The notes under the pieces are model-generated. The model made no database searches, had not been told where the DNA came from, and worked only from the letters and a program-made list of their open reading frames with translations. From the IMG/VR virus record IMGVR_UViG_3300046462_000344, positions 1 to 59,957 of that record: a stretch of DNA of 59,957 nucleotides; one strand, 5' to 3'. Positions 1-59,957 of the stretch are shown here, in pieces (position 1 is the first letter of the stretch; every line of letters starts with the position of its first letter). A program made the position numbers and the translations under genes. The DNA comes from a virus.

Positions 1-204
1 AGATCCAGATCCCGGCCAGCATGCAGGCTTCGATACCCATGCGCGCCCCGATCCGCGCCACGGTCAAGACCGTGTGGCAAGCGATGGTCGGCACGGTGCG
101 CGAGGTCCTTGGGCTGCGGGAGAATTTCCACACCACGCTGGAGGGCGTCCTGCGGGTGGCGCACAGCCTTGAGCGCCCGGAAGCGCCGGGAGTTACCCTC
201 GGAA
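1..204. repeat. Terminal redundancy, left copy
   Basis: Bases 1-204 are identical to 59754-59957 except position 110 (T here, C at 59863). The change is silent (Leu codon CTT/CTC). The redundancy lies inside the giant ORF and keeps its frame, which fits a circular or circularly permuted molecule linearised arbitrarily rather than natural genome ends. Confidence 0.95.
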
Positions 205-3200
205 GTAGGCGGCTGCTGGGAGGGGCAAGAGAGGCCGGTGGACCGTCAAGGGAGGGCGTCGAGAGCCCGACTGAGCTGTTCCGCGACAAGATCCCCAAGA
301 ACATCGCCGCCGGCAACGCCGTGGCCATCGCCAAGGACGTGATCGCCCATCCGGTCGACAATCTGGTGGCGAAGGTGCGCGGCATGGCCGACACCGCCAA
401 GCCGGGCGGAGCGCTCCATGCGCTGGCCCGCAAGTTCGAGACATGGGAGCAATTCGGCCAGCGCACTGACCACCTGTTCGATAGCGGCGTGGCCAAGAAC
501 ATCCGCGACCTGTCGCTCAAGAAAGGCGCTAAATCCACACGGCTGCAGGAAGAGGGCAACGACATTGCGGCCGCGCAAATCCGGTTCCATGAGCGCCATC
601 CCGAAGCCTACGAGGACATGGCGAACCTCCTGAACGACGCCACGTCGCGGGGGTTCGACCCGTCCAGCCCTATCGGCCATGGCCGCAATTCGTGGCTCGA
701 GCCGTCGCAGAAGGTCAAGGACCTGATTGCCAAGGGCGCGTCTCCCGAATCCGTCGCCCATGAGATAGCGATGAACAAGTGGGAGCCGCTCGCCCACGCC
801 ACTGACCTGACCCGGCGCTATGACGAGCTGGTCAAGGCCCACCCTGACGTGAAGCCCCTGATGGAGAACGTGTTCAGGTTCTTCGAGAAGTCGCAGGAAG
901 GCCAAGCGTTAGGGCACATAGAGGGCGTCCTGACGGCGAGCAATTTCAAAGGGGATGTGAAGGGTGAAGCCAAATCACTTCTCGAGGCCCGCAACCTCAA
1001 GGAATGGCGTGAGGCTGTCGAGAAGGAACACGGCGACGTGGCGCTCGGTGAAATCGTCAAGGCGAAAGCTCTCGTCGGCGGGCAAGGCCCTTACTCGCCC
1101 CTCATGCGGCGCGGCGACTTCGTAGTGCATGGCGAGTACCATGTCGCGGAGCCGAAGAACGCCATCAACAAGGTCGGCGACGACACTTGGGAGTTCAAGA
1201 CGCGGGAGGAAGCGCAGCGCTTCGCTGCGGAAAGCAAGCTGCACTCCAATCCGAGAATCGTCCGGTACGACCCCGAGACGGGGGAACGCACCACCAAGGA
1301 GGGCGCGATCTCGCATGGCGGCAAGGGGCCGGGGACTGCGGAGGAACGCTTTGCGGTTACCCTCCAGCGTAAGCACGTCGAGTATTTCGAGAAGCGCAAG
1401 GAGGCCGAGGCCCGCCTCAAGGAGCTGGCTGACTCCGGGATCATGTCGAAGCTGTCGGAAGTCGAGAACCGCATCGAGCGGCCGGGGATGGAGCGTGAGC
1501 TGACGTCCTCGGGGGCGCAGACGATCATCAAGAAACTCGAGCAGTCCGACGCCTACAAGGCTGCGACAAAGGGTCAGCAAGCCGCCATGCGCCAGTCGCT
1601 GATCGAGTCGGCGATGACCATGCAGTCGGGCAACCGCATCCAGTCGCGGCGGCTTCCTCGCCGGCGCGTGGGCGGCGCGTCCAGCGACATGATCCGCAAC
1701 ATGCTGGACTATAACCGCTCACAGGCGAATTACCTCGCCAAGCTGGAGTTTCAGCCGCAGATCGAGGACGCCATCGCGGCCATGCGGAAAGAGCAGGAGG
1801 CCCGCTACGATACCCTCGCGGGTAACACCGGCGGCGGGGCGCGCTCCGACGCGGCGAACGAGATCGAGGACCGGGCGCGGGCGGAGGACCCCAACCAGTA
1901 CACCGGCAAATACGCCGACGCCTCGCGCCGCATAGGGATGTATTCCTACGTCGACCGCATGCTGCGCCCGTCGCATCTGATCCTGCACCAGACCCACCTC
2001 CCCATGATCACCGCGCCTATCATCGCGGGGCGTCATGGGCTGGCGTCCACCTACGCCATGATGCTCAAGACGTGGAAGAAAGTCGGCGGCGCAGCTTACA
2101 AGGCTGGCGGCAAGGACTTCGCTTCCTCCGTTGCGGACAGTCTCCACAAGGGCGCTGACTACCAGAAGCTGATGAAGGAGCAATTCGCGGGCGACGCCGA
2201 CGCCGGGCGGCTCGGCCAGATGTGGGATCACCTCGAAGAGATCGGGATGATCCACCCACAGGCGGGCATCGAGGTCGAGAAATATGCGCCCACCCGGCAA
2301 GCGGGCGGCGCGCTCGGCTTGGCCGACAGCGTGATGAACAAGCTGGACACCACGTTCCGCCACGCCACCAACGCGACGGAGGCGATCAACCGCTATGTCG
2401 GCACGGCGATGGCTTATCGGCTGGAGTTCGCCAAGCTTACTCGCGAGGGTAAGAGCTCTGCCGAAGCGCATGAGGCGGCGACGGATTACGCCCGCAAGAT
2501 CCTGAACGACACGCAGGGCTTCTACAGCGGGGTGAACGCCGCGCCGATCTTCAAGAACCCGTGGCTCAAGCCATTCCTGCAGTTCCAGCAGTTCCCGCAG
2601 ATGATGTATAATCTGCTCGGCAAGACGGCGGGAAAGATGTTCACCGGGTCGAGGGAGGAGAAGCTGCAGGCTGCGGGCTCACTCGGCGCGATCCTGCTCA
2701 CGCACACCCTGATGACCGGCGCGCTCGGCGGCGTCCCGACAGAGCCGCTCAAGGTCCTCGGCCTGATCTCGAAAGGCATGGGGCTGACGGAGGGCGACTG
2801 GTCCGATGTCGAGCGCTCGGCGCAAACTTACCTGAACAAACAATTCGGGCCGGAAGTCTCCAACCTGATCATGCACGGCGTGGGGCAGACCCTGCTCGGC
2901 GTCGACCTCCATCACCGCCTCGGCCTGAACTCGTTCAAGACTTTCGGCTTGCCGGATGACCCCGACGCGAAAAGCATGTCGGCGTTCCTCATGAACCAGA
3001 TCGGCGGCGCGCCTTACGGACTGGCGACGGACGTGTTCCACGGCTTCCGGCAGATGATGGACGGCGACCTCACCGGGGGCGCGACCCGCATGTTGCCGCT
3101 ACAGGCGCTGCGGGACGTCCAGCGGGCGTGGGAGGGCGGTCCCAAGCGCGGGGAGCCCTATACCGCCGGCGACACCGCCAAGAGGCTCCTTGGCTTCACG

Positions 3201-3521
3201 CCGCTCACTGAGAGCGAGCATGGCAATGAAGCCGCCCTGCTGCGGTCGCAGAAGAAGCAGTACACCGGCCAGCGCCTCAAGCTGATGGGCGAGTGGGCTG
3301 ACGCTACCCCCGAGAGTAAGGGCAAGGCGTGGGCCAAGATCCAGAAGTTCAACGAGGACCTGCCGAAGGACTCCCGCATCACCATGAGCCAACTGAGCAC
3401 ATTGAAGAAGCGCCGGGCGAAACAGGAAGAGGACGAGGACCTGAACGTCGCCGGCGTGAAGCTCGACAAGAAGACGAAGTTCCTTGGCCAGCGGGCCCGC
3501 GAGCTCTACCCTGAGCAGTAA
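1..3521 (+). CDS. Giant large polyvalent virion protein, C-terminal part (continues from 55862)
   Basis: This is the 3' part of a single ORF that starts at 55862 and crosses the circular junction; the ATG at 21 is internal (residue 1305 of 2,470). The region is mostly charged and helical, with a coiled-coil-like Lys/Glu/Ala-rich part at about 1380-1500. Around 2521-2780 it has the hydrophobic, aromatic sequence (for example PWLKPFLQFQQFPQMMYNLL) that I associate with the C-terminal LPD38-type domain of phage large polyvalent proteins. Such proteins are usually packaged in the head and ejected with DNA. It ends in TAA at 3519-3521, 17 bp before the next gene. Treating 21-3521 as an independent 1,166-residue gene would be wrong. 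Function beyond 'internal virion/ejection protein' is inference. Confidence 0.8.
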   Translation, partial: IQIPASMQASIPMRAPIRATVKTVWQAMVGTVREVLGLRENFHTTLEGVLRVAHSLERPEAPGVTLGSRRLLGGAREAGGPSREGVESPTELFRDKIPKNIAAGNAVAIAKDVIAHPVDNLVAKVRGMADTAKPGGALHALARKFETWEQFGQRTDHLFDSGVAKNIRDLSLKKGAKSTRLQEEGNDIAAAQIRFHERHPEAYEDMANLLNDATSRGFDPSSPIGHGRNSWLEPSQKVKDLIAKGASPESVAHEIAMNKWEPLAHATDLTRRYDELVKAHPDVKPLMENVFRFFEKSQEGQALGHIEGVLTASNFKGDVKGEAKSLLEARNLKEWREAVEKEHGDVALGEIVKAKALVGGQGPYSPLMRRGDFVVHGEYHVAEPKNAINKVGDDTWEFKTREEAQRFAAESKLHSNPRIVRYDPETGERTTKEGAISHGGKGPGTAEERFAVTLQRKHVEYFEKRKEAEARLKELADSGIMSKLSEVENRIERPGMERELTSSGAQTIIKKLEQSDAYKAATKGQQAAMRQSLIESAMTMQSGNRIQSRRLPRRRVGGASSDMIRNMLDYNRSQANYLAKLEFQPQIEDAIAAMRKEQEARYDTLAGNTGGGARSDAANEIEDRARAEDPNQYTGKYADASRRIGMYSYVDRMLRPSHLILHQTHLPMITAPIIAGRHGLASTYAMMLKTWKKVGGAAYKAGGKDFASSVADSLHKGADYQKLMKEQFAGDADAGRLGQMWDHLEEIGMIHPQAGIEVEKYAPTRQAGGALGLADSVMNKLDTTFRHATNATEAINRYVGTAMAYRLEFAKLTREGKSSAEAHEAATDYARKILNDTQGFYSGVNAAPIFKNPWLKPFLQFQQFPQMMYNLLGKTAGKMFTGSREEKLQAAGSLGAILLTHTLMTGALGGVPTEPLKVLGLISKGMGLTEGDWSDVERSAQTYLNKQFGPEVSNLIMHGVGQTLLGVDLHHRLGLNSFKTFGLPDDPDAKSMSAFLMNQIGGAPYGLATDVFHGFRQMMDGDLTGGATRMLPLQALRDVQRAWEGGPKRGEPYTAGDTAKRLLGFTPLTESEHGNEAALLRSQKKQYTGQRLKLMGEWADATPESKGKAWAKIQKFNEDLPKDSRITMSQLSTLKKRRAKQEEDEDLNVAGVKLDKKTKFLGQRARELYPEQ

Positions 3522-3538
3522 CTGTATAGAAGAGGAAC

Positions 3539-3703
3539 ATGGTCATGGCGGGGAGGATTTTTGAGGCTCTGCACGAGAAGGCCGGCAAGGGGAAAACGCC
3601 GCGGCATGCGGCTCCGAAGGATAAGGCGAGGGGGGAGAGTGACAAGTCCCGCTTCGAGCGGCGACTTGGAAAAAAGCAGTCGTCAGTGAAAAAAGGAAAA
3701 TGA
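3539..3703 (+). CDS. Small basic protein, 54 aa, unknown
   Basis: ATG at 3539 follows an AGAGG Shine-Dalgarno sequence and lies 17 bp after the giant virion gene. The product is very rich in Lys/Arg (pI clearly basic) and has no membrane segment. The stop at 3701-3703 lies one base before the next ATG, so the two are co-translated. Small basic proteins next to virion genes are often DNA-associated or head components, but no family is recognised here. Confidence 0.6.
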   Translation: MVMAGRIFEALHEKAGKGKTPRHAAPKDKARGESDKSRFERRLGKKQSSVKKGK

Positions 3704-3704
3704 A

Positions 3705-3959
3705 ATGGCGCGCGAACGCGACTACGGGAAAGAGTACAGCCAATATCATGGAAAGCCCGCTAAGGTTGCGGAACGGTCGCAGCGCAACAAGGCGCGCCGC
3801 CAGATGGCAAGCGAGGTGGGCGAAGCCAAGATTGCGGGCAAGGACGTCCACCACAAGAACCCGATCCGGTCGGGCGGCGGCAACGGCGGCGGCAATCTCG
3901 GCGTAGCCACCCCGGCGAAGAACCGGGCGTGGCGCAAAGGCCAGAAGGGCCAGCTCTGA
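3705..3959 (+). CDS. Small HNH-like conserved phage protein, 84 aa
   Basis: The N-terminus is a basic helix (RERDYGKEYSQYHG). The second half carries DVHHKNPIRSGG, then N..GNL and NRAWRKG. This matches the beta-beta-alpha HNH pattern D-H-x(n)-N of short phage proteins with the theme DHKKPLSKGG..N..NLR, common near podovirus virion genes. Only one HNH-like module is present and no separate DNA-recognition domain, so nuclease activity is uncertain. It is the last gene of the rightward late operon; the convergent primase gene ends one base downstream at 3961, within a palindromic repeat. Confidence 0.6.
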   Translation: MARERDYGKEYSQYHGKPAKVAERSQRNKARRQMASEVGEAKIAGKDVHHKNPIRSGGGNGGGNLGVATPAKNRAWRKGQKGQL

Positions 3960-3960
3960 T

Positions 3961-6864
3961 TTACCCCTCGAAGTAATCCTTGATCGTCGTGCCGTTGACG
4001 TCGATTTCCAGAAGGTACTGGGTCATCGAGGCGTGGATGGTGCCCGACGCCATGCAGCCGTGGACCACCTTGACGCCGAACTCCTTATCCAGAGCTTTCG
4101 TGATCGGGGTGCGGGCGTAGCCCCGGTGCTTCAACCACTCATACAGCCGGGCGCGGGTGAAGCGGATCAGGCCGTCCTCGACCCCGACTTGGACATAGAT
4201 CGTGTCGAGGCGGGTGTCGTCGTTGAGCACCTTGATCCCGGCGGGCTTGCCCTGCTGAATCCAGATGCGGTTGGTCCTGATGGTGTGCCGCGCCCGCATG
4301 TCGTTGAGGAATCCGCCCAGCACTTCCGAGATATTGATCGCGGTATTGAAGTCGACCGGCTGGCTGTTGCGCTGGGCCCGCATGTCGGACAGCGTCGCCA
4401 GCATGAACGCCTTGAGCTGATCCTCGTCGATCTGGGTGAGCTGCAGGAAGTTGGAGTAGCGCGCCCCCATGAGGACGCATGCGATGAGCGAAACCCAGAA
4501 GCGCTCGTCCGGCCGGGACTGAGTTTCGACTTCGAGCGCCACCAGCATGTCGCCGACTTCGCGGTCGATCTGGGTCGAGTTCTGCCCGAGGAACTCCGAG
4601 TAGGCGGTGCCGGCATAGCCGTAGTTGTGATTGAGCTGGCCGATCAGTCGGCTGGCGATGCCGTTGGCGATCTGCCCGTTACTGCCGGGAGTAACGGTGT
4701 ACTCGAACACGCGATAGAGCCCTGCGGTGGTGGTCTTGGTTTCGCGGGTGATCTGATCCATCAGGCTGTCGTTGCTGGCCACGACCAGCAGGGTCTGCCA
4801 GTCCCCGGACTGCCGCTGAGACGCCGCCTGAGTGAGGCGGGACTTCTCGCGCCCCTGAGCGATCGAGAACGTCATGTTGACGAATTTCTTGGTGTCTTCC
4901 TCGGTCTTGAGCTCGTCCCAGAACATGGGCAGGGATTTGATTTCGCCGATCTTGTGCATCACGGAATTATAGGTGTCGTCCAGTGACTGCATGGCGCGGA
5001 TGGGATGCCCCCACACAGCTTGCGCGACCTTGAGGGCGGTGCTCTTGCCGATGCCCGACTCGGTCGAGTAGGCCGACATGAGCATGCCCGACTGGCCGGT
5101 GAAGCGCACCAGCGGCGCGCCGAACGAGGCGGCGAGGATCGCGTTGAGGTCCGGGCGTCCCTGATCGGTGATGAGCCGCGCCGCGGTGATCCACGGCTGC
5201 AAGTTACCCGAGGGGGTATATTGGCGGGAGAGCACAGGGTCGGCGCTGGCCGAGGGGCGCTCGCCGGTCGGGGCCACGACGCGCCCGCCGTAGGAGAAGC
5301 CTTCGATCCTGCCGTGGTCATCCGCCCAGCCGAAGGGCGCGGACTTGACCACGGCGGTCTTGATGCTCTGCAGTTGCTTGGAGAAGGCCACGAAAAATTC
5401 CCTCACAGCTTTGGTTTCATGCTCGTGCAGGAAGATCGACTGGTTCGCCAGAGCTTTGGGCAGACCTTCCTTTGCTGAAAACAGGTTACACGGGAGGGTA
5501 ACCTTTTCCTCGCGTCCCGTCGATTGGCGGGTGGTGAAGTGCAGGGTCCATTCCCCGTTGCGGGGGTCGAGCCATGCGTCTTCGATGGGATAGGGGCAGA
5601 TCGGGACCATCGTGGTCGCGCCGTCGTCGGTCGTGACCATGCGCCGGATGATCCCGTCCGCGCCGCGCACGTAGCCCGCGGGCATGTCGGCCTGAGAGGA
5701 CGGCGGGGCGTTAGGGAAGGGCGTGGAGGCGTCAGGAGCGCCGTGGAAGGGGGTCTTGCCGTCCTTGAGCTTCGGGCACGTCTGGCACCCCTTAGCGCCC
5801 GCCGCAGCTATGGATGCGCAGGAGGTCCAGCCAAAGTTCTTGCGGGCCTTCTCGCGCTCCTTGCGATCGAACAGGGCGTCAGTATCCTCGACGGCGTAGT
5901 TCTGGTGCCCGCAAGCCATGCGGTGGGCGTCGGGGCGCGGGTCGTCGGTGAAGGTGGCGAGCAGGGTGGTGAGGTTCCACAGCGGCTGCTGGAAGGCTTT
6001 ACCGCCGGTGGTAATCGCCTCGTCGATGAACGGGCATCCCTTGGCGACGTCATCCAGATGCACAGGGAGCGCGCTGCCGGAGCCAATGCCCGCAGATAAT
6101 TCATCTTCCTCCTTGATCGGCTGCTTGGGCGGGAGGGGCTGTTCCGTAAGCTTGACCATATATGGTTCGAGCGCCGTTTGAAGGCGCTCTACCGAATAGT
6201 CGAAGTCGAGGGGGGTTCCGGCGATCCGGGCTGGCTTGGGAGGGCTGTGCTTGTGGTTGAAGGTGTCCGGCAACCGCAGGATGCGCGCCGCGTCGATGGT
6301 GCATTGGGTGTCGCACTTGAAGCCGTGCCGGCGCGTCGCCTCGACCAGCGCCTCGGCCAGCGGCTTCCATTCGTGCGGGGCCAGAACCTCGGCCATGACC
6401 CAATAGACGTGCAAGCCGCCAGAGCCGGTCGCGACGAACATGGTGGGCTTCGGCATGCCGGAAGCCTTGAGGAACTCCCCTAGCGCGGCGACGGCTTCCT
6501 TGGTGTCCGCATAGCCGCCTTCCTTGACGTCCACGTCGATGAACAGGGCCTTGAGGCCGACAGCGAACTCGATGGCGCGGACGGCCGTGAGGAAAGTTTT
6601 ACCCTCGGCGGTAGTCCGTGTTTCGGCTTCGCGCTGCGAGGACATGCAGACATAAATATCTTTGACGCCGGGCTGCTTGATGGTCCACGACAGGGCGCGG
6701 ATCGCCTCATCGACCGTGCGGCAGGGCTTGCCCCTGAACACAGACCGATCAAAGCCTTGGCCTTGGAATTTCCAGTGAAGGTTTACGAAGGCGTCGACTC
6801 CGGTTGCGGACGCCCACGGCACGACTCGGGTGAGATATGTTCGTGCTTGGGTGAAATCATTCAT
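3961..6864 (-). CDS. Primase-polymerase/DUF927-type helicase fusion
   Basis: 967 aa. Residues 100-215 resemble an archaeo-eukaryotic-type primase: FIDVD (D110, D112), SGGLHVYW (H152) and CTIDAARILRLPD (D190, R193, R196). Cysteines at 317, 348, 359 and 362 could form a zinc knuckle. Residues 395-700 resemble DUF927/phage D5-like helicases, with Walker A ESGIGKST (601-608) and Walker B LPMFWDE (644-650). It should unwind DNA and prime synthesis at the phage fork. It is the last gene of the leftward operon. Its final codons and TAA stop are formed by a palindromic repeat (3961-3976), and other copies lie inside the gene at 4679, 5204, 5486 and 6599. A strong hairpin separates it from the upstream ssDNA-binding-like gene. 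Confidence 0.85.
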   Translation of the reverse strand: MNDFTQARTYLTRVVPWASATGVDAFVNLHWKFQGQGFDRSVFRGKPCRTVDEAIRALSWTIKQPGVKDIYVCMSSQREAETRTTAEGKTFLTAVRAIEFAVGLKALFIDVDVKEGGYADTKEAVAALGEFLKASGMPKPTMFVATGSGGLHVYWVMAEVLAPHEWKPLAEALVEATRRHGFKCDTQCTIDAARILRLPDTFNHKHSPPKPARIAGTPLDFDYSVERLQTALEPYMVKLTEQPLPPKQPIKEEDELSAGIGSGSALPVHLDDVAKGCPFIDEAITTGGKAFQQPLWNLTTLLATFTDDPRPDAHRMACGHQNYAVEDTDALFDRKEREKARKNFGWTSCASIAAAGAKGCQTCPKLKDGKTPFHGAPDASTPFPNAPPSSQADMPAGYVRGADGIIRRMVTTDDGATTMVPICPYPIEDAWLDPRNGEWTLHFTTRQSTGREEKVTLPCNLFSAKEGLPKALANQSIFLHEHETKAVREFFVAFSKQLQSIKTAVVKSAPFGWADDHGRIEGFSYGGRVVAPTGERPSASADPVLSRQYTPSGNLQPWITAARLITDQGRPDLNAILAASFGAPLVRFTGQSGMLMSAYSTESGIGKSTALKVAQAVWGHPIRAMQSLDDTYNSVMHKIGEIKSLPMFWDELKTEEDTKKFVNMTFSIAQGREKSRLTQAASQRQSGDWQTLLVVASNDSLMDQITRETKTTTAGLYRVFEYTVTPGSNGQIANGIASRLIGQLNHNYGYAGTAYSEFLGQNSTQIDREVGDMLVALEVETQSRPDERFWVSLIACVLMGARYSNFLQLTQIDEDQLKAFMLATLSDMRAQRNSQPVDFNTAINISEVLGGFLNDMRARHTIRTNRIWIQQGKPAGIKVLNDDTRLDTIYVQVGVEDGLIRFTRARLYEWLKHRGYARTPITKALDKEFGVKVVHGCMASGTIHASMTQYLLEIDVNGTTIKDYFEG

Positions 6865-6886
6865 CGCGTGACCAATCCAGTTGGAA

Positions 6887-6911
6887 GGGGGCCCGTGGTG
6901 AGCGGGCCCCC
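6887..6911 (-). terminator. GC hairpin between ssDNA-binding-like gene and primase gene
   Basis: Perfect 9-bp inverted repeat GGGGGCCCG / CGGGCCCCC with a 7-nt loop in the 61-bp gap. In the leftward direction it is followed by TTCC rather than a long U tract, so it may be an attenuator or RNA-processing/stability hairpin rather than a strict terminator. It would lower primase-helicase expression relative to the upstream gene. Confidence 0.6.
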
Positions 6912-6925
6912 GGTTTATTTATGGA

Positions 6926-7957
6926 TCAGTGGCCGGGCATCAGATCATTGAGTTGCGCGTCCAGATCATCCTCGAAGCTCGAAGGTACAATCTCCCCGGT
7001 ATCCGGATCGTGACCTTCATTGACCGCCGCGGTTTCCTTGGGCGGAGGGGCCTTTACAGGCTCCGCTTTAGGGACAGCTTTCGCGCCGGTCGCCTTGGGC
7101 GTCGCTTTGGCTGCGGTCGCCTTGGGCTGCTCCTTCGCCGGCTCCTGCACAGCCGCCTTCGGTTCCTCCTTGGGCGGCTGCTCGAACGCCTGAGTGAGCT
7201 GCTCGGCGGGGGTCGCGGCGACTTCGTGCTCGACCTCGTTGATCACGCGGGCGGTGCGCGGATCGTCGCGCAGCTCCTTGATGATCGCGGCTTCATCGTC
7301 GGTCAGGACGCGGATGGCGCTGAACGACAGCTTCGGGTATTCGGACGACACATCGAAGCCGATGCGGGTGCCGATGGTGAAGTAGGCGTAGCCGAGAGCC
7401 TTCATCTTCTCGTTGAAGGTCTTCATGTCGCTGAGGGACGCCGGCGGCACCCGCAGCAGCATGGGCCCGCCGTAAACCTCGTTCTCGAGATCGTTGAGCG
7501 GCGTCACGGCGATGCGCTTGGTGTCGGCGCAAGCCTTGGAGGCCTTACCCGCAGCGGTAATCTTCGCCCCCCATGCGTTCTGCTTGCAGGTGGCGCAGGT
7601 CGGGTTCTGCTTCTTCGCCGGGTTGACCGCGATGTCGGGCGTCAGGCCGTTGTTGGACCAGCAATCCGGCGGCTCGGTCGAGCCTTCGATATAGCCCTTC
7701 TCGTAGAACACCTTGGACAGGTGCGGGCTCGCCTTGACGATGGCGACCTCGATGGACGCACGAGGCCCGTCGCCGTCCTCGCGCATCAGGTTGCGCTCGT
7801 CGCCGCGGTGCTTGATGCGCCAGACCTTGCCGCGGAATGACACCACGCCAAAGCCTGACGTGATGCCAGCGCCCAACTCGTCGGCCGCATCGTTGGGGAG
7901 ATCAGCGAAGACAGTCGAGACTGCGCCGAGGTTATGGGGAATAAGCTTGTCAGTCAT
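6926..7957 (-). CDS. Probable ssDNA-binding protein with zinc-like cysteines and acidic tail
   Basis: 343 aa. The first 220 residues form a compact domain (GAGITSGFGVVSFRGKVWRIKH) with cysteines in CWSNNG, CATCKQNAWG and CADTKR, a possible zinc site seen in a recurrent phage replication-protein family. A Pro/Ala/Lys-rich linker (about 245-310) precedes an acidic C-terminus (SFEDDLDAQLNDLMPGH), the layout of SSB proteins that recruit partners through an acidic tail. It lies between the polymerase/helicase genes and the primase. Shine-Dalgarno GGAGC precedes the ATG, with a decayed repeat at 7970-7985. The SSB role is inferred from layout and context, not from a diagnostic OB-fold motif. Confidence 0.5.
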   Translation of the reverse strand: MTDKLIPHNLGAVSTVFADLPNDAADELGAGITSGFGVVSFRGKVWRIKHRGDERNLMREDGDGPRASIEVAIVKASPHLSKVFYEKGYIEGSTEPPDCWSNNGLTPDIAVNPAKKQNPTCATCKQNAWGAKITAAGKASKACADTKRIAVTPLNDLENEVYGGPMLLRVPPASLSDMKTFNEKMKALGYAYFTIGTRIGFDVSSEYPKLSFSAIRVLTDDEAAIIKELRDDPRTARVINEVEHEVAATPAEQLTQAFEQPPKEEPKAAVQEPAKEQPKATAAKATPKATGAKAVPKAEPVKAPPPKETAAVNEGHDPDTGEIVPSSFEDDLDAQLNDLMPGH

Positions 7958-7982
7958 TTGATGCTCCAGTTACTTCCAAGGG

Positions 7983-8393
7983 TTACTTGCGGCGAACGCC
8001 AACAGTGTAGGTGACGCTGTAGTTGATGCCCGGAGGCGGCGCGCCGTTGGCGACGATGAAGTCGTTGGCTGCGACCGCGTTGCACTTCCAGTCCAGCAGG
8101 TCCCAGTCGTCGGCCCCGATGACATGGCGGCGGAAAGCGTCTCCATCCGCAATGCTGGCCGTCTTGCGCTCGGTGCGGTAGACGGTGCCGGCGGCGGTGG
8201 ACGCGCTGTCCTGATTGGTCTGGTTCAGGTGGTCGAGCAGGACCGCCTCCAGCTTCTTCTTGAGCTCCACGAAGGGAGCCAGTTTCTCCTTGTCGGCTTT
8301 CACCATTTCCTCGATCTTGTCGCGGAGCTGGACGAACTGCGCGATGCGCTTCTCGAAGTTGGGGATGGAGGGGGCAGGGGTAGGCGCGTTCAT
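7983..8393 (-). CDS. Conserved phage protein, coiled coil plus small beta domain, 136 aa
   Basis: Residues 13-60 form a Lys/Glu-rich coiled coil (FVQLRDKIEEMVKADKEKL). The C-terminal half, from GTVYRTERKTASIADGDAF to PPPGINYSVTYTVGVRRK, has the look of a recurrent phage early protein encoded beside SSB-like genes. Function unknown; a recombination or SSB-partner role is possible. The start is fixed by repeat 8397-8412, whose centre reads AAGGAG in the gene direction, six bases before the ATG. Confidence 0.6.
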   Translation of the reverse strand: MNAPTPAPSIPNFEKRIAQFVQLRDKIEEMVKADKEKLAPFVELKKKLEAVLLDHLNQTNQDSASTAAGTVYRTERKTASIADGDAFRRHVIGADDWDLLDWKCNAVAANDFIVANGAPPPGINYSVTYTVGVRRK

Positions 8394-8413
8394 GTTTTAC
8401 TCCTTGGGGTAAG

Positions 8414-8932
8414 TCAGGACTTCTTGTGGACGGCGGCGACGGCTTCGTCGATCTTCCTCTTGGGGCTGTAGCCCCAGAGGTCGAGAAGCTTCTCCAACAG
8501 GTCCCGGATCTGGACGAGGGGCATGTTTTCGACTTCCGGCTTGGTGCCGTCGACATTGCAGAGCCCCAGATGCCCGCCGATCAGGGTGAGGCGTTCTTCG
8601 ATCAGGGAGAGCCGCTCCACGACATTCTCCTGACTGGCGATCAGAGCGGCGAGAAGCTGCGCGCCGCGCTGCCGCTGCTCGTCGTCGATCGGCGCGGGCT
8701 GCTCCGGCTGCGGGCGGAACTTCGGGATGCGCGGCGGGCCGGAGCGGCCATAGAGCCCGACACGGAGCCGCAGGACATGGTCCTTGTTGACCCTGCCGCC
8801 GACGAGGGCAGCGATGGTGTAATCGGTCTGGCTTCCGGTATAGACGTTGTACTCGCCTTTCTTGACGACATATTCCTTGAGCAGGGCGATGATCTGCTGC
8901 TGCTCCATTACATTGAGAACAATACGAGCCAT
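8414..8932 (-). CDS. Unknown early protein, 172 aa
   Basis: Begins MARIVLNVMEQQQ after a GAGG ribosome-binding site. The middle contains a Pro-rich stretch (PKFRPQPEQPAP), followed by helices with heptad-like spacing (ENVVERLSLIEERLTLIGGHL). No catalytic motif is recognised. It sits between the SNF2 helicase gene and the coiled-coil protein, in the replication module. An alternative start is the internal Met at residue 9. Confidence 0.55.
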   Translation of the reverse strand: MARIVLNVMEQQQIIALLKEYVVKKGEYNVYTGSQTDYTIAALVGGRVNKDHVLRLRVGLYGRSGPPRIPKFRPQPEQPAPIDDEQRQRGAQLLAALIASQENVVERLSLIEERLTLIGGHLGLCNVDGTKPEVENMPLVQIRDLLEKLLDLWGYSPKRKIDEAVAAVHKKS

Positions 8933-8974
8933 GATTTTTCCTCTAGGTGGGTTACTTCCTGCGGTAAGTGGTGG

Positions 8975-10528
8975 TCAGGTTTGCTTCGAGGTTTCCTCCT
9001 TGAACATATCCAGCAACATGGTTTGCACCCGCTGCTTGGCCCTGAGTTTGGCGTACATCCTCTTCTCCGCATCAGTGGCCTGATACATGAGAATAAGCTG
9101 CTTGTGCTTCTGCCCGATGCGCCGGATGCGGGCGTTGGCCTGCTCGAAAATCTCGAGGTCGGGCATGGGCGAGAACCAGATGATCGTGTCGGCGGCGGTC
9201 AGCGTGAGGCCGTGCGCCATGACCTTGGGATGCGCGATGAGCACCCTGATCTTGTTGGTCTGCTGGAACGTCGCGAACAGGCGCGAGCGCTCTCCCTGCG
9301 GGGTGGCCCCGGACACGACGGCAAAGTCGAAGTTCTCCTTCAACAGCCGCGTCCCGATGCCGCCCAGCGCGTGGATATAGGGCACGAACACGATGGCCTT
9401 GTTCTCCACCGCGTCGAGGTCCTCGACCAAGCGATCGAGCCGGGCGTCGTTGTCCAGCGCGATGGTTTTCTTGTCGCGGGTGTAGACCCATCCGCAACTG
9501 ATCTGCAGCAGCTTGGAGAGCACCGCGCCGGCGTTCATGGCGGTGATCTCGCTCGCTTGGATTTGCGCGTAGGCCTTGAGCTTCATCGCCTGATAAATCT
9601 GCTTCTGCTTGGCCCCCATTTCGATATCGACCGGCAGCTCTACCCCCTCGGGTAACTCCACAATGTCGTCCAGCGTGAACCTCACGCTCGGGTGCATCAG
9701 CGCATGCACCTTGTCGAGCGCGTCGGGCTTGGGGAACCACTGGAACTGAGTGATCCGCACCATGACTTCATCGCGGAAATGCGTGAAGTATTTCGGCGTG
9801 GTCGCGGGCGTGACGACGGTGGCCTGAGCCCATGCGTCGGTCGGCGCGCGCGGCGTCGGCGTCCCGGTCAGCCCCCACACCCAGCCCATGTGCGCGGCGA
9901 GGCTGCGCATGACCTTGGTGCGGATCGCGGTCCCGTTCCTGAATGACGCCAGCTCGTCGATGATCAGGTGCGTCAGATCATTTTGCAGCAGCAGATTCTC
10001 GATGATCGTCGACACGCCGTCGTGGTTGATGACGAAGATTTCCGCATCGCTGGCGAGCGCCCGCAGCCGCTGCGCGCGCGTCCCGTGCAGGACCGCCACC
10101 TTGCGGTGGGGGAGCGTGTTGAACACCTCACGCGCCCATGTGAAGTTCAGCGTCGAGAGAGGGGCGACCACCAGCAGCTTACCCGCGAGGGTATTCTTGC
10201 GGAGGAAGTCCCACGCCCAGAGAGCCGCCTTCGTCTTGCCGGTGCCCATGCCGTTCAGGCAGTAGGCGCGGGGACTCGTGGTGAGCATCGCCGCGGTGAG
10301 GCGCTGCGCATTGTAGGGCGATCCCCCGCACCAGTCGTATTGACTGAGGATGGGGCTCGGCACATCGAACCCTAGATTGCGGAGCAGCCGGGTTTCATCC
10401 AGACCGTGGGGCATCACGATCAGGTTTTGCCCATGCAGGACGAGCGGCTTGGCGTTGGGGAACAGGTTCGCCAAGTCCTGCCGGAATGGGGCGACGAGCG
10501 CCTTGTGGTTGTAATTGACGTGGATCAT
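8975..10528 (-). CDS. SNF2/SWI2-type superfamily 2 helicase
   Basis: 517 aa. Motif I is GMGTGKT (93-99), motif II IIDELAS (about 191-197, a DEAx variant), motif III GLTGTP, and motif VI-like QANARIRRIGQ lies in the C-terminal RecA lobe, all characteristic of SNF2-family translocases. Phage members are thought to act in replication, recombination or displacement of bound proteins. The gene overlaps the upstream VRR-NUC gene by 4 bp (ATGA), so the two are translationally coupled and may act together. Repeat copies at 9640 and 10179 are translated inside the ORF. Confidence 0.9.
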   Translation of the reverse strand: MIHVNYNHKALVAPFRQDLANLFPNAKPLVLHGQNLIVMPHGLDETRLLRNLGFDVPSPILSQYDWCGGSPYNAQRLTAAMLTTSPRAYCLNGMGTGKTKAALWAWDFLRKNTLAGKLLVVAPLSTLNFTWAREVFNTLPHRKVAVLHGTRAQRLRALASDAEIFVINHDGVSTIIENLLLQNDLTHLIIDELASFRNGTAIRTKVMRSLAAHMGWVWGLTGTPTPRAPTDAWAQATVVTPATTPKYFTHFRDEVMVRITQFQWFPKPDALDKVHALMHPSVRFTLDDIVELPEGVELPVDIEMGAKQKQIYQAMKLKAYAQIQASEITAMNAGAVLSKLLQISCGWVYTRDKKTIALDNDARLDRLVEDLDAVENKAIVFVPYIHALGGIGTRLLKENFDFAVVSGATPQGERSRLFATFQQTNKIRVLIAHPKVMAHGLTLTAADTIIWFSPMPDLEIFEQANARIRRIGQKHKQLILMYQATDAEKRMYAKLRAKQRVQTMLLDMFKEETSKQT

Positions 10529-10836
10529 GTGCGGTCCAGTGGACTGGTTGAAGAGAGCCAGAGATAGAGCGCCTCTAGCTGGCCGTTGACGCCGTCGATA
10601 GTGAACACGATGCCCTCGGCGCGCTTGATGTCCGCGATGATCGACTCCTGCCGGTCGGTGGGCTTCGCGCCGGGGCGCTTCGCCTCGATGGAGAAGAACA
10701 GGCCGTGGTAGCAGCAGATGTAATCGAGCGCCGTCTTGCCGTAGCCGCCCGGCACCGGCATGTGATACCAGACGCCATGCTCCCGCAGCATCTTCGATAT
10801 CTTGTCCTTGACCTTACCCTCGGGAGTAGACGCCAT
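10525..10836 (-). CDS. VRR-NUC domain nuclease
   Basis: 103 aa, the usual size of phage stand-alone VRR-NUC proteins. The PD-(D/E)XK core is visible as G-x-ALDYICCYHGLFFSIEAKRPG, with the Asp of ALDY and the E-x-K of IEAK as metal and catalytic residues, followed by the conserved T..Q helix (PTDRQ). These enzymes cleave branched DNA or act as partner nucleases of SNF2 helicases. The gene is coupled to the helicase by ATGA overlap. Confidence 0.9.
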   Translation of the reverse strand: MASTPEGKVKDKISKMLREHGVWYHMPVPGGYGKTALDYICCYHGLFFSIEAKRPGAKPTDRQESIIADIKRAEGIVFTIDGVNGQLEALYLWLSSTSPLDRT

Positions 10837-10838
10837 GA

Positions 10839-11045
10839 TCAGCGGCCCTCACGCTGATTGAGCGGCCGGACAGGGTAGAACATATCCTTGTGCAGCTTGG
10901 CGGTCTTGAGCTCGGAGTGCTCCCCGAAGGTGAGCCAGACGGCGGTGATCTCGTCGCCGTCGATAGCATGGACGGTCATCTTGGGACTGCCGGAATTGAG
11001 GTGGACGACGTCGCCGATCTTGAGTGTGGTGGTTTCGTTAGGCAC
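10839..11045 (-). CDS. DUF2158/YodC-like small protein
   Basis: 68 aa when started at GTG 11045. The start is supported by GGAG overlapping the end of the upstream nuclease gene (TGA 11047-11049). The sequence KIGDVVHLNSGSPKMTVHAI fits the DUF2158 consensus (a small beta-barrel-like protein of unknown function, found in bacteria and phages), followed by GDEITAVWLTFGE. A longer in-frame reading to 11138 would overlap the nuclease gene deeply and is less likely. Confidence 0.7.
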   Translation of the reverse strand: MPNETTTLKIGDVVHLNSGSPKMTVHAIDGDEITAVWLTFGEHSELKTAKLHKDMFYPVRPLNQREGR

Positions 11046-11046
11046 T

Positions 11047-11733
11047 TCATTCTCCGTGGTGGGGACAGGACGTGACGGGGCACCAGTTGCGGCACAGGTA
11101 TCCCGGCTTGGCGGGGTAGGATTGCGTCTCGGCGGCATGCTGGAGCAGCCTTACCCTCGGCAGTAACGAGGTCCAGAACGCGGGCATTTCGGTGCGATCG
11201 AAAACCTGCGAGGTGGTGGCGTCCTCCTTGAGCCAGATGAACTCAGATCGGATCTTGCGCACGGTGGGATAGCGGGCGAACACACACGACGCCATCAGCG
11301 CGAGCTGGCACGAATCCTCGACGATCTTGCCGGTCTTCCAGTCCACGACCAGCGCGACCGCCTTGACCAGCTTCACCACGTCCCCGATGCCGCGATACCA
11401 TGCGAAGTCGGAGCGCCAGTCGCAGACCCCGAAACTCTTGTCGATCGCCATTTTCTGCTCGACCATCAGCTCGTCGGCCGGGATGGCGAGGATGCGGGCG
11501 CACCAGTGCTCATAGGCCTCCATTCCCTTGGGGAGCGGGACGCCTTTTGAGAGGCGGAGAGCCATCGCTTTATGGACGGCTTGGCCCCATTTGATGTTGT
11601 CGCTTTCTTCCTCAACAATGTCCCGCGCCACATCGACATGGAAGTGCCGCTTTGGGCATGTTTCATAGTTCTTGAGCTTGGAGTACGACCAAGCAAAACT
11701 CTTAGGCCGATTGCGGATTGTAACAGGGGGCAT
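11047..11733 (-). CDS. RecB/Cas4-type PD-(D/E)XK exonuclease with Fe-S cluster cysteines
   Basis: 228 aa. Motifs: SYSKLKNYETCPKRHF (C26), H54 in GQAVHKAM, D118 in GIGDVV, D131-x-K133 in VVDWKTGK, and Q143 in the QLALMA helix. Three cysteines near the C-terminus (C214, C218, C223 in LCRNWCPVTSC), with C26, match the four-cysteine 4Fe-4S pattern of Cas4/AddB-type nucleases. It is likely a 5'-3' or end-processing exonuclease for replication or recombination. It overlaps the upstream gene by 32 bp. The start cannot be much later, because the conserved SYSKLKNYETCP motif begins at residue 16. Confidence 0.9.
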   Translation of the reverse strand: MPPVTIRNRPKSFAWSYSKLKNYETCPKRHFHVDVARDIVEEESDNIKWGQAVHKAMALRLSKGVPLPKGMEAYEHWCARILAIPADELMVEQKMAIDKSFGVCDWRSDFAWYRGIGDVVKLVKAVALVVDWKTGKIVEDSCQLALMASCVFARYPTVRKIRSEFIWLKEDATTSQVFDRTEMPAFWTSLLPRVRLLQHAAETQSYPAKPGYLCRNWCPVTSCPHHGE

Positions 11734-12193
11734 TGAGGTCCTCGTCTTGGTTCAGTAGCTGGATGATTTTGTCGTCTGGGCAATGTTTCAAAAGCTCCAA
11801 TGCGAGGCGCGCAATCTTGCGCTGTTGCAGGTGATCCTTGGCTCGGGCGATGACCAGCTCCGCGAACATCGCATCGCTGTCCTTGGCGAAGGTGGAGAGC
11901 AGCCTGCGGGTTTCCGCAAGCGAGCCCTCCCCGAACAATTCATTGACGCGGGTCCGCGTCTTCTCCATGCCATCCACGCCCTTGCGGACCTGATTGACGA
12001 CCTCGCCCAGCTTACCCTCGTAGGTAAGATGCTTGACCTCGTACTCGCCCTGATCGCCGATGAGCCGCACGACATGGGCGGCGAGAAGCTGGATGTCGCT
12101 GGCGTCGACAGCCAGCGGGAGCTTGCGGCCCACGCAATACTCCCAGAGCTGCCGGCGAACGTGGTTCGAGATTTCGCCTTCATGGGTCATCAC
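11702..12193 (-). CDS. Unknown early protein, 163 aa
   Basis: Predominantly helical, with no recognised family. It begins MMTHEGEISNHVRRQLWEY and overlaps the next upstream gene by 4 bp (ATGA), and its end overlaps the nuclease start by 32 bp, so expression is coupled to nuclease production. A repeat copy (12012-12027) is translated inside the ORF. Confidence 0.6.
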   Translation of the reverse strand: MMTHEGEISNHVRRQLWEYCVGRKLPLAVDASDIQLLAAHVVRLIGDQGEYEVKHLTYEGKLGEVVNQVRKGVDGMEKTRTRVNELFGEGSLAETRRLLSTFAKDSDAMFAELVIARAKDHLQQRKIARLALELLKHCPDDKIIQLLNQDEDLNAPCYNPQSA

Positions 12194-12654
12194 AGCATGA
12201 GCCTCACTTGCGACACCAGCCGATCCGACGGGTAGAGCTCGTCGTCATCCTCAAGCACCAGCGCAGTACCCTTGGAAGTAATGAACACCGCGACCTTGTC
12301 GCCCAGCTTGCGGGCGGCGATCAGCTCGACACCCTTATCCGCAAGCTCATGGATGTTCAGGCGCAAGCGCATGATCAGGCTTTCCAGATTGACGTGCGGG
12401 GGGTTCTTGGGTTTGGGCGATCCCACCGCCCCCACCGGCTTCGCCATGCTGAACGTGCTGTAAGGGCTGATGTTCATGTCGGCGTCCATGAGCAGCGGGC
12501 CATTGGCGTTCATCATGGGGTCGTTCAGCATCATCGCTTGCTGGACTGCCTGTCGGGCCTGATCCATCTCCTCGGCCAAGGACAGCCGGGGGTTGTAAGT
12601 ATTTCTGGCCCGCTCGACGACTGATGGGGGTTTAGGCTTGCCGAACATGCTCAT
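12190..12654 (-). CDS. Unknown early protein, 154 aa
   Basis: The N-terminal 90 residues are Pro/Met/Asn-rich and probably flexible. The C-terminal 65 residues look like a compact alpha-beta domain (LIMRLRLNIHELADKGVEL... KVAVFITSKGTALVLEDD). The start overlaps the wHTH gene end (ATGA, 12651-12654). No function can be assigned. Confidence 0.55.
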   Translation of the reverse strand: MSMFGKPKPPSVVERARNTYNPRLSLAEEMDQARQAVQQAMMLNDPMMNANGPLLMDADMNISPYSTFSMAKPVGAVGSPKPKNPPHVNLESLIMRLRLNIHELADKGVELIAARKLGDKVAVFITSKGTALVLEDDDELYPSDRLVSQVRLML

Positions 12655-12959
12655 CTGACGATCTCTCTAGTGGTGGGTTGCGGGCTGGCGCGGGCAATAA
12701 GATCCCGCGCCCTATCCCTCATTTCGGGGGTGAGAACGTAACCCACATCATAGCACGTCTTGACGTCGATGTGGAACGGCTTGAGCTTTTTTCGCAGCCG
12801 GCACACCGCCATCTTGGCGTCGGATGCGATCAGGTATCGGTCCTCGATACCCTCGGCGGTAACGGCGGGCTGGGACAGCAGGAGCTGCATGAGCCGGCCT
12901 TGGTTCCACGACAACTCGAACGTCGTGCAAATGATCACATGCTCACGGTCATCCGCCAT
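12651..12959 (-). CDS. Stand-alone OmpR/PhoB-type winged-helix DNA-binding protein
   Basis: 102 aa from ATG 12959. The core VCRLRKKLKPFHIDVKTCYDVGYVL reproduces the recognition helix and wing of response-regulator effector domains (theme: LRKKL..... I.TV.G.GY.L) without a receiver domain. The preceding helix is MQLLLSQPAVTAEGIEDRYL. Such single-domain proteins occur in alphaproteobacterial phages as presumed transcription regulators. It is a candidate binder of the dispersed palindromes, though that is speculation. It overlaps the 58-aa gene upstream. Confidence 0.65.
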   Translation of the reverse strand: MADDREHVIICTTFELSWNQGRLMQLLLSQPAVTAEGIEDRYLIASDAKMAVCRLRKKLKPFHIDVKTCYDVGYVLTPEMRDRARDLIARASPQPTTREIVR

Positions 12960-13125
12960 CCTTCTTGCTCCCGGTTGCGTCGCCCGGCGGGGGTTCGAGC
13001 GGCCATAGAACATCCGCGATGGCCGTGACGCGCTTGAGCCACTTCTCGAAGGTTGCGTAATTGGCGAACGTCGCGCCCTCGACTGTGAGTTTGTCCGGAA
13101 CATCCTCGGCGACATGCAGTCTCAT
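12949..13125 (-). CDS. Unknown small protein, 58 aa
   Basis: Found by reading the gap: ATG at 13125 after GGGAGTGGGAA, stop TGA at 12949-12951. The sequence starts MRLHVAEDVPDKLTVEGATF and ends in a Lys/Asp/Gly tail. Both ends overlap neighbouring genes by a few bases, the pattern of real genes in this operon. No domain recognised. Confidence 0.55.
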   Translation of the reverse strand: MRLHVAEDVPDKLTVEGATFANYATFEKWLKRVTAIADVLWPLEPPPGDATGSKKDGG

Positions 13126-13364
13126 TTCCCACTCCCATAGCTGTCTTCGCCACGGCGCTTGGCGGCGGCGGTGATGGTCTGGTTGCGTGATAGGAGCTCA
13201 CTGTTGAGCTCGTCGCCCCGGTTCAGGGCGTCGCGGATGCGCTCGGCTGACGTGAAGCTCGGCACGGTGGCGACGATGATGAATGAAGTATCTTGTTCGA
13301 TCTTTCGCCGGGCGACGAAGTGCTTTTCAGTTTTACCCGGAAGGGTAATGATCGCATATTTCAT
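13122..13364 (-). CDS. Unknown small early protein, 80 aa
   Basis: ATG 13364 gives MKYAIITLPGKTEKHFVARR, a beta-hairpin followed by helices; the ORF also extends upstream to 13400. A repeat copy (13333-13348) is translated within it. The gap upstream holds a candidate promoter (13410-13438), so this may be the first gene of a sub-operon running through the wHTH and nuclease genes. Confidence 0.55.
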   Translation of the reverse strand: MKYAIITLPGKTEKHFVARRKIEQDTSFIIVATVPSFTSAERIRDALNRGDELNSELLSRNQTITAAAKRRGEDSYGSGK

Positions 13365-13409
13365 GGGTGTTGACCTGTGGTGGAGGTCCCGGAGAACCAA
13401 GGTTTCTTC

Positions 13410-13438
13410 AATGTAACCTAATGGTCACATGGTGGCAA
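13410..13438 (-). promoter_or_regulatory. Candidate sigma70-like promoter, leftward
   Basis: Reading the minus strand: TTGCCA (13438-13433), 17-bp spacer, TACATT (13415-13410). Four of six bases match consensus in each box. It lies in a locally AT-richer 80-bp gap ahead of the 80-aa gene. The support is positional and moderate. Confidence 0.35.
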
Positions 13439-13452
13439 GTAATACTTTAGTC

Positions 13453-13569
13453 TTAGAACAACTCCAACTGGGCGGCGCAGTATTCCGCCTCGCGCTTGGT
13501 GGCGAACCAGCCAATAGTCTCCTTTCTGCTGCGGTCCCATACGATCCATTGATTGGTGAACAGGCACAT
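13453..13569 (-). CDS. Unknown very small protein, 38 aa
   Basis: ATG 13569 follows the stop of the zinc-ribbon gene by two bases. The peptide MCLFTNQWIVWDRSRKETIG continues to GWFATKREAEYCAAQLELF, a compact, well-formed beta-helix pattern. The Shine-Dalgarno sequence is poor, so translation would depend on coupling to the upstream gene. Confidence 0.45.
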   Translation of the reverse strand: MCLFTNQWIVWDRSRKETIGWFATKREAEYCAAQLELF

Positions 13570-13571
13570 GC

Positions 13572-13787
13572 TCACGACTTTTCGCTTGGTTTCGTCGTCT
13601 CTTCCTTCACGTCGCACGTCCATGTAGTGGTCGTGCAGACGCTTACCGTGAACGTCTTCTCGCATCCGTCGCACTCCATCTCCACGAGCCTCTCGTCATA
13701 GAACCAACTGTCGTCGGCGGTGTATTGCCTCCCGCAGTAAGGACAGAGCGGCCCTTCCTCGGAGAACGTCTCGCGATCCTCGGTCAC
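13572..13787 (-). CDS. Small zinc-ribbon protein, 71 aa
   Basis: GTG start at 13787 overlaps the polymerase stop (GTGA), with GGAG 8 bases upstream. CPYC (residues 14-17) and CDGC (about 40-43) form a two-CxxC zinc ribbon. Such proteins beside DNA polymerase genes are common in phages, but their role is unknown. A decayed repeat overlaps the region (13725-13740). Confidence 0.65.
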   Translation of the reverse strand: MTEDRETFSEEGPLCPYCGRQYTADDSWFYDERLVEMECDGCEKTFTVSVCTTTTWTCDVKEETTKPSEKS

Positions 13788-15649
13788 TTGCAAGCTCCAT
13801 AGTTGACGCCCACGCCCACCTCGGCGGCGAGCGGCAGGTCGTGGCCCCACTTCGGCCGGCGCGACATTTCCTCAAGCAGGATCGGGCGGATCACATCGAC
13901 CAGATCGTCCGGCACGACATAGACCAGTTCGTCGTGGACCTGATGCGCCATCTGCAGATCGAACACAGAGCAGCGGCTGCGGATGCGCATGGCGGCTTCC
14001 ATGACGGCGACGCGGTCGAGCGCCTGAACAATATTCTCGAGCAGCTTGCCGCCGTAGATGAACTTGGTCTTACCCGCGAAGGTAAATTTCCACGCCCCAT
14101 CCTCGAAGCGGAGGTCGTCGTAATAGAGCCGCAAGCCGTTGGGCAGGAGCACCCCCCGGTACTGGATGCGGACAGGGCCCCACGGGATATCGAGGTTCTT
14201 GTCGCTCGCCATCGACGGCAGCAAGCCTTGCAGGAACTCCCATGTGCCTTTGATCTTGTCGTACTTCCGGCGGTAAAGCCCGACGACGCGGCCAGACTCT
14301 TCGATCGTGATCTCCAGCCCCTCGGCCGCGCCTTGGATGCGCACGGTGTCTTGGAACCGGGGCGGACCCATCTGGAAGCCCAGCCCCAGAATCGAGATTT
14401 TCCCCAGCAGACCCGCGAGGAAGTCGGACTTGACCTTCTTGCGGTCCACCGGACGCCCGTAAATGTCGGAGGCGAACGACGAGTAGACGTCCGCGCCGGC
14501 GGCGAACAGCGCCACGAGGTCGTCCTGCCCGGCGAGCCACGCCACGAGGCGCGCCTCGATCTGCGAGGCGTCCACCTTCATCACCTTGTGCCCCTGATGC
14601 GCCACCATGGCGTCGCGGATGGTGGTGTCGCCGCGACTGGGGAGATTCTGCATGTTGAGCGACCAGTCGCCCGAGAAGCGATGGGTGTGCGCGCCGGAGA
14701 ATTTGAGCGGCACCGGGAGCCAGCCGTCGCCCTTACCCGGCAGGGTAAGATTTGAAATGTCGATGAACCTCTGGGTGCGGGTTTCCTCCAGTGTGCTCTT
14801 ATGCCCCAGACGCGCCGCCACCAGCGCCTGAACCTCGGGGTTGTCGTGCTCTTCCAGCGCGATCAGGCCGGGATCGGTCTTGGCGAAGGCGTAGACCAGC
14901 TCGCCGGTGGTTGGCGAGGTCTTGGTGGGCGGCTCCACGCCAAGCAGCCTGAGCGCCCCCGCGAAGCGGTCCGCGGACATGAGCAGCTCGGGGCTGTCGA
15001 GCCCTACCCTCGAGAGTAACCCCTGCTTCGCCGCCTTCACCTCGGCGAGGTGGACGGCCAGCTTGTTCTTGTCGGCCTGAAACTGCGGCTTGGTGGCGCA
15101 GCGAATGACCATGTCGTTGACGATGAACTCGGCGGGCGGGAAGTCTGGGCGCAGCTTCTTGAAGATGCCGCGGCAGAGCTCCACGTCGTTGATGCAATAC
15201 TGGGCGTAGGCGGGCATCATCCCCGCAGCGCGGATCGCCTCCCGGCCCATGCCCACGACGTTGTGGACAGTGCCCCCCTTGACGCCCAATTCGAGGTGCT
15301 TGGCCACGGCGTCGAGCGACACGCGCTTGGACTTGTGGACGACGAGCGCGCGCGCCATGCTCATCGTGTCGATCATCAGCTTCGGCGAGAAATCAAAAAT
15401 CCACTCTGTCACACACGCATCGAAAAGCGCATTGTGTGTGACCATCGCAATATCGTTGGCCGGCATGGTGCGGAGGAAGTCGCGAACTTCGTCGTGACCC
15501 TCCAGCCAGAACGGCGCGCCGTCGCCCATGGCTACCCCGCAGCCGATCGTCTCGAAGCGGGGGTCAAGAACATATTGGATCGGCGTCATCTTGCGGAGGC
15601 TATACTCCTGAGAGTAATAGGTTTCAAAGTCTAGGAATAGGTATTTCAT
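13784..15649 (-). CDS. Family A DNA polymerase with 3'-5' exonuclease domain
   Basis: 621 aa. The exonuclease is intact: D7/E9 in FLDFET, N73...D77 in HNALFD, Y151/D155 in YCINDVE. Polymerase motif A is KVDASQIEAR (D360), motif B GKISILGLGFQMG (K417) and motif C HQVHDELVY (H572-D573-E574). There is no 5'-nuclease domain, as usual for phage enzymes. The short length suits a phage-type PolA. The start is set by repeat 15656-15671, whose centre gives TGAGG upstream of the ATG. A highly structured 130-bp leader lies upstream. Repeat copies at 14070, 14733, 15004 and 15602 lie inside the gene. Confidence 0.96.
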   Translation of the reverse strand: MKYLFLDFETYYSQEYSLRKMTPIQYVLDPRFETIGCGVAMGDGAPFWLEGHDEVRDFLRTMPANDIAMVTHNALFDACVTEWIFDFSPKLMIDTMSMARALVVHKSKRVSLDAVAKHLELGVKGGTVHNVVGMGREAIRAAGMMPAYAQYCINDVELCRGIFKKLRPDFPPAEFIVNDMVIRCATKPQFQADKNKLAVHLAEVKAAKQGLLSRVGLDSPELLMSADRFAGALRLLGVEPPTKTSPTTGELVYAFAKTDPGLIALEEHDNPEVQALVAARLGHKSTLEETRTQRFIDISNLTLPGKGDGWLPVPLKFSGAHTHRFSGDWSLNMQNLPSRGDTTIRDAMVAHQGHKVMKVDASQIEARLVAWLAGQDDLVALFAAGADVYSSFASDIYGRPVDRKKVKSDFLAGLLGKISILGLGFQMGPPRFQDTVRIQGAAEGLEITIEESGRVVGLYRRKYDKIKGTWEFLQGLLPSMASDKNLDIPWGPVRIQYRGVLLPNGLRLYYDDLRFEDGAWKFTFAGKTKFIYGGKLLENIVQALDRVAVMEAAMRIRSRCSVFDLQMAHQVHDELVYVVPDDLVDVIRPILLEEMSRRPKWGHDLPLAAEVGVGVNYGACK

Positions 15650-15659
15650 TGCATATTAC

Positions 15660-15783
15660 CTCAAGGGGTAGCGTATGAGTTGACATGAGGGCTCCTGAGC
15701 CCTATATTGCGGGCAGTCGGCGAGACTACTCCGGGTGGAGTCAGGGGCGGCAGGGTGTGGTGGCCTAGCCGCCCCAAACTATG
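15660..15783. other. Structured intergenic leader upstream of the DNA polymerase gene
   Basis: This 124-bp stretch contains nested inverted repeats. An outer pair TGACAT (15681-15686) / ATGTCA (15781-15786) encloses AGGGCT/AGCCCT (15688-15703), ACTCC/GGAGT (15728-15741), and a strong stem GGGGCGGC-AGG / CCT-A-GCCGCCCC (15744-15775) with a 9-nt loop. In the leftward direction it would be the polymerase 5' UTR or an attenuator. In the rightward direction it follows a near-consensus promoter. No ORF is credible here. Confidence 0.7.
15680..15708 (+). promoter_or_regulatory. Near-consensus sigma70 promoter facing against the operon
   Basis: TTGACA (15680-15685), 17-bp spacer, TATATT (15703-15708): 11 of 12 consensus bases at ideal spacing. 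The spacer holds the AGGGCTCCTGAGCCCT palindrome, a possible operator. Transcription would start near 15715 and run rightward, antisense to the flanking early genes. Confidence 0.65.
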
Positions 15784-15813
15784 TCAGAGCGCCCCCTCGC
15801 GCTTGCGCTTTTT
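15715..15813 (+). ncRNA. Candidate small antisense/structured RNA
   Basis: Starting at the predicted +1, the transcript would fold a 5-bp ACTCC/GGAGT hairpin and the strong GGGGCGGC hairpin. It would then reach AGCGC/GCGCT (15788-15803) followed by TTTTT at 15809-15813, a weak intrinsic terminator. Its 3' end is antisense to the last codons of the 58-aa gene. The terminator part also encodes Lys codons on the other strand and may be coincidence. Hypothesis only. Confidence 0.35.
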
Positions 15814-15960
15814 CAAGCTCTTGTAAGTCGAGGTGACGTCGCGGTCGCCCAGCATGACGCAGAAGAACCTTTGTCCGCGCAGCCGACGCTCGACGAACTT
15901 GACTTCCTCGACGCGCATCAGCACTTCGCATTGCAGGGCTGTGAGGGGACGGTAAGCCAT
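15784..15960 (-). CDS. Unknown small protein, 58 aa
   Basis: ATG 15960 overlaps the upstream stop (TGATG). The sequence MAYRPLTALQCEVLMRVEEV ends in a Lys/Arg-rich tail (KSLKKRKREGAL). The stop codon lies within the ATGTCA arm of the structured leader. No family recognised. Confidence 0.55.
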   Translation of the reverse strand: MAYRPLTALQCEVLMRVEEVKFVERRLRGQRFFCVMLGDRDVTSTYKSLKKRKREGAL

Positions 15961-16694
15961 CAGACCACCGACAGCTTCATGTCCGGGCTCCACGGCACCG
16001 GGATCAGATCGGCGTTGGAGAGGTACAGCCGAACCGGCTCATGCGGCTTTTCCGTCTCGATGGGCGGCAGCATGATCGCCTTGGTGATGGCGGTCGAAGC
16101 ATCCTTGATCCCGGCGCGCAGCTCCGGCGTCATGCGGGGCAGCGTCTTGGGGATGCGGAAGCGTGATAGGCTCTCGGCCAGCCGTTTGCATCGCGCGTCC
16201 TGAGACTCGTTCAGCAGCAGCGTGACCCCCGGCCAGAACAGATGCATCGCCGCGATGGTGTCCGACGAGTGGTAGAGCTCGTCCAGCACGGCGCGGGCGA
16301 TCGCGATCTCCCTCCCGATCTCTACCCGCATCGCCAGCCAAGCGTCGAGCTTGCCCGCCGCCTCCTTACTCTCGGGGGTATCGAACTTGGTCTGGTTCGC
16401 ATACCTCGGCAGCAGGAAGGGCACGTTGCCGCTCGGCGTCGAGATGGTCATGTTGACCGAACAGTTGATCCCGGTCGCATGGTCCTTGCGGTCGATGGTG
16501 ACCGACGACGCCGACGACGACACGTAGGCGATCTCGGTGATGGTGGTGAGCATCTCCCGGTGCTCGGGGCGCACGATGGCCCTGAGCATGTCGTCGTGGG
16601 TCAGGGCGCTCTCCAGATAGTGCATCCGGCGAGCTTGCAGTGTGACGAGAACATTCTGCAGCTCGCGCAGGGTGGAGGGGGTGAAAGCCGGCAT
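15960..16694 (-). CDS. Unknown early protein, 244 aa
   Basis: ATG 16694 is preceded by repeat 16698-16713, whose centre reads GAGGAAG as ribosome-binding site. The protein is mostly alpha-helical in its first 60 and last 130 residues, with a beta-rich middle (VTIDRKDHATGINCSVNMTI). No catalytic motif or signal peptide. It stands immediately downstream of the 28-bp perfect palindrome. Confidence 0.6.
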   Translation of the reverse strand: MPAFTPSTLRELQNVLVTLQARRMHYLESALTHDDMLRAIVRPEHREMLTTITEIAYVSSSASSVTIDRKDHATGINCSVNMTISTPSGNVPFLLPRYANQTKFDTPESKEAAGKLDAWLAMRVEIGREIAIARAVLDELYHSSDTIAAMHLFWPGVTLLLNESQDARCKRLAESLSRFRIPKTLPRMTPELRAGIKDASTAITKAIMLPPIETEKPHEPVRLYLSNADLIPVPWSPDMKLSVV

Positions 16695-16736
16695 GATTTA
16701 CTTCCTCGGGTAAGTGGTGGTGGTTGGCGCTTTGTT

Positions 16737-16764
16737 CTGGTCAGTCAGCTAGCTGACTGACCAG
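16737..16764. repeat. 28-bp perfect palindrome
   Basis: Arms CTGGTCAGTCAGCT and AGCTGACTGACCAG meet without a spacer, and each arm contains a tandem GTCA repeat. It lies in the 88-bp gap between two leftward genes. No U tract follows on either strand, so a terminator is unlikely; an operator or protein-binding site fits better. Confidence 0.9.
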
Positions 16765-16782
16765 TGGTAGTTCCCGTTCTGT

Positions 16783-17052
16783 TCACCATTCGGTGGAGAC
16801 TTCCACCTTGAGGTTGAAATTGACTTCGATGTAGGCGCTGATGAAATCGTGCAGATCGCTTGCTGCGGGTGATGCCTCCTCTATGATGACAATGGGCGCT
16901 CTCGAACAGTCGAGGGTGCTGACCAGCACATCGACGCAATGCAGGTCAGCCCAGTTGATGGCCCCGCTCGGACGCGGGACCTCCTTCTTAGCGGCCATGA
17001 TGGCGCGCTCGGCGTAGCTGCGGATCTTCTCCGCCCGCTGCTTGGTGATCAC
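16783..17052 (-). CDS. Unknown protein, 89 aa
   Basis: GTG start at 17052 overlaps the VWA gene stop (GTGA); the ORF is open further upstream only as a shadow of that gene. The sequence VITKQRAEKIRSYAERAIMA is followed by a beta-alpha pattern with two Cys residues. Translational coupling to the VWA protein suggests a functional link, but the family is unknown. Confidence 0.55.
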   Translation of the reverse strand: MITKQRAEKIRSYAERAIMAAKKEVPRPSGAINWADLHCVDVLVSTLDCSRAPIVIIEEASPAASDLHDFISAYIEVNFNLKVEVSTEW

Positions 17053-18368
17053 ACCGGGATCTCCACGATGTCCCCGAACGGCGCTCCGACGCCCTTGGAG
17101 ATGGAGCCCCAGATCACCGGATAGCTCGGGCGCTCCGCAGGGAAGGACCCGTACATATCCGTGAGGTAGACCAGCGCGTCGACCTGCGGGATACCCTCGG
17201 CGGTAATCCACTCGAACACCGGCTCGAAGGAAGTGCCGCCGCCACCGGGAGCGCCCTTGGCGCGGATGACGTTCAGGTCGCTCATCTCATCGAGCTCATC
17301 GACGCGATGGACCTTGGCGTCGCACCACACAAGGCGCACTTCCCGCGGGCGGACGTCCTCGAGAATGCCCGACAGCTCGCCCATGAAGCGGTTGATCACA
17401 TCGTTGCCGATACTTCCGGAAGTATCGACGGCGACGACCACGCACTCCGCGCCGAACCCCTTGCGCCCCGGCGCGCCGATGCCCCGCACGATCAGCCGGC
17501 GATCCAGCTTGCGCCAGTCGTAGGCGTCGTTGCCCAGCCGCCGGGCGAAGAGAGCGCGGATCTTGTCCTGCCAGTCCACGCGCGGCTCCAGCAGCTCGCC
17601 GAGGAAGCGCTCCAGCGCCGCAGGGAGCTTCCCCTGCGCCTTGGCGCTCTGCGCGGCCGCAGCGATGGCCATGCCCCACTCCGCCTCGTTGCGGTCGTTG
17701 GACGCCGTCTGGGGGTCCTTGCCCTCGCCCTGTCCCGGATCGAGATGGAGGTCGAACCGCTTGCCGCCCCCCGGCCCCTTGCCGCCGCCTCCGCCGCCCT
17801 TGCATTGCTTGAACACCTTGGCGTAGGTGTCGATGGCGGAATCCTTGCCGGTGGCGATGGCGGTGTCGTGCAGCCAGTCCTTGTTGAACTTGCCGATGTT
17901 GGACTGGATCAGCATGTCGTTGATGACCAGATCCTGCGCCGTGTTCATGATCTCTCCGTCGTAGGGGAGGCTCTTCCCGTTGGGGAAACTTACCTTCCCG
18001 CGTAACCGGAACATCAGCCCCTGCCCGCAGTGGTTGAACATGCAGTGGGCGATTTCGTGGGCGATCGCGAACACCCGCTCATGCAGGGTGTACTTGAAGA
18101 ACGTATCGGGATTGAGGAACAGGTTCACCCCGTCGGTCGCGGCGATGGGAATGTCCTTGGTGAAGAACGCCTTGTCGTTGCCGGCGCTCCCGCTCATCAT
18201 GGTGTAGAGGATGTGCGAGAAGGCCGGGCATCCCCACAGCAGGGCGGCGCGGGTTTCGGTCCACGCCTTGTCCTGCGCCGGGGTCAACTGGACGTAGTTG
18301 AACTTGACGGCCTTGGCCTTGATCCTGCCGAGGTCCTCGATGGCTTGCTTGGTTGTGGTGGTCATCAC
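17049..18368 (-). CDS. VWA-like/metallopeptidase protein (DUF2201 type), MoxR partner
   Basis: 439 aa. The N-terminal domain carries AIAHEIAHCMFNH with HEIAH at 104-108, a zincin motif. A Gly-rich linker (190-203) follows. The C-terminal VWA-like domain has the MIDAS sequence VAVDTSGSIG (DTSGS 315-319). This architecture is typical of the DUF2201 proteins encoded with MoxR AAA+ ATPases, and a MoxR gene lies 3 kb upstream in the same operon. The pair may act as a metal-dependent chaperone or remodelling machine on host or virion proteins. The start overlaps repeat 18369-18384, which supplies AGGAG and the stop codon of the preceding gene. Confidence 0.85.
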   Translation of the reverse strand: MMTTTTKQAIEDLGRIKAKAVKFNYVQLTPAQDKAWTETRAALLWGCPAFSHILYTMMSGSAGNDKAFFTKDIPIAATDGVNLFLNPDTFFKYTLHERVFAIAHEIAHCMFNHCGQGLMFRLRGKVSFPNGKSLPYDGEIMNTAQDLVINDMLIQSNIGKFNKDWLHDTAIATGKDSAIDTYAKVFKQCKGGGGGGKGPGGGKRFDLHLDPGQGEGKDPQTASNDRNEAEWGMAIAAAAQSAKAQGKLPAALERFLGELLEPRVDWQDKIRALFARRLGNDAYDWRKLDRRLIVRGIGAPGRKGFGAECVVVAVDTSGSIGNDVINRFMGELSGILEDVRPREVRLVWCDAKVHRVDELDEMSDLNVIRAKGAPGGGGTSFEPVFEWITAEGIPQVDALVYLTDMYGSFPAERPSYPVIWGSISKGVGAPFGDIVEIPV

Positions 18369-18761
18369 TTACTCCTGCGGGTAACGGTGTTTGCGGATGG
18401 CGGCGAGCATCTGGTTCTGGATCTCGATGGCGTGGCACCGGATCTCCAGATCCTTGTCGTTCGACTCGGTGACGTCCTGAGCGGACGGAACATTCGACTC
18501 GAAGATGGGACGCCACAGATGGACGCCGGGCTGCTCGCCCAGCGGCGGGACGAGGAACACATAGTCGATCATGTGCCCCTCCATCCAATGGTCAATGTCG
18601 GCTTCGGAGGCTTCGGGGTCATTCTCCTTCTGGCAGTTGCGCTGGAATTTCTCCCAGAGCTCGCGCGCCTCCTGCGCGCTGCGGGCAGTGACGAACATAT
18701 CGTGGTTGTCGATCTCGCCGCCGTCGTCGATGGCGGACGAGCACACGAAGAACAGGAACAT
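18369..18761 (-). CDS. Unknown early protein, 130 aa
   Basis: Begins with a hydrophobic beta strand (MFLFFVCSSAIDDGG), followed by helical, acidic sequence. Its last codons (Tyr-Pro-Gln-Glu-stop) and the Shine-Dalgarno sequence of the VWA gene are both encoded by the palindromic repeat at 18369. Start overlaps the next gene upstream by one base. No family recognised. Confidence 0.55.
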   Translation of the reverse strand: MFLFFVCSSAIDDGGEIDNHDMFVTARSAQEARELWEKFQRNCQKENDPEASEADIDHWMEGHMIDYVFLVPPLGEQPGVHLWRPIFESNVPSAQDVTESNDKDLEIRCHAIEIQNQMLAAIRKHRYPQE

Positions 18762-18970
18762 CAGAGAATGTCCCCCTCGTCCTGCACTTCATATTCGACG
18801 CGCTCGAACAGGTCCTCGCCCATGATGGCGACCTGCGGCTCGAAGCGGGTGGCGAGCAGCATGGCTTGGGTGAGCAGCATCTGCGCCGCCCCCCGCACCA
18901 GATCGAGGACGATCTTGGCGCGCTCCTCATCAACTTCTATTTTGAGCTCGATGCTGAATTTCTGTCTCAT
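18761..18970 (-). CDS. Unknown small protein, 69 aa
   Basis: ATG 18970 overlaps the upstream stop by four bases (ATGA). MRQKFSIELKIEVDEERAKI is a beta strand followed by an amphipathic helix, with a very acidic C-terminus (EVQDEGDIL). No motif. Confidence 0.55.
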   Translation of the reverse strand: MRQKFSIELKIEVDEERAKIVLDLVRGAAQMLLTQAMLLATRFEPQVAIMGEDLFERVEYEVQDEGDIL

Positions 18971-19260
18971 GGCGTGATATACTCCCGGAAGTAAGTGTGG
19001 TGGGGATAGCGCTCGATCAGGGTGCAAACCAGAGCGAGAAGGCTGTCGAAGTGGAGGCTCTTCACCTCCTCGGACGCGACCGTCCAGCTAGGCGACTTGA
19101 CGTTCACCTCGGGCGGCAGCTCGCGGATCATCATGGGCCCGGTTGGGTCCGCGCTCATGACGACGATGACCTCTACCCTTGGGCGTAACGTGCAGAAGGT
19201 CGCGCTGCGGGTTTCGGATTTCCACGTCGATCCGCTCCAGAACAGATCGTCGAGGGTCAT
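18967..19260 (-). CDS. Unknown early protein, 97 aa (paralogue of 23164-23463)
   Basis: ATG 19260 overlaps the upstream stop (ATGA). The C-terminal part contains FDSLLALVCTLIERYP, nearly the same as FDGLLALVCTLDRAKLIP in the 99-aa protein encoded at 23164-23463, so the two are probably related by duplication. Two repeat copies (18979, 19173) lie within the ORF. Function unknown. Confidence 0.6.
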   Translation of the reverse strand: MTLDDLFWSGSTWKSETRSATFCTLRPRVEVIVVMSADPTGPMMIRELPPEVNVKSPSWTVASEEVKSLHFDSLLALVCTLIERYPHHTYFREYITP

Positions 19261-19568
19261 TTCTTTTTCTTCCACGGCTTAGGGTTCTTCCGCACGTCGT
19301 GCAGCGCCTCCATCGTGCCGGGAAAGTTCTCGTTGTCGATGGCGTTCCTCACAGCCGCCATCGCCTTGTCGCGCAGGAACCCTAGCGCGACGTCCCAATG
19401 CGCCTCCGGGATGTTTCGCCCGGCGAGACGGGCCCGAATGTAGTCCACGCTGGAAACCGCGGGGGCGAACACTCCCCCGGCGGTAAGGACTTCGTGCAGC
19501 TCGTGCGGATGCAGATCGTTGAGCAGCAGACGCACCTGCGTTGCGATGACCTCCTGTTTCTCGTTCAC
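19257..19568 (-). CDS. Unknown early protein, 103 aa
   Basis: GTG start at 19568, preceded by repeat 19572-19587 with GGGAG as ribosome-binding site. Helical, ending in a Lys-rich tail (KPWKKKK). The N-terminal helix NEKQEVIATQVRLLLNDLHP suggests a helical bundle. No family recognised. Confidence 0.55.
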   Translation of the reverse strand: MNEKQEVIATQVRLLLNDLHPHELHEVLTAGGVFAPAVSSVDYIRARLAGRNIPEAHWDVALGFLRDKAMAAVRNAIDNENFPGTMEALHDVRKNPKPWKKKK

Positions 19569-19619
19569 GATTTACTCCCGGCGGTAAGGCGGCGGTTTGG
19601 TGATAGGCGAAGTGAAACA

Positions 19620-19718
19620 TTACTCCACCATCAGGACGAAGACGACGATCAGGACCAGAGCCCAGAAGCTCCAGTCCCATGCGTTGGTGCAGTGAGCGAA
19701 CTCGGCGAGGCGCTTCAT
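19620..19718 (-). CDS. Tiny single-TM protein, 32 aa
   Basis: ATG 19718 overlaps the stop of the preceding gene (ATGA). A short N-terminal segment (MKRLAEFAHCTNAWDW) precedes one membrane helix (SFWALVLIVVFVLMVE). It is co-translated with the 51-aa membrane protein upstream, so the two may form a small inner-membrane complex. Role unknown. Confidence 0.55.
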   Translation of the reverse strand: MKRLAEFAHCTNAWDWSFWALVLIVVFVLMVE

Positions 19719-19870
19719 TGGTTATGCACCGCGAGCGCTATGAGGACGCCGCAGAGGACGATGCCCCAGCCGATGACCCGCACCGCGCCGAGGAAGAAGT
19801 CCCCCTCGCCCACGATGGACAGGAACCCGATCATGCCGATGCCGAGGAATATCAAGAGCAGGATATGCAT
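19715..19870 (-). CDS. Small two-TM protein, 51 aa
   Basis: ATG 19870 overlaps the preceding stop (TGATG). Two hydrophobic helices, LLLIFLGIGMIGFLSIV and VIGWGIVLCGVLIALAV, are joined by a short acidic loop (GEGDFF). Early-expressed phage membrane peptides often change host membrane physiology or block superinfection. That is only a general expectation. Confidence 0.6.
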   Translation of the reverse strand: MHILLLIFLGIGMIGFLSIVGEGDFFLGAVRVIGWGIVLCGVLIALAVHNQ

Positions 19871-20148
19871 CAGTGGCGCTCCTTCTTGCACTCGCCCACG
19901 AAGGCCTCGCATGCGGCAAAGGACCGCACCGCGCAGTCGGCGATATCGTTGGCGACGATGTCGGGCGTCCGGCACTCCATGTTGCTCATGCCCATCGCCG
20001 TCAGCAGCATGCCGACGTTGAGGGTGATGAGCGGATCGACGCTGTCGAGCTGCATGCCGAGCTGCAGCACACAGGCGCAGATCATCGCCTTCTGCTCGTC
20101 AGTCGGCTCGCCATAGAATGTCGGAGGAAAGTGGAATGCGTCAGCCAT
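19870..20148 (-). CDS. Unknown early protein, 92 aa
   Basis: ATG 20148 follows a repeat-derived ribosome-binding site (GGGAGTAACAAC). It contains six Cys, clustered in AMICACVLQLG, NMECRTPD, DCAVRSFAACEAF and GECKKERH. Predicted helical and cytoplasmic. No family recognised. Confidence 0.55.
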   Translation of the reverse strand: MADAFHFPPTFYGEPTDEQKAMICACVLQLGMQLDSVDPLITLNVGMLLTAMGMSNMECRTPDIVANDIADCAVRSFAACEAFVGECKKERH

Positions 20149-20165
20149 GTTGTTACTCCCGGTGG

Positions 20166-21122
20166 TTACTGCTTGATCCAGCGATCGGCGATCTTGTTGT
20201 AGGTGTCCCAGTTCTGCGCATGCCATCCCCGGCAATGCTTGAGCGTGTTGGAATAGTGGACGCAGGTCCACGCGGAGAAGTCCTCCTTGGTCCCGCCCTG
20301 ATGGTTCTCGGTCAGCTCGATGACCTTGCCGGTGTCCGACTTGTAATAGAGCGACAGCAGGTAGCTGCCGTCCTTATGATCGACCTTGCGAGCGTTGATC
20401 TTGCCGTAGCTCTGGGCGGACCAGCGACCGGCCTGATCGACGTAGTCGCCCCACGCCCCATCCCAGTTGATCACGTCGTTGACCTTTGCCTGCGGTCCCG
20501 ATCCCTCGGCAGGCGGGGCGATTGGCTTACTCTGGGCGGTAACCGGCTTGGCGTTCATGGGCGGGAGGTAGGTCGCGCCCATCTGCGCCAGCTCTCCCGG
20601 CGACAGCCACGCCACATCGCTCGCCGAGGTCGAGGCGAGCTTGCCCAGAATCTCCGCGGTGACGCCGTAGTCCTTGAGGCACTTGATCATGACCAAGGTG
20701 ACCTTGGCGGCGTCGGCGTTCTCCTCGCCCTTGATGGTGACGTTGTGGACGCCGATCTGGGCGTTACCCCGGAAGTAACGCTCCTTGCCCGCAGCCCATG
20801 CGAGGAAGCAAGCGGAGGCGCACACGCTGCCCTCGTGGACATAGGTGTTGTAGCCGTTGTGGTGGATCAGGTCGGCCATGCCGGCGGCGGCGATGACATT
20901 GCCCCCCTCCGAATCGAACACGACGCCCCGCACCGAGTGCCCCTTGCGGGCGATCGTCGAGAGCACGTTGGCCAGCACCTTGTCGTCTTCGTATTTGATT
21001 TCGCCGGTGATGACGATGACCTCGGCGGTCTTGGAGTTGTCCGGCAGGACGGATGTGACTTCGGCGCGCGCGGGATGATAGGCGGTCGTCGCCAGCAGCG
21101 CCGCGATGAGGAGCTTGTTCAT
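20166..21122 (-). CDS. Secreted ClpP-fold (COG3904-like) serine protease homologue
   Basis: 318 aa with a cleavable signal peptide (MNKLLIAALLATTAYHPARA). Residues 34-170 follow the ClpP/crotonase pattern: oxyanion-loop VFDSEGGN (68-75), nucleophile region VCASACFLAWAAG (Ser103) and QIGVH (His126). Cys101 and Cys105 flank the serine, as in periplasmic COG3904 proteins of alphaproteobacteria. The C-terminal 110 residues are a separate domain with two Cys. It is probably periplasmic. Its leader ends GAGGCAAC-ATG, a repeat-derived site almost identical to that of the neighbouring 51-aa gene. A secreted protease in an early replication operon is unusual. Confidence 0.75.
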   Translation of the reverse strand: MNKLLIAALLATTAYHPARAEVTSVLPDNSKTAEVIVITGEIKYEDDKVLANVLSTIARKGHSVRGVVFDSEGGNVIAAAGMADLIHHNGYNTYVHEGSVCASACFLAWAAGKERYFRGNAQIGVHNVTIKGEENADAAKVTLVMIKCLKDYGVTAEILGKLASTSASDVAWLSPGELAQMGATYLPPMNAKPVTAQSKPIAPPAEGSGPQAKVNDVINWDGAWGDYVDQAGRWSAQSYGKINARKVDHKDGSYLLSLYYKSDTGKVIELTENHQGGTKEDFSAWTCVHYSNTLKHCRGWHAQNWDTYNKIADRWIKQ

Positions 21123-21150
21123 GTTGCCTCGGGTGGTAAGTGGTGGGTGG

Positions 21151-21306
21151 TTACTCAGCGGCGGGGACCACGTAGGTTTCGTGGTCGTCGTTCCAGACGG
21201 GCGTGACGCCGAACATCAGCGCGTAGATCTTGAGCGCCGTCTCTTCCTCGACGCCGTCCAGCCCCTCATTGATGGCGAGCATCATGTCGTCCCATGAAAT
21301 GTTCAT
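21151..21306 (-). CDS. Unknown small acidic protein, 51 aa
   Basis: ATG 21306 is placed 3 bases after repeat 21308-21323, whose centre GAGG is the ribosome-binding site. The product MNISWDDMMLAINEGLDGVE is strongly acidic and ends VVPAAE. A DNA-mimic or inhibitor peptide would look similar, but there is no direct evidence. Confidence 0.55.
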   Translation of the reverse strand: MNISWDDMMLAINEGLDGVEEETALKIYALMFGVTPVWNDDHETYVVPAAE

Positions 21307-21335
21307 GTTACCTCGGGTGGTAAGTGGTGGAGTGA

Positions 21336-21362
21336 TTGGGGGGAGACTACGTCTCCCCCCAA
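21336..21362 (-). terminator. Strong hairpin after the MoxR gene
   Basis: Perfect 12-bp inverted repeat TTGGGGGGAGAC / GTCTCCCCCCAA with a 3-nt loop, 5 bp past the MoxR stop codon (leftward transcription). No U tract follows, so it may attenuate or protect the mRNA rather than terminate fully. Confidence 0.65.
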
Positions 21363-21366
21363 CGGA

Positions 21367-22437
21367 TCAGATGCGGCCGATGGCGGCGACCAGCGAAGAG
21401 TTGTTCTGGCACCAACGCATGAAAGCTGGCGTGTTGATCAACTGCGGATCGCGCTTGATCGTCGCCTTGGCGAAGGTGACCGAGAACTCCTTCGGCAACC
21501 GCTCGACATAGGTGATGACCGGATCGACGTCCTTGACGTTGACCCGCGCCGCCAGATTGAAGACGACGAGCATCTGCGCGTCGCTCTTGTTGGGCACCCG
21601 GATGGTGGTGGGCTTGGCGATGATGTCCTTGTAGTCGGGCATCTCCTGACCCAGACGGATGCTGGCGAAGAACTGAACCGCAGCGCCGGCCCCGATCATG
21701 CCCGACACTTCCTCCACGGTGCAGGGATCGCTGGGCAGCTTGTCACCCTCGAGGGTAATGGCCCGAAGGTACTCGTCGGCCCGCACGACGGACCTTGGAG
21801 TGGCCCACGGCCCCTGCTTCTCCGGCACACCATCCGAGAAGACGATGTTGGAGTTCTGGTTGACGAAGGTGGTCGTCTCCGGCGTCACGCCGTTCTGCAC
21901 CGCCCAGTTGGTCCAGCTCTCCAGATCGTCCGTCACGTCGATCTCCATGCGACGGTTGATCAGATGGTCCAGCTCCTTCGTTGAGCCCGAGCGATCGGAT
22001 GCGCGGTTGCCCGCACCCCAGACGACCCAGCCCGGCGGCAGCTTGTGCGAAGCCAAGCGTCCCGACTCCGCGGCCTCGCCGAGGATCTTCTTCTCGTCCA
22101 CGCCGCACTTGTCCATCTCGTCGATGAACACGATGCCGCCGTCATAGGCTTCGAGCGGCAAGCCCTCGTCGGTGGTCCACCAGAAGGGACGGGTGAACTC
22201 CGAGTGCGGGATGCCGTCCCGCGTGGTGGGCACGAGGTAGCCGGTGGCGTCGGTGAGCAGCAGCGCCGCGCCGTTGACCACGCTCATGCCGATCCGCTTG
22301 CCGGTTAGCTTGGCGATGACGGCGCGCGACGCCACGATGGTCGTGGTCTTGCCACGGCCCGGAGCCGACTTGAGGTAGATCGAGACGCCAGCCTTATAGT
22401 AGCCGGGGATGCGGTTGATAATGTCGTCGAGTTTCAT
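21367..22437 (-). CDS. MoxR-type AAA+ ATPase
   Basis: 356 aa. Walker A is KSAPGRGKTTT (core GRGKT 27-31), Walker B GGIVFIDEMDK (D106-E107). Downstream, GWVVWGAGNRASDRSG supplies the sensor-1 region and LINRRMEID the box VII/arginine-finger region, as in MoxR/RavA-like ATPases. The partner VWA/DUF2201 gene lies downstream in the same operon. The complex would couple ATP hydrolysis to remodelling of an unknown target. The upstream repeat 22447 is 10 bp from the start, which has an AAGGA ribosome-binding site. Confidence 0.88.
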   Translation of the reverse strand: MKLDDIINRIPGYYKAGVSIYLKSAPGRGKTTTIVASRAVIAKLTGKRIGMSVVNGAALLLTDATGYLVPTTRDGIPHSEFTRPFWWTTDEGLPLEAYDGGIVFIDEMDKCGVDEKKILGEAAESGRLASHKLPPGWVVWGAGNRASDRSGSTKELDHLINRRMEIDVTDDLESWTNWAVQNGVTPETTTFVNQNSNIVFSDGVPEKQGPWATPRSVVRADEYLRAITLEGDKLPSDPCTVEEVSGMIGAGAAVQFFASIRLGQEMPDYKDIIAKPTTIRVPNKSDAQMLVVFNLAARVNVKDVDPVITYVERLPKEFSVTFAKATIKRDPQLINTPAFMRWCQNNSSLVAAIGRI

Positions 22438-22486
22438 GTGCTGTCCTTACTCTCGGTGGTAATCTAGCGCTGGGTTGTGGTGGGCG

Positions 22487-22693
22487 CTATCGGTTGATCT
22501 CGACCGTCAGGTCCGTGGTGTGCAGCACCAACTGGCGCTGCGCCGGGGTCAGTCGGTCGAAATTATCCTTGTCGATCAGCAACAGGTTCTGCTGCGGATT
22601 GAACAGGGAAACTATGTCGTCGCTCGGCAGGACGCCGGGCGCGACGTAACGGATCAGTCTGGGAGGTCCGTCGGTGGGGTTAAGTACGGACAT
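22487..22693 (-). CDS. Unknown small protein, 68 aa
   Basis: ATG 22693, Shine-Dalgarno AAGGAA, downstream of two repeats (22710 and 22742). The core NLLLIDKDNFDRLTPAQRQL recurs in small phage proteins of unknown function. It is the first gene after a candidate promoter at 22744-22772. Confidence 0.55.
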   Translation of the reverse strand: MSVLNPTDGPPRLIRYVAPGVLPSDDIVSLFNPQQNLLLIDKDNFDRLTPAQRQLVLHTTDLTVEINR

Positions 22694-22743
22694 TGTATTC
22701 CTTTCTTATTTACTTCCAGTGGTAAGCAACACCGGGCGGCGTT

Positions 22744-22772
22744 ACTCTATAGGGTATCAGGTAGTCTGTCAA
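22744..22772 (-). promoter_or_regulatory. Candidate leftward promoter overlapped by a palindromic repeat
   Basis: Minus strand TTGACA (22772-22767, perfect -35). It is followed after 15 bp by TATAGA (22751-22746), or after 17 bp by TAGAGT (22749-22744). The repeat copy at 22742-22757 covers the -10, so a repeat-binding protein would occlude RNA polymerase. It drives the 68-aa and MoxR genes. Confidence 0.45.
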
Positions 22773-23167
22773 CTACCGGGGTATAGACCTTCGTCGTCCG
22801 GCACGGCGGCTTGCACCGCCGCTTCCAGCTCTTGCCGATGCGCGTCCTCGGCGGCGAGGTAATCCGCCATGTCGAACTCGATGGGCTCGACGCACACGCC
22901 CCGCAGCCAGATCATGAGTGCGGTCAGATCGTAGGCGCGATCGTCAAACGACCCGGCGACTTCGCCAGTCGAGTCGATCAGCCCGTCAGCTTGCGTGATG
23001 CCGAACCAGTGCATCTGCACCAGCGGCGTCTTGAGGTCGCCGAACTTGAGGTTCTCCCTCACGTTGTGCGCCGAGGTCGAGCCGCGCGTGGCCCGCACGA
23101 CCCGCGGGTTGGACGTCTCCCATGTGAAGAGCTCGCCCTCGTCGTTGAATCCCCAGAGCAGGATCAT
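22769..23167 (-). CDS. Unknown early protein, 132 aa
   Basis: ATG 23167. Repeat 23172-23187 supplies AGGAGG as ribosome-binding site, and the ATG overlaps the preceding stop. The protein (MILLWGFNDEGELFTWETSN) is beta-rich at first, then helical and acidic. No family recognised. Confidence 0.6.
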   Translation of the reverse strand: MILLWGFNDEGELFTWETSNPRVVRATRGSTSAHNVRENLKFGDLKTPLVQMHWFGITQADGLIDSTGEVAGSFDDRAYDLTALMIWLRGVCVEPIEFDMADYLAAEDAHRQELEAAVQAAVPDDEGLYPGS

Positions 23168-23463
23168 GGCGTTACCTCCTGCAGTAACCGGGTGGCGAGG
23201 CGGGATATGGCCTCTCGAACTCGGTTGGTCGGGATGAGCTTGGCCCGGTCGAGGGTGCAGACCAGCGCGAGCAGCCCGTCGAAGTTGCCGAACGTGACCC
23301 ACGTCTCGGTGAAATACTCCCGCACGAGCACCTCGAAAGAGTTCTGCTTGGTCTTGCGGATGTAGACCATCGCGTCGTCGCCCTCATATTGCAGCGACGG
23401 GCAACCCTTGACGTTGAACATCTCCTCGATGGAGCCGGTCGGCTCGTGGCGCTTGCCGTCCAT
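23164..23463 (-). CDS. Unknown early protein, 99 aa (paralogue of 18967-19260)
   Basis: ATG 23463 overlaps the preceding stop (TGATG). The segment FDGLLALVCTLDRAKLIP matches the related segment in the 97-aa protein at 18967-19260, and both are preceded by a beta-rich half. Function unknown. Confidence 0.6.
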   Translation of the reverse strand: MDGKRHEPTGSIEEMFNVKGCPSLQYEGDDAMVYIRKTKQNSFEVLVREYFTETWVTFGNFDGLLALVCTLDRAKLIPTNRVREAISRLATRLLQEVTP

Positions 23464-23777
23464 CAGCGCCCCCTGATGCGGTCCATGAGGTTGCGGCCCC
23501 GAACCCGCAGCTCGAGGTCGCGCTCGCGCCGCGCCAGCTCCTTCTCCTGAATGGCGAGCTGGTTACTGCGGGCGGTAACCGCGGCGTGGGTGTCGGCGAT
23601 ATGCGCTTGAGCGTACTCGATGACGAGGAACACGTCTTCGAGCGCGGACGGCGACAGCTCGCGGGGCTTCATGGCGCGGATGGCGTCGGCCACCTGCATG
23701 AACGCCCTCGCATCGTTGTCGTTGTGCTCGACGGGCTTGGCGAGGATGGGATCGTCGCCGAAAGGATTCTTAGCCAT
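23463..23777 (-). CDS. Coiled-coil early protein, 104 aa
   Basis: ATG 23777 with GGAG inside repeat 23780-23795. The C-terminal half (NQLAIQEKELARRERDLELR) is a heptad-patterned coiled coil. Another repeat (23563-23578) is translated as VTARSN. No family recognised. Confidence 0.55.
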   Translation of the reverse strand: MAKNPFGDDPILAKPVEHNDNDARAFMQVADAIRAMKPRELSPSALEDVFLVIEYAQAHIADTHAAVTARSNQLAIQEKELARRERDLELRVRGRNLMDRIRGR

Positions 23778-24234
23778 TGTTACTCTCCGGGGTAGGTTCT
23801 GGGGTTTCGATCGGGGATTCGATCAGGTCGCCGTCTCCCCGCAAAATGTGCAGGATCATGTGGCGGGCGTTGGAGCGCACGTCGCTCCAGTCCCTGTCGG
23901 CCACCTTGTAGATGGCCTGATATATTTTCTCGTCGTCGCAGGTGAGCATCTCCTGATGGTCTTCCTCGACATACTCGCGGATCTCGCTTGCGGCGAACCC
24001 CATGATCTCCACGTTCAGGAGGCGCTGCTCCATCGTCCAGCGGACCTGCCATGCGCCGCTGTGGCCCAGCACGTTGAACAGCGCGTCAGCCAGATGGGAG
24101 GGCGGCGTGTCCTGCAACAGCAGCCGCAGCGCAGTCTCAAGCGGCGTACCCTCGGAAGTAAGCGGTGGAGCGCCGCCGGGCGGATTTGTGATAGGCGACT
24201 CCTGCGTCGAGGCGTCGAGACGCTGTTCGCTCAT
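23770..24234 (-). CDS. Unknown early protein, 154 aa
   Basis: ATG 24234 overlaps the preceding stop (ATGA). The Pro/Thr/Ser-rich ends are probably disordered; the middle 100 residues are helical (MEQRLLNVEIMGFAASEIRE). Repeat 24146 is translated as LTSEGT. No motif recognised. Confidence 0.55.
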   Translation of the reverse strand: MSEQRLDASTQESPITNPPGGAPPLTSEGTPLETALRLLLQDTPPSHLADALFNVLGHSGAWQVRWTMEQRLLNVEIMGFAASEIREYVEEDHQEMLTCDDEKIYQAIYKVADRDWSDVRSNARHMILHILRGDGDLIESPIETPEPTPESNNG

Positions 24235-24422
24235 CCCTTGTGCTCCTTCATGATGACGTGCTGCAACTCATGCGCCGCGATGAACATGACCAGCTTGTCG
24301 CTCAGGCCGGCGTCGATGGCGATCTCGTAGACGTGGGGCTTGATCTCCCGCATCTGCGAGAGAGCCCCGGCGATCTCCACTGCGGGCTTGGCGACCACCC
24401 GCACCTCGAAGTCCAGCTTCAT
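24231..24422 (-). CDS. Mini HExxH protein, 63 aa
   Basis: The whole protein is a beta hairpin followed by a helix with FIAAHELQHVIMKEHKG near the C-terminus. HELQH matches the zincin HExxH active-site helix, but there is no room for a complete protease fold and no obvious third ligand apart from H or E in KEHKG. It may be a decayed or minimal metal-binding protein. Coupled to both neighbours by ATGA overlaps. Confidence 0.6.
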   Translation of the reverse strand: MKLDFEVRVVAKPAVEIAGALSQMREIKPHVYEIAIDAGLSDKLVMFIAAHELQHVIMKEHKG

Positions 24423-24913
24423 TGCGCGTCCCCCAGATGGGCCACGCCGATGAGCTGGTAGATCTCGCCCAGCAACTGCGCGACGGCGTCGGCCCGCGAT
24501 GCGATCTCCGGCGTGAGGCGCACGGCGATCAGCGCGCGGACATGGCGGTCGAACATATCGCTCATGAGAGCGACGCGATCCAGCGCCTCATGCCAGTCGA
24601 ACTCGTCCATCTCATGGAGCACGACCGGCGCTTGCAGGGCGGGATCGGGCAGCGGCTCACCCTCGGGGGTAACTCCCGCAAGCTGCTGGTTGAGTTCGAT
24701 GGCTTCGCGCCGCGCCTTCTCGTCGTCGAGGATGGCGTCGCGGTTCTTCGCCGCCCACTTGACGAAGACCTTGGACACGATCAGGTGCGGGTTGTTCCTG
24801 AGCACGGCCCGCACGATGGGAGCCGCCTCGGCGTAGGGCAGGGCTTCGAGCTGCGCGCCCAGTTGCTCGATCGCCTCGGCGGTGTCGAGCGGCGTGGTGG
24901 TCTGGTCGTTCAT
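24419..24913 (-). CDS. Unknown early protein, 164 aa
   Basis: ATG 24913 with AGGAG from a slightly decayed repeat (24916-24931). All-helical, acidic N-terminus, then KVFVKWAAKNRDAILDDEKA and a long amphipathic C-terminus. Repeat 24657 is translated as VTPEGE. No family recognised. Confidence 0.55.
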   Translation of the reverse strand: MNDQTTTPLDTAEAIEQLGAQLEALPYAEAAPIVRAVLRNNPHLIVSKVFVKWAAKNRDAILDDEKARREAIELNQQLAGVTPEGEPLPDPALQAPVVLHEMDEFDWHEALDRVALMSDMFDRHVRALIAVRLTPEIASRADAVAQLLGEIYQLIGVAHLGDAQ

Positions 24914-24915
24914 GG

Positions 24916-25131
24916 TTACTCCTGCGGGTTAGCGGCGGCGTGACGGATGGCGGCTTCGACGAATGCTTCGACGGACCCGTAGGTCCGCACGGCGTTGGAT
25001 GCGATGTGCATCATCATGTGCTTGGGCTTCTCCCACTTGTGCCAGTCATAGCACTCGGCCAGCCCGCCCCATGCGTGGGCGGCGAAGACCAGAGCGCGCG
25101 TGTCCCATCCCGGCGAGCGGTCGTCAGTCAT
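24916..25131 (-). CDS. Unknown early protein, 71 aa
   Basis: ATG 25131 with GGAGG inside repeat 25134-25149. Its TAA stop lies in the next repeat (24916-24918), so two palindromes bracket the gene. It contains many Trp, His and Met residues (WHKWEKPKHMMMHIASN). No family recognised. Confidence 0.55.
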   Translation of the reverse strand: MTDDRSPGWDTRALVFAAHAWGGLAECYDWHKWEKPKHMMMHIASNAVRTYGSVEAFVEAAIRHAAANPQE

Positions 25132-25627
25132 CGTTACCCTCCGGGGTATCGTCTGGGTCCTCGGCGGGTGCATCGACCACGTCCCCATTAGCGAGCATGA
25201 GACGCCCATCAACGAGCACGACGCGGCCCTCGGCGTCGAGGTGCTCGCCCTTGCGCAGGTGCCACCGGCTTGTCGGCGTGAGGCGTCGCCCGCCGCCCCA
25301 GTTCAGGTTGTCGAGCGACAGGTTGCCCGCATCGCCGTCGGCGAAGACGACGCTCTCGCCCTGCCGGCCGGGGCGCACGAAGGCTTCGAGCACTAGGTTG
25401 CCCACATATTTCATCGTGGGCTTGCCCATCTCGAATAGAAGGACGTAGAATAATTTGCTGCTGAATCCCTGATTGGATTTATTCGGCTTGAGATACTTCG
25501 GGGAGTAACGCCGCATCCCGGTGCGGGTGAACACGGCGCGGGAGCGCGAGCGCACCCGGCCATGATCGCTCACCTCATACAGACCCTCGAACCCCAGCAC
25601 GTCGCGCCAGCGCTCCATCTTGTTCAT
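25124..25627 (-). CDS. NUMOD4/HNH homing-endonuclease-like protein, probably catalytically dead
   Basis: 167 aa. Residues 4-27 (MERWRDVLGFEGLYEVSDHG) are a NUMOD4 motif. Residues 77-110 follow the HNH_3 pattern (LVLEAF... DGDAGNLSLDNLNW), but the histidine expected before xDG is Phe95, so the nuclease is probably inactive. The C-terminal 55 residues are an acidic extension. The region 25440-25500 is locally AT-richer than its surroundings, a sign of acquisition. It may be a domesticated mobile endonuclease acting as DNA-binding protein. Confidence 0.75.
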   Translation of the reverse strand: MNKMERWRDVLGFEGLYEVSDHGRVRSRSRAVFTRTGMRRYSPKYLKPNKSNQGFSSKLFYVLLFEMGKPTMKYVGNLVLEAFVRPGRQGESVVFADGDAGNLSLDNLNWGGGRRLTPTSRWHLRKGEHLDAEGRVVLVDGRLMLANGDVVDAPAEDPDDTPEGNDD

Positions 25628-25851
25628 TGGTTACCTCCCGAGGTAAAGACCTCGATGGCCCCGCAGTCGCCCACCTCCTTGATGAGGATGACGCCGCGGT
25701 TGGTTTCGATCCGCACGAAGTCGAAGCCGTCCTCGTTGCGGTCGAAGATGACGCTCTTGAGCAGCGCGCTCCTGAACTCGACCAGCTCCAGCGGCCGCGC
25801 CTCGCCGCGAGCGTCCAGCTCCAGCGTGTGCTCTTGCAGTTCACATTTCAT
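25624..25851 (-). CDS. Unknown early protein, 75 aa
   Basis: ATG 25851. Its C-terminus (EVFTSGGNQ-stop) is encoded by repeat 25632-25647, which also supplies GGGAGG for the NUMOD4 gene. Beta-rich (SVIFDRNEDGFDFVRIETNR). Overlaps the downstream gene by ATGA. Function unknown. Confidence 0.55.
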   Translation of the reverse strand: MKCELQEHTLELDARGEARPLELVEFRSALLKSVIFDRNEDGFDFVRIETNRGVILIKEVGDCGAIEVFTSGGNQ

Positions 25852-25852
25852 T

Positions 25853-25936
25853 TCACATCTCCCAGAGTTTGCGCAGGAACGCCCACGTCGCCAGCATGGC
25901 GGCGAGGGCATAGAAGGTGATGACGTCGATCGGCAT
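25853..25936 (-). CDS. Tiny membrane peptide, 27 aa
   Basis: ATG 25936 with GGAG inside repeat 25939-25954. The peptide MPIDVITFYALAAMLATWAF has one hydrophobic helix followed by LRKLWEM. Its stop overlaps the next gene's leader. It is short, but the ribosome-binding site is excellent. Confidence 0.5.
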   Translation of the reverse strand: MPIDVITFYALAAMLATWAFLRKLWEM

Positions 25937-25954
25937 GGTTACTCTCCGAAGTAA

Positions 25955-26215
25955 TCAGCGGAAAAATTTCAGGCCGCGGAACTGCGGCATGAGGGCGATG
26001 GCTCGCTTGGCGGCTTCGCGATCGGCGGCGCGCACTGCGCCCTTGAACCAGTCGTACTCGGAGCAATAGCGATAGAGCGGCTGATCGACGCCCCAGTAGC
26101 ACCCGCAGGAGTCGTATCCCTGCGCATCGAGCTTGACCCGCGTCACGTAGACGCGCTCGCCCTTGGCTTCGACATATCTGTCGGCGATGGACTTGACGAG
26201 CTTTGACGTTGTCAT
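25955..26215 (-). CDS. Unknown early protein, 86 aa
   Basis: ATG 26215 with GGGAG from a decayed repeat (26218). Cys/Tyr-rich centre (GYDSCGCYWGVDQPLYRYC) and a basic C-terminus. A zinc or disulphide role is possible. No family recognised. Confidence 0.55.
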   Translation of the reverse strand: MTTSKLVKSIADRYVEAKGERVYVTRVKLDAQGYDSCGCYWGVDQPLYRYCSEYDWFKGAVRAADREAAKRAIALMPQFRGLKFFR

Positions 26216-26230
26216 GGTTACTCCCGGAAG

Positions 26231-26311
26231 TCAGAGGTCGGGACAGGCGAAGGCGAGGAAGGCCACGAAGGCTCCCAGACCGGCGAAGGCGATGAGGATG
26301 GTTTCGAGCAT
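26231..26311 (-). CDS. Tiny membrane peptide, 26 aa
   Basis: ATG 26311 lies one base after the stop of the 44-aa gene. MLETILIAFAGLGAFVAFLA is a single hydrophobic helix followed by FACPDL. No independent Shine-Dalgarno sequence, so translation is by coupling. The reading is supported by the paired small membrane genes around it. Confidence 0.45.
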   Translation of the reverse strand: MLETILIAFAGLGAFVAFLAFACPDL

Positions 26312-26312
26312 G

Positions 26313-26447
26313 TCAGCCCCGGCGGTTGGAGACGGCGTTGAAGATGAACACGCCCGCAGTGAACAGGGCCATGAACAGGAGCGCGTTGATGGACTTGGTG
26401 AGCCCGAACCAGACGACGAGCATGATGATGGCGAACAAGGCTTGCAT
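26313..26447 (-). CDS. Small two-TM protein, 44 aa
   Basis: ATG 26447 with GGAGAA inside repeat 26449-26464. Two hydrophobic segments (LFAIIMLVVWFGL and LLFMALFTAGVFIFNAV) and a basic tail. With the 26-aa peptide it forms a membrane pair like that at 19620-19870. Confidence 0.55.
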   Translation of the reverse strand: MQALFAIIMLVVWFGLTKSINALLFMALFTAGVFIFNAVSNRRG

Positions 26448-26591
26448 TTTACTTCTCCGGGTAAGAGCCGTTTTAAGGCTCGCTGAGGTGGGTTGACGGT
26501 TCCGGGCTATATACCCAGCATAGAGGTGCTAGTTTGCCGCCAGCGGCTTGCGCTGTGGATCTGGCGGCGGATTGCGGCGGCGTGATAGGCG

Positions 26592-26738
26592 TTACTCCCC
26601 GCAATCCCAGTCGCCGACTTCAAACGGGACGATCCACGTCTGGACGCCGGACGCCATGCGTATGTCGCGACGCAGGTATGTCCCGGTGAAGTGGTAGCCG
26701 CGCTCAAGAGCGTCGGTCAGGTACATTGCAACAATCAT
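26592..26738 (-). CDS. Unknown small protein, 48 aa
   Basis: ATG 26738 with GGAGG inside repeat 26740-26755; the stop TAA lies in a half-repeat at 26592. The sequence MIVAMYLTDALERGYHFTGT ends in an acidic DWDCGE. Function unknown. Confidence 0.5.
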   Translation of the reverse strand: MIVAMYLTDALERGYHFTGTYLRRDIRMASGVQTWIVPFEVGDWDCGE

Positions 26739-26824
26739 GTTACCCTCCGCAGTAAGAGTTGATCCGCACATGAGCCCCGCAGCAATGCCGCGAGGCGCAT
26801 GGATCAGAGCAATCGAACCAGACA

Positions 26825-26850
26825 ACCCTCGGGCAGTTACGCCCGAGGGT
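26825..26850 (-). terminator. Intrinsic terminator-like hairpin after the first early gene, carrying a repeat
   Basis: Perfect 10-bp stem ACCCTCGGGC / GCCCGAGGGT, loop of six. Leftward it is followed by TTGTCTGGTT. It lies 11 bp past the stop of the 260-aa gene. The right arm is part of repeat 26837-26852. It probably makes the first gene the most abundant early transcript. Confidence 0.65.
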
Positions 26851-26860
26851 AAGAGTTGCA

Positions 26861-27643
26861 TCAGAGCCCGAGGGACTTGAGCTTGGACTTGCTCATCGCT
26901 TTGAGCATGGCCGGGTTGGCGATCAGAAGCGCCTTGAGTTCGGCTTCCTCATCCTTCTCACTTGCGCCGAGATCCGACAGGCGAGCCTCGATCGCGTCGA
27001 TCGCGCTGTCCAATTCCGCAGAGGGGCAACCGGTGCCCGGCTCATCCTTACGGCCGTCGCGGAGGCGCTCCATGCTCTTGAGGATCGCCTTGAGAGCGTC
27101 CGCCTCGCCCTTTTCCTTTTTCGTGGGGAAGAGCACGTCTTCAATCTGCTCATCGCTCAAGGGGATTTTCTGGGCGTCGTCGCTCAGTTGGTTGCGGGCG
27201 ATGTCGAGCATGAAGTCATAGGTTTTCCCTTTGATCGCCTTGCGCTTGGCGTCATCCTCGGAAGCCTTGGCGCGGATATCGAGAGCGCGATCCATGACCT
27301 TGACGCCGTCCTGATCGTTGAGCAGCGAGCCCATCAGGATTATCTGGCGAAACTTGGACACCTGCACGGGCAGGGACTTCATGGGCTCATAGACCGTTGT
27401 GCCGGCGAGCTTGCCCGCAGCCTTGTCGGCCGCAGCGATGCGAGCTTTCTGGAAATTCTCAAAGACTTCCTTCGCATCGTCCGCGCCGATGATGTCATCC
27501 GCAGCCATGCGGATCGAATCATTCGCGAGAGCGACGAGGCTCAAGTCGCCCTTGCCTTGATCAGACCCGTAAGCCTTGACGCGCTTGTCGAACTCGGCGC
27601 GGATGGCTTCGCGAGCGTCGGCGTTGGTGATGATGGCGTTCAT
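26861..27643 (-). CDS. First leftward early gene, unknown 260-aa protein
   Basis: ATG 27643; AAGGG in repeat 27649-27664 is the ribosome-binding site. Highly charged and helical, beginning MNAIITNADAREAIRAEFDK. The C-terminal 40 residues (KALLIANPAMLKAMSKSKLK) are basic. Its position next to the control region and the terminator behind it suggest high early expression, as for host-takeover or DNA-binding proteins. No family recognised. Confidence 0.6.
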   Translation of the reverse strand: MNAIITNADAREAIRAEFDKRVKAYGSDQGKGDLSLVALANDSIRMAADDIIGADDAKEVFENFQKARIAAADKAAGKLAGTTVYEPMKSLPVQVSKFRQIILMGSLLNDQDGVKVMDRALDIRAKASEDDAKRKAIKGKTYDFMLDIARNQLSDDAQKIPLSDEQIEDVLFPTKKEKGEADALKAILKSMERLRDGRKDEPGTGCPSAELDSAIDAIEARLSDLGASEKDEEAELKALLIANPAMLKAMSKSKLKSLGL

Positions 27644-27748
27644 GATGTTTACCCTTGGTTGTAATGCGCCCGCAATGGGCGCGGTTGAAGTCGGCGGAAA
27701 AGTGCCTAACATGCGTATCGCATAATGAACTCATATTCAATATGGTTA

Positions 27749-27761
27749 ATTATATGCTCTA
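27749..27761 (-). promoter_or_regulatory. Leftward -10 box within TAGAGCATATAAT
   Basis: On the minus strand TAGAGCATATAAT ends in a perfect TATAAT (27754-27749), about 105 bp upstream of the first early gene. No consensus -35 lies 16-18 bp upstream, so an activator or phage factor may be needed. The same block recurs in the opposite orientation at 27857. Confidence 0.45.
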
Positions 27762-27856
27762 TTTTAGGTAAGGGCAGTGTAAGTTTTTGAGATTGTGAGC
27801 CTAGTGTGGCAGATCGGCAACAGTCGTTTCTCGCGCGTGGGGGGTATACGTCGTTT

Positions 27857-27869
27857 TAGAGCATATAGT
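27857..27869 (+). promoter_or_regulatory. Rightward -10 box within TAGAGCATATAGT
   Basis: TAGAGCATATAGT on the plus strand matches the leftward block at 27761-27749 in 12 of 13 positions, giving -10 TATAGT (27864-27869). Two nearly identical boxes facing outward indicate a divergent promoter pair under common control. Confidence 0.4.
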
Positions 27870-28440
27870 ATATTGTATAAAGAATAATAGAAAGAGAGAG
27901 AAATCCCTTTTCTTGCGGGTGATGGCCGGGCAGCTCGCGCCGCCCAAGCCGTTGATATTATTGAGTTTTTTGTTTGGCCGTTCCACACATAACCCCCGCC
28001 CTAGTCACTAGCACAATTCTTATTGCGCATCATTGCAAGGTGGCAGAGTCGGGACGCCTCGCGGCGACACCCTCTCTTATTGTGGACTTTCCCCGTTGGC
28101 GCACCCTTCCTCATGCGTTGCCATAACTCTTACTTCCTGCGGTAAGAGTACAACTAGCGTCTATCGACGCCGCGCCTTGTTGGTCCGGGCCAGTGCTACG
28201 GAATCCCTCCCGCGCCTACGGATCATTGGTGTTTTTCTTCTAGGGGATCACAACCCCGGCTTTCCCGTTACGCGACGCCTCCGGCGTTGCAACTTAGGGT
28301 AGCACAGATTCAATCCGCGATGGACATTGCGCCCATCTTAATCCGCCCGTCGCCCTCTCAAATCGGGGTTCCTAGGGTAGGAAGCAGTATGTCAAACAGC
28401 GGTGGCGAATGGCGAACCATCCTCATAATAAGAGTAGAGA

Positions 28441-28522
28441 ATAGGGGGGAGGAGGGGGTGGGGGGTAGGGGGTGGGATACCCCCACGGGTAACTGGACCG
28501 GGGGGAGGGGGTGGGGTGGGCC
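28441..28522 (+). other. Guanine-run tracts (G-quadruplex potential) around a repeat copy
   Basis: 28444-28476 has five or more runs of 3-6 guanines separated by 1-2 bases, and 28499-28522 has another four. Repeat 28477-28492 lies between them. Both tracts meet the simple G3+N1-7 x4 rule for quadruplex formation on the plus strand. Confidence 0.75.
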
Positions 28523-28663
28523 TCTTTAGGGCTCACACACCTACAAAACCAACCCACCCAAAGGTAACATAAACATCACCCCCACACAATAATAGTCGCC
28601 ACCCCTCCAAGCGCATCCCTCCCCCAGAATTTCACCACTAAAAAACCTACCCTCGAAAAACGC

Positions 28664-28693
28664 TTGACGCAACCCCTATCCTCCTCCTAACAT
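28664..28693 (+). promoter_or_regulatory. Rightward sigma70-like promoter
   Basis: TTGACG (28664-28669), 18-bp spacer, TAACAT (28688-28693), with the predicted start near 28700, just upstream of the HTH gene at 28727. Five of six and four of six consensus matches. Confidence 0.5.
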
Positions 28694-28726
28694 CACGCAA
28701 TCCTCCCTCAAACCAAGGTCTGCACG

Positions 28727-28963
28727 ATGCCGGAGTCACTGCGAGATGGGTTCGGCCTGATCTCACCCGAGGAGCTCGCCCAGTTGCTGGAGCTCCAGCC
28801 TGAGACGCTGTCCAACTGGCGGGCGAATTACAAAGGTCCGCCCTACCTGCACATCGGGCGCAAGGTCTATTATCGCCGCAGCGATGTCGACGCTTGGCTG
28901 GTGAGCATCACGGTGCGGCCTAAATCCTCTTCTGCGGATGAGAGGGATGAGGAGCATGGATAA
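28727..28963 (+). CDS. Excisionase/MerR-like helix-turn-helix protein, 78 aa
   Basis: First rightward gene. Residues 10-58 (GLISPEELAQLLELQPETLS, NWRANYKGPPYLHIGRKVYY, RRSDVDAWL) follow the HTH_17/excisionase pattern: HTH, a G-P-P turn, wing, then R.SDV.AWL. No integrase is present, so it is more likely a transcription regulator than a recombination directionality factor. Its position beside the control region makes it a candidate regulator of the divergent promoters or binder of the palindromes. Confidence 0.8.
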   Translation: MPESLRDGFGLISPEELAQLLELQPETLSNWRANYKGPPYLHIGRKVYYRRSDVDAWLVSITVRPKSSSADERDEEHG

Positions 28964-28986
28964 CACCGAGCCGGAGGCAAAAAGTC

Positions 28987-29268
28987 ATGGGTGAAGCAAA
29001 GAGGCGACAGCAATGGTTCGAGCGCTTCAAGGAAGTTCGCGATCGCTGCTTGCGGGACCCCACCGAGGAGACGGCGGCGCTCCTCTATAAGTTCTCAGCA
29101 GCCGACCGCCTGATCCCCGACCCCCAGCCCCACACCTTGCTTGCGGGCTTGCACAAGGCGCGGCTCGCGTGGAACAAGTCCACCCCCGAGATGGTCGAGC
29201 AGTCCAAGCAGTGGCTGCTCGATCACGGGTTCAACGCCCGCCCGCCCACGGGTGTTGGGCCGTTCTAG
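28987..29268 (+). CDS. Unknown small protein, 93 aa
   Basis: ATG 28987 after GGAGG. Starts MGEAKRRQQWFERFKEVRDR, an N-terminus seen in several phage accessory proteins. Helical with a Pro-rich middle. Function unknown. Confidence 0.6.
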   Translation: MGEAKRRQQWFERFKEVRDRCLRDPTEETAALLYKFSAADRLIPDPQPHTLLAGLHKARLAWNKSTPEMVEQSKQWLLDHGFNARPPTGVGPF

Positions 29269-29304
29269 CTCTGTCAGCCCACTGATCCACCACAGGAGAG
29301 AATC

Positions 29305-29595
29305 ATGTCGAAGCACCCCAAGCTGCCCAAGCCGTCGCCGGGCATACCCGATATCCCGGAGCTGGTCGCCACCTTCACGTCGATGTGGGCCCCGCCGCCG
29401 CTGCCGGTGGTGGCCAACCTCAAGACGGGATACATCCTGTTCTCCAACGACGAGCTGGGGGAGATCACCGTGCTCTTGGATATCGAGGGCGAGGTCACCA
29501 CCATCGAGCGCCACGCGGTGTCTTGCATCGCCCGCGTCCCGGGCGGAGGATGGGTCACCGTCAAGGTGGCGGAGTTCGCGAGGAGCTTCTCATGA
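29305..29595 (+). CDS. Unknown small protein, 96 aa
   Basis: ATG 29305 after AGGAGAG. Pro-rich N-terminus, then a beta-rich domain (LKTGYILFSNDELGEITVLL). Overlaps the next gene (ATGA). No family recognised. Confidence 0.55.
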   Translation: MSKHPKLPKPSPGIPDIPELVATFTSMWAPPPLPVVANLKTGYILFSNDELGEITVLLDIEGEVTTIERHAVSCIARVPGGGWVTVKVAEFARSFS

Positions 29596-29825
29596 TCAGA
29601 AGACGCCGGGACCCGGCCACTCTATGGTGCCCCTTCGTGCATGTGTCGACGCGGCCGGACACGGACAATTATCCGCCCGACACCATTACTTCCCGGGGTA
29701 ATTTCATCACCGGGGTCGATTCGCCCGAGGTCGCCGAGCAGTGCATGTGCATCGGGAACAAGTGCATGGCGTGGCACCCCGACACGGATTCCTGCGCCCT
29801 TATAGGAGCAACGCTATGGCAATAA
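29592..29825 (+). CDS. Cys-rich conserved phage protein, 77 aa
   Basis: ATG 29592 overlaps the preceding stop. The C-terminal CMCIGNKCMAWH and C-A-L pattern, with CPF near the N-terminus, is a recurrent phage signature (CPF...C.G..CMAW), probably zinc-binding. Repeat 29686-29701 is translated within it. Function unknown. Confidence 0.6.
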   Translation: MIRRRRDPATLWCPFVHVSTRPDTDNYPPDTITSRGNFITGVDSPEVAEQCMCIGNKCMAWHPDTDSCALIGATLWQ

Positions 29826-29986
29826 ACATCAAGCCGTCGCACAAGGGCCTGCTGCACAAGAACCTCGGCGTCCCCGAGGGAGAGAAGATCCCTGCGGGCA
29901 AACTGGCCGCAGCCAAGAAATCCCGCGATCCCGCGGTGCGCAAGCGCGCGACCTTCGCGGCGAACGCCAAGAAATGGAATAAGTGA
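29816..29986 (+). CDS. Conserved small basic phage protein, 56 aa
   Basis: ATG 29816 after AGGAG, overlapping the previous gene by 10 bp. The sequence MAINIKPSHKGLLHKNLGVP, ending FAANAKKWNK, is a widespread phage peptide family of unknown function. Basic, probably nucleic-acid or virion associated. Confidence 0.7.
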   Translation: MAINIKPSHKGLLHKNLGVPEGEKIPAGKLAAAKKSRDPAVRKRATFAANAKKWNK

Positions 29987-29987
29987 A

Positions 29988-30377
29988 ATGCCTGCGCTTA
30001 GTTCAAGAAACTGGGGGATAAACATCGTGCATCTGCAGCCGCCCTATAAGCCGCCGCCCGCCAGCGGCGACCAGCTACTGCGGGAAACAAGGGACCGGCT
30101 CAATGCCGAGTTCGGCCCTGTCCCGAAACAGGAGGAGAGAGAATTGCCGTTTGAAAACAAGTCGTTCAGCCATGCGCTGGACCTGCTCAAGAATGGGCTG
30201 CGCGTCCAGCGCGCCGGGTGGAACGGGATCGGGATGTGGATCGCCGTGCAGCGCCCGGACGAGAACTCAAAGATGAGCCTGCCCTACATCTATATGAAGA
30301 CGGTCGCCGGCGACCTCGTGCCGTGGCTCGCCAGCCAGACCGATATCCTGAGCGAGGACTGGAGGGCTGTCGAGTGA
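29988..30377 (+). CDS. DUF2829 (Tad2-like) protein, possible anti-Thoeris factor
   Basis: 129 aa. An N-terminal extension of about 50 residues precedes the domain SFSHALDLLKNGLRVQRAGW (about 54-73), then NGIGMWIAVQRPDENSKMSL, PYIYMKTVAGDLVPWLASQT and D-ILSEDW. This follows the DUF2829 consensus closely. DUF2829 includes Tad2, which sequesters the Thoeris signal molecule gcADPR. Many DUF2829 proteins are untested, so the anti-defence role is inferred. Coupled to the next gene by a GTGA overlap. Its location in a small accessory cluster fits a counter-defence function. Confidence 0.8.
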   Translation: MPALSSRNWGINIVHLQPPYKPPPASGDQLLRETRDRLNAEFGPVPKQEERELPFENKSFSHALDLLKNGLRVQRAGWNGIGMWIAVQRPDENSKMSLPYIYMKTVAGDLVPWLASQTDILSEDWRAVE

Positions 30378-30694
30378 CCATACCACAATCGGAGAAAGAC
30401 CTCGATCAGGAGCTGCGGCTCGGGGGCAAGCGCGCGCCGCGCCTCAATCCCGAGGACATCGAGAACTGCATCGAGGATGTGCAGTATCACCACTTCCCCG
30501 GCACCCGCCTGATCGTGTGCGCCATCCGCTTGCGCAACGGGTTCTACGTCATCGGCGAGAGCTCCTGCGTCAGCGACGCCAACTTCGATCCGGCCATCGG
30601 CAAGCGCCTCGCCGCGGAGAAAGCGCGCTCGCGGATCTGGGAGCTCGAGGGCTACCTGCTGCGCGAAAAAATATTTTTAGGGCAGCTCGGCTGA
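30374..30694 (+). CDS. Phage gp49/gp66 (N4/Sf6) family protein
   Basis: GTG start at 30374 overlaps the preceding TGA. 106 aa. The core LIVCAIRLRNGFYVIGESSC, followed by VSDANFDPAIGKRLA and IWELEGYLL, matches the Phage_gp49_66 family (theme: LRNGFTVTGES.C....NFD..IG...A...A...IW.LEGYLL). Role unknown; it is often found among phage accessory genes. Confidence 0.8.
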   Translation: MTIPQSEKDLDQELRLGGKRAPRLNPEDIENCIEDVQYHHFPGTRLIVCAIRLRNGFYVIGESSCVSDANFDPAIGKRLAAEKARSRIWELEGYLLREKIFLGQLG

Positions 30695-30720
30695 TACCAG
30701 CCATGGAGTCGTAAAAAATA

Positions 30721-30784
30721 AATCAAAAAACCTCCCGACTGCATCGTTACCCCGGGGAGTAACTCTGGGTGCAGTTGGGAGGTG
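30721..30784 (-). terminator. Large nested hairpin terminator containing a repeat
   Basis: Outer stem ACCTCCCgACTGCA / TGCAGTtGGGAGGT (14 bp with one G-T pair, 30730-30783). Inner hairpin is the palindrome copy 30747-30762. On the minus strand the stem is followed by a T-rich run (TTTTTTGATTTATTTTTT), so it terminates leftward transcription of the 31709-30818 genes. For rightward transcripts the U tract is lacking. Confidence 0.75.
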
Positions 30785-30817
30785 AAGTTCCGCGCGCGGG
30801 TTAAACTGGCAAGCGGA

Positions 30818-30910
30818 TCAGGGCGATATTTTTGAGAGGAGCTGGCCGATCGTCACCAGCAGGATCACCATGACGAACCAGAACAAAAAGCTGCGCCAGA
30901 ATGGACTCAT
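30818..30910 (-). CDS. Tiny one-TM protein, 30 aa (holin/spanin-like position)
   Basis: ATG 30910 overlaps the preceding stop (ATGA). MSPFWRSFLFWFVMVILLVT is one hydrophobic helix followed by IGQLLSKISP. Co-transcribed with the secreted CHAP-like hydrolase, so a lysis helper is plausible. Confidence 0.5.
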   Translation of the reverse strand: MSPFWRSFLFWFVMVILLVTIGQLLSKISP

Positions 30911-31020
30911 CGCGTCGCCGCCCGGAGCAGATCCATCGCCCCCCAGCCCAGCACCACCGCTGCCATGAACGCTATCGTCAGCCCCATGGCGAAACAGATG
31001 TCCTTGAAGAGCGGCGGCAT
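30907..31020 (-). CDS. Small one-TM protein, 37 aa
   Basis: ATG 31020 overlaps the hydrolase stop (TGATG). The helix ICFAMGLTIAFMAAVVLGWG is flanked by charged ends. Its place directly after a peptidoglycan hydrolase gene suggests a pinholin or lysis-accessory peptide. Confidence 0.5.
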   Translation of the reverse strand: MPPLFKDICFAMGLTIAFMAAVVLGWGAMDLLRAATR

Positions 31021-31709
31021 CAGATCGGCTCCCTGAATGCGATCACGCTGCGCTTGGACACCACGCCATAGCCCACGTCGTGCCGGTGGTTGCCCGAAAG
31101 GAGTAGAATGCTGGTCGGGTAGACCTTGGCGACGATGCCGATATGGTGGGGCAGCACGGCGACCACGCCGGGCTTCGGGGCGCTGGGGCGTCCATAATGG
31201 GCGTAAGAGACGGCGGCGAGCGACGGCAGGCGCGAATATCCCGCCTCGTTGAGCCACAGCCCCGCGGCGGCGGCGCACCACTTGCCATGAAAACCGGTGA
31301 AATTGCCCCTGCCCACGTAGCGCTCCGCCACATGCAGCAGCTTCACCTCGTCGCCCACCGGTGCGGGACCGGAGTAGAAGTTGATGCCGAACAGGCTGAA
31401 CCCTTGGTTGGCGGGCGGCGCGACTGCGATCGCCGTGCGCATGCGCGGCGCGCGCTGCCGGAACACGACCCGGTAATGGTGACGCCGCGAGGACTGCCGC
31501 CAGCGCTCTTGGTCGCGGAACTGGCGGTGGTGGCGGGGGTGGACTTCCTCATCGAGCTTGCGGTCCATCTCCATGCCGAAGATGCGGCGGATATTGATGT
31601 TCTCGCTGGAGGACTGGGGAGGGGGGACGGGCCGGGCAAGCGCCGGGTTGAGGGGCGTCATGGCCGCAAACAGGCAGGCTACCGCCGCCGGATATATAGG
31701 ATTTCGCAT
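31020..31709 (-). CDS. Secreted CHAP/TIGR02594-like peptidoglycan hydrolase
   Basis: 229 aa with signal peptide (YPAAVACLFAAMTPLNPALA). A basic His/Arg-rich linker (about 48-90) is followed by a C-terminal cysteine-peptidase-like domain: catalytic Cys in KWCAAAAGLWL, His in LPHHIGIVAKV, and the terminal LLLSGNHRHDVGYGVV, the pattern of alphaproteobacterial TIGR02594/CHAP proteins. It would act in the periplasm on peptide cross-links. It is separate from the GH19 endolysin of the late operon, so the phage has two lysis loci on opposite strands. Confidence 0.75.
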   Translation of the reverse strand: MRNPIYPAAVACLFAAMTPLNPALARPVPPPQSSSENINIRRIFGMEMDRKLDEEVHPRHHRQFRDQERWRQSSRRHHYRVVFRQRAPRMRTAIAVAPPANQGFSLFGINFYSGPAPVGDEVKLLHVAERYVGRGNFTGFHGKWCAAAAGLWLNEAGYSRLPSLAAVSYAHYGRPSAPKPGVVAVLPHHIGIVAKVYPTSILLLSGNHRHDVGYGVVSKRSVIAFREPI

Positions 31710-31740
31710 TCCTTGTCCTCTCGAACTCTTATTGCAGGCA

Positions 31741-31774
31741 TAAAATGGCCGCTGAGAGGGGGCCCTCAGCGGCC
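31741..31774 (-). terminator. Intrinsic terminator after the Gly-rich secreted protein gene
   Basis: Perfect 10-bp stem GGCCGCTGAG / CTCAGCGGCC (31747-31774), 8-nt loop, followed on the minus strand by ATTTTATG. It lies 8 bp past the stop of the 120-aa gene. Confidence 0.75.
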
Positions 31775-31781
31775 ACCGTGA

Positions 31782-32144
31782 TTAGTGGCCGGCGACCCCG
31801 CCGCCAACCGCAATCACGCTCGAGCCGCCGCTGCTGGTCGAGCCAGCAATGCCGTTGCCCGAGGAGACAGCGCCCGTCGAGGAGACGCTGGAGGCCGTGC
31901 CGGCTCCGCCGCCGCCCGCGACGACCGGGCCGAAGAAGCCGCCGACGGCGACTCCGCCGCCACCGGCAACGCCGGTCGCGCCAGCGGTCGTGCCGCCGAT
32001 GGCCGCAGCGTGGCCGAGCGAGCCGGTCAGGGTGCTGGAGTGGGAATTGGTGATGACGGTGCCGCCGCCGACGCCGAAGTCGAGAGCCAGCGCCGGGGCC
32101 GCAAAAGCGGACAGGGCGACGGCGAGAGCAAGGATCTTCTTCAT
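31782..32144 (-). CDS. Secreted Gly/Ser-rich low-complexity protein, 120 aa
   Basis: ATG 32144 after AGAGGA. Signal peptide MKKILALAVALSAFAAPALA, then a mature part of almost only Gly, Ala, Ser, Val and Thr (GGGVAVGGFFGPVVAGGGG). It resembles secreted glycine-rich surface or outer-membrane-associated proteins. Expected location is periplasm or cell surface. A moron-type gene altering the host envelope is one possibility. Confidence 0.6.
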   Translation of the reverse strand: MKKILALAVALSAFAAPALALDFGVGGGTVITNSHSSTLTGSLGHAAAIGGTTAGATGVAGGGGVAVGGFFGPVVAGGGGAGTASSVSSTGAVSSGNGIAGSTSSGGSSVIAVGGGVAGH

Positions 32145-32166
32145 GCTGTATTTCCTCTGCAGAGAA

Positions 32167-32185
32167 CCGGGGAGAACCGCCCCGG
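32167..32185 (-). terminator. GC hairpin between WYL-like and Gly-rich genes
   Basis: CCGGGG/CCCCGG with a 7-nt loop, followed leftward by TTCTCT. Probably an attenuator ahead of the 120-aa gene. Confidence 0.45.
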
Positions 32186-32193
32186 CGCGGTAA

Positions 32194-32514
32194 TCATGAA
32201 GCTGAACGGTCCCCGTGGGTGGGGTCGTCCAGCTTCTGCTCACTTTCGTCATCCCCACGTTGAGTTTGGGGATCACGCCCGGGCGCGCGTTCTGTGTCCG
32301 GGGACGCAAGATTGATGGTGGGTCGCCAGCCATGAATGTCCTTCATGGCGAAGTCCTTCGCCTCGGTGTCCGCTTCGAGGTCGATGGCGTGGAGGAGCCA
32401 CTGCTCCTCCTTGTGCCATTCCGTCGCCCCGAACCAGATCGCGAGGGGGAGGATGCGGCGGATGCGCCGCGCCCCTTTCCAGTTGGTGTAGTCGATCGCG
32501 ACAGCGCCGCTCAT
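32194..32514 (-). CDS. Short WYL-like domain protein, 106 aa
   Basis: ATG 32514 overlaps the preceding stop (TGATG). The sequence VAIDYTNWKGARRIRRILPL, then FGATEWHKEEQWLLHAID and FAMKDIHGW, follows the WYL-like small-protein family of phages and bacteria (ligand-sensing SH3-like fold) without an HTH. The C-terminus is acidic and Gln/Asp-rich. Possible regulator or nucleotide sensor. Confidence 0.65.
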   Translation of the reverse strand: MSGAVAIDYTNWKGARRIRRILPLAIWFGATEWHKEEQWLLHAIDLEADTEAKDFAMKDIHGWRPTINLASPDTERAPGRDPQTQRGDDESEQKLDDPTHGDRSAS

Positions 32515-33254
32515 CAGTTGGAAGCCATCGACTGCGGCTTCACGCACACGCCGGGGTCAGCCGAGGGGCGAGCGCCCTTGGAGTGACAATCGGCGACGGT
32601 GTAGGCGCGGCCCTTCTTGTCATGGTAGGCGCTCTTGAACTCCCCGCGATACGCGGAGTGCGGAGTGACCACGGCGACTTCGGCATAGGCCCCGACGCGG
32701 CACTTGATGCCGCCGGCGACCATCGAGCGCGCCAGCTCGTCGTCGAGGCACAGGGTCTGGAGAGCCGCCTCATGCTGCCCGAAAGCCCACAGGGTGCGGG
32801 CGTTCAAACGCTTGTTGCACGGCCCGTCCTGCCACGGGAAGCCCAGCGCCCCGCCGCCGCCGACCGCCGCGCCGCCGAGCGACACGGAGCCGTTGCAGCT
32901 CTCGATGCCAGCGGCGCTCATGCCCGGCGCGAAAACGCTGGGCGACTGGCCGGTGGTGGTCGAGTTGAAGGTGTTGGTGTTGGCCGCGCCGGACTGGTTG
33001 GCGTTGACCGAGCGGACGCCGACGTTCTGCTGGCTGCTGATGCGCGAGTTGACGTTGGAGTTCGAGTTGGATCGGGACTGCGACGCCGCTCCAGCGGTCG
33101 CGGTGTTGCGGTTGTTCTGGACAGGGGCGGCGATGGCCGCGCTGTCGGAGCGGGAGTTCGAGATGCCCGTGCCGACGCCGATGGCGTTCTGCGCGAACGA
33201 GGGGGCCGAGCCGAGAGCAAGCAAAGCGACCGCGGTGATGAGCTTGAAGTGCAT
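32514..33254 (-). CDS. Secreted Asn/Ser-rich protein with cysteine C-terminal domain, 246 aa
   Basis: ATG 33254 after GGAGG. Signal peptide MHFKLITAVALLALGSAPSF-A. Residues 25-110 are Asn/Ser/Thr-rich (SRSNSNSNVNSRISSQQ), the rest has Cys pairs (ESCNGS, GPCNKR, TLCLDDE, IKCRVG, ADCHSKG, GVCVKP) suggesting a disulphide-bonded exported domain. No family recognised. Together with the Gly-rich protein it forms an exported-protein cassette between terminase and the lysis genes. Confidence 0.6.
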   Translation of the reverse strand: MHFKLITAVALLALGSAPSFAQNAIGVGTGISNSRSDSAAIAAPVQNNRNTATAGAASQSRSNSNSNVNSRISSQQNVGVRSVNANQSGAANTNTFNSTTTGQSPSVFAPGMSAAGIESCNGSVSLGGAAVGGGGALGFPWQDGPCNKRLNARTLWAFGQHEAALQTLCLDDELARSMVAGGIKCRVGAYAEVAVVTPHSAYRGEFKSAYHDKKGRAYTVADCHSKGARPSADPGVCVKPQSMASN

Positions 33255-33402
33255 AAAGTAACCTCCATGTCGGTGGGGTCAACCGCAGTCGGAATGATGC
33301 CAACTGGGGTGGCGATGCGACGAACCATAGTTTCGCAAGTCTGGGGCCTTGTCCAGTGCTTTTTACCTCCGTGGGTAATTTTTATGGGTTAAGTAGTTCC
33401 CC

Positions 33403-34848
33403 CTAGGTCCAAGCCGCAGGGCTGATCTTGCGGCTGGGGCGGTTGGGCGGGCGCTGCAGCCGCCGGGCGATCATCTCGCTCATGCCGCCGTGCGCCGCCA
33501 GCGCCACATACTGCACTCCGTCCATGGGATGGGACCACCTGTTCTTGTCGGGTAGCGCCTTGCGCGCGCCGCTCTTCATCTTGGCGTAACGATAACCGCC
33601 TCCAAGCCCCCTGACAATGGTGGGGCACCGCAGCCGGTCGACGAGAAGAGCCGGCCCGCCGTCGCGCTGCTGCAGGAGATAAGCCTCCACCGCCCTGATG
33701 CGGGGGTCGATGTCGTTGGTGGGCGCGGGGTAAGCCACGAAACCCATGCGCTTGAGCACGTCGAACGACGTCTCCTCATAGATCGAATCCTTGCTGATGC
33801 CTGCGGGATCGCCCACCAGCACGACGGCCCGGCCGAAGTAGCGCTCCTTCAACAGCGCCGGCCGCAGCGAGCGCTGGACGTGCTGCTCCAGCCCGATGTC
33901 CTCGGCCTCGACCTCCTCGAGGATCAGCAGCCGCCCCTTGAGGTCGACCTGACAGATCACCGACCACGGGTCGCGCCCGAAGTCCTGACCCACGATGAGC
34001 GGGGACCCGTACAGCGGTTCGAGCTCTGGAACCACATGAAATGAAGACTTGAAGCTTTCCCGAAACACCGCGCTGCCGGAGGGGTCGTCGCCGAATTTCG
34101 CGTGAACGTAGCGCCGCACCCAGTCCATGTTGTTCGAGCGCACGAAGCGTTCGTAATAGGAGCGCCCCTGCGCGATCCGCCGCGGGTCGCCTTCGGGCAG
34201 CTTGAGCGTCTCCGGGGTCTGGGTCAGGTGGTCGAGGTTCTCGGCGTCAGCGTCCATGCCGCCGGGCTGGATGAAAACCTGTGCGTCTGGCGGGGTGTCC
34301 GTCTCCATGAACTTGTGCCACGGCGAGTTCTCGCTGGGCATGTTGGTGTCTGCGATCAACCCCATCCATGTCGCGCCGCCCATGGCGGAGGACGGATAGC
34401 GGCCGCAGCGGCCCGAGAGTGGAGAGAGAATTTCCACATCCATTTCAATGGCTTCGGACATCCACGCGCCCGTGAGCTGCATCGACAGCAAGCGCCTCTG
34501 GTCTTCCGGATTGTCGAGGGGGATGAGCAGCCACTCGCTGCGGACGTCTCCGATCTGGATGTAGATCGCCTGATCAGTGACCTTGTAAAGGGCCATGCGG
34601 TCGAGCCAAGAACATACGTCCTTTAATACAGTATCTTTAAGTTGTTTTAATGTCTGTCGCACGATTGCGAAGCGTGTATATCGAAATCCGTCGGGTGCCG
34701 GCGCTTGCTCGCATGCGCGCCGAAACAGCTCAAAAATGCATGCTGTGGTCTTTCCTGAACCAACTGGACCGGCAATCAGGCGAATAAACGCTGTGGAGTC
34801 CATGAAGCGGGCGCACGTCGGCGGTGCGGTATATGTGATATCAACCAT
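33403..34848 (-). CDS. terL: Terminase large subunit
   Basis: 481 aa. ATPase Walker A is AGPVGSGKTT (about 26-35), and the GAWMSEAIEMD segment is a Walker B/coupling region like that of T7-type terminases. The nuclease domain has GQDFGRDPWSV, GDPAGISKD and HPMDGVQYV as acidic metal sites. Unusually it reads leftward, opposite to the capsid genes. Repeat 34854-34869 gives GGAAG upstream of the ATG. It overlaps the small subunit gene by 8 bp. Confidence 0.93.
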   Translation of the reverse strand: MVDITYTAPPTCARFMDSTAFIRLIAGPVGSGKTTACIFELFRRACEQAPAPDGFRYTRFAIVRQTLKQLKDTVLKDVCSWLDRMALYKVTDQAIYIQIGDVRSEWLLIPLDNPEDQRRLLSMQLTGAWMSEAIEMDVEILSPLSGRCGRYPSSAMGGATWMGLIADTNMPSENSPWHKFMETDTPPDAQVFIQPGGMDADAENLDHLTQTPETLKLPEGDPRRIAQGRSYYERFVRSNNMDWVRRYVHAKFGDDPSGSAVFRESFKSSFHVVPELEPLYGSPLIVGQDFGRDPWSVICQVDLKGRLLILEEVEAEDIGLEQHVQRSLRPALLKERYFGRAVVLVGDPAGISKDSIYEETSFDVLKRMGFVAYPAPTNDIDPRIRAVEAYLLQQRDGGPALLVDRLRCPTIVRGLGGGYRYAKMKSGARKALPDKNRWSHPMDGVQYVALAAHGGMSEMIARRLQRPPNRPSRKISPAAWT

Positions 34849-35344
34849 GCGAGTTACTTCCGGGGGTAATGGGATCAGCTATGATCGCCGCCATGTCGAT
34901 CACTTCCACCGGAGGTTCATTGACGATCTTGATCGGGGCCTTGTTGCCTATATTGATCGTCACCGTGAACTTCTCGCCCGCGACGCCGCTCGCGCCGCCG
35001 GTCGAATCGACCCCGGCGATGCGAGCCAGCAGCTTCGCACCCTCGATCTTGTGGTTCAGGGACTCGCCGCGGTCGTGCAGCCGGCCATGCAGCTCGGGAA
35101 CGAAGTCCTCTAGGATGGTCGCCGCCTTGAGCTTGAGCCGCTCCTGCGCGTTGAGCGCCGACCGCCACGCGACGACGGCGTCCTCGAGCAGCATCTTGAA
35201 GCGATCGGTCTGCTGCAGCTCCTCATACTGGGCCCATGTAATGCCCTGCTGCGCCAGAATGTCCGGGATTTCCTGTATGTCGAGGGCGATCTCCCGCACC
35301 AGCGACAGCAGCTTGGTTTCGTTCATGTCCAACAGCGAGCCCAT
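34841..35344 (-). CDS. Terminase small subunit-like protein
   Basis: 167 aa. N-terminal helices with an HTH-like segment (ILAQQGITWAQYEELQQTDR) followed by a helical oligomerisation part and a C-terminus with beta strands (EKFTVTINIGNKAPIKIV), the organisation of small terminases in related podoviruses. Immediately upstream of and overlapping the large subunit gene. Start is ATG 35344 (GGAGC upstream); an internal Met at residue 7 is an alternative. Confidence 0.75.
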   Translation of the reverse strand: MGSLLDMNETKLLSLVREIALDIQEIPDILAQQGITWAQYEELQQTDRFKMLLEDAVVAWRSALNAQERLKLKAATILEDFVPELHGRLHDRGESLNHKIEGAKLLARIAGVDSTGGASGVAGEKFTVTINIGNKAPIKIVNEPPVEVIDMAAIIADPITPGSNSHG

Positions 35345-35382
35345 TTACTAGCTCCATGGCCGCTAAAATCATCTAGGAATAG

Positions 35383-35411
35383 TTGTCAAGCCCCTAGGAT
35401 ACACGTATTGT
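35383..35411 (+). promoter_or_regulatory. Candidate late promoter for the virion operon
   Basis: TTGTCA (35383-35388), 17-bp spacer, TATTGT (35406-35411) in the 73-bp divergent gap. The opposite strand of the same hexamer reads TTGACA (35389-35384), a possible -35 for the leftward terminase operon. CTAGGAAT/CTAGGATA direct repeats flank it. The predicted +1 is at the portal ATG, so the transcript may be leaderless or the true start codon may lie further in. Confidence 0.45.
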
Positions 35412-35417
35412 CCCGCA

Positions 35418-37487
35418 ATGGTAGAGTCGCACCCATCCCGAGGGCTCCTTCGTGTCGTTCCTCCTGCAGCGCTCGAAGCGGCGCTCTCGGCGGAAGCGAA
35501 AGAACGCGCCCAAGCCCAGACGCCCGTCGACACCGCCGAGATGACCGGGCTGGCCGGGATGGTGCGGACCAAGTTCGAGACGTTCAAACGCCACCGCGAC
35601 AACACAATGTCGGGCTGGTCCTACCGCCTCCTCAAGGCGATGCGGGCCTTCAACGGGCAATACGACCCCGTCAAGCTGGCGGAAATCCAGAAGTTCGGCG
35701 GCTCCACGGTCTACGCTAGACTGATCGCCGTCAAGTGTCGCGGAGCATCCTCCCTGCTCCGCGACGTCTACCTTTCCCCTGACCGGCCATGGGCGCTCGA
35801 CCCCAATCAGGACCCGTCCATCCCGCCGGAAATCATTCAGGCCATCCAGAAATTATTGTCGTCCGAGCTGCAGGGCCTCGCCCAAGCCGGACAGCCCATC
35901 GACCCCGCCGCCATTCGCGATCGCCACGCCCAGCTCATCACCGCCGCGCGCGAAGCCGCCAAGAAGAAAGCCGCCGACCAAGCCAACATCGCCGAGGAGA
36001 AGCTCGACGAAATTCTGGTCGACGGCGGCTTCTACAAGGCGCTGGCCGAGTTCATCACTGACTTGCCCCTGTTCCCCTTCGCCTGCATCAAGGGCCCGGT
36101 GGTCCGCATCGTGCCCACCGTGACGTGGCTCGACGGCAAGGCGCAGGTCACCGAGCGGCCCCGACTGTTCTGGAACCGCACCTCGCCCTTCGATATCTGG
36201 TGGACGCCCGGCGTCGCCGACATCGAGGACGCCGAAGTCATAGAGAGAACGCGCGTCACGCGCGCGGACTTGAACGACCTGCTCGATCTGCCCGGCTACA
36301 ACGCCGCCGCCATCCGTGAAGTGCTCGACCTCTACGGCTCCGGCGGTCTGGTCGACGACTGGGACTACACCGACGCCGAGCGCGCGGTGCAGGAAAACCG
36401 CGAGAACCCCCAGTACAATCGCTCGGGCCTGATCGCTTGTCTGGAGTACCACGGCAACGTGCAGGGCAAGTTCCTGATCGAGGCCGGCATGGACCCCCGC
36501 CTGATCCAAGACCCGGTGCGCGACTATTTCGTGCAGTGCTGGGTTATCGGGCAGTACGTCATCAAGACGCAGCTCTCGCCCTCTCCCCGAAAGAGGCACC
36601 CCTATTTCGTGTCGTCGTTCGAGAAGGTCCCGGGGACCCCGGTGGGCAACGGCCTGCCCGATATCCTCGACGACATTCAGGAAGTGTGCAACGCCACGCT
36701 CCGCGGGCTGGTCAACAATCTCTCGATCTCGTCCGGGCCGCAGGTGGTGGTCATGGACGACCGTCTGTCGCCTGACGAGGACGGCGAGGATATGTATCCG
36801 TGGAAGCGCTGGCATGTCCAAAGCGACCCCCTCGGCGGCGGCGGGCAGCAGAAGCCCATCGACTTCTTCCAGCCGCAGTCAAACGCTCAAGAGCTTCTGC
36901 AGGTCTACCAGCAGTTCACTGCGATCGCGGACGATCTCTCCGCCATTCCCAAATATATGTCCGGAGCGAATGCGGGTCCCGTGGGCCGAACCGCTTCCGG
37001 CCTCGCGATGCTTATGTCCAACGCAGCCAAGATCCTGCAGACTGTGGCAGCGAATGTCGACCGGGATGTCATGGCCCCCCTCCTGCAAAATCTGTTCGAC
37101 ATGCTGATGCTGACCGACCAGTCGGGCATCCTCACCGGCGAGGAAACCGTCCGCGTCATGGGCGTCAACGTCGCCGTTCAGAAAGAAACACAGCGTAGCC
37201 GCCAGCTCGAGTTCCTGCAGCTCACCGGCAACCCGATCGACATGAGCATCATCGGGCCGAAGGGGCGGGCGAACATCCTCCGCTCGGTGGCCCAGACCCT
37301 CGGCTTGCCGGGGGAAGAGATCGTTCCGTCCGACAGCGAGCTGGAGCAGCAGCAGGCGCAGGCCGCTCAGGCCCAGCAGGCGCAGGCCCAGCAGGCCGCT
37401 CAGGCGCAAGGCAACCAGCCCCCGAAGGGCGGTAACGTGACGGGCGACACGGGTCCCCGCACCAACATTGCAGGAGGCCCACAATGA
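35418..37487 (+). CDS. Portal (head-tail connector) protein
   Basis: 689 aa, typical of podovirus portals. Recognisable connector features are the early GWSYRLLKAMRAFNGQYDPV, a long central domain, and the late KPIDFFQPQSNAQELLQVYQ, DLSAIPKYMSGANAGPVGRT and ASGLAMLMSNAAKILQ, conserved in such portals. The C-terminal 60 residues are Gln/Ala-rich. It is the first gene of the late operon, next to terminase, and forms the DNA channel at the capsid vertex. Confidence 0.88.
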   Translation: MVESHPSRGLLRVVPPAALEAALSAEAKERAQAQTPVDTAEMTGLAGMVRTKFETFKRHRDNTMSGWSYRLLKAMRAFNGQYDPVKLAEIQKFGGSTVYARLIAVKCRGASSLLRDVYLSPDRPWALDPNQDPSIPPEIIQAIQKLLSSELQGLAQAGQPIDPAAIRDRHAQLITAAREAAKKKAADQANIAEEKLDEILVDGGFYKALAEFITDLPLFPFACIKGPVVRIVPTVTWLDGKAQVTERPRLFWNRTSPFDIWWTPGVADIEDAEVIERTRVTRADLNDLLDLPGYNAAAIREVLDLYGSGGLVDDWDYTDAERAVQENRENPQYNRSGLIACLEYHGNVQGKFLIEAGMDPRLIQDPVRDYFVQCWVIGQYVIKTQLSPSPRKRHPYFVSSFEKVPGTPVGNGLPDILDDIQEVCNATLRGLVNNLSISSGPQVVVMDDRLSPDEDGEDMYPWKRWHVQSDPLGGGGQQKPIDFFQPQSNAQELLQVYQQFTAIADDLSAIPKYMSGANAGPVGRTASGLAMLMSNAAKILQTVAANVDRDVMAPLLQNLFDMLMLTDQSGILTGEETVRVMGVNVAVQKETQRSRQLEFLQLTGNPIDMSIIGPKGRANILRSVAQTLGLPGEEIVPSDSELEQQQAQAAQAQQAQAQQAAQAQGNQPPKGGNVTGDTGPRTNIAGGPQ

Positions 37488-37672
37488 AAGAGCCGAAGTC
37501 AGTTCCCAAGGGTGGCAAGGGCCCGGCGTCGATTGCGGTCACCCGCAGCGCCCGGGTCTACCCGAAGGGCGCGCCGCCCGCGCCGGCTCCCGACGACACA
37601 GGCGGCGCGCCCGGCGCTATCCCCGGCATGAAGAAGGGTGGCAAGGTCCCGCCCAAGGGCAAAAAGCGCTAA
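37484..37672 (+). CDS. Small basic Pro/Gly/Lys-rich protein, 62 aa
   Basis: ATG overlaps the portal stop (ATGA). The C-terminus GMKKGGKVPPKGKKR is a motif common in tiny late phage proteins. Probably a minor head component; no fold predicted. Confidence 0.6.
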   Translation: MKEPKSVPKGGKGPASIAVTRSARVYPKGAPPAPAPDDTGGAPGAIPGMKKGGKVPPKGKKR

Positions 37673-37697
37673 CCTTTACTTCCGGGAGTAACTCGCT

Positions 37698-37850
37698 ATG
37701 GCTAAAGAGAAGATGACCATGAAGAAGTGGGAAGGCTCCAAGGCCGACCTCAAGGAAGACAAGAAGCACGGCTTCAAGGAAGGCAGCAAAAAGGACAACG
37801 CTGCCGACAAAGCCGCCATCCAGAAGCTCAACAAGCGCGGTCGTCGCTGA
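37698..37850 (+). CDS. Small Lys-rich protein, 50 aa
   Basis: ATG 37698 with GGGAG supplied by repeat 37676-37691. Contains MKKWEGSKADLKEDKKHGFK and ends KLNKRGRR. Very basic and acidic mixed helix, typical of small late phage peptides. Unknown role. Confidence 0.6.
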   Translation: MAKEKMTMKKWEGSKADLKEDKKHGFKEGSKKDNAADKAAIQKLNKRGRR

Positions 37851-37865
37851 ATCGGGAGAACCATT

Positions 37866-38084
37866 ATGGCCAAGAGCAAAGTGAAGTCGGAGGGCAGCAA
37901 GACGTTCGCCAAAGGCGGCAGCGGCCACATGCACGGCAAGCAGCATGCCGGCCCCCAGAAGCCCGGCACCTCTTCGCATGACGTCTCGAGCGATGGCGGC
38001 AAGTTCGGCAAGGGCGGATCGGGCCATATGTTCGGCAAGCAGAGCGCGACAACCAAGGTCGCGGGAACTTCGGGCAAGCCATGA
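37866..38084 (+). CDS. Small virion-associated-type protein with duplicated motif, 72 aa
   Basis: Contains two copies of a unit, FAKGGSGHMHGKQHAG and FGKGGSGHMFGKQSAT, each followed by a GTS sequence. Families with KGG..MFG.Q.A are common in podoviruses next to portal genes. Function unknown; Gly/Lys-rich and probably virion-associated. Confidence 0.65.
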   Translation: MAKSKVKSEGSKTFAKGGSGHMHGKQHAGPQKPGTSSHDVSSDGGKFGKGGSGHMFGKQSATTKVAGTSGKP

Positions 38085-38380
38085 GGACCGTGGGGGGCGT
38101 CATGCACAGGGGGAGATTAAGTCCAGAGGCGCTCCTCCTCGCTCTCGCGCTCATCTTCGCGGTCTTCGCCACGGCGATGTTCCTGTTCTCGCTTCCGGCC
38201 AAATCTCAAGCGATCGAGATCGGGCCGGGCGGCGTCTACGTGAACCCGCTGCCCGACTATGGCCGGAGCCGCAACTGGGCCCGCACATGCGAGGAGCTTC
38301 GCATCGCCTGCGAATACAAGAGCGAGCGCGGCGAGGAGGGCCACGGCAACTGCCGCCGCTACCGCGAGCGCTGCGAGTAG
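38081..38380 (+). CDS. Membrane-anchored Cys protein, 99 aa
   Basis: Start overlaps the preceding stop (ATGA); a second Met at 38102 is an alternative start. One TM/signal anchor (LLLALALIFAVFATAMFLF) is followed by a periplasmic part with four Cys (RTCEELRIACEYKS, GNCRRYRERCE). Its exported GPGGVYVNP-Cys style is like short proteins of rhizobial genomes. Role unknown. Confidence 0.55.
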   Translation: MRTVGGVMHRGRLSPEALLLALALIFAVFATAMFLFSLPAKSQAIEIGPGGVYVNPLPDYGRSRNWARTCEELRIACEYKSERGEEGHGNCRRYRERCE

Positions 38381-38403
38381 GGCAGTAACCAAGGAACACG
38401 ACC

Positions 38404-38610
38404 ATGGCCGACACCAAGTTGAAAAAGCTGCACAAACAGGCGACGCACGAGGTCCTTCCCTCGCGATTCGCCATGTCGGAGCTTACCGGCGGCGACGTCG
38501 CGAACCGCTCGATGGGCAACTACGCCAAGTCCGCGCCCGCGCCCGACAACCAGCCCTATGGCCCGCTGGCCATGATGGCGATGATGCGCCGCGGCGCGCC
38601 CAAAATGTGA
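38404..38610 (+). CDS. Unknown small late protein, 68 aa
   Basis: ATG after AAGGA. Basic N-terminus (ADTKLKKLHKQATHEVLPSR) and Met-rich C-terminus (LAMMAMMRRGAPKM). No family recognised; operon position suggests a minor virion protein. Confidence 0.5.
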   Translation: MADTKLKKLHKQATHEVLPSRFAMSELTGGDVANRSMGNYAKSAPAPDNQPYGPLAMMAMMRRGAPKM

Positions 38611-38620
38611 GGAGTGCGCC

Positions 38621-38866
38621 ATGTCGAGCAAGTTCGATAACGGTCCGGGCTATGAGTATACCCCGATCATCCCCAACGATCTGAACCTCCTCAAGGTGCC
38701 CATCCGCGGCTTCTATGTCGGCGTCGGCGGCGACGTCGCGGTCAAGGACATCAAGGGCGACACGGTCATCTTTGTCGGGTTGCTGGCCGGACACGTTTAC
38801 TGGCTCGGAGCGGCTGCTGTGCTCGGCACCGGCACGACCGCCACCGCTATTATCGGGATACAGTAA
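38621..38866 (+). CDS. Spike-base-like protein (RCAP_rcc01079-type), 81 aa
   Basis: The sequence VPIRGFYVGVGGDVAVKDIK continues GDTVIFVGLLAGHVYWLGAA and ends TGTTATAIIGIQ. The spacing and the YVG.GGDV / TGTTAT.I signatures match the small beta-sandwich spike base proteins known from gene transfer agents and related phages. It probably forms a capsid or tail decoration. Supports an alphaproteobacterial context. Confidence 0.65.
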   Translation: MSSKFDNGPGYEYTPIIPNDLNLLKVPIRGFYVGVGGDVAVKDIKGDTVIFVGLLAGHVYWLGAAAVLGTGTTATAIIGIQ

Positions 38867-39138
38867 TGGCTGTGCCGAGGGATCTCATCTTTGCCGCCGT
38901 CCAACTGGCGCGATCTGCCGGCCCGGACTGGGATTCGTTCGTGGTTGAGCTGGAGAAATACGCAGCTACGCAGCGCGATCTGTGCGTTGCGTCCCCTATT
39001 GACGTTCTGGCTGTGGCGCAGGGCCGCGCGCAGGGCGTCTCTGTTCTGACCCACATATTGCATGACTGCAAACACGAGGCGGAGGTGCTGGAGCGCGCCG
39101 CCAAGCAAAACAAGAAGAGCCCTCTCGGCCCCGGCTAG
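38866..39138 (+). CDS. Unknown small late protein, 90 aa
   Basis: Begins one base after the preceding TAA stop begins (TAATG). All-helical (DSFVVELEKYAATQRDLCVA, then SVLTHILHDCKHEAEVLERA). Similar short proteins lie ahead of scaffold genes in other podoviruses. Function unknown. Confidence 0.5.
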   Translation: MAVPRDLIFAAVQLARSAGPDWDSFVVELEKYAATQRDLCVASPIDVLAVAQGRAQGVSVLTHILHDCKHEAEVLERAAKQNKKSPLGPG

Positions 39139-39192
39139 AGAGCGCGCATGACTCGCCCCTGCCGGATGTCCCGCAGGCGCGCATAGGAGAGA

Positions 39193-40263
39193 ATGATGGC
39201 TACCAATCCCCTGCCCGCCGATCCGGATGTGAAAATCCCGGCGGCTGTACGAGCGTCGGCCGCGAGAGCCGAGAGTCTTATAGCCCAGATGAACGGCGAC
39301 CAGCCCGGCGCGACGCCCAATGGCGAGGCCCCGGTTACCGCCGAGGGTAACGCCCCTGCTCCTCACCAGCCTGTCGAGCGCCCGAATCCGGACACGCACT
39401 TCCAGCCCCAGACCCCCCAGACACCCCCGTCTCCCCCTGCGCCCGCTCCCCATGGCGAGCAGCAGACCGAGAACTGGGAGCACCGCTACAACTCGATGAA
39501 GGGGCGCTATGAGGCGCAGGCGCGCCAGCTCTCCGATATGTCGGCGCAGATGTCCCAGCTCCAGCGCGAGCTCACGAACATCCAGCAGCAGGCGCAGCGC
39601 CGGCCGGACGGTGACCAGCACATCCAGCGCCTGATCACCCCGGAGGAAGAGAGCGACTACGGAGCGGACTTCCTGACGGTGGTCGGCAAGAAGGCCAAGG
39701 AGGAGATCACCCCCGAGATCGCCGCGATGAAGCGCGAAATGGATCAGCTTCGGGCGCAGTTTCAGGGCGTCGGGCAGAACCTCGCGCTGTCGGCCCGGGA
39801 GAAGATGTATCAGAACATGGACCAGTCGATGCCCGATTGGCGCGATCTGAACACCAATCCGCAGTTTTTATCATGGTTGAAATTGCCAGATACATATTCT
39901 GGTGCTATTCGTCATGATCTGATGATGGCGGCTTACGAGCGGAACGACGCCCCTCGGCTCACCGCCTTCTTCAAAGGCTTCCTCGCCGAAGAGGCTGCAA
40001 CGGCCCCCGCAGGGTACACAGGTCCAGCAAACGGCGCTTCGGCCCCGCAGCTCGACCTAAGAGGACTGGCGGCACCGGGCAGAGCCAAGTCAGCAGCAGC
40101 GCAGGGCGCTCCCGCTGAGAAGCCCATATTCACCCGCGCTCAAATCCAAGCGTTCTATAATGACGCCTCTCAAGGCAAGTATATCGGCAAGCAGGAAGAG
40201 CATGACCGAATCGAGAGGCAGATTTTCGACGCATCGAGGGATGGGCGCATTCGCGAACGCTGA
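39193..40263 (+). CDS. Probable capsid scaffolding protein
   Basis: 356 aa, directly before the major capsid gene, where scaffolds are encoded. The N-terminal 95 residues are Pro/Ala-rich. WEHRYNSMKGRYEAQARQLS leads into a coiled coil (MSQLQRELTNIQQQAQRR), and a second helical part ends in a basic tail (SRDGRIRER), as capsid-binding scaffold C-termini do. No protease motif. Repeat 39335 encodes VTAEGN in the linker. Start ATG 39193 or 39196. Confidence 0.75.
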   Translation: MMATNPLPADPDVKIPAAVRASAARAESLIAQMNGDQPGATPNGEAPVTAEGNAPAPHQPVERPNPDTHFQPQTPQTPPSPPAPAPHGEQQTENWEHRYNSMKGRYEAQARQLSDMSAQMSQLQRELTNIQQQAQRRPDGDQHIQRLITPEEESDYGADFLTVVGKKAKEEITPEIAAMKREMDQLRAQFQGVGQNLALSAREKMYQNMDQSMPDWRDLNTNPQFLSWLKLPDTYSGAIRHDLMMAAYERNDAPRLTAFFKGFLAEEAATAPAGYTGPANGASAPQLDLRGLAAPGRAKSAAAQGAPAEKPIFTRAQIQAFYNDASQGKYIGKQEEHDRIERQIFDASRDGRIRER

Positions 40264-40313
40264 CCCGTAAGCACCCCATGGATGGGGCTGGCGGGTGAAC
40301 CGAGGGCCTCATC

Positions 40314-41345
40314 ATGGCTGTATTTCCGATTGCGGGCGCAGGAACGACCCCGCCCATTTACCCGGCTGGCGCAACCAACACTGACTACAAAGCTATCGGC
40401 TTCATCCCGGAAATCTGGTCCGGCAAGCTGATCGAAAAATTCTACGCGAGCACTGTCCTCGCGGCGATCTCGAACACCGATTATGAGGGCGAGATCAAGA
40501 ATCAGGGCGACAAGGTCAACATCCGCACAAAGCCCACCATCAACATCTACGACTACATGGCTGGCGGCGACCTCGCCATTGACCGCCCGGCGGGCGGCAT
40601 GGTCACCCTGAACATCGACAAGGGCAAATACTTCAACAACATCATCGACGACGTCATGGAGATCCAGTCCGATCTCAACCTCCTGTCCATCTGGAGCGAC
40701 GACGCCGCCGAGCAGATGAAGATCACGATTGATCGTCAGGTGTTGGGCCCGGTCGGCGTGGTTCCCCCGGTCTACATGAACGGCGGCGGCATCCTTCATC
40801 AGGCCGACGCCGCCAACAAGGGCGCGACCGCCGGCGCGATCTCCGGCAACATCAACCTCGGCGTCACTGGCACCCCCGTCTCGGTGGTCGCCCGCAACGC
40901 CACGACCGGCACCGTCGAGATCGTCGATGTGCTCCTGCGCCTCGCGCAGTGCCTCGACGAGCAGAACATCCCGGAGACGGGACGGTGGGTCGTTCTACCC
41001 ACTTGGGCCGCGATCTCGATCAAGAGGTCGGAACTCCGGCAGGCATATCTGTCGGGTGACGCCGTTTCCATGCTGCGGAACGGCCGGCTGGGCATGGTCG
41101 ACCGCTTCACGATCTACGCCTCGAACCTGCTTCCGTTCGGCACCACCGCCGGGCTGGCTGCGGGCGAGTTCGTGATCTATGCCGGTCACGCGCATGGCCT
41201 GACCTTCGCGTCGCAGATCTCCAAGGTCGAGACGATCCGCTCCGAGCGGACCTTCGGCACCTTGCTCCGCGGCTTGCAGGTCTATGGATCGAAGGTCCTC
41301 GACGGCAAGGCGCTGGCCGAGGCCATCGTCCTCAACGCCGGCTGA
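40314..41345 (+). CDS. Major capsid protein
   Basis: 343 aa with HK97-fold coat features of the P22/T7-like podovirus group: N-terminal FIPEIWSGKLIEKFYASTVL, then GDKVNIRTKPTINIYDYMAG, and a C-terminal domain with AHAHGLTFASQISKVETIRS. No pro-peptide cleavage site is obvious. It follows the scaffold gene and is followed by a strong hairpin, which fits high late expression. Confidence 0.9.
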   Translation: MAVFPIAGAGTTPPIYPAGATNTDYKAIGFIPEIWSGKLIEKFYASTVLAAISNTDYEGEIKNQGDKVNIRTKPTINIYDYMAGGDLAIDRPAGGMVTLNIDKGKYFNNIIDDVMEIQSDLNLLSIWSDDAAEQMKITIDRQVLGPVGVVPPVYMNGGGILHQADAANKGATAGAISGNINLGVTGTPVSVVARNATTGTVEIVDVLLRLAQCLDEQNIPETGRWVVLPTWAAISIKRSELRQAYLSGDAVSMLRNGRLGMVDRFTIYASNLLPFGTTAGLAAGEFVIYAGHAHGLTFASQISKVETIRSERTFGTLLRGLQVYGSKVLDGKALAEAIVLNAG

Positions 41346-41373
41346 CCCCCGGCGGTTACCGCTGGAAGTAACA

Positions 41374-41399
41374 GGGGGGCCCGGGCAAACCGGCCCCCC
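41374..41399 (+). terminator. Hairpin after the major capsid gene
   Basis: GGGGGGCC / GGCCCCCC (8 bp) with a 10-nt loop, 29 bp past the capsid stop and just after repeat 41356-41371. The following TTGG is a poor U tract, so termination may be partial, lowering tail-gene expression relative to capsid. Confidence 0.6.
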
Positions 41400-41418
41400 T
41401 TGGACTATGGGGGTGGAT

Positions 41419-41763
41419 ATGGCGATCAAATATGCGACTGGAGCGGGTTACGTCGGGATATGCCGGACCTTACTGCAGGACACCGTCCAGCCCTACCGCT
41501 ATTCAGATCCCGAGTTCCTTCAAGCGCTCAATCTCGGCCTGTCGGACGCATGGCGGATACGGTATGATTTCTTCCTCGGTCTGGAGGGGCCACCACTCTA
41601 CACTGACCTGACCCAGACCGTGAAGTTCCCCAACGGATATGAGACGGCGCTGGTCTATTATATGTGCGGCCACATCCAGTTGCGCGACGACGAAGTGAAC
41701 GTGGATCAGCGCGCCGCGAGCTTCTTGGCGCGGTTCCAAGCGACGCTCCTGTCGCTGCAGTGA
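41419..41763 (+). CDS. Head-tail adaptor-like protein, 114 aa
   Basis: ATG 41419 after GGGGTGG (a second ATG at 41407 has no site). The segment YSDPEFLQALNLGLSDAWRI is typical of the DUF6682-like small adaptor proteins placed between capsid and tail genes in podoviruses. Probably a connector ring component. Confidence 0.6.
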   Translation: MAIKYATGAGYVGICRTLLQDTVQPYRYSDPEFLQALNLGLSDAWRIRYDFFLGLEGPPLYTDLTQTVKFPNGYETALVYYMCGHIQLRDDEVNVDQRAASFLARFQATLLSLQ

Positions 41764-41776
41764 GAGAGGGCTGACG

Positions 41777-42366
41777 ATGGCCAATACCGATCTCGGAGCG
41801 CTCCTCGAGCATGCTCAGGTCAGGTTGCCCGGCGCTCTTCCGGAGACGATCAAACTCGAACTCGATGCGCTGATGAATGATTTCTGCGACGCGACCAACG
41901 TGTGGAACCTCGGCATCCCATTCACCACCCAGCCAAACGTCACGGACTACGAACTCACGGTCAACAATGGCCTGATCAACCGGGTTCTCAATGTCGTCGG
42001 CGCGGACAACAGGGTCATGCCGGCGACTTTCCAGATGCCGGACACGCTTTCACTGGTCCACACCCCGACCAGCGAGCAGGAGCTGACAGTCAACGTCGGG
42101 CTGATCCCCGACAATTCATCGCCGCTCGAAGTGCCGTGCTGGATCTACGCCCAGTATCGCAACTGTCTGCTCGACGGCGTCATCGGCCGCATGATGAGCC
42201 AGACCTCCAAGCCCTACTCGAATGATAAGGCGGCGGTGTTCCATCTGCGCAACTACGCCAAGGGGGCGCAGCAAGCCAAGAACGACGTGCTGCACCAGTT
42301 CATGTTCCGCGGTCAGGGATGGATGTTCCCGCAGTCGATCCGCACTCGCAACCAGAGGGGTTGGAT

Positions 42367-42373
<7 letters not shown>
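41777..42373 (+). CDS. Tail adaptor / tubular protein A-like protein, 198 aa
   Basis: The N-terminal [20 protein letters not shown] and [16 protein letters not shown], the middle beta region, and the C-terminal [13 protein letters not shown]...GQGWMFPQ pattern recur in podovirus adaptor/gatekeeper proteins analogous to T7 gp11. It should bind the portal and the nozzle protein. Its end overlaps the fibre gene start by 7 bp. Confidence 0.7.
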
Positions 42374-45830
<3,457 letters not shown>

Positions 45831-45834
<4 letters not shown>

Positions 45835-46412
45835 TCGACCGCAAATATTTCTTCGACAAGGTGCGGGCGTCCCTATTCACCGGCGAGATGACGACCGGGC
45901 AGGTGGTGGGGCTGGAGGCGCTGCTGACGGTGTGGGAGGAGGACTTTCTCGACTTCCCCAAATCCTTCCTCGCCTACTGTCTCGCCACCGCCTATCACGA
46001 GACGGGCCGCAAGATGCAGCCGGTCGAGGAAATCGGGAAGGGCAAGTCCAAGAAATACGGCAAGCCGGTGGGGCCCTACAACCACGTCTATTATGGCCGC
46101 GGCCACGTCCAGTTGACGTGGGAGGACAACTACAAGAAGGCGAACACGCAGCTCGCCAAATACGACATCGGCGTCGACCTCCACAAGGAGCCGCACCGCG
46201 CGCTCGAGGATGAAATCTCGGCCTACGTCCTGCTCGACGGATCGCTGCACGGCTGGTTCACCGGCAAGAAGCTCGCCGACTATTTCGGCCCCGACAAGGA
46301 CGACCCCGTCAACGCCCGCAAGATCATCAACCGCCTCGACAAGGCCGAGACGATCGCCGGCTATTACCGCAAGTTCAAGGACGCCTTGAGAGATGAGGCC
46401 GTGAGTGTCTGA
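45831..46412 (+). CDS. GH19-type endolysin (muramidase/chitinase fold)
   Basis: 193 aa. The catalytic-region pattern [20 protein letters not shown] (H56, E57 with E66/E67 after it) and [18 protein letters not shown] is the signature of GH19/lysozyme-like phage endolysins. No signal peptide, so it depends on a holin. Preceded by repeat 45805-45820 and AAGGAGG. Directly followed by a holin gene with an 8-bp overlap. Confidence 0.88.
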
Positions 46413-46785
46413 CGCCGAGAAAGCACTGGAGAGCGCACTGCCCTATCCGGCGATCAGCGGGCTGGTCATCGTGGGCTTCTGCGCGACCCTGATGTTTCTC
46501 AGTCTGGTCTACGTCGGGCGCAGGCTTGCGGGCACCCACCCGCGCGACTCCTACATCATGCCCCTGCTGTCGATCCTGATCACGCTGATGTTCTTCGGCA
46601 TCGTCGGCCTGACCATGACCCGCAATCTGCCGGAGAACAAAGACACCGCGCTGCTGCTGGGCGGATTGATCGCGGCATTCACCACGATGATCAATTACTG
46701 GTTCACCCATGTTCGCCGCCCGACCGATCCAACGGCCGTCGACAGTGAGCCGCCTCCTCCCGAAGACACTGAACCAAAGGGGTAA
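46405..46785 (+). CDS. Putative holin, 126 aa, three TM segments
   Basis: GTG start at 46405. Hydrophobic segments at about 19-39 (GLVIVGFCATLMFLSLVYVG), 51-70 (LLSILITLMFFGIVGLTM) and 83-99, then a Pro/Glu-rich cytoplasmic tail. Position directly after the endolysin supports holin function. The three-TM type resembles class I holins. Confidence 0.7.
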   Translation: MSDAEKALESALPYPAISGLVIVGFCATLMFLSLVYVGRRLAGTHPRDSYIMPLLSILITLMFFGIVGLTMTRNLPENKDTALLLGGLIAAFTTMINYWFTHVRRPTDPTAVDSEPPPPEDTEPKG

Positions 46786-46789
46786 CGCC

Positions 46790-47077
46790 ATGTGCTTCTC
46801 ACTAGGCTGGCTTCAACAATTCCTGATCTGGTGCGTCATCGTCGGCGCGGTCATCGCCATCCTGCAGCTCTTCATCCCGTGGGTGCTGGCGCAAGCCGGG
46901 GCGCTGGGCGGCGCGATGAACACGGTTCTCGCGGTCGTGCGGATCATCGTGTGGGCGATCATCGTTATCTTCGTGATCTACATCGTGTTTGATCTCTTGA
47001 GCTGCCTTCTCGGCAGCGGGGGAATCAGCCTCCCGAGGCTCAAGAACACATTGCTCACGCCTTACTTCTGGGGGTAA
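46790..47077 (+). CDS. Membrane protein with two TM segments, 95 aa
   Basis: ATG 46790 after GGGGTAACGCC (half-repeat). TM segments FLIWCVIVGAVIAILQLFIP and IIVWAIIVIFVIYIVF. The TAA stop is in repeat 47062-47077. Possibly a second holin, antiholin or i-spanin-like helper in the lysis cassette. Confidence 0.6.
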   Translation: MCFSLGWLQQFLIWCVIVGAVIAILQLFIPWVLAQAGALGGAMNTVLAVVRIIVWAIIVIFVIYIVFDLLSCLLGSGGISLPRLKNTLLTPYFWG

Positions 47078-47120
47078 CATCCCACTGCCGATGACGTGAA
47101 CGACCACATGGAGTATCTCG

Positions 47121-47423
47121 ATGAACAACAAGCACCCTTCACATGACCATAAGCCCGCCCATGACGCGCCAGCGAAAGCGCCGGAAGAGAAAATTCTCTC
47201 CGGCGAGGAAATGATCGCCGCCCGCACCGCCGCCGAGCAGGACGCCGGCAAGAAAGGGCTGGAGAGCTACGCCGCCGAGCGCAAGCGGCTGGAGGCGCTG
47301 CTCGAGAAGAACGAGCCTCTCCAAGCCGAGATTAAAGAGAAAAAGCTGAAAGAAGCTTTCGAGGAGCCGCCAAGAAAAGGTGAGCGCCACCGCGACGCCG
47401 GCGACGAAAACGAAGACGTCTGA
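47121..47423 (+). CDS. Charged coiled-coil protein, 100 aa
   Basis: His/Pro-rich start (NNKHPSHDHKPAHDAPAKAP), then a long Glu/Lys helix (AERKRLEALLEKNEPLQAEI). Soluble and probably elongated. Placed between lysis and fibre genes; unknown role. Confidence 0.5.
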   Translation: MNNKHPSHDHKPAHDAPAKAPEEKILSGEEMIAARTAAEQDAGKKGLESYAAERKRLEALLEKNEPLQAEIKEKKLKEAFEEPPRKGERHRDAGDENEDV

Positions 47424-47437
47424 ACCGGAGTTTCGCC

Positions 47438-48073
47438 ATGCCGTTTTCCGCCAAGCATCACTTCACCTCCCCCAAGGGAGATGACCCGGACACGACGCTC
47501 GTCAATCCGTCGAACTGGAACGCCGAGCACGACCTCAACATGGACACCAACGCCATCCTCGGCCGCTATTCGGCGGGCGCGGGGCCTGTGCAGGAGCTTT
47601 CTCTCGGCGCAGGGTTTCATGTCGATGGGTCAGGAGTGATCACGGCGGGGTTCGATTCGGGGACGGCGATGGTATTCTATGCGTCGGCGGCTCCGACCGG
47701 GTGGTGGCAGGAGAACATCCACGACTACGCCTTGCGGGTGGTGAACACCAACGGCGGGCCGGGACATGGCGAGGTCGGCCTGTCGCAGTGGCAGGCGCAA
47801 GCAATCGGAGCCCACGCCCTAACCGTCAATGAAATGCCCTCCCACACCCATACCGGGCGCGACACCGGGCATTCCCACAACATGGGGGGCTCGCGGCTGG
47901 ACGTGGCCGGCAACAACGGGATTGCTTTCGGAAACGGGTGGCAGATGGGCAACAAGTTGACTGACGGGGCGGCTGCGAACATCCAGATCGACGCTGCTGG
48001 AGCGAGCTGGGGGCATGTCCATCCCCTGATGCAATTTGCCTATGTCGACGTCATCATCTGCAGAAAGTATTGA
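47438..48073 (+). CDS. Tail-collar-domain fibre tip protein, 211 aa
   Basis: The segment AMVFYASAAPTGWWQENIHD followed by YALRVVNTNGG is the phage tail collar domain. EMPSHTHTGRDTGHSH and GHVHPLMQFAYVDVIICRK contain the metal-coordinating His-x-His pairs of such fibre tips. Likely a second receptor-binding protein or fibre cap. Confidence 0.8.
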   Translation: MPFSAKHHFTSPKGDDPDTTLVNPSNWNAEHDLNMDTNAILGRYSAGAGPVQELSLGAGFHVDGSGVITAGFDSGTAMVFYASAAPTGWWQENIHDYALRVVNTNGGPGHGEVGLSQWQAQAIGAHALTVNEMPSHTHTGRDTGHSHNMGGSRLDVAGNNGIAFGNGWQMGNKLTDGAAANIQIDAAGASWGHVHPLMQFAYVDVIICRKY

Positions 48074-48077
48074 TCCC

Positions 48078-48398
48078 ATGGACCAGATCCCCCACGGGCC
48101 CAAACACCTGATCTGCCCGCAGCATCGCAAGAAGATGTCTCTGGTCTGCCACACCTGTCCGTGGTGGGTGCAGATCCGCGGCAAGGACCCGCAGACGGGC
48201 AAGGAGCTCGATCAATGGAGCTGCGCGGTCGCGTTACTTCCGACGGTAATTCTGGAGACGGCGCACCAGACCAAATCGGTCGCCGCCGCCACCGAGAGCT
48301 TCCGCAATGAGGTCGTCGCCGCCAACGAGCGCGCCGTGAAGGAGCGCCTCGGGTTAGCCCGGCCATCTCCCCCACCCATGCTCATCGAAGAGGGGTAA
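48078..48398 (+). CDS. Zinc-finger-like conserved phage protein, 106 aa
   Basis: N-terminal CPQH...VCHTCPWW and WSCAVALL give four Cys and a His for metal binding, then a helix ILETAHQTKSVAAATESFRN. This layout recurs in podovirus late operons; function unknown. Repeat 48234-48249 lies inside. Confidence 0.65.
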   Translation: MDQIPHGPKHLICPQHRKKMSLVCHTCPWWVQIRGKDPQTGKELDQWSCAVALLPTVILETAHQTKSVAAATESFRNEVVAANERAVKERLGLARPSPPPMLIEEG

Positions 48399-48402
48399 CC
48401 GG

Positions 48403-50166
48403 ATGCCGGTAATCAAGATCGCGGGCTTCGGGGGCATGACGCCGATCTTTGACGAGCGTCTGATCGGCGACGAGTTCGCGGCCTATGCCGAGAACACATG
48501 GCTGCAGCAGGGCACCCTCCAAGGGATGCCGGTCATGACGCCGCTCTACACCCTCAAGCAGCTCGGCTCTGAATACGTTTTCCGGTTCCCGATTGATCTA
48601 TCCGACGCCATCCACATGCCCGCCTCGACGTGGATGGAGTTCCCCAACGCCGACACGGTCGTCATTCCGGGCATGGTCACGGACGATGAATGGGACCGCT
48701 ATTACTGGTGCCAGCCGGGGTCGCCGCCGCAATACAACACCAAGGCGCGCATCGACGCCGGGGACCCGCCTTACACCCTCGGCATGCCCTATCCGACTGT
48801 CCCGCCCACCTTGTCCTCGACCGGTGGCGCTTCCTCGACGCTGACCACGCGCGCCTATGTCGTGCTCTGGGTTTCCGCCTATGGCGAGGAGGGCGCGCCC
48901 AGCCCGCCCGCCGTCCACACCGGCAAGATCGACGACGTCTGGACGCTGACCAATATCCCGCAGCCGGGCCCTGCGGACCTCGCCAACCGCAACATAACCA
49001 AGTGCGCCATCTACCGCACGGTGACCGCCGCGAACGGCTTCACCGACTATTTTTACGTCAGCTATGTCGCCATCGGGACGACGTCCTTCACTGACAATAT
49101 CCCCGACTCCTCCATCGTTGGCGGGCGCAACCTGTCGAGCGTGACGTTCACCGGCCCCCCGATCCTCGACGGCTGGATACAGATGCCCAACGGCATCATC
49201 GCTGGATGGTCCGGCAAGGACATTCTGTTCTGCGAGCCCTACCTTCCGCATGCGTGGCCGGTCGAATACCAAATGTCGTCCGACTACGACATTATCGGGT
49301 TCGGGGTCCTCGGGCAGACCTTGATGGTCATGACGCAGAGCCGGCCTTACGCCATCACCGGCGTCCATCCCTCCGCGATGACCATGGCGGCGCTGCCGAC
49401 CATCGAGCCGTGCCTGTCGCGCGGGTCGATCGTATCGACGCTCAATGGGGTCTATTACGCCTCGCCCAACGGCTTGATCCTCGCCCAGCCGGGCGGGGCG
49501 GAGAACATCACGCTCGAGAAGGTAAGCCGCCGCGAGTGGCAGTCGCTTGTGCCGCTGGAGACGATTCGCGCCACGCGGCTGGGCGACGCCTATTATGGCT
49601 GGGGCACCCAGATCGACGGCAGCTTCCAGATCAGCGCCTTCGCCACCGGACCCACGGCTCATGCCGGGGTGGAGGCGTTCGCCACGGTCAACTATGGTCA
49701 GGCGCGGCAGGGCATACTGGTCAACCTCGCGGGCACCAAGCAGGCGATCACGGTCCTGACCAACCCCGATCCCTTGCGCAATCTCATGACCGACGTGTGG
49801 ACCGGCGAGGTCCTGATCATCCGCGACAATATCGTCTACTGGCTGGACGCCAACAATCCGGACCCGGCGCGTGAAAAATATTCGTGGAAGTCGAAGAAGT
49901 TCAAGACGCCGTTCATGAAGAACCTTGCGGCGGCGCGCATCTTTTTCGACGTGCCGGATACGGTGCCTTCCGTCGGCCCCTACATCACGCTCAGGGTTTA
50001 CGCCGATGACCGGCAAGTGCTGGTGCGGGACATCAACGCTTCCGGCGAGCTGATCCGGCTCCCCAGCGGCTTCAAGGCGACATGGTGGCAGTTCGAGGTG
50101 GACAGCATCGTGCCGATCGCCGAGATCGCCATCGCCAACACCGCAAAGGAGCTCCTCGGTGCCTAA
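48403..50166 (+). CDS. Tail tubular protein B-like nozzle protein
   Basis: 587 aa, the size expected for podovirus nozzle proteins (T7 gp12 analogues). Starts PVIKIAGFGGMTPIFDERLI with FAAYAENTWLQQGTLQGMPV. The rest is beta-propeller-like, with repeated VYY/YWL strands, and TTRAYVVLWVSAYGEEGAPS is a conserved segment. It forms the tail tube tip and follows the fibre genes. Confidence 0.8.
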   Translation: MPVIKIAGFGGMTPIFDERLIGDEFAAYAENTWLQQGTLQGMPVMTPLYTLKQLGSEYVFRFPIDLSDAIHMPASTWMEFPNADTVVIPGMVTDDEWDRYYWCQPGSPPQYNTKARIDAGDPPYTLGMPYPTVPPTLSSTGGASSTLTTRAYVVLWVSAYGEEGAPSPPAVHTGKIDDVWTLTNIPQPGPADLANRNITKCAIYRTVTAANGFTDYFYVSYVAIGTTSFTDNIPDSSIVGGRNLSSVTFTGPPILDGWIQMPNGIIAGWSGKDILFCEPYLPHAWPVEYQMSSDYDIIGFGVLGQTLMVMTQSRPYAITGVHPSAMTMAALPTIEPCLSRGSIVSTLNGVYYASPNGLILAQPGGAENITLEKVSRREWQSLVPLETIRATRLGDAYYGWGTQIDGSFQISAFATGPTAHAGVEAFATVNYGQARQGILVNLAGTKQAITVLTNPDPLRNLMTDVWTGEVLIIRDNIVYWLDANNPDPAREKYSWKSKKFKTPFMKNLAAARIFFDVPDTVPSVGPYITLRVYADDRQVLVRDINASGELIRLPSGFKATWWQFEVDSIVPIAEIAIANTAKELLGA

Positions 50167-50356
50167 AGCCAACATGCCTTCCATACCCGTGCCGACGATG
50201 GATAGTCGCTCGCTGCAGGCCTCGCTGATGGTGGCCAAGCAAGCTATCGAGCTTTTGGCCGGGCAGAGCGGAAATGATCAATCGAACGCCGCCGTCACAT
50301 GGCAGGATCTGGTCACGCTGGGGATCATCAATCAAGCGCAGGTTCCGAAGAAATGA
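50159..50356 (+). CDS. Conserved small late protein, 65 aa
   Basis: GTG start at 50159 after AAGGAG. The C-terminal VTWQDLVTLGIINQAQVPK is a frequent ending of short podovirus proteins encoded after the nozzle gene. Unknown structural role. Confidence 0.65.
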   Translation: MPKANMPSIPVPTMDSRSLQASLMVAKQAIELLAGQSGNDQSNAAVTWQDLVTLGIINQAQVPKK

Positions 50357-50805
50357 TTGTCCACAACAACCCCTCAGCCACGCATCTTATAGCTCACGCC
50401 GCCGGGGTGGTCTTCAATGCGGACTTCGACGTGTGCCTTGCGCGGATCGAGGAGAAGGATGGGATGGCGGTTACCCGCGGGGGTATCATCATTCAGAACT
50501 ACAACAAGGCCAGCATATACTTGCACATGGCGGGATTCGACGGCCGCTGGATAAATACTGACATGCTCTGGATCACGTTTGACTACCCATTCAACCAGTT
50601 GAAAGTCAGGAAAATCCTGTGCCCGATCCCGTCCAAGAACACCCGCTCGCTTGCTATTAACCTGCGGCTGGGGTTTAAGATTGAAGCGAGGATTGCTGAC
50701 GTTTTCCCAGATGACGACATGATCTTGACGTCGATCGTCCGAGAAAACTGCCGATGGCTCGACATCAAACCTAAAGGCATCCAGCGGAGATACAGCGATG
50801 GGTAA
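50353..50805 (+). CDS. GNAT-like acetyltransferase, 150 aa
   Basis: Overlaps the preceding stop (ATGA). The GNAT pattern is visible: GGIIIQNYNKASIYLHMAG (strand/helix), WITFDYPFNQLKVRKILCPI, the N-alpha segment SKNTRSLAINLRLGFKIEAR (xGFxxE motif) and a closing strand with CRWLDI. Phage late operons often carry this family beside internal virion proteins. Substrate unknown. Local GC falls at 50540-50720, perhaps recent acquisition. Confidence 0.7.
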   Translation: MIVHNNPSATHLIAHAAGVVFNADFDVCLARIEEKDGMAVTRGGIIIQNYNKASIYLHMAGFDGRWINTDMLWITFDYPFNQLKVRKILCPIPSKNTRSLAINLRLGFKIEARIADVFPDDDMILTSIVRENCRWLDIKPKGIQRRYSDG

Positions 50806-51928
50806 AGGTGGTGGAGGGAAAGCCCCGGACGCACCAAACTATGCGCCGCTGATGGCTGCGATCACGCAGGCCGCGAACAACCAGTACGGCACCGCGCAAG
50901 ACCAGCAGAACTGGGCGAACGCGCAGTTCGGCCAGAACTACGCCCAGAACCAGCAGGTCAACCAGAACCTCGCCCAGCTTGCGGGCGGCATGCAGGGGCA
51001 GGGCCAGACGGCGGCGAATCTCTACGCCCAGTCTTATGCGCCTCTACAGGCGAAATATGTTCAGGAGGCGCAGGACTGGGGCAACGAAACCAATCAGGGT
51101 TATGCCGCTAGTCAGGCTCAGGCCGGCGTGGCGCAGCAGTTCAATCAGGCGCGTGACGCCAGCGTCCAGCAGCTAGAGAGCTACGGCGTCAAGCCCAGCG
51201 ACACCCGCATGGCGGCGCTCGATATCGGGGCGCGCACGGGTCAAGCCGCGGCGGAGGCCGGTGCGGGAACCAAGGCGGCGAGCGACCGCGTGATGCAGGG
51301 CATGCAGCTCCAGCAGGGCGCTATCGGTCAGGGTCTGCAGACCGCCGGTCTGGCGAATCAGGACTGGACCGGGGCGGCTGCGATGACCAACCAGCAGCTC
51401 AACAATTCTCTCCAGACGACCGGCAGCGGCGCTCAGACGATGGGCACCGGCCTTGGCTGGACCGGCGCGGCCAACCCCATGCTGACCGCCACCGGCACCC
51501 TGATGAACCAGCAGTACCAGAACGAGATCGAGAAATACAAAGCGGAGCAGTCGGCATCGTCTGGCACAGGGGCGTTGATCGGCGGCGCGCTTGGGCTGGC
51601 GACAAAGCTTATCCCCTCCTTCGCCCAAGGCGGCGGGGTTCCGCCAGACCAGACGCAGGGGGGCGCGATCCCCATGCAGGCGTCCCCGACCAATGGATCG
51701 GCGGTCGACGACGTTCCGGCGGCGCTCACTGTCGGGGAGTTTGTTGTGCCGAAGGACGTCACGAGCTGGCTCGGCGAGAAGCACCTGCAGCAGCAAATCC
51801 AGAAGGCTCGGCAGGAGAAGCAGCAGGCTCAGGCCAAACCAGAAGTTCACGCCGCGATACCGCAGGCTCCGACCTTCGCTTCGCGCCCCCAGCAACCGCA
51901 GCCGCAGGGCGCATTACCCCCGGGGTAA
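50798..51928 (+). CDS. Internal virion protein, Gln/Ala-rich, 376 aa
   Basis: Gly/Lys-rich start (GKGGGGKAPDAPNYAPLMAA) followed by a long Gln/Ala/Asn-rich helical region. A Gly-rich hydrophobic segment (GALIGGALGLATKL) may insert in membranes. The C-terminal DDVPAALTVGEFVVPKDVTS is a conserved motif of podovirus internal proteins. Likely ejected with DNA, with the two following large proteins. The stop lies in repeat 51914-51928. Confidence 0.7.
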   Translation: MGKGGGGKAPDAPNYAPLMAAITQAANNQYGTAQDQQNWANAQFGQNYAQNQQVNQNLAQLAGGMQGQGQTAANLYAQSYAPLQAKYVQEAQDWGNETNQGYAASQAQAGVAQQFNQARDASVQQLESYGVKPSDTRMAALDIGARTGQAAAEAGAGTKAASDRVMQGMQLQQGAIGQGLQTAGLANQDWTGAAAMTNQQLNNSLQTTGSGAQTMGTGLGWTGAANPMLTATGTLMNQQYQNEIEKYKAEQSASSGTGALIGGALGLATKLIPSFAQGGGVPPDQTQGGAIPMQASPTNGSAVDDVPAALTVGEFVVPKDVTSWLGEKHLQQQIQKARQEKQQAQAKPEVHAAIPQAPTFASRPQQPQPQGALPPG

Positions 51929-51931
51929 CCC

Positions 51932-54900
51932 ATGTCCAGAGGTCAGGAAGTTAAGGACTTTCTCGCCGCCTTTCAGGCCACGAGCAAGATGGTCGAGGAC
52001 CGTCGCTGGCACGATATCCTCGAGGCATATTACAACAAGAAAAAGGACAACTCCGCCACTGGTGGGTTCGACTATGACGCCGCGCGCAGAGCTGCGGGTG
52101 TCGGCAATGTGTCGACCGGCGCTGGCGGCGGTGGGGGCGGCGGCGCTGCCGCTGGCGTCGCCATCCCGCCAGAGGGCGTCAAGAAGATCCTCGACGAGAA
52201 TGTGCCGGAGAGCATGCGCCCGTTCGCCTACCAGATGGCGTCGAAGGAAAGCAGCTTCAAACCTGATGTCTCCTCGCCCACCGGGTGCCGGGGCTTGTTC
52301 CAGTTCTCCAAGGGAACCGGCGGGCATTACGGCATCTATGGGGAAGGCGGCGACCAGCGCGGCGACCCGGTCGCCAACACCAAGGCGTTCGTCAAGCTCA
52401 CGCAGGACAACGCCGCTTACTTGAAGGATAAGCTGGGGCGTGAGCCGACATGGGCCGAGCTCGCCATGGCCCACCAGCAGGGGGCTGGCGGCGCGGTCAA
52501 GCTGATCAGGGGCGAGACGGGCGTCAACCAGAACAATCTGGCGGTGAACGGCGTCCCCGCCGGGTCCAGCCCGCAGCAGGCTGCGGCCCACATCTCGAAG
52601 TTCTATGGCGTCCCCAATACGCCGTGGAACCAAGCGATGACGAGTGCGGAGAAGACCACGGCTGAGACTACCGCCCAGCCCATGCAGAACCAGCCGCCGC
52701 GGCCTTCGATTACGACTGGCCCGGTGACCAAGCAGTTCGCCCCTACCGGCGAGCCGGAAGCCGCTATCCCGCCCGCCGATGCCGGCTCCAAGGCCCCGAA
52801 TGACGTGCATACTCTCCTCCCTGCCGACACGGGTCCTCCGGGCCTGCACAAGGACTCCAGCGGGAAATGGGTAGGCGCTGACGGGACCCCTGCCGGTGCG
52901 GATTATTACAAGGACGGCGTTCACTACCGGAACACCGCCGGCGCTTGGGCTAAAGGGGATGAGCCGGCGAAAGATAAACCCTCCGCCGACAGCCGCACTT
53001 CCGGCATGGAACCCAGTGCCACAGGTGCGGGGGCGACCAGCTTGAAGCCGAAGGAGTGGGACACTTGGTCCTCGAGCAAGCAGCAGTCGTGGCTGGCCCG
53101 CAACGGCACCAATCCGGAAGCCCAGAAGTGGCTGAAAGATCAGGGCATAACGGAGACGATCCCGGTCACGCAGAAGAAAGCCGAGGACACCACCCAGCCG
53201 CAGAACCAGCAGGTCGCCTCCGCGACCCAGAACGACGCCACGCCCACGGGCGAGAAGAGCTCTTATGTTCCCGATATCACCAAGGGCGCGATCCCCGAGA
53301 CTCCCGTTACCCCCGGAAGTAACCCCCTAGCCGACGCTGGGGCAAGCATCAGCAAGGGGCTAGGTAGCCTCGGAAGCGCGGTCAACCCGCAGAGCTGGAA
53401 GCTGTCCGCGCTCGCGCCGGACCCGAGCTTCGGGCAGACCGATACGGTTGACCAGACAGACAAGTCCGACACGACTGACCAGACCCCTGCCATCCCCACG
53501 GACGACTCCTCCTTCTCGCTGTTCGGCGCGAAGGGCGGGCTGATCCAGCGCGTCGAGCACATGGCTGGCGGCGGCACCGCCGGCGACGATGATGAGGAGG
53601 AAGACACCAGCTCGCCCGAGAAGATCGCGCAGACCGCCACTGGCGTAGCTCCGCCTTCTCCCGCCGCCGAGGCTGCTCCCGCTGCTCCCGCTGCTCCCTC
53701 TGCGGGGGCCGCTTCCGCTGTCCCTGCGGGCGGCGCACAGCCTCAAGCCTCGCCCGATGACCCGATCACCGCGCTGGGCAACGCCATCAAGGGCGCGCTC
53801 TCGGGCATTCAGGACACCCTCGGCCTCGGCGGCGCGGTGCATCCCGGAGCTGACGCGCATCACGCCGCCGCCAAGACCCTCGAGAAGGGCAACGGCGCGC
53901 TGGACGACAAGACCTACCATGCGACGATGAACGCGGTGGACAAGGACGGCCAGTTGCCGGGCGCGATCGCCAATGCCTACGCCCTGACCAAGGCCTACGA
54001 ATATCACATGGAGCATGGCGACGCCGCCAAGGCCAAAGCCGCCGCGACGGACCTCGTATTCTATCTCAAGCAGAAAGCCGCCTATTTCGGCGATCAGGCG
54101 GTGAAGGAAACTGATCCGGTCAAGCGCGCGCAGCTCGTCAACGCGGCGCTCAATCAGGTCCCGAGCACCAACGAGACGACCGCCACGCCAGCCACCGACG
54201 GTTCCGGCGGCGGCACGTTCACGGTCAAGGACCCCAAGACCGGGGAGATCATCACGCAGGGGCCCTATACCCCGCAGATGCTGCTCGCCGCCGCGATGAA
54301 GATGAAGGATGGCTCTGGCTATTACTCCCAGCTTCTCGAGAACTCCGGCCAGCAGCCCAAGCGCGACCCCGCCGCCGAGCGCGCCGCCGCCCTCAAGCAG
54401 AAGGAAGCCGCCGACGCCGCCGAAGAGAAGCGTGTGGCCGACGCTCGCAGGGCGTTCGATACGGATGGAGCGCCCGCTGCCGCCGCTCCCGCCGAAGGAG
54501 CGCCCGCTGCGGCTCCTGCGGCAGCGCCTTCCGCCATACCCCCGGCGGTAACTGCCCCGGCTCCCGGCGCTCCCGCGCCCGGTCCACAAGCTGCCGCTGT
54601 TCCGCCGGTCACCCCGCCGACAGGGGCGGCGATCCCGACGTTCGCGATGAACGATCAGACGGCTGCGGCGGCTCCAGCCCCCGCCGCGCCGCCGGCTGCG
54701 CCATATCAGGCTCCAACTCCTGCAGCCGCAGCAGGGCCGGGGGCGATCCCGACCATGGCCCAGAACATCCAGCCAGCGCCCTCCGCTGCGGCTCCTCCCG
54801 CGCCAGCGCCCTCGGCTGCGGCTCCAGCGGCTGCGGCTCCCGCTCCTGCGCCGACAGCCGCGGCCGATCTGCCCGATCTGCCCGGCAAGCCAGAAGCGCC

Positions 54901-55849
54901 GACGCCGGAAGAGATCGCCATGTCCAAGCGCTCCGCCGACATTCTCAAGGGCATGAGCCCGCAGAAGCGCGAGCAATGGAACGCGCTCGACAAGGACAAC
55001 CAGAAGGACGTCCAGTCGCGGCACATCCTCGCGGTGAAGGAGGCCAAGGATAAGGTCGACGCCTTCAACACATGGCAGGAGAAGAACGACGCGGCGAAGC
55101 AGAAGGCGCTCGCCGGGCTCAAGGCCAACCCCGAGGGCGAGTACGATCCGAGGGAGGACGCGGCGCAGAAGCAGAACGCGACCGACGCCTACGACTCGTG
55201 GGAGGCCGATCAGAAGGCCGATCCGGCGAAAGCCGCGGAACTGGCGAAGATACCCCCGGTGGTAAAGCGCCAGACGCTCGATCTGGTCACTCACGCCCTG
55301 CGGGCCAACAGCTCTCTCACCGCCGAAGAGGCGCTGGACTTCGCGCACAACGTCATCCAGCCGGTGAGCCCGGTGAAGCCGGGCGACATCAAGGCGATGC
55401 CGCACGGCGGCGTCGAGATCAATATGGACGGCCATACTGTCGTACTGAGCAAGGATGGCACCGCGACCATGATGAAGCTCAAGAAGAAGCTGTTCGACGA
55501 TTACGTGGCCAAACAGAAGACGGACGCGGAAGCGGCGGAGAAAGAGAAGTTGAAGCAGAAGGCCATCGGCGATGTGATCGAGGGCGCGTCAAATCTTGGG
55601 TCCGGCAGCAGCATGGCGAAGGAGGCCGGGGAGACAGTCTCCCGCATTGGCAGCGGCGTCAGCGGCTACTGGGACGCCATGAGAGGGTTCTTCACGCCGA
55701 AGCCCGGCGTCGTGGCTGGTGAGGAGAAGGGGTTCGCCTTGCCGCCCGACGCCCAGAGCGCCTATACAGGTCAGGAGCAGGAGCCGGCTCCCGGCATGAC
55801 AAAACAGCCCTCGCAGCAAGCGACGAGGTTCCTTGGCGTCCCGTATTGA
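51932..55849 (+). CDS. Large internal virion protein with transglycosylase domain, 1,305 aa
   Basis: ATG 51932 uses the centre of repeat 51914 as ribosome-binding site. Residues 80-235 form a lysozyme-like SLT domain: YQMASKESSFKPD (catalytic E106), GCRGLFQFSKGT and TWAELAMAHQQGAGGA. The remainder is low complexity, with a Pro/Ala-rich stretch at about 840-990, and a helical acidic C-terminus. It should digest peptidoglycan during DNA ejection, like T7 gp16. The repetitive linkers vary readily. Several repeats are translated (53307, 54536, 55250). Confidence 0.85.
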   Translation: MSRGQEVKDFLAAFQATSKMVEDRRWHDILEAYYNKKKDNSATGGFDYDAARRAAGVGNVSTGAGGGGGGGAAAGVAIPPEGVKKILDENVPESMRPFAYQMASKESSFKPDVSSPTGCRGLFQFSKGTGGHYGIYGEGGDQRGDPVANTKAFVKLTQDNAAYLKDKLGREPTWAELAMAHQQGAGGAVKLIRGETGVNQNNLAVNGVPAGSSPQQAAAHISKFYGVPNTPWNQAMTSAEKTTAETTAQPMQNQPPRPSITTGPVTKQFAPTGEPEAAIPPADAGSKAPNDVHTLLPADTGPPGLHKDSSGKWVGADGTPAGADYYKDGVHYRNTAGAWAKGDEPAKDKPSADSRTSGMEPSATGAGATSLKPKEWDTWSSSKQQSWLARNGTNPEAQKWLKDQGITETIPVTQKKAEDTTQPQNQQVASATQNDATPTGEKSSYVPDITKGAIPETPVTPGSNPLADAGASISKGLGSLGSAVNPQSWKLSALAPDPSFGQTDTVDQTDKSDTTDQTPAIPTDDSSFSLFGAKGGLIQRVEHMAGGGTAGDDDEEEDTSSPEKIAQTATGVAPPSPAAEAAPAAPAAPSAGAASAVPAGGAQPQASPDDPITALGNAIKGALSGIQDTLGLGGAVHPGADAHHAAAKTLEKGNGALDDKTYHATMNAVDKDGQLPGAIANAYALTKAYEYHMEHGDAAKAKAAATDLVFYLKQKAAYFGDQAVKETDPVKRAQLVNAALNQVPSTNETTATPATDGSGGGTFTVKDPKTGEIITQGPYTPQMLLAAAMKMKDGSGYYSQLLENSGQQPKRDPAAERAAALKQKEAADAAEEKRVADARRAFDTDGAPAAAAPAEGAPAAAPAAAPSAIPPAVTAPAPGAPAPGPQAAAVPPVTPPTGAAIPTFAMNDQTAAAAPAPAAPPAAPYQAPTPAAAAGPGAIPTMAQNIQPAPSAAAPPAPAPSAAAPAAAAPAPAPTAAADLPDLPGKPEAPTPEEIAMSKRSADILKGMSPQKREQWNALDKDNQKDVQSRHILAVKEAKDKVDAFNTWQEKNDAAKQKALAGLKANPEGEYDPREDAAQKQNATDAYDSWEADQKADPAKAAELAKIPPVVKRQTLDLVTHALRANSSLTAEEALDFAHNVIQPVSPVKPGDIKAMPHGGVEINMDGHTVVLSKDGTATMMKLKKKLFDDYVAKQKTDAEAAEKEKLKQKAIGDVIEGASNLGSGSSMAKEAGETVSRIGSGVSGYWDAMRGFFTPKPGVVAGEEKGFALPPDAQSAYTGQEQEPAPGMTKQPSQQATRFLGVPY

Positions 55850-55861
55850 TGAGGTTGGTTC

Positions 55862-58800
55862 ATGGCTGACGCACCCTATGACGTGGAGAGCGCTTACCGG
55901 GCCTTGAGCGTCGATGCGCCGGCCGAGCCAGACACCGGGACCCCCGACAAGTCCAAGCAGGACACCGGTGGCGCGACGTTTGGCGACTGGGGCAAGAACG
56001 TCGCCGGCGGCGTGGTCGATCTGGCCCGCCAAGGCACGGCTGCGGGGCAGTTCGCCGCCGAGGGAGCTGACCAGCCCAACACCACCAAGATCATGCGCGG
56101 CCTGAACATCCTGCTGGGGTTGGGCGGGCAGTCGATCGAGGAGTCGCTTACCCCCGGCGGTAAGAGGGCGCGCAACGCCGCGATTCTCCCCGACGCCGGG
56201 CAGGCCAGCGTGTTCGAGCATCCGCTCGACAGCGCCATGATGAAGCTGGGCGGCGCTGCGGTGCCGCTGGCGGTCATGGCGGCGCTGCCCGAAAGCTTGC
56301 TGGCGCAGGGCGCGGCTGGCGGCGTCATGCAGATGGGGCAGGTGGTCGACAATGCGATCACATGGACCAACGCGCTCGATGACGATGAGCTGAAAAAGCA
56401 GGCCCCCGCCTATAAGGCCCTGCGTGAAGACAAGGGGATGGATGAGGACGCCGCGCGCGTCGCCCTGCACAAGATGCAGGTGTCCGGTCGCGATCTGGCC
56501 GTGCATGGCCTCGTCGGCGCGGCCACGATGGGCGCGCTGGGCAAGGCGGTCAAGGCTGGCGTCCCGGCAGAGGGAGCGCTTGCGCGCGCGGGCCTTGGAG
56601 CCGCCGAGGGCGGCGTCGGCATGGGCGCGGCGTCGGTGGACGTCGCCAGCGGCCAAGCGCAATCCGACATTGCTGCGGGCCGGGCCGGCGCGAAGCCGCT
56701 GTCGTTTCAGGACGGGGCGCACACCTTCTTCAACAGCGTGTTCGAGGGCGGGGTGCTGGGTGCGGGCGCTGGCCTCCTGCACGGCGCTCCGAAAGGCAAG
56801 GACAAGGGCAAAGCGCCGGGGACCGAGGTTACCGATGCAATCTCTCCGCCTTCCGCCGAAACCGCGGCGCTAGGCACCGCAGCCGATCCCGACGGCTCCA
56901 TCGCCGCCGCTCAGGCTGTCGCCCAGAAACAGGCGATCCACGACGCTATCCAGAAGACGCTCGCCAACCATGCCGCTCCCCCTTCGGCCGAGGGCGCGCC
57001 CCCAGCCGCAGGCGCGCCTCCTGCCGTTGAAGCTGCCCCTGTTTCGCCAGCTCCGGGCGATCAGGCTGCGGCCGCTGGCGCGCAGGGGGCGGTCGCCCCG
57101 CCCGGCGGCACACCTCCCGAGGTCGCCGCCGCCATCCAGCGCACGGCCCCGACACCCGCTCCAGAGGCTCAGGGAGCCCCGCCAGCGGCTTCGAGCGCTC
57201 CGGGCCGTCAAGTACCCCCGGAGGTAACCGCAGCCGCCCAGCGCCTCACGGAGGGCCAAGTAGCCCCTGCCCCTGCGGAAGCCCCGCCCGCGCCCGCGCC
57301 CACGGCCCCGACGACCCCCGCCACCCCCGAGGGAGTCGCGGCGCTCAAGGAGAAGACAGAGCAGGCTGGCGGCGTCCAGCAGGAGCCCAAGGCCCAGCTT
57401 GCGGAGCAGCGGCAGCAACTGGTCGACGGCAAGGTGCCGGCGCAGTTCTTCCCGAAGCCCGAAGGCTTCAAGAAGGGCCAGAAGGCCTATGCGCCGCAGC
57501 CGCCGGAAGGCATGTCCGTGGCCTACACGCCCAAGGGCACCTACCACTACAACCCGGAGAAGACCTCCTATTCCGAGATCCTCAAGGCCGACAAGACCGG
57601 GGACACCAGCAAGATCCTCGGTCTGGGCGAGCACAGCGTCGCCGATGTCGTCAAGGAGTCGGTCAAGACCGGCGAGCCGGTCGAAGCCGTGCGTCAGGTC
57701 ACCGCAGAGGGGACGCCCGTCAAGGAAGCCCTCGCTGCGGGCAAACAGGTCCCGGAAACCGCAGCGGAGCTGGAGAAGACCAAGCCGCCGGGCGGTCACG
57801 TAGAGACGACAACGCCAGACGCCGCGGTGAAAGAGCGCGAGGAGGGCGCTAAGTCCGACACTGAGGCCCTGATCGAGGACTTCGATAAAGGCGTCGCAGA
57901 GCGACAGGCCCAGCGGGAAGCGGGCGAGGCCAGAACCGAGGCTCTCACGGCCAAACACGCTGTCGAGAACGCCAAGACCCCCGAGGGTAAGGCGAAGGCC
58001 GAGGAGGTGCGGGCCAAGGCAGAAGCAAAATCCAAAGCCGCGGAAGCCAAACACGCGGAAGCCAAAGCCGCGCGAGCTCCCAAGCCCGAAGCCGAAGCGC
58101 CGGTTACTCCCAAGGGTAAGGCGAAGGCCGAGGAGATCAAGGCCAAGGAAGCCCCCAAGCCAGAAGCCGAAGCGCCGGCCAAGCCCCGCGTCCTCACCGA
58201 TCTGACGGCGGAGGCGAAGCTGAAAGCCGACGCCGAAGCCGCCCGCAAGGCGAAGTCCGAGAGCGCCACCAAGACCGAGGTGCGCTCCGAGGCGTCGTCA
58301 GGCCCGCGCACGACCAAGAAACAGGCGGAGCTCATCGCCAAGGGCGAGAGCGTGTCCACCCTGCACCCGAATCCGGGGGAGCTGGAAGGCAAGGCTGCGG
58401 CCAAGGATCGCGAGAACGCCAACAAGGTCGCCACGAATGTCATAGAAGCCGCCACGAAAGAGAAGCCGGCCCCCAAGCCCTACGTCGACTATGCCGAGGC
58501 CTATGCGAAGCCGCGTGGCGGCACTGGCAAAGCGGCCCGAGAAAATCAGGCGGCGCTCGCCAAGGCGCGGCAGGGGCTCGCCGATTACGAGGCCGGGCTC
58601 AAGGGCGAGGGCGTCGTCCGCAAGACCGGCACCGCAGTCGAGAAGGAAACCAAAGCCGCCACTCAGGCCGAGCACGAAGCCAAGGCGAAGGAAATCCTCG
58701 CGGCGAACCCGCCGAGCAGGCTCGAGAACACCTCGAAATACATCGAGGCGCTGCATGCGCGCTTGAAGAACATCCTCCAGCAGGCCAAGGACGCTGGCGT

Positions 58801-59957
58801 CGAAATCCCGAAGCGCGTCGAATCCGCGCCCAAGACCGGCAAGGCGCTGTTCAAGGAAGGCGGAGAGACGGAGGCCGCGCCGCCGCCGGACCATTTGGCG
58901 TTCCTGCGCACGGTGCAGGAGCTGGTGCGGGATATTGGCGACCGCCCCAACGACCCGCGTGTGCTGGATCGCATCCATACCTTCATGGGTAATGAGGTCA
59001 TGGCCCGCGCCAACGACTTCTCTCTGATGCGGGAGACGCGCGCTGTCGAGGGCGGCGCTGGGCATGCGTCGTTCGATGAGGCGCGGCGCGGCGTCTCCGA
59101 CGAATACGAGCGTGAGGCCGGTCGCGCCCATGGCGACGTGGAGCGCACGGAAAAGGACAGGGAAGCTGACCTGACGGAGACGGTCGGCCGCAGGTTCCTC
59201 GGCGGCAAGGGCACGATGAAGGATGGGCTTTCCGGAGTCGAGGCGAAGCCGGTCCAGACCACGACGCTGTCCAAGATATTCGAGCATTACCGCGGCACCG
59301 GCAGCTCGGTGCTGACCAAGGCGCTGCGGCCGATGCTGGTCACGCACATCAAGAATCTGGTCGGCGACCTGCCGGTTCACATCGTCACCGCGAAGGACAT
59401 GGCGCGGCTGGTCAAACTCAAGGAAGGCGAGACGCTTCCCAACGCTTACCACGATCCGGTGGGCAAGCAGATCGTCATCCGCGAGGACATCGCCGCGAAC
59501 CGGGAATGGGGCGCGCATGCGGCGGTTCACGAGGCGATCCACTCGATCCTCGAGGACGCCATCGACAACAAGCCGAAGCTCAAGCAGACGATCCGCAACC
59601 TGATGGACGTGGTCCAGAACGAACTGGACCGGGCGCTGGGCAAGGGCTGGGAGAAGGGCGAGCTGGGCGATCACTTCGCTTATGGCCTGACCGACGAGCA
59701 TGAGTTCATGTCGGAGGCGCTGGGCAACCCGCACTTTCAGGATTTGCTTTCCGAGATCCAGATCCCGGCCAGCATGCAGGCTTCGATACCCATGCGCGCC
59801 CCGATCCGCGCCACGGTCAAGACCGTGTGGCAAGCGATGGTCGGCACGGTGCGCGAGGTCCTCGGGCTGCGGGAGAATTTCCACACCACGCTGGAGGGCG
59901 TCCTGCGGGTGGCGCACAGCCTTGAGCGCCCGGAAGCGCCGGGAGTTACCCTCGGAA
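55862..59957 (+). CDS. Giant large polyvalent virion protein, N-terminal part (continues at 1-3521)
   Basis: ORF open from ATG 55862 to the window end; joined through the circular junction it encodes 2,470 aa. About 110-320 has Gly/Ala-rich amphipathic segments. About 370-500 is a Pro/Ala linker. About 640-870 is Lys/Glu/Ala-rich coiled coil with imperfect KAKAEE repeats. About 1180-1300 is a metallopeptidase-like domain with AAVHEAIHS (HEAIH 1223-1227) and DEHEFMSEALGNPHF (about 1278-1292), the HExxH plus E-F-x-x-EA pattern of phage polyvalent-protein peptidases. Expected role: ejected protein acting in the infected cell. Confidence 0.82.
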   Translation, partial: MADAPYDVESAYRALSVDAPAEPDTGTPDKSKQDTGGATFGDWGKNVAGGVVDLARQGTAAGQFAAEGADQPNTTKIMRGLNILLGLGGQSIEESLTPGGKRARNAAILPDAGQASVFEHPLDSAMMKLGGAAVPLAVMAALPESLLAQGAAGGVMQMGQVVDNAITWTNALDDDELKKQAPAYKALREDKGMDEDAARVALHKMQVSGRDLAVHGLVGAATMGALGKAVKAGVPAEGALARAGLGAAEGGVGMGAASVDVASGQAQSDIAAGRAGAKPLSFQDGAHTFFNSVFEGGVLGAGAGLLHGAPKGKDKGKAPGTEVTDAISPPSAETAALGTAADPDGSIAAAQAVAQKQAIHDAIQKTLANHAAPPSAEGAPPAAGAPPAVEAAPVSPAPGDQAAAAGAQGAVAPPGGTPPEVAAAIQRTAPTPAPEAQGAPPAASSAPGRQVPPEVTAAAQRLTEGQVAPAPAEAPPAPAPTAPTTPATPEGVAALKEKTEQAGGVQQEPKAQLAEQRQQLVDGKVPAQFFPKPEGFKKGQKAYAPQPPEGMSVAYTPKGTYHYNPEKTSYSEILKADKTGDTSKILGLGEHSVADVVKESVKTGEPVEAVRQVTAEGTPVKEALAAGKQVPETAAELEKTKPPGGHVETTTPDAAVKEREEGAKSDTEALIEDFDKGVAERQAQREAGEARTEALTAKHAVENAKTPEGKAKAEEVRAKAEAKSKAAEAKHAEAKAARAPKPEAEAPVTPKGKAKAEEIKAKEAPKPEAEAPAKPRVLTDLTAEAKLKADAEAARKAKSESATKTEVRSEASSGPRTTKKQAELIAKGESVSTLHPNPGELEGKAAAKDRENANKVATNVIEAATKEKPAPKPYVDYAEAYAKPRGGTGKAARENQAALAKARQGLADYEAGLKGEGVVRKTGTAVEKETKAATQAEHEAKAKEILAANPPSRLENTSKYIEALHARLKNILQQAKDAGVEIPKRVESAPKTGKALFKEGGETEAAPPPDHLAFLRTVQELVRDIGDRPNDPRVLDRIHTFMGNEVMARANDFSLMRETRAVEGGAGHASFDEARRGVSDEYEREAGRAHGDVERTEKDREADLTETVGRRFLGGKGTMKDGLSGVEAKPVQTTTLSKIFEHYRGTGSSVLTKALRPMLVTHIKNLVGDLPVHIVTAKDMARLVKLKEGETLPNAYHDPVGKQIVIREDIAANREWGAHAAVHEAIHSILEDAIDNKPKLKQTIRNLMDVVQNELDRALGKGWEKGELGDHFAYGLTDEHEFMSEALGNPHFQDLLSEIQIPASMQASIPMRAPIRATVKTVWQAMVGTVREVLGLRENFHTTLEGVLRVAHSLERPEAPGVTLG
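59754..59957. repeat. Terminal redundancy, right copy
   Basis: Same 204 bp as positions 1-204 with C instead of T at 59863. The one-base difference implies either population variation or sequencing error at a contig end. Confidence 0.95.

Follow-up and report, generated by a model that had tools for sequence, protein, structure and literature searches.

Few sRNAs of phages are understood, the majority of them from temperate enterobacterial and Vibrio phages. PreS of lambda and VpdS of VP882 are phage-encoded RNAs that act in trans, while sar of P22 and c4 of P1/P7 are antisense RNAs of temperate phages (PMC12197685). Outside phages, CopA/CopT provides antisense control of plasmid replication (PMC4485353). 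Here we describe a conserved element opposite the leader of a phage DNA polymerase gene, which its conservation in related phages marks as very probably a real small-RNA gene. That it is such a gene and, in addition, represses phage mRNAs in trans has, in our view, about an even chance of being right. In the open-licence literature, we did not come across any RNA of this sort described next to the polymerase gene of a phage.

The window, that is, the whole stretch of DNA analysed, is an IMG/VR phage record of 59,957 bp with a GC content of ~62%. An identical 204-nt direct repeat is present at both of its ends (1-204 and 59754-59957), as expected for a circularly closed or terminally redundant genome. 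No named phage matched the RNA region at the DNA level (megablast); at the protein level, the nearest named relatives belong to the RHph_TM group of Rhizobium phages, with 46% identity for the polymerase and 54% for the VWA gene. The host is presumably an alphaproteobacterium, as suggested by an mmgR-type sRNA in one relative. This mmgR copy (L015:10575-10653, + strand; Rfam suhB, 49 bits) seems to be a second sRNA in this group of phages; besides it, the Rfam scans elsewhere in the window and its relatives returned one tRNA.

The polymerase gene, whose leader lies opposite the small RNA, occupies 13784-15649 on the - strand (family A; Pfam PF00476, PHROG 17). On the same strand, the neighbourhood comprises a 58-aa ORF (15784-15960), which has no family match and is absent from that place in the relatives read, a 244-aa ORF near the RNA locus (15960-16694), a gene for a DUF2201/VWA protein identified by Pfam (17049-18368), and an ATPase gene (21367-22437; PHROG 1297) with the ribosome-binding site (RBS) AGATTACCACCGAGAGTAAGGACAGCAC, whose product is by our reading AAA+/MoxR-like. 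PHROG 1314, to which the 17049-18368 protein belongs, is labelled "HNH endonuclease", and RefSeq phage records carry the same label; this name appears mistaken, since Pfam assigns the protein to the DUF2201 metallopeptidase/VWA type. A rightward late-region gene also encodes collagen-like Gly-X-Y repeats (42829-43751).

Within the polymerase leader, a sigma70-type promoter points rightward (15680-15708, + strand), with TTGACA at 15680-15685 and TATATT at 15703-15708, 17 nt apart. It is the sole 11/12 match in the window, the runner-up reaching 10/12, which bears out an earlier note on this DNA that had singled it out as the strongest such match; its score is also the highest of the whole set of related loci, where a promoter sits in the same place. 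The spacer palindrome reported in the same note, GGGCTCCTGAGCCC, is indeed there (15689-15702), 14 nt long and near-perfect, broken by two central bases alone. We regard it as a possible operator, and its sequence is not conserved at the promoter spacer among relatives. In L106 and L107, an exact copy of a dispersed phage motif occupies the -35/-10 spacer of the RNA promoter, placed as an operator would be.

This motif, an inverted repeat of 16 bp, TTAC-N8-GTAA (consensus TTACYYCCGRRGGTAA), is dispersed over the window at 45 exact sites (for example 8397, 25631, 34854 and 53307), as against 0-2 sites for TTAC/GTAA at any other spacer length. Eighteen sites lie 12 nt or less from an ATG, overlapping the Shine-Dalgarno position, and related phages carry 6-55 copies with a spacing of 8 and/or 7. 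The repeat recalls the stoperators of mycobacteriophages (PMC9283540). A degenerate copy of the dispersed motif (TTACCTCAAGGGGTAG, 15656-15671) contains the Shine-Dalgarno of the polymerase and adjoins the RNA promoter.

If transcription starts 7 nt past the -10 box, the predicted small RNA would extend from 15715 on the + strand to either ~15776 or ~15813. Folding of 15715-15776 to minimum energy (-34.7 kcal/mol, z -2.5; 3/200 shuffles fold as well) yields both the 5-bp hairpin and the 8+3 GC stem already proposed from the letters. The former, H1 (ACUCC-GGGU-GGAGU, 15728-15741), is also recovered by the covariance model R2 described below and is the counterpart of the conserved CUCC-UGUGGGUG-GGAG hairpin, while the latter, H2 (15744-15775), corresponds to the terminator hairpin of the relatives. 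After H2 the window reads AAACTATG; since this copy has lost the U-run, its 3' end is uncertain and the RNA may read on to ~15813. A terminator-like hairpin with T5 (15787-15813; stem 15787-15804, T run 15809-15813) might then serve as a substitute 3' end. The weak terminator of the earlier note exists, but terminator-like sites are barely above chance in this region (12 found vs 8.3 expected), and the conserved terminator is the GC stem at 15744-15775. The antisense overlap with the end of the 58-aa ORF would concern its last codons, and only if the RNA reaches ~15813. Scanning the window and its relatives with Rfam 15 gave no match at gathering score at the RNA locus.

Our search for relatives showed that the element reaches well beyond the window. 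In 26 distinct related phages, the antisense strand between the VWA/DUF2201 and family-A polymerase genes carries H1 followed by a strong GC hairpin; a polymerase-based search led to L002 and L003, a VWA-based search to 14 more loci, and further searches, including a context-blind DNA pattern, added the remainder. Of the 26 members, 21 have the RNA gene in the polymerase leader, where the earlier note had placed it in the window, always antisense and with 13-34 nt between the -35 box and the polymerase start codon. In the other five phages it is 0.3-0.8 kb from the polymerase, with an HNH-like ORF in between in L105 and another ORF in L117. G014 holds a second copy of H1 and terminator (L273:1691-1744, - strand, equivalent to G014:C1:16190-16243), which has no visible promoter and sits between single-stranded-DNA-binding-like and primase-like genes, just before the latter. 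Rhizobium phage RHph_TM3_14A lacks the RNA, though it has neighbouring genes in common with the window. Two local peculiarities were seen among the relatives: L104 seemingly carries H1 twice in tandem (GUUCUCCUGUGGGAAGAAC, CUCUCUGUGGGUGGAGAG) ahead of the terminator (4922-5010, - strand), and the polymerase gene of L017 is in three pieces ~0.9 kb apart (9580-13239), perhaps split by introns or homing endonucleases.

The promoter is a constant part of the family. At the 11 distinct loci with a readable leader, the antisense strand shows TTGA(C/T), exactly 17 nt and a TATNTA-like hexamer, and the invariant columns of their alignment are TTGA, TAT and a few hairpin positions, the spacer being free to vary. 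TTGA(C/T) with the 17-nt spacing was found in 23/26 members, and the mean best promoter score was 8.8/12 on the RNA strand vs 7.0 on the other strand and 7.1 in shuffles. Taken individually, member promoters are often non-significant, and the weight of this evidence comes from their constant place and spacing. Among distant polymerase homologues, 3/79 had such a promoter match in the first 110 nt. The GC hairpin ends 66-96 nt after the -10 box. Outside the window this hairpin usually ends in a U-run, in nearly all relatives, and in 16 members the 8 nt of tail after H2 contain on average 6.0 T on the antisense strand vs 2.2 on the sense strand; the window is the sole member with fewer than 4 T.

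The two stems are supported by covariation. Because MAFFT alignments misaligned them, we seeded a covariance model (R1) with six members and an explicit structure, and it found five members outside its seed, namely L105, L106, L107, L110 and L117 (E 7e-9 to 3e-5). In a 14-member alignment, two-sided changes affected 15 of 17 pairs and 90% of cells were paired; none of 500 shuffles was as good, and all slid versions were beaten on every measure. Because this alignment had been fitted to the model, it is biased in favour of the structure; even so, it stands far apart from the controls. A further model, R2, trained with the window excluded, matched 15727-15782 on the + strand as its best window match (19.9 bits; E 0.015 in 769 kb and 1e-5 in the surrounding 501 bases), whereas the trained members score 42-76 bits. 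The stems are therefore kept in relatives and the window itself is recognized by R2, and the central claim of the earlier note, a rightward promoter before a structured RNA in the polymerase leader, finds strong backing in the conserved promoter, the covarying stems, the U-tails of the relatives and this match. We consider the finding sound on these comparative grounds, which establish promoter, structure, strand and family, and the window's own copy a diverged one.

Four further members (L002, L005, L006 and L013) carry a variant type, UUCCGUGGGG, which R2 does not find; they were assigned by place, promoter and terminator. Several candidates were discarded. DNA-pattern matches in L306, L311, L314, L317 and L324, the last inside a primase-type ORF, were judged coincidental, with common flanking sequence and no promoter in any of them, and a second model match in G018 proved to be a poly-T assembly artefact. 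In 289 alphaproteobacterial genomes, searched with strict filters and without a positive control, the RNA was not found beyond chance terminators; three weak matches (E ~1e-5 per genome) were judged ordinary terminators, with no H1 in their sequence.

The most constant part of the RNA is the loop of H1. While the typical stem is CUCC/GGAG with the loop UGUGGGUG, the 14 aligned members keep GGGU in stems as different as CUUUCC/GGAAAG, CUCUC/GAGAG, AUCC/GGAU and CUCC/GGAG. That the loop stays nearly fixed as the stem varies suggests a partner that is independent of changes in the leader. The 5' arm and loop of H1, CUCCUGUGGGU, are the exact complement of ACCCACAGGAG, which is found at the RBSs of other genes in these phages. 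The pattern ACCCAC-n0-2-GGA occurs 44 times in RNA-bearing phages vs 12.7 in shuffles (12 of the 44 being the RNA loci themselves or copies of them) and 5 times vs 9.0 expected from shuffles in phages without the RNA. Many of these copies are RBSs, a few bases ahead of a start codon. The hexamer ACCCAC by itself is weakly enriched at start codons; the longer complement including GGA gives the clearer signal. The window holds no further exact copy of the H1 complement.

We then compared the predicted duplex energy of each phage's own H1 with all of its RBSs across 19 shared gene families, a post hoc test with heuristic gene starts and related phages. The ATPase (PHROG 1297) ranked first (15 phages, mean percentile 0.16, Fisher p 2.7e-6 post hoc, ~5e-5 after correction for 19 families), followed by a single-stranded-DNA-binding-like family (p 0.007), while the polymerase RBS was not a preferred pairing site (p 0.28 among the 19 families compared). 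Shuffled H1 sequences gave a mean percentile of 0.54 and reached the observed value in 0/60 trials. However, the reversed H1 gave 0.26 and phages without the RNA gave 0.37, so part of the target signal is composition; leaders are A/C-rich in these phages. The ATPase was beyond the 20th percentile in five of the 15 phages: L319, L012, L007 and L104 clearly do not favour it, and G014 (0.17) and G023 (0.16) are borderline.

The most telling single case is L002, in which a variant H1, UCCUUCGUGGGUU, is matched by a variant ATPase RBS, AACCCACGAAGGA, giving a predicted 13-bp pairing of -25.2 kcal/mol vs -14.0 for other H1s. In G006, the single-stranded-DNA-binding-like gene has CCCAAGGAG, a counterpart to the loop UUGGGU. 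The window's own ATPase RBS (gene start 22437, - strand) ranks in the 4th percentile at -16.2 kcal/mol, a moderate prediction.

Considering all the above results, we propose a model in which host RNA polymerase would start at TTGACA-17-TATATT and produce a transcript of ~65-75 nt in the relatives, perhaps of up to 100 nt in the window. Folded into H1 with its G-rich loop and the GC hairpin, as the covariation indicates, the RNA would be terminated in the relatives by the latter. The H1 loop might first pair just upstream of the Shine-Dalgarno in other phage mRNAs; H1 would then open and its CUCC arm would mask GGAG, so that translation falls. Among the predicted targets, the ATPase mRNA, from the same gene cluster, comes first; some phages offer additional candidates in the mRNAs of the single-stranded-DNA-binding-like gene and of the 240-aa gene next to the RNA. 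Put more broadly, a new sRNA family may coordinate early replication genes by pairing its loop with several RBSs, chiefly that of the ATPase, with seed and target co-evolving, a reading drawn from sequence comparison that we advance tentatively, at somewhat less than even confidence.

The location of the gene, in most members directly opposite the polymerase leader, would also suit a cis-antisense RNA resembling CopA/CopT, which would limit the polymerase by pairing with its mRNA leader or through colliding transcription. An RNA encoded opposite that leader is automatically fully complementary to it, and leftward transcription could be impeded by a strong promoter facing it. However, cis pairs could drift freely and the loop is nevertheless near-constant, the gene is displaced from the polymerase in five phages, G014 has its second copy elsewhere, and most loops (UGUGGGUG) lack the YUNR U-turn motif of loop-loop systems (PMC4485353), UUGG occurring only in the UUGGGU variants. 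Together with the indifferent rank of the polymerase RBS, these observations speak against regulation of the polymerase as the main role, one of two proposed in the earlier note, and we rate cis control as a weaker rival of the trans model and an unlikely one. The other proposal, action in trans on host RNA, is favoured as to its mode but, as far as tested, with the phage's own mRNAs as partners. A host RNA or protein could be the main partner if the RNA served, for example, as a sponge for C-rich loops such as the CCCC of CcnA; the likely host class does have RNAs with such loops (PMC8959179), some phage sRNAs are known to act on host genes (PMC12197685), and the G-rich loop is near-invariant, yet the RBS signal internal to the phages requires no host partner, and we find this quite improbable.

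Two other explanations concern the strand and the window itself. Were the leftward strand the functional one, H1 would serve the polymerase mRNA as an RBS or leader-peptide element, and the promoter facing right would be incidental. H1 does contain GGAG on that strand, the second G014 copy directly precedes a start codon, and a very short ORF follows in L010 and L012; but most members have no start codon at the proper spacing, U-tails and promoters lie on the opposite strand, and the G-U pairs of the stems fit a rightward RNA, which makes this reading most unlikely. It is also very unlikely that the family is real and the window copy decaying and inactive: the low R2 score, the T-poor tail and the moderate ATPase pairing would agree with decay, but the window has the best promoter of the set and both stems are intact.

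For this RNA family, roughly two dozen diverged homologues are available, along with a covariance model and a specific, testable pairing prediction. If the pairing is true, a dsDNA phage would tune the translation of its own replication genes, presumably to its benefit, through a single sRNA gene. The alphaproteobacterial mmgR/suhB (Rfam RF00519) is likewise a two-hairpin RNA of ~75 nt, and no sequence or model match to it was found at the polymerase-leader locus. With CopA/CopT our RNA shares, in most members, an antisense position to the leader of a replication gene, its own promoter, stem-loops and a terminator; the likeness is mainly one of location, as here the loop is near-invariant across strongly diverged phages, the gene is sometimes off the polymerase and the polymerase RBS is not preferred. 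Similarly to sar and c4, it would be a short phage RNA pairing with phage mRNAs; their targets are antirepressor or nearby immunity genes, whereas the best predicted target here is an ATPase mRNA several kb away. PreS and VpdS are likewise short phage-encoded RNAs thought to pair with mRNAs, PreS being tied to replication as well. By our reading, the RNA probably works like these trans-acting phage sRNAs, a class claim we limit to "phage sRNA"; unlike them, it would carry its seed in a hairpin loop of its own, lies opposite a polymerase leader and is predicted to target mRNAs of its own replication cluster.
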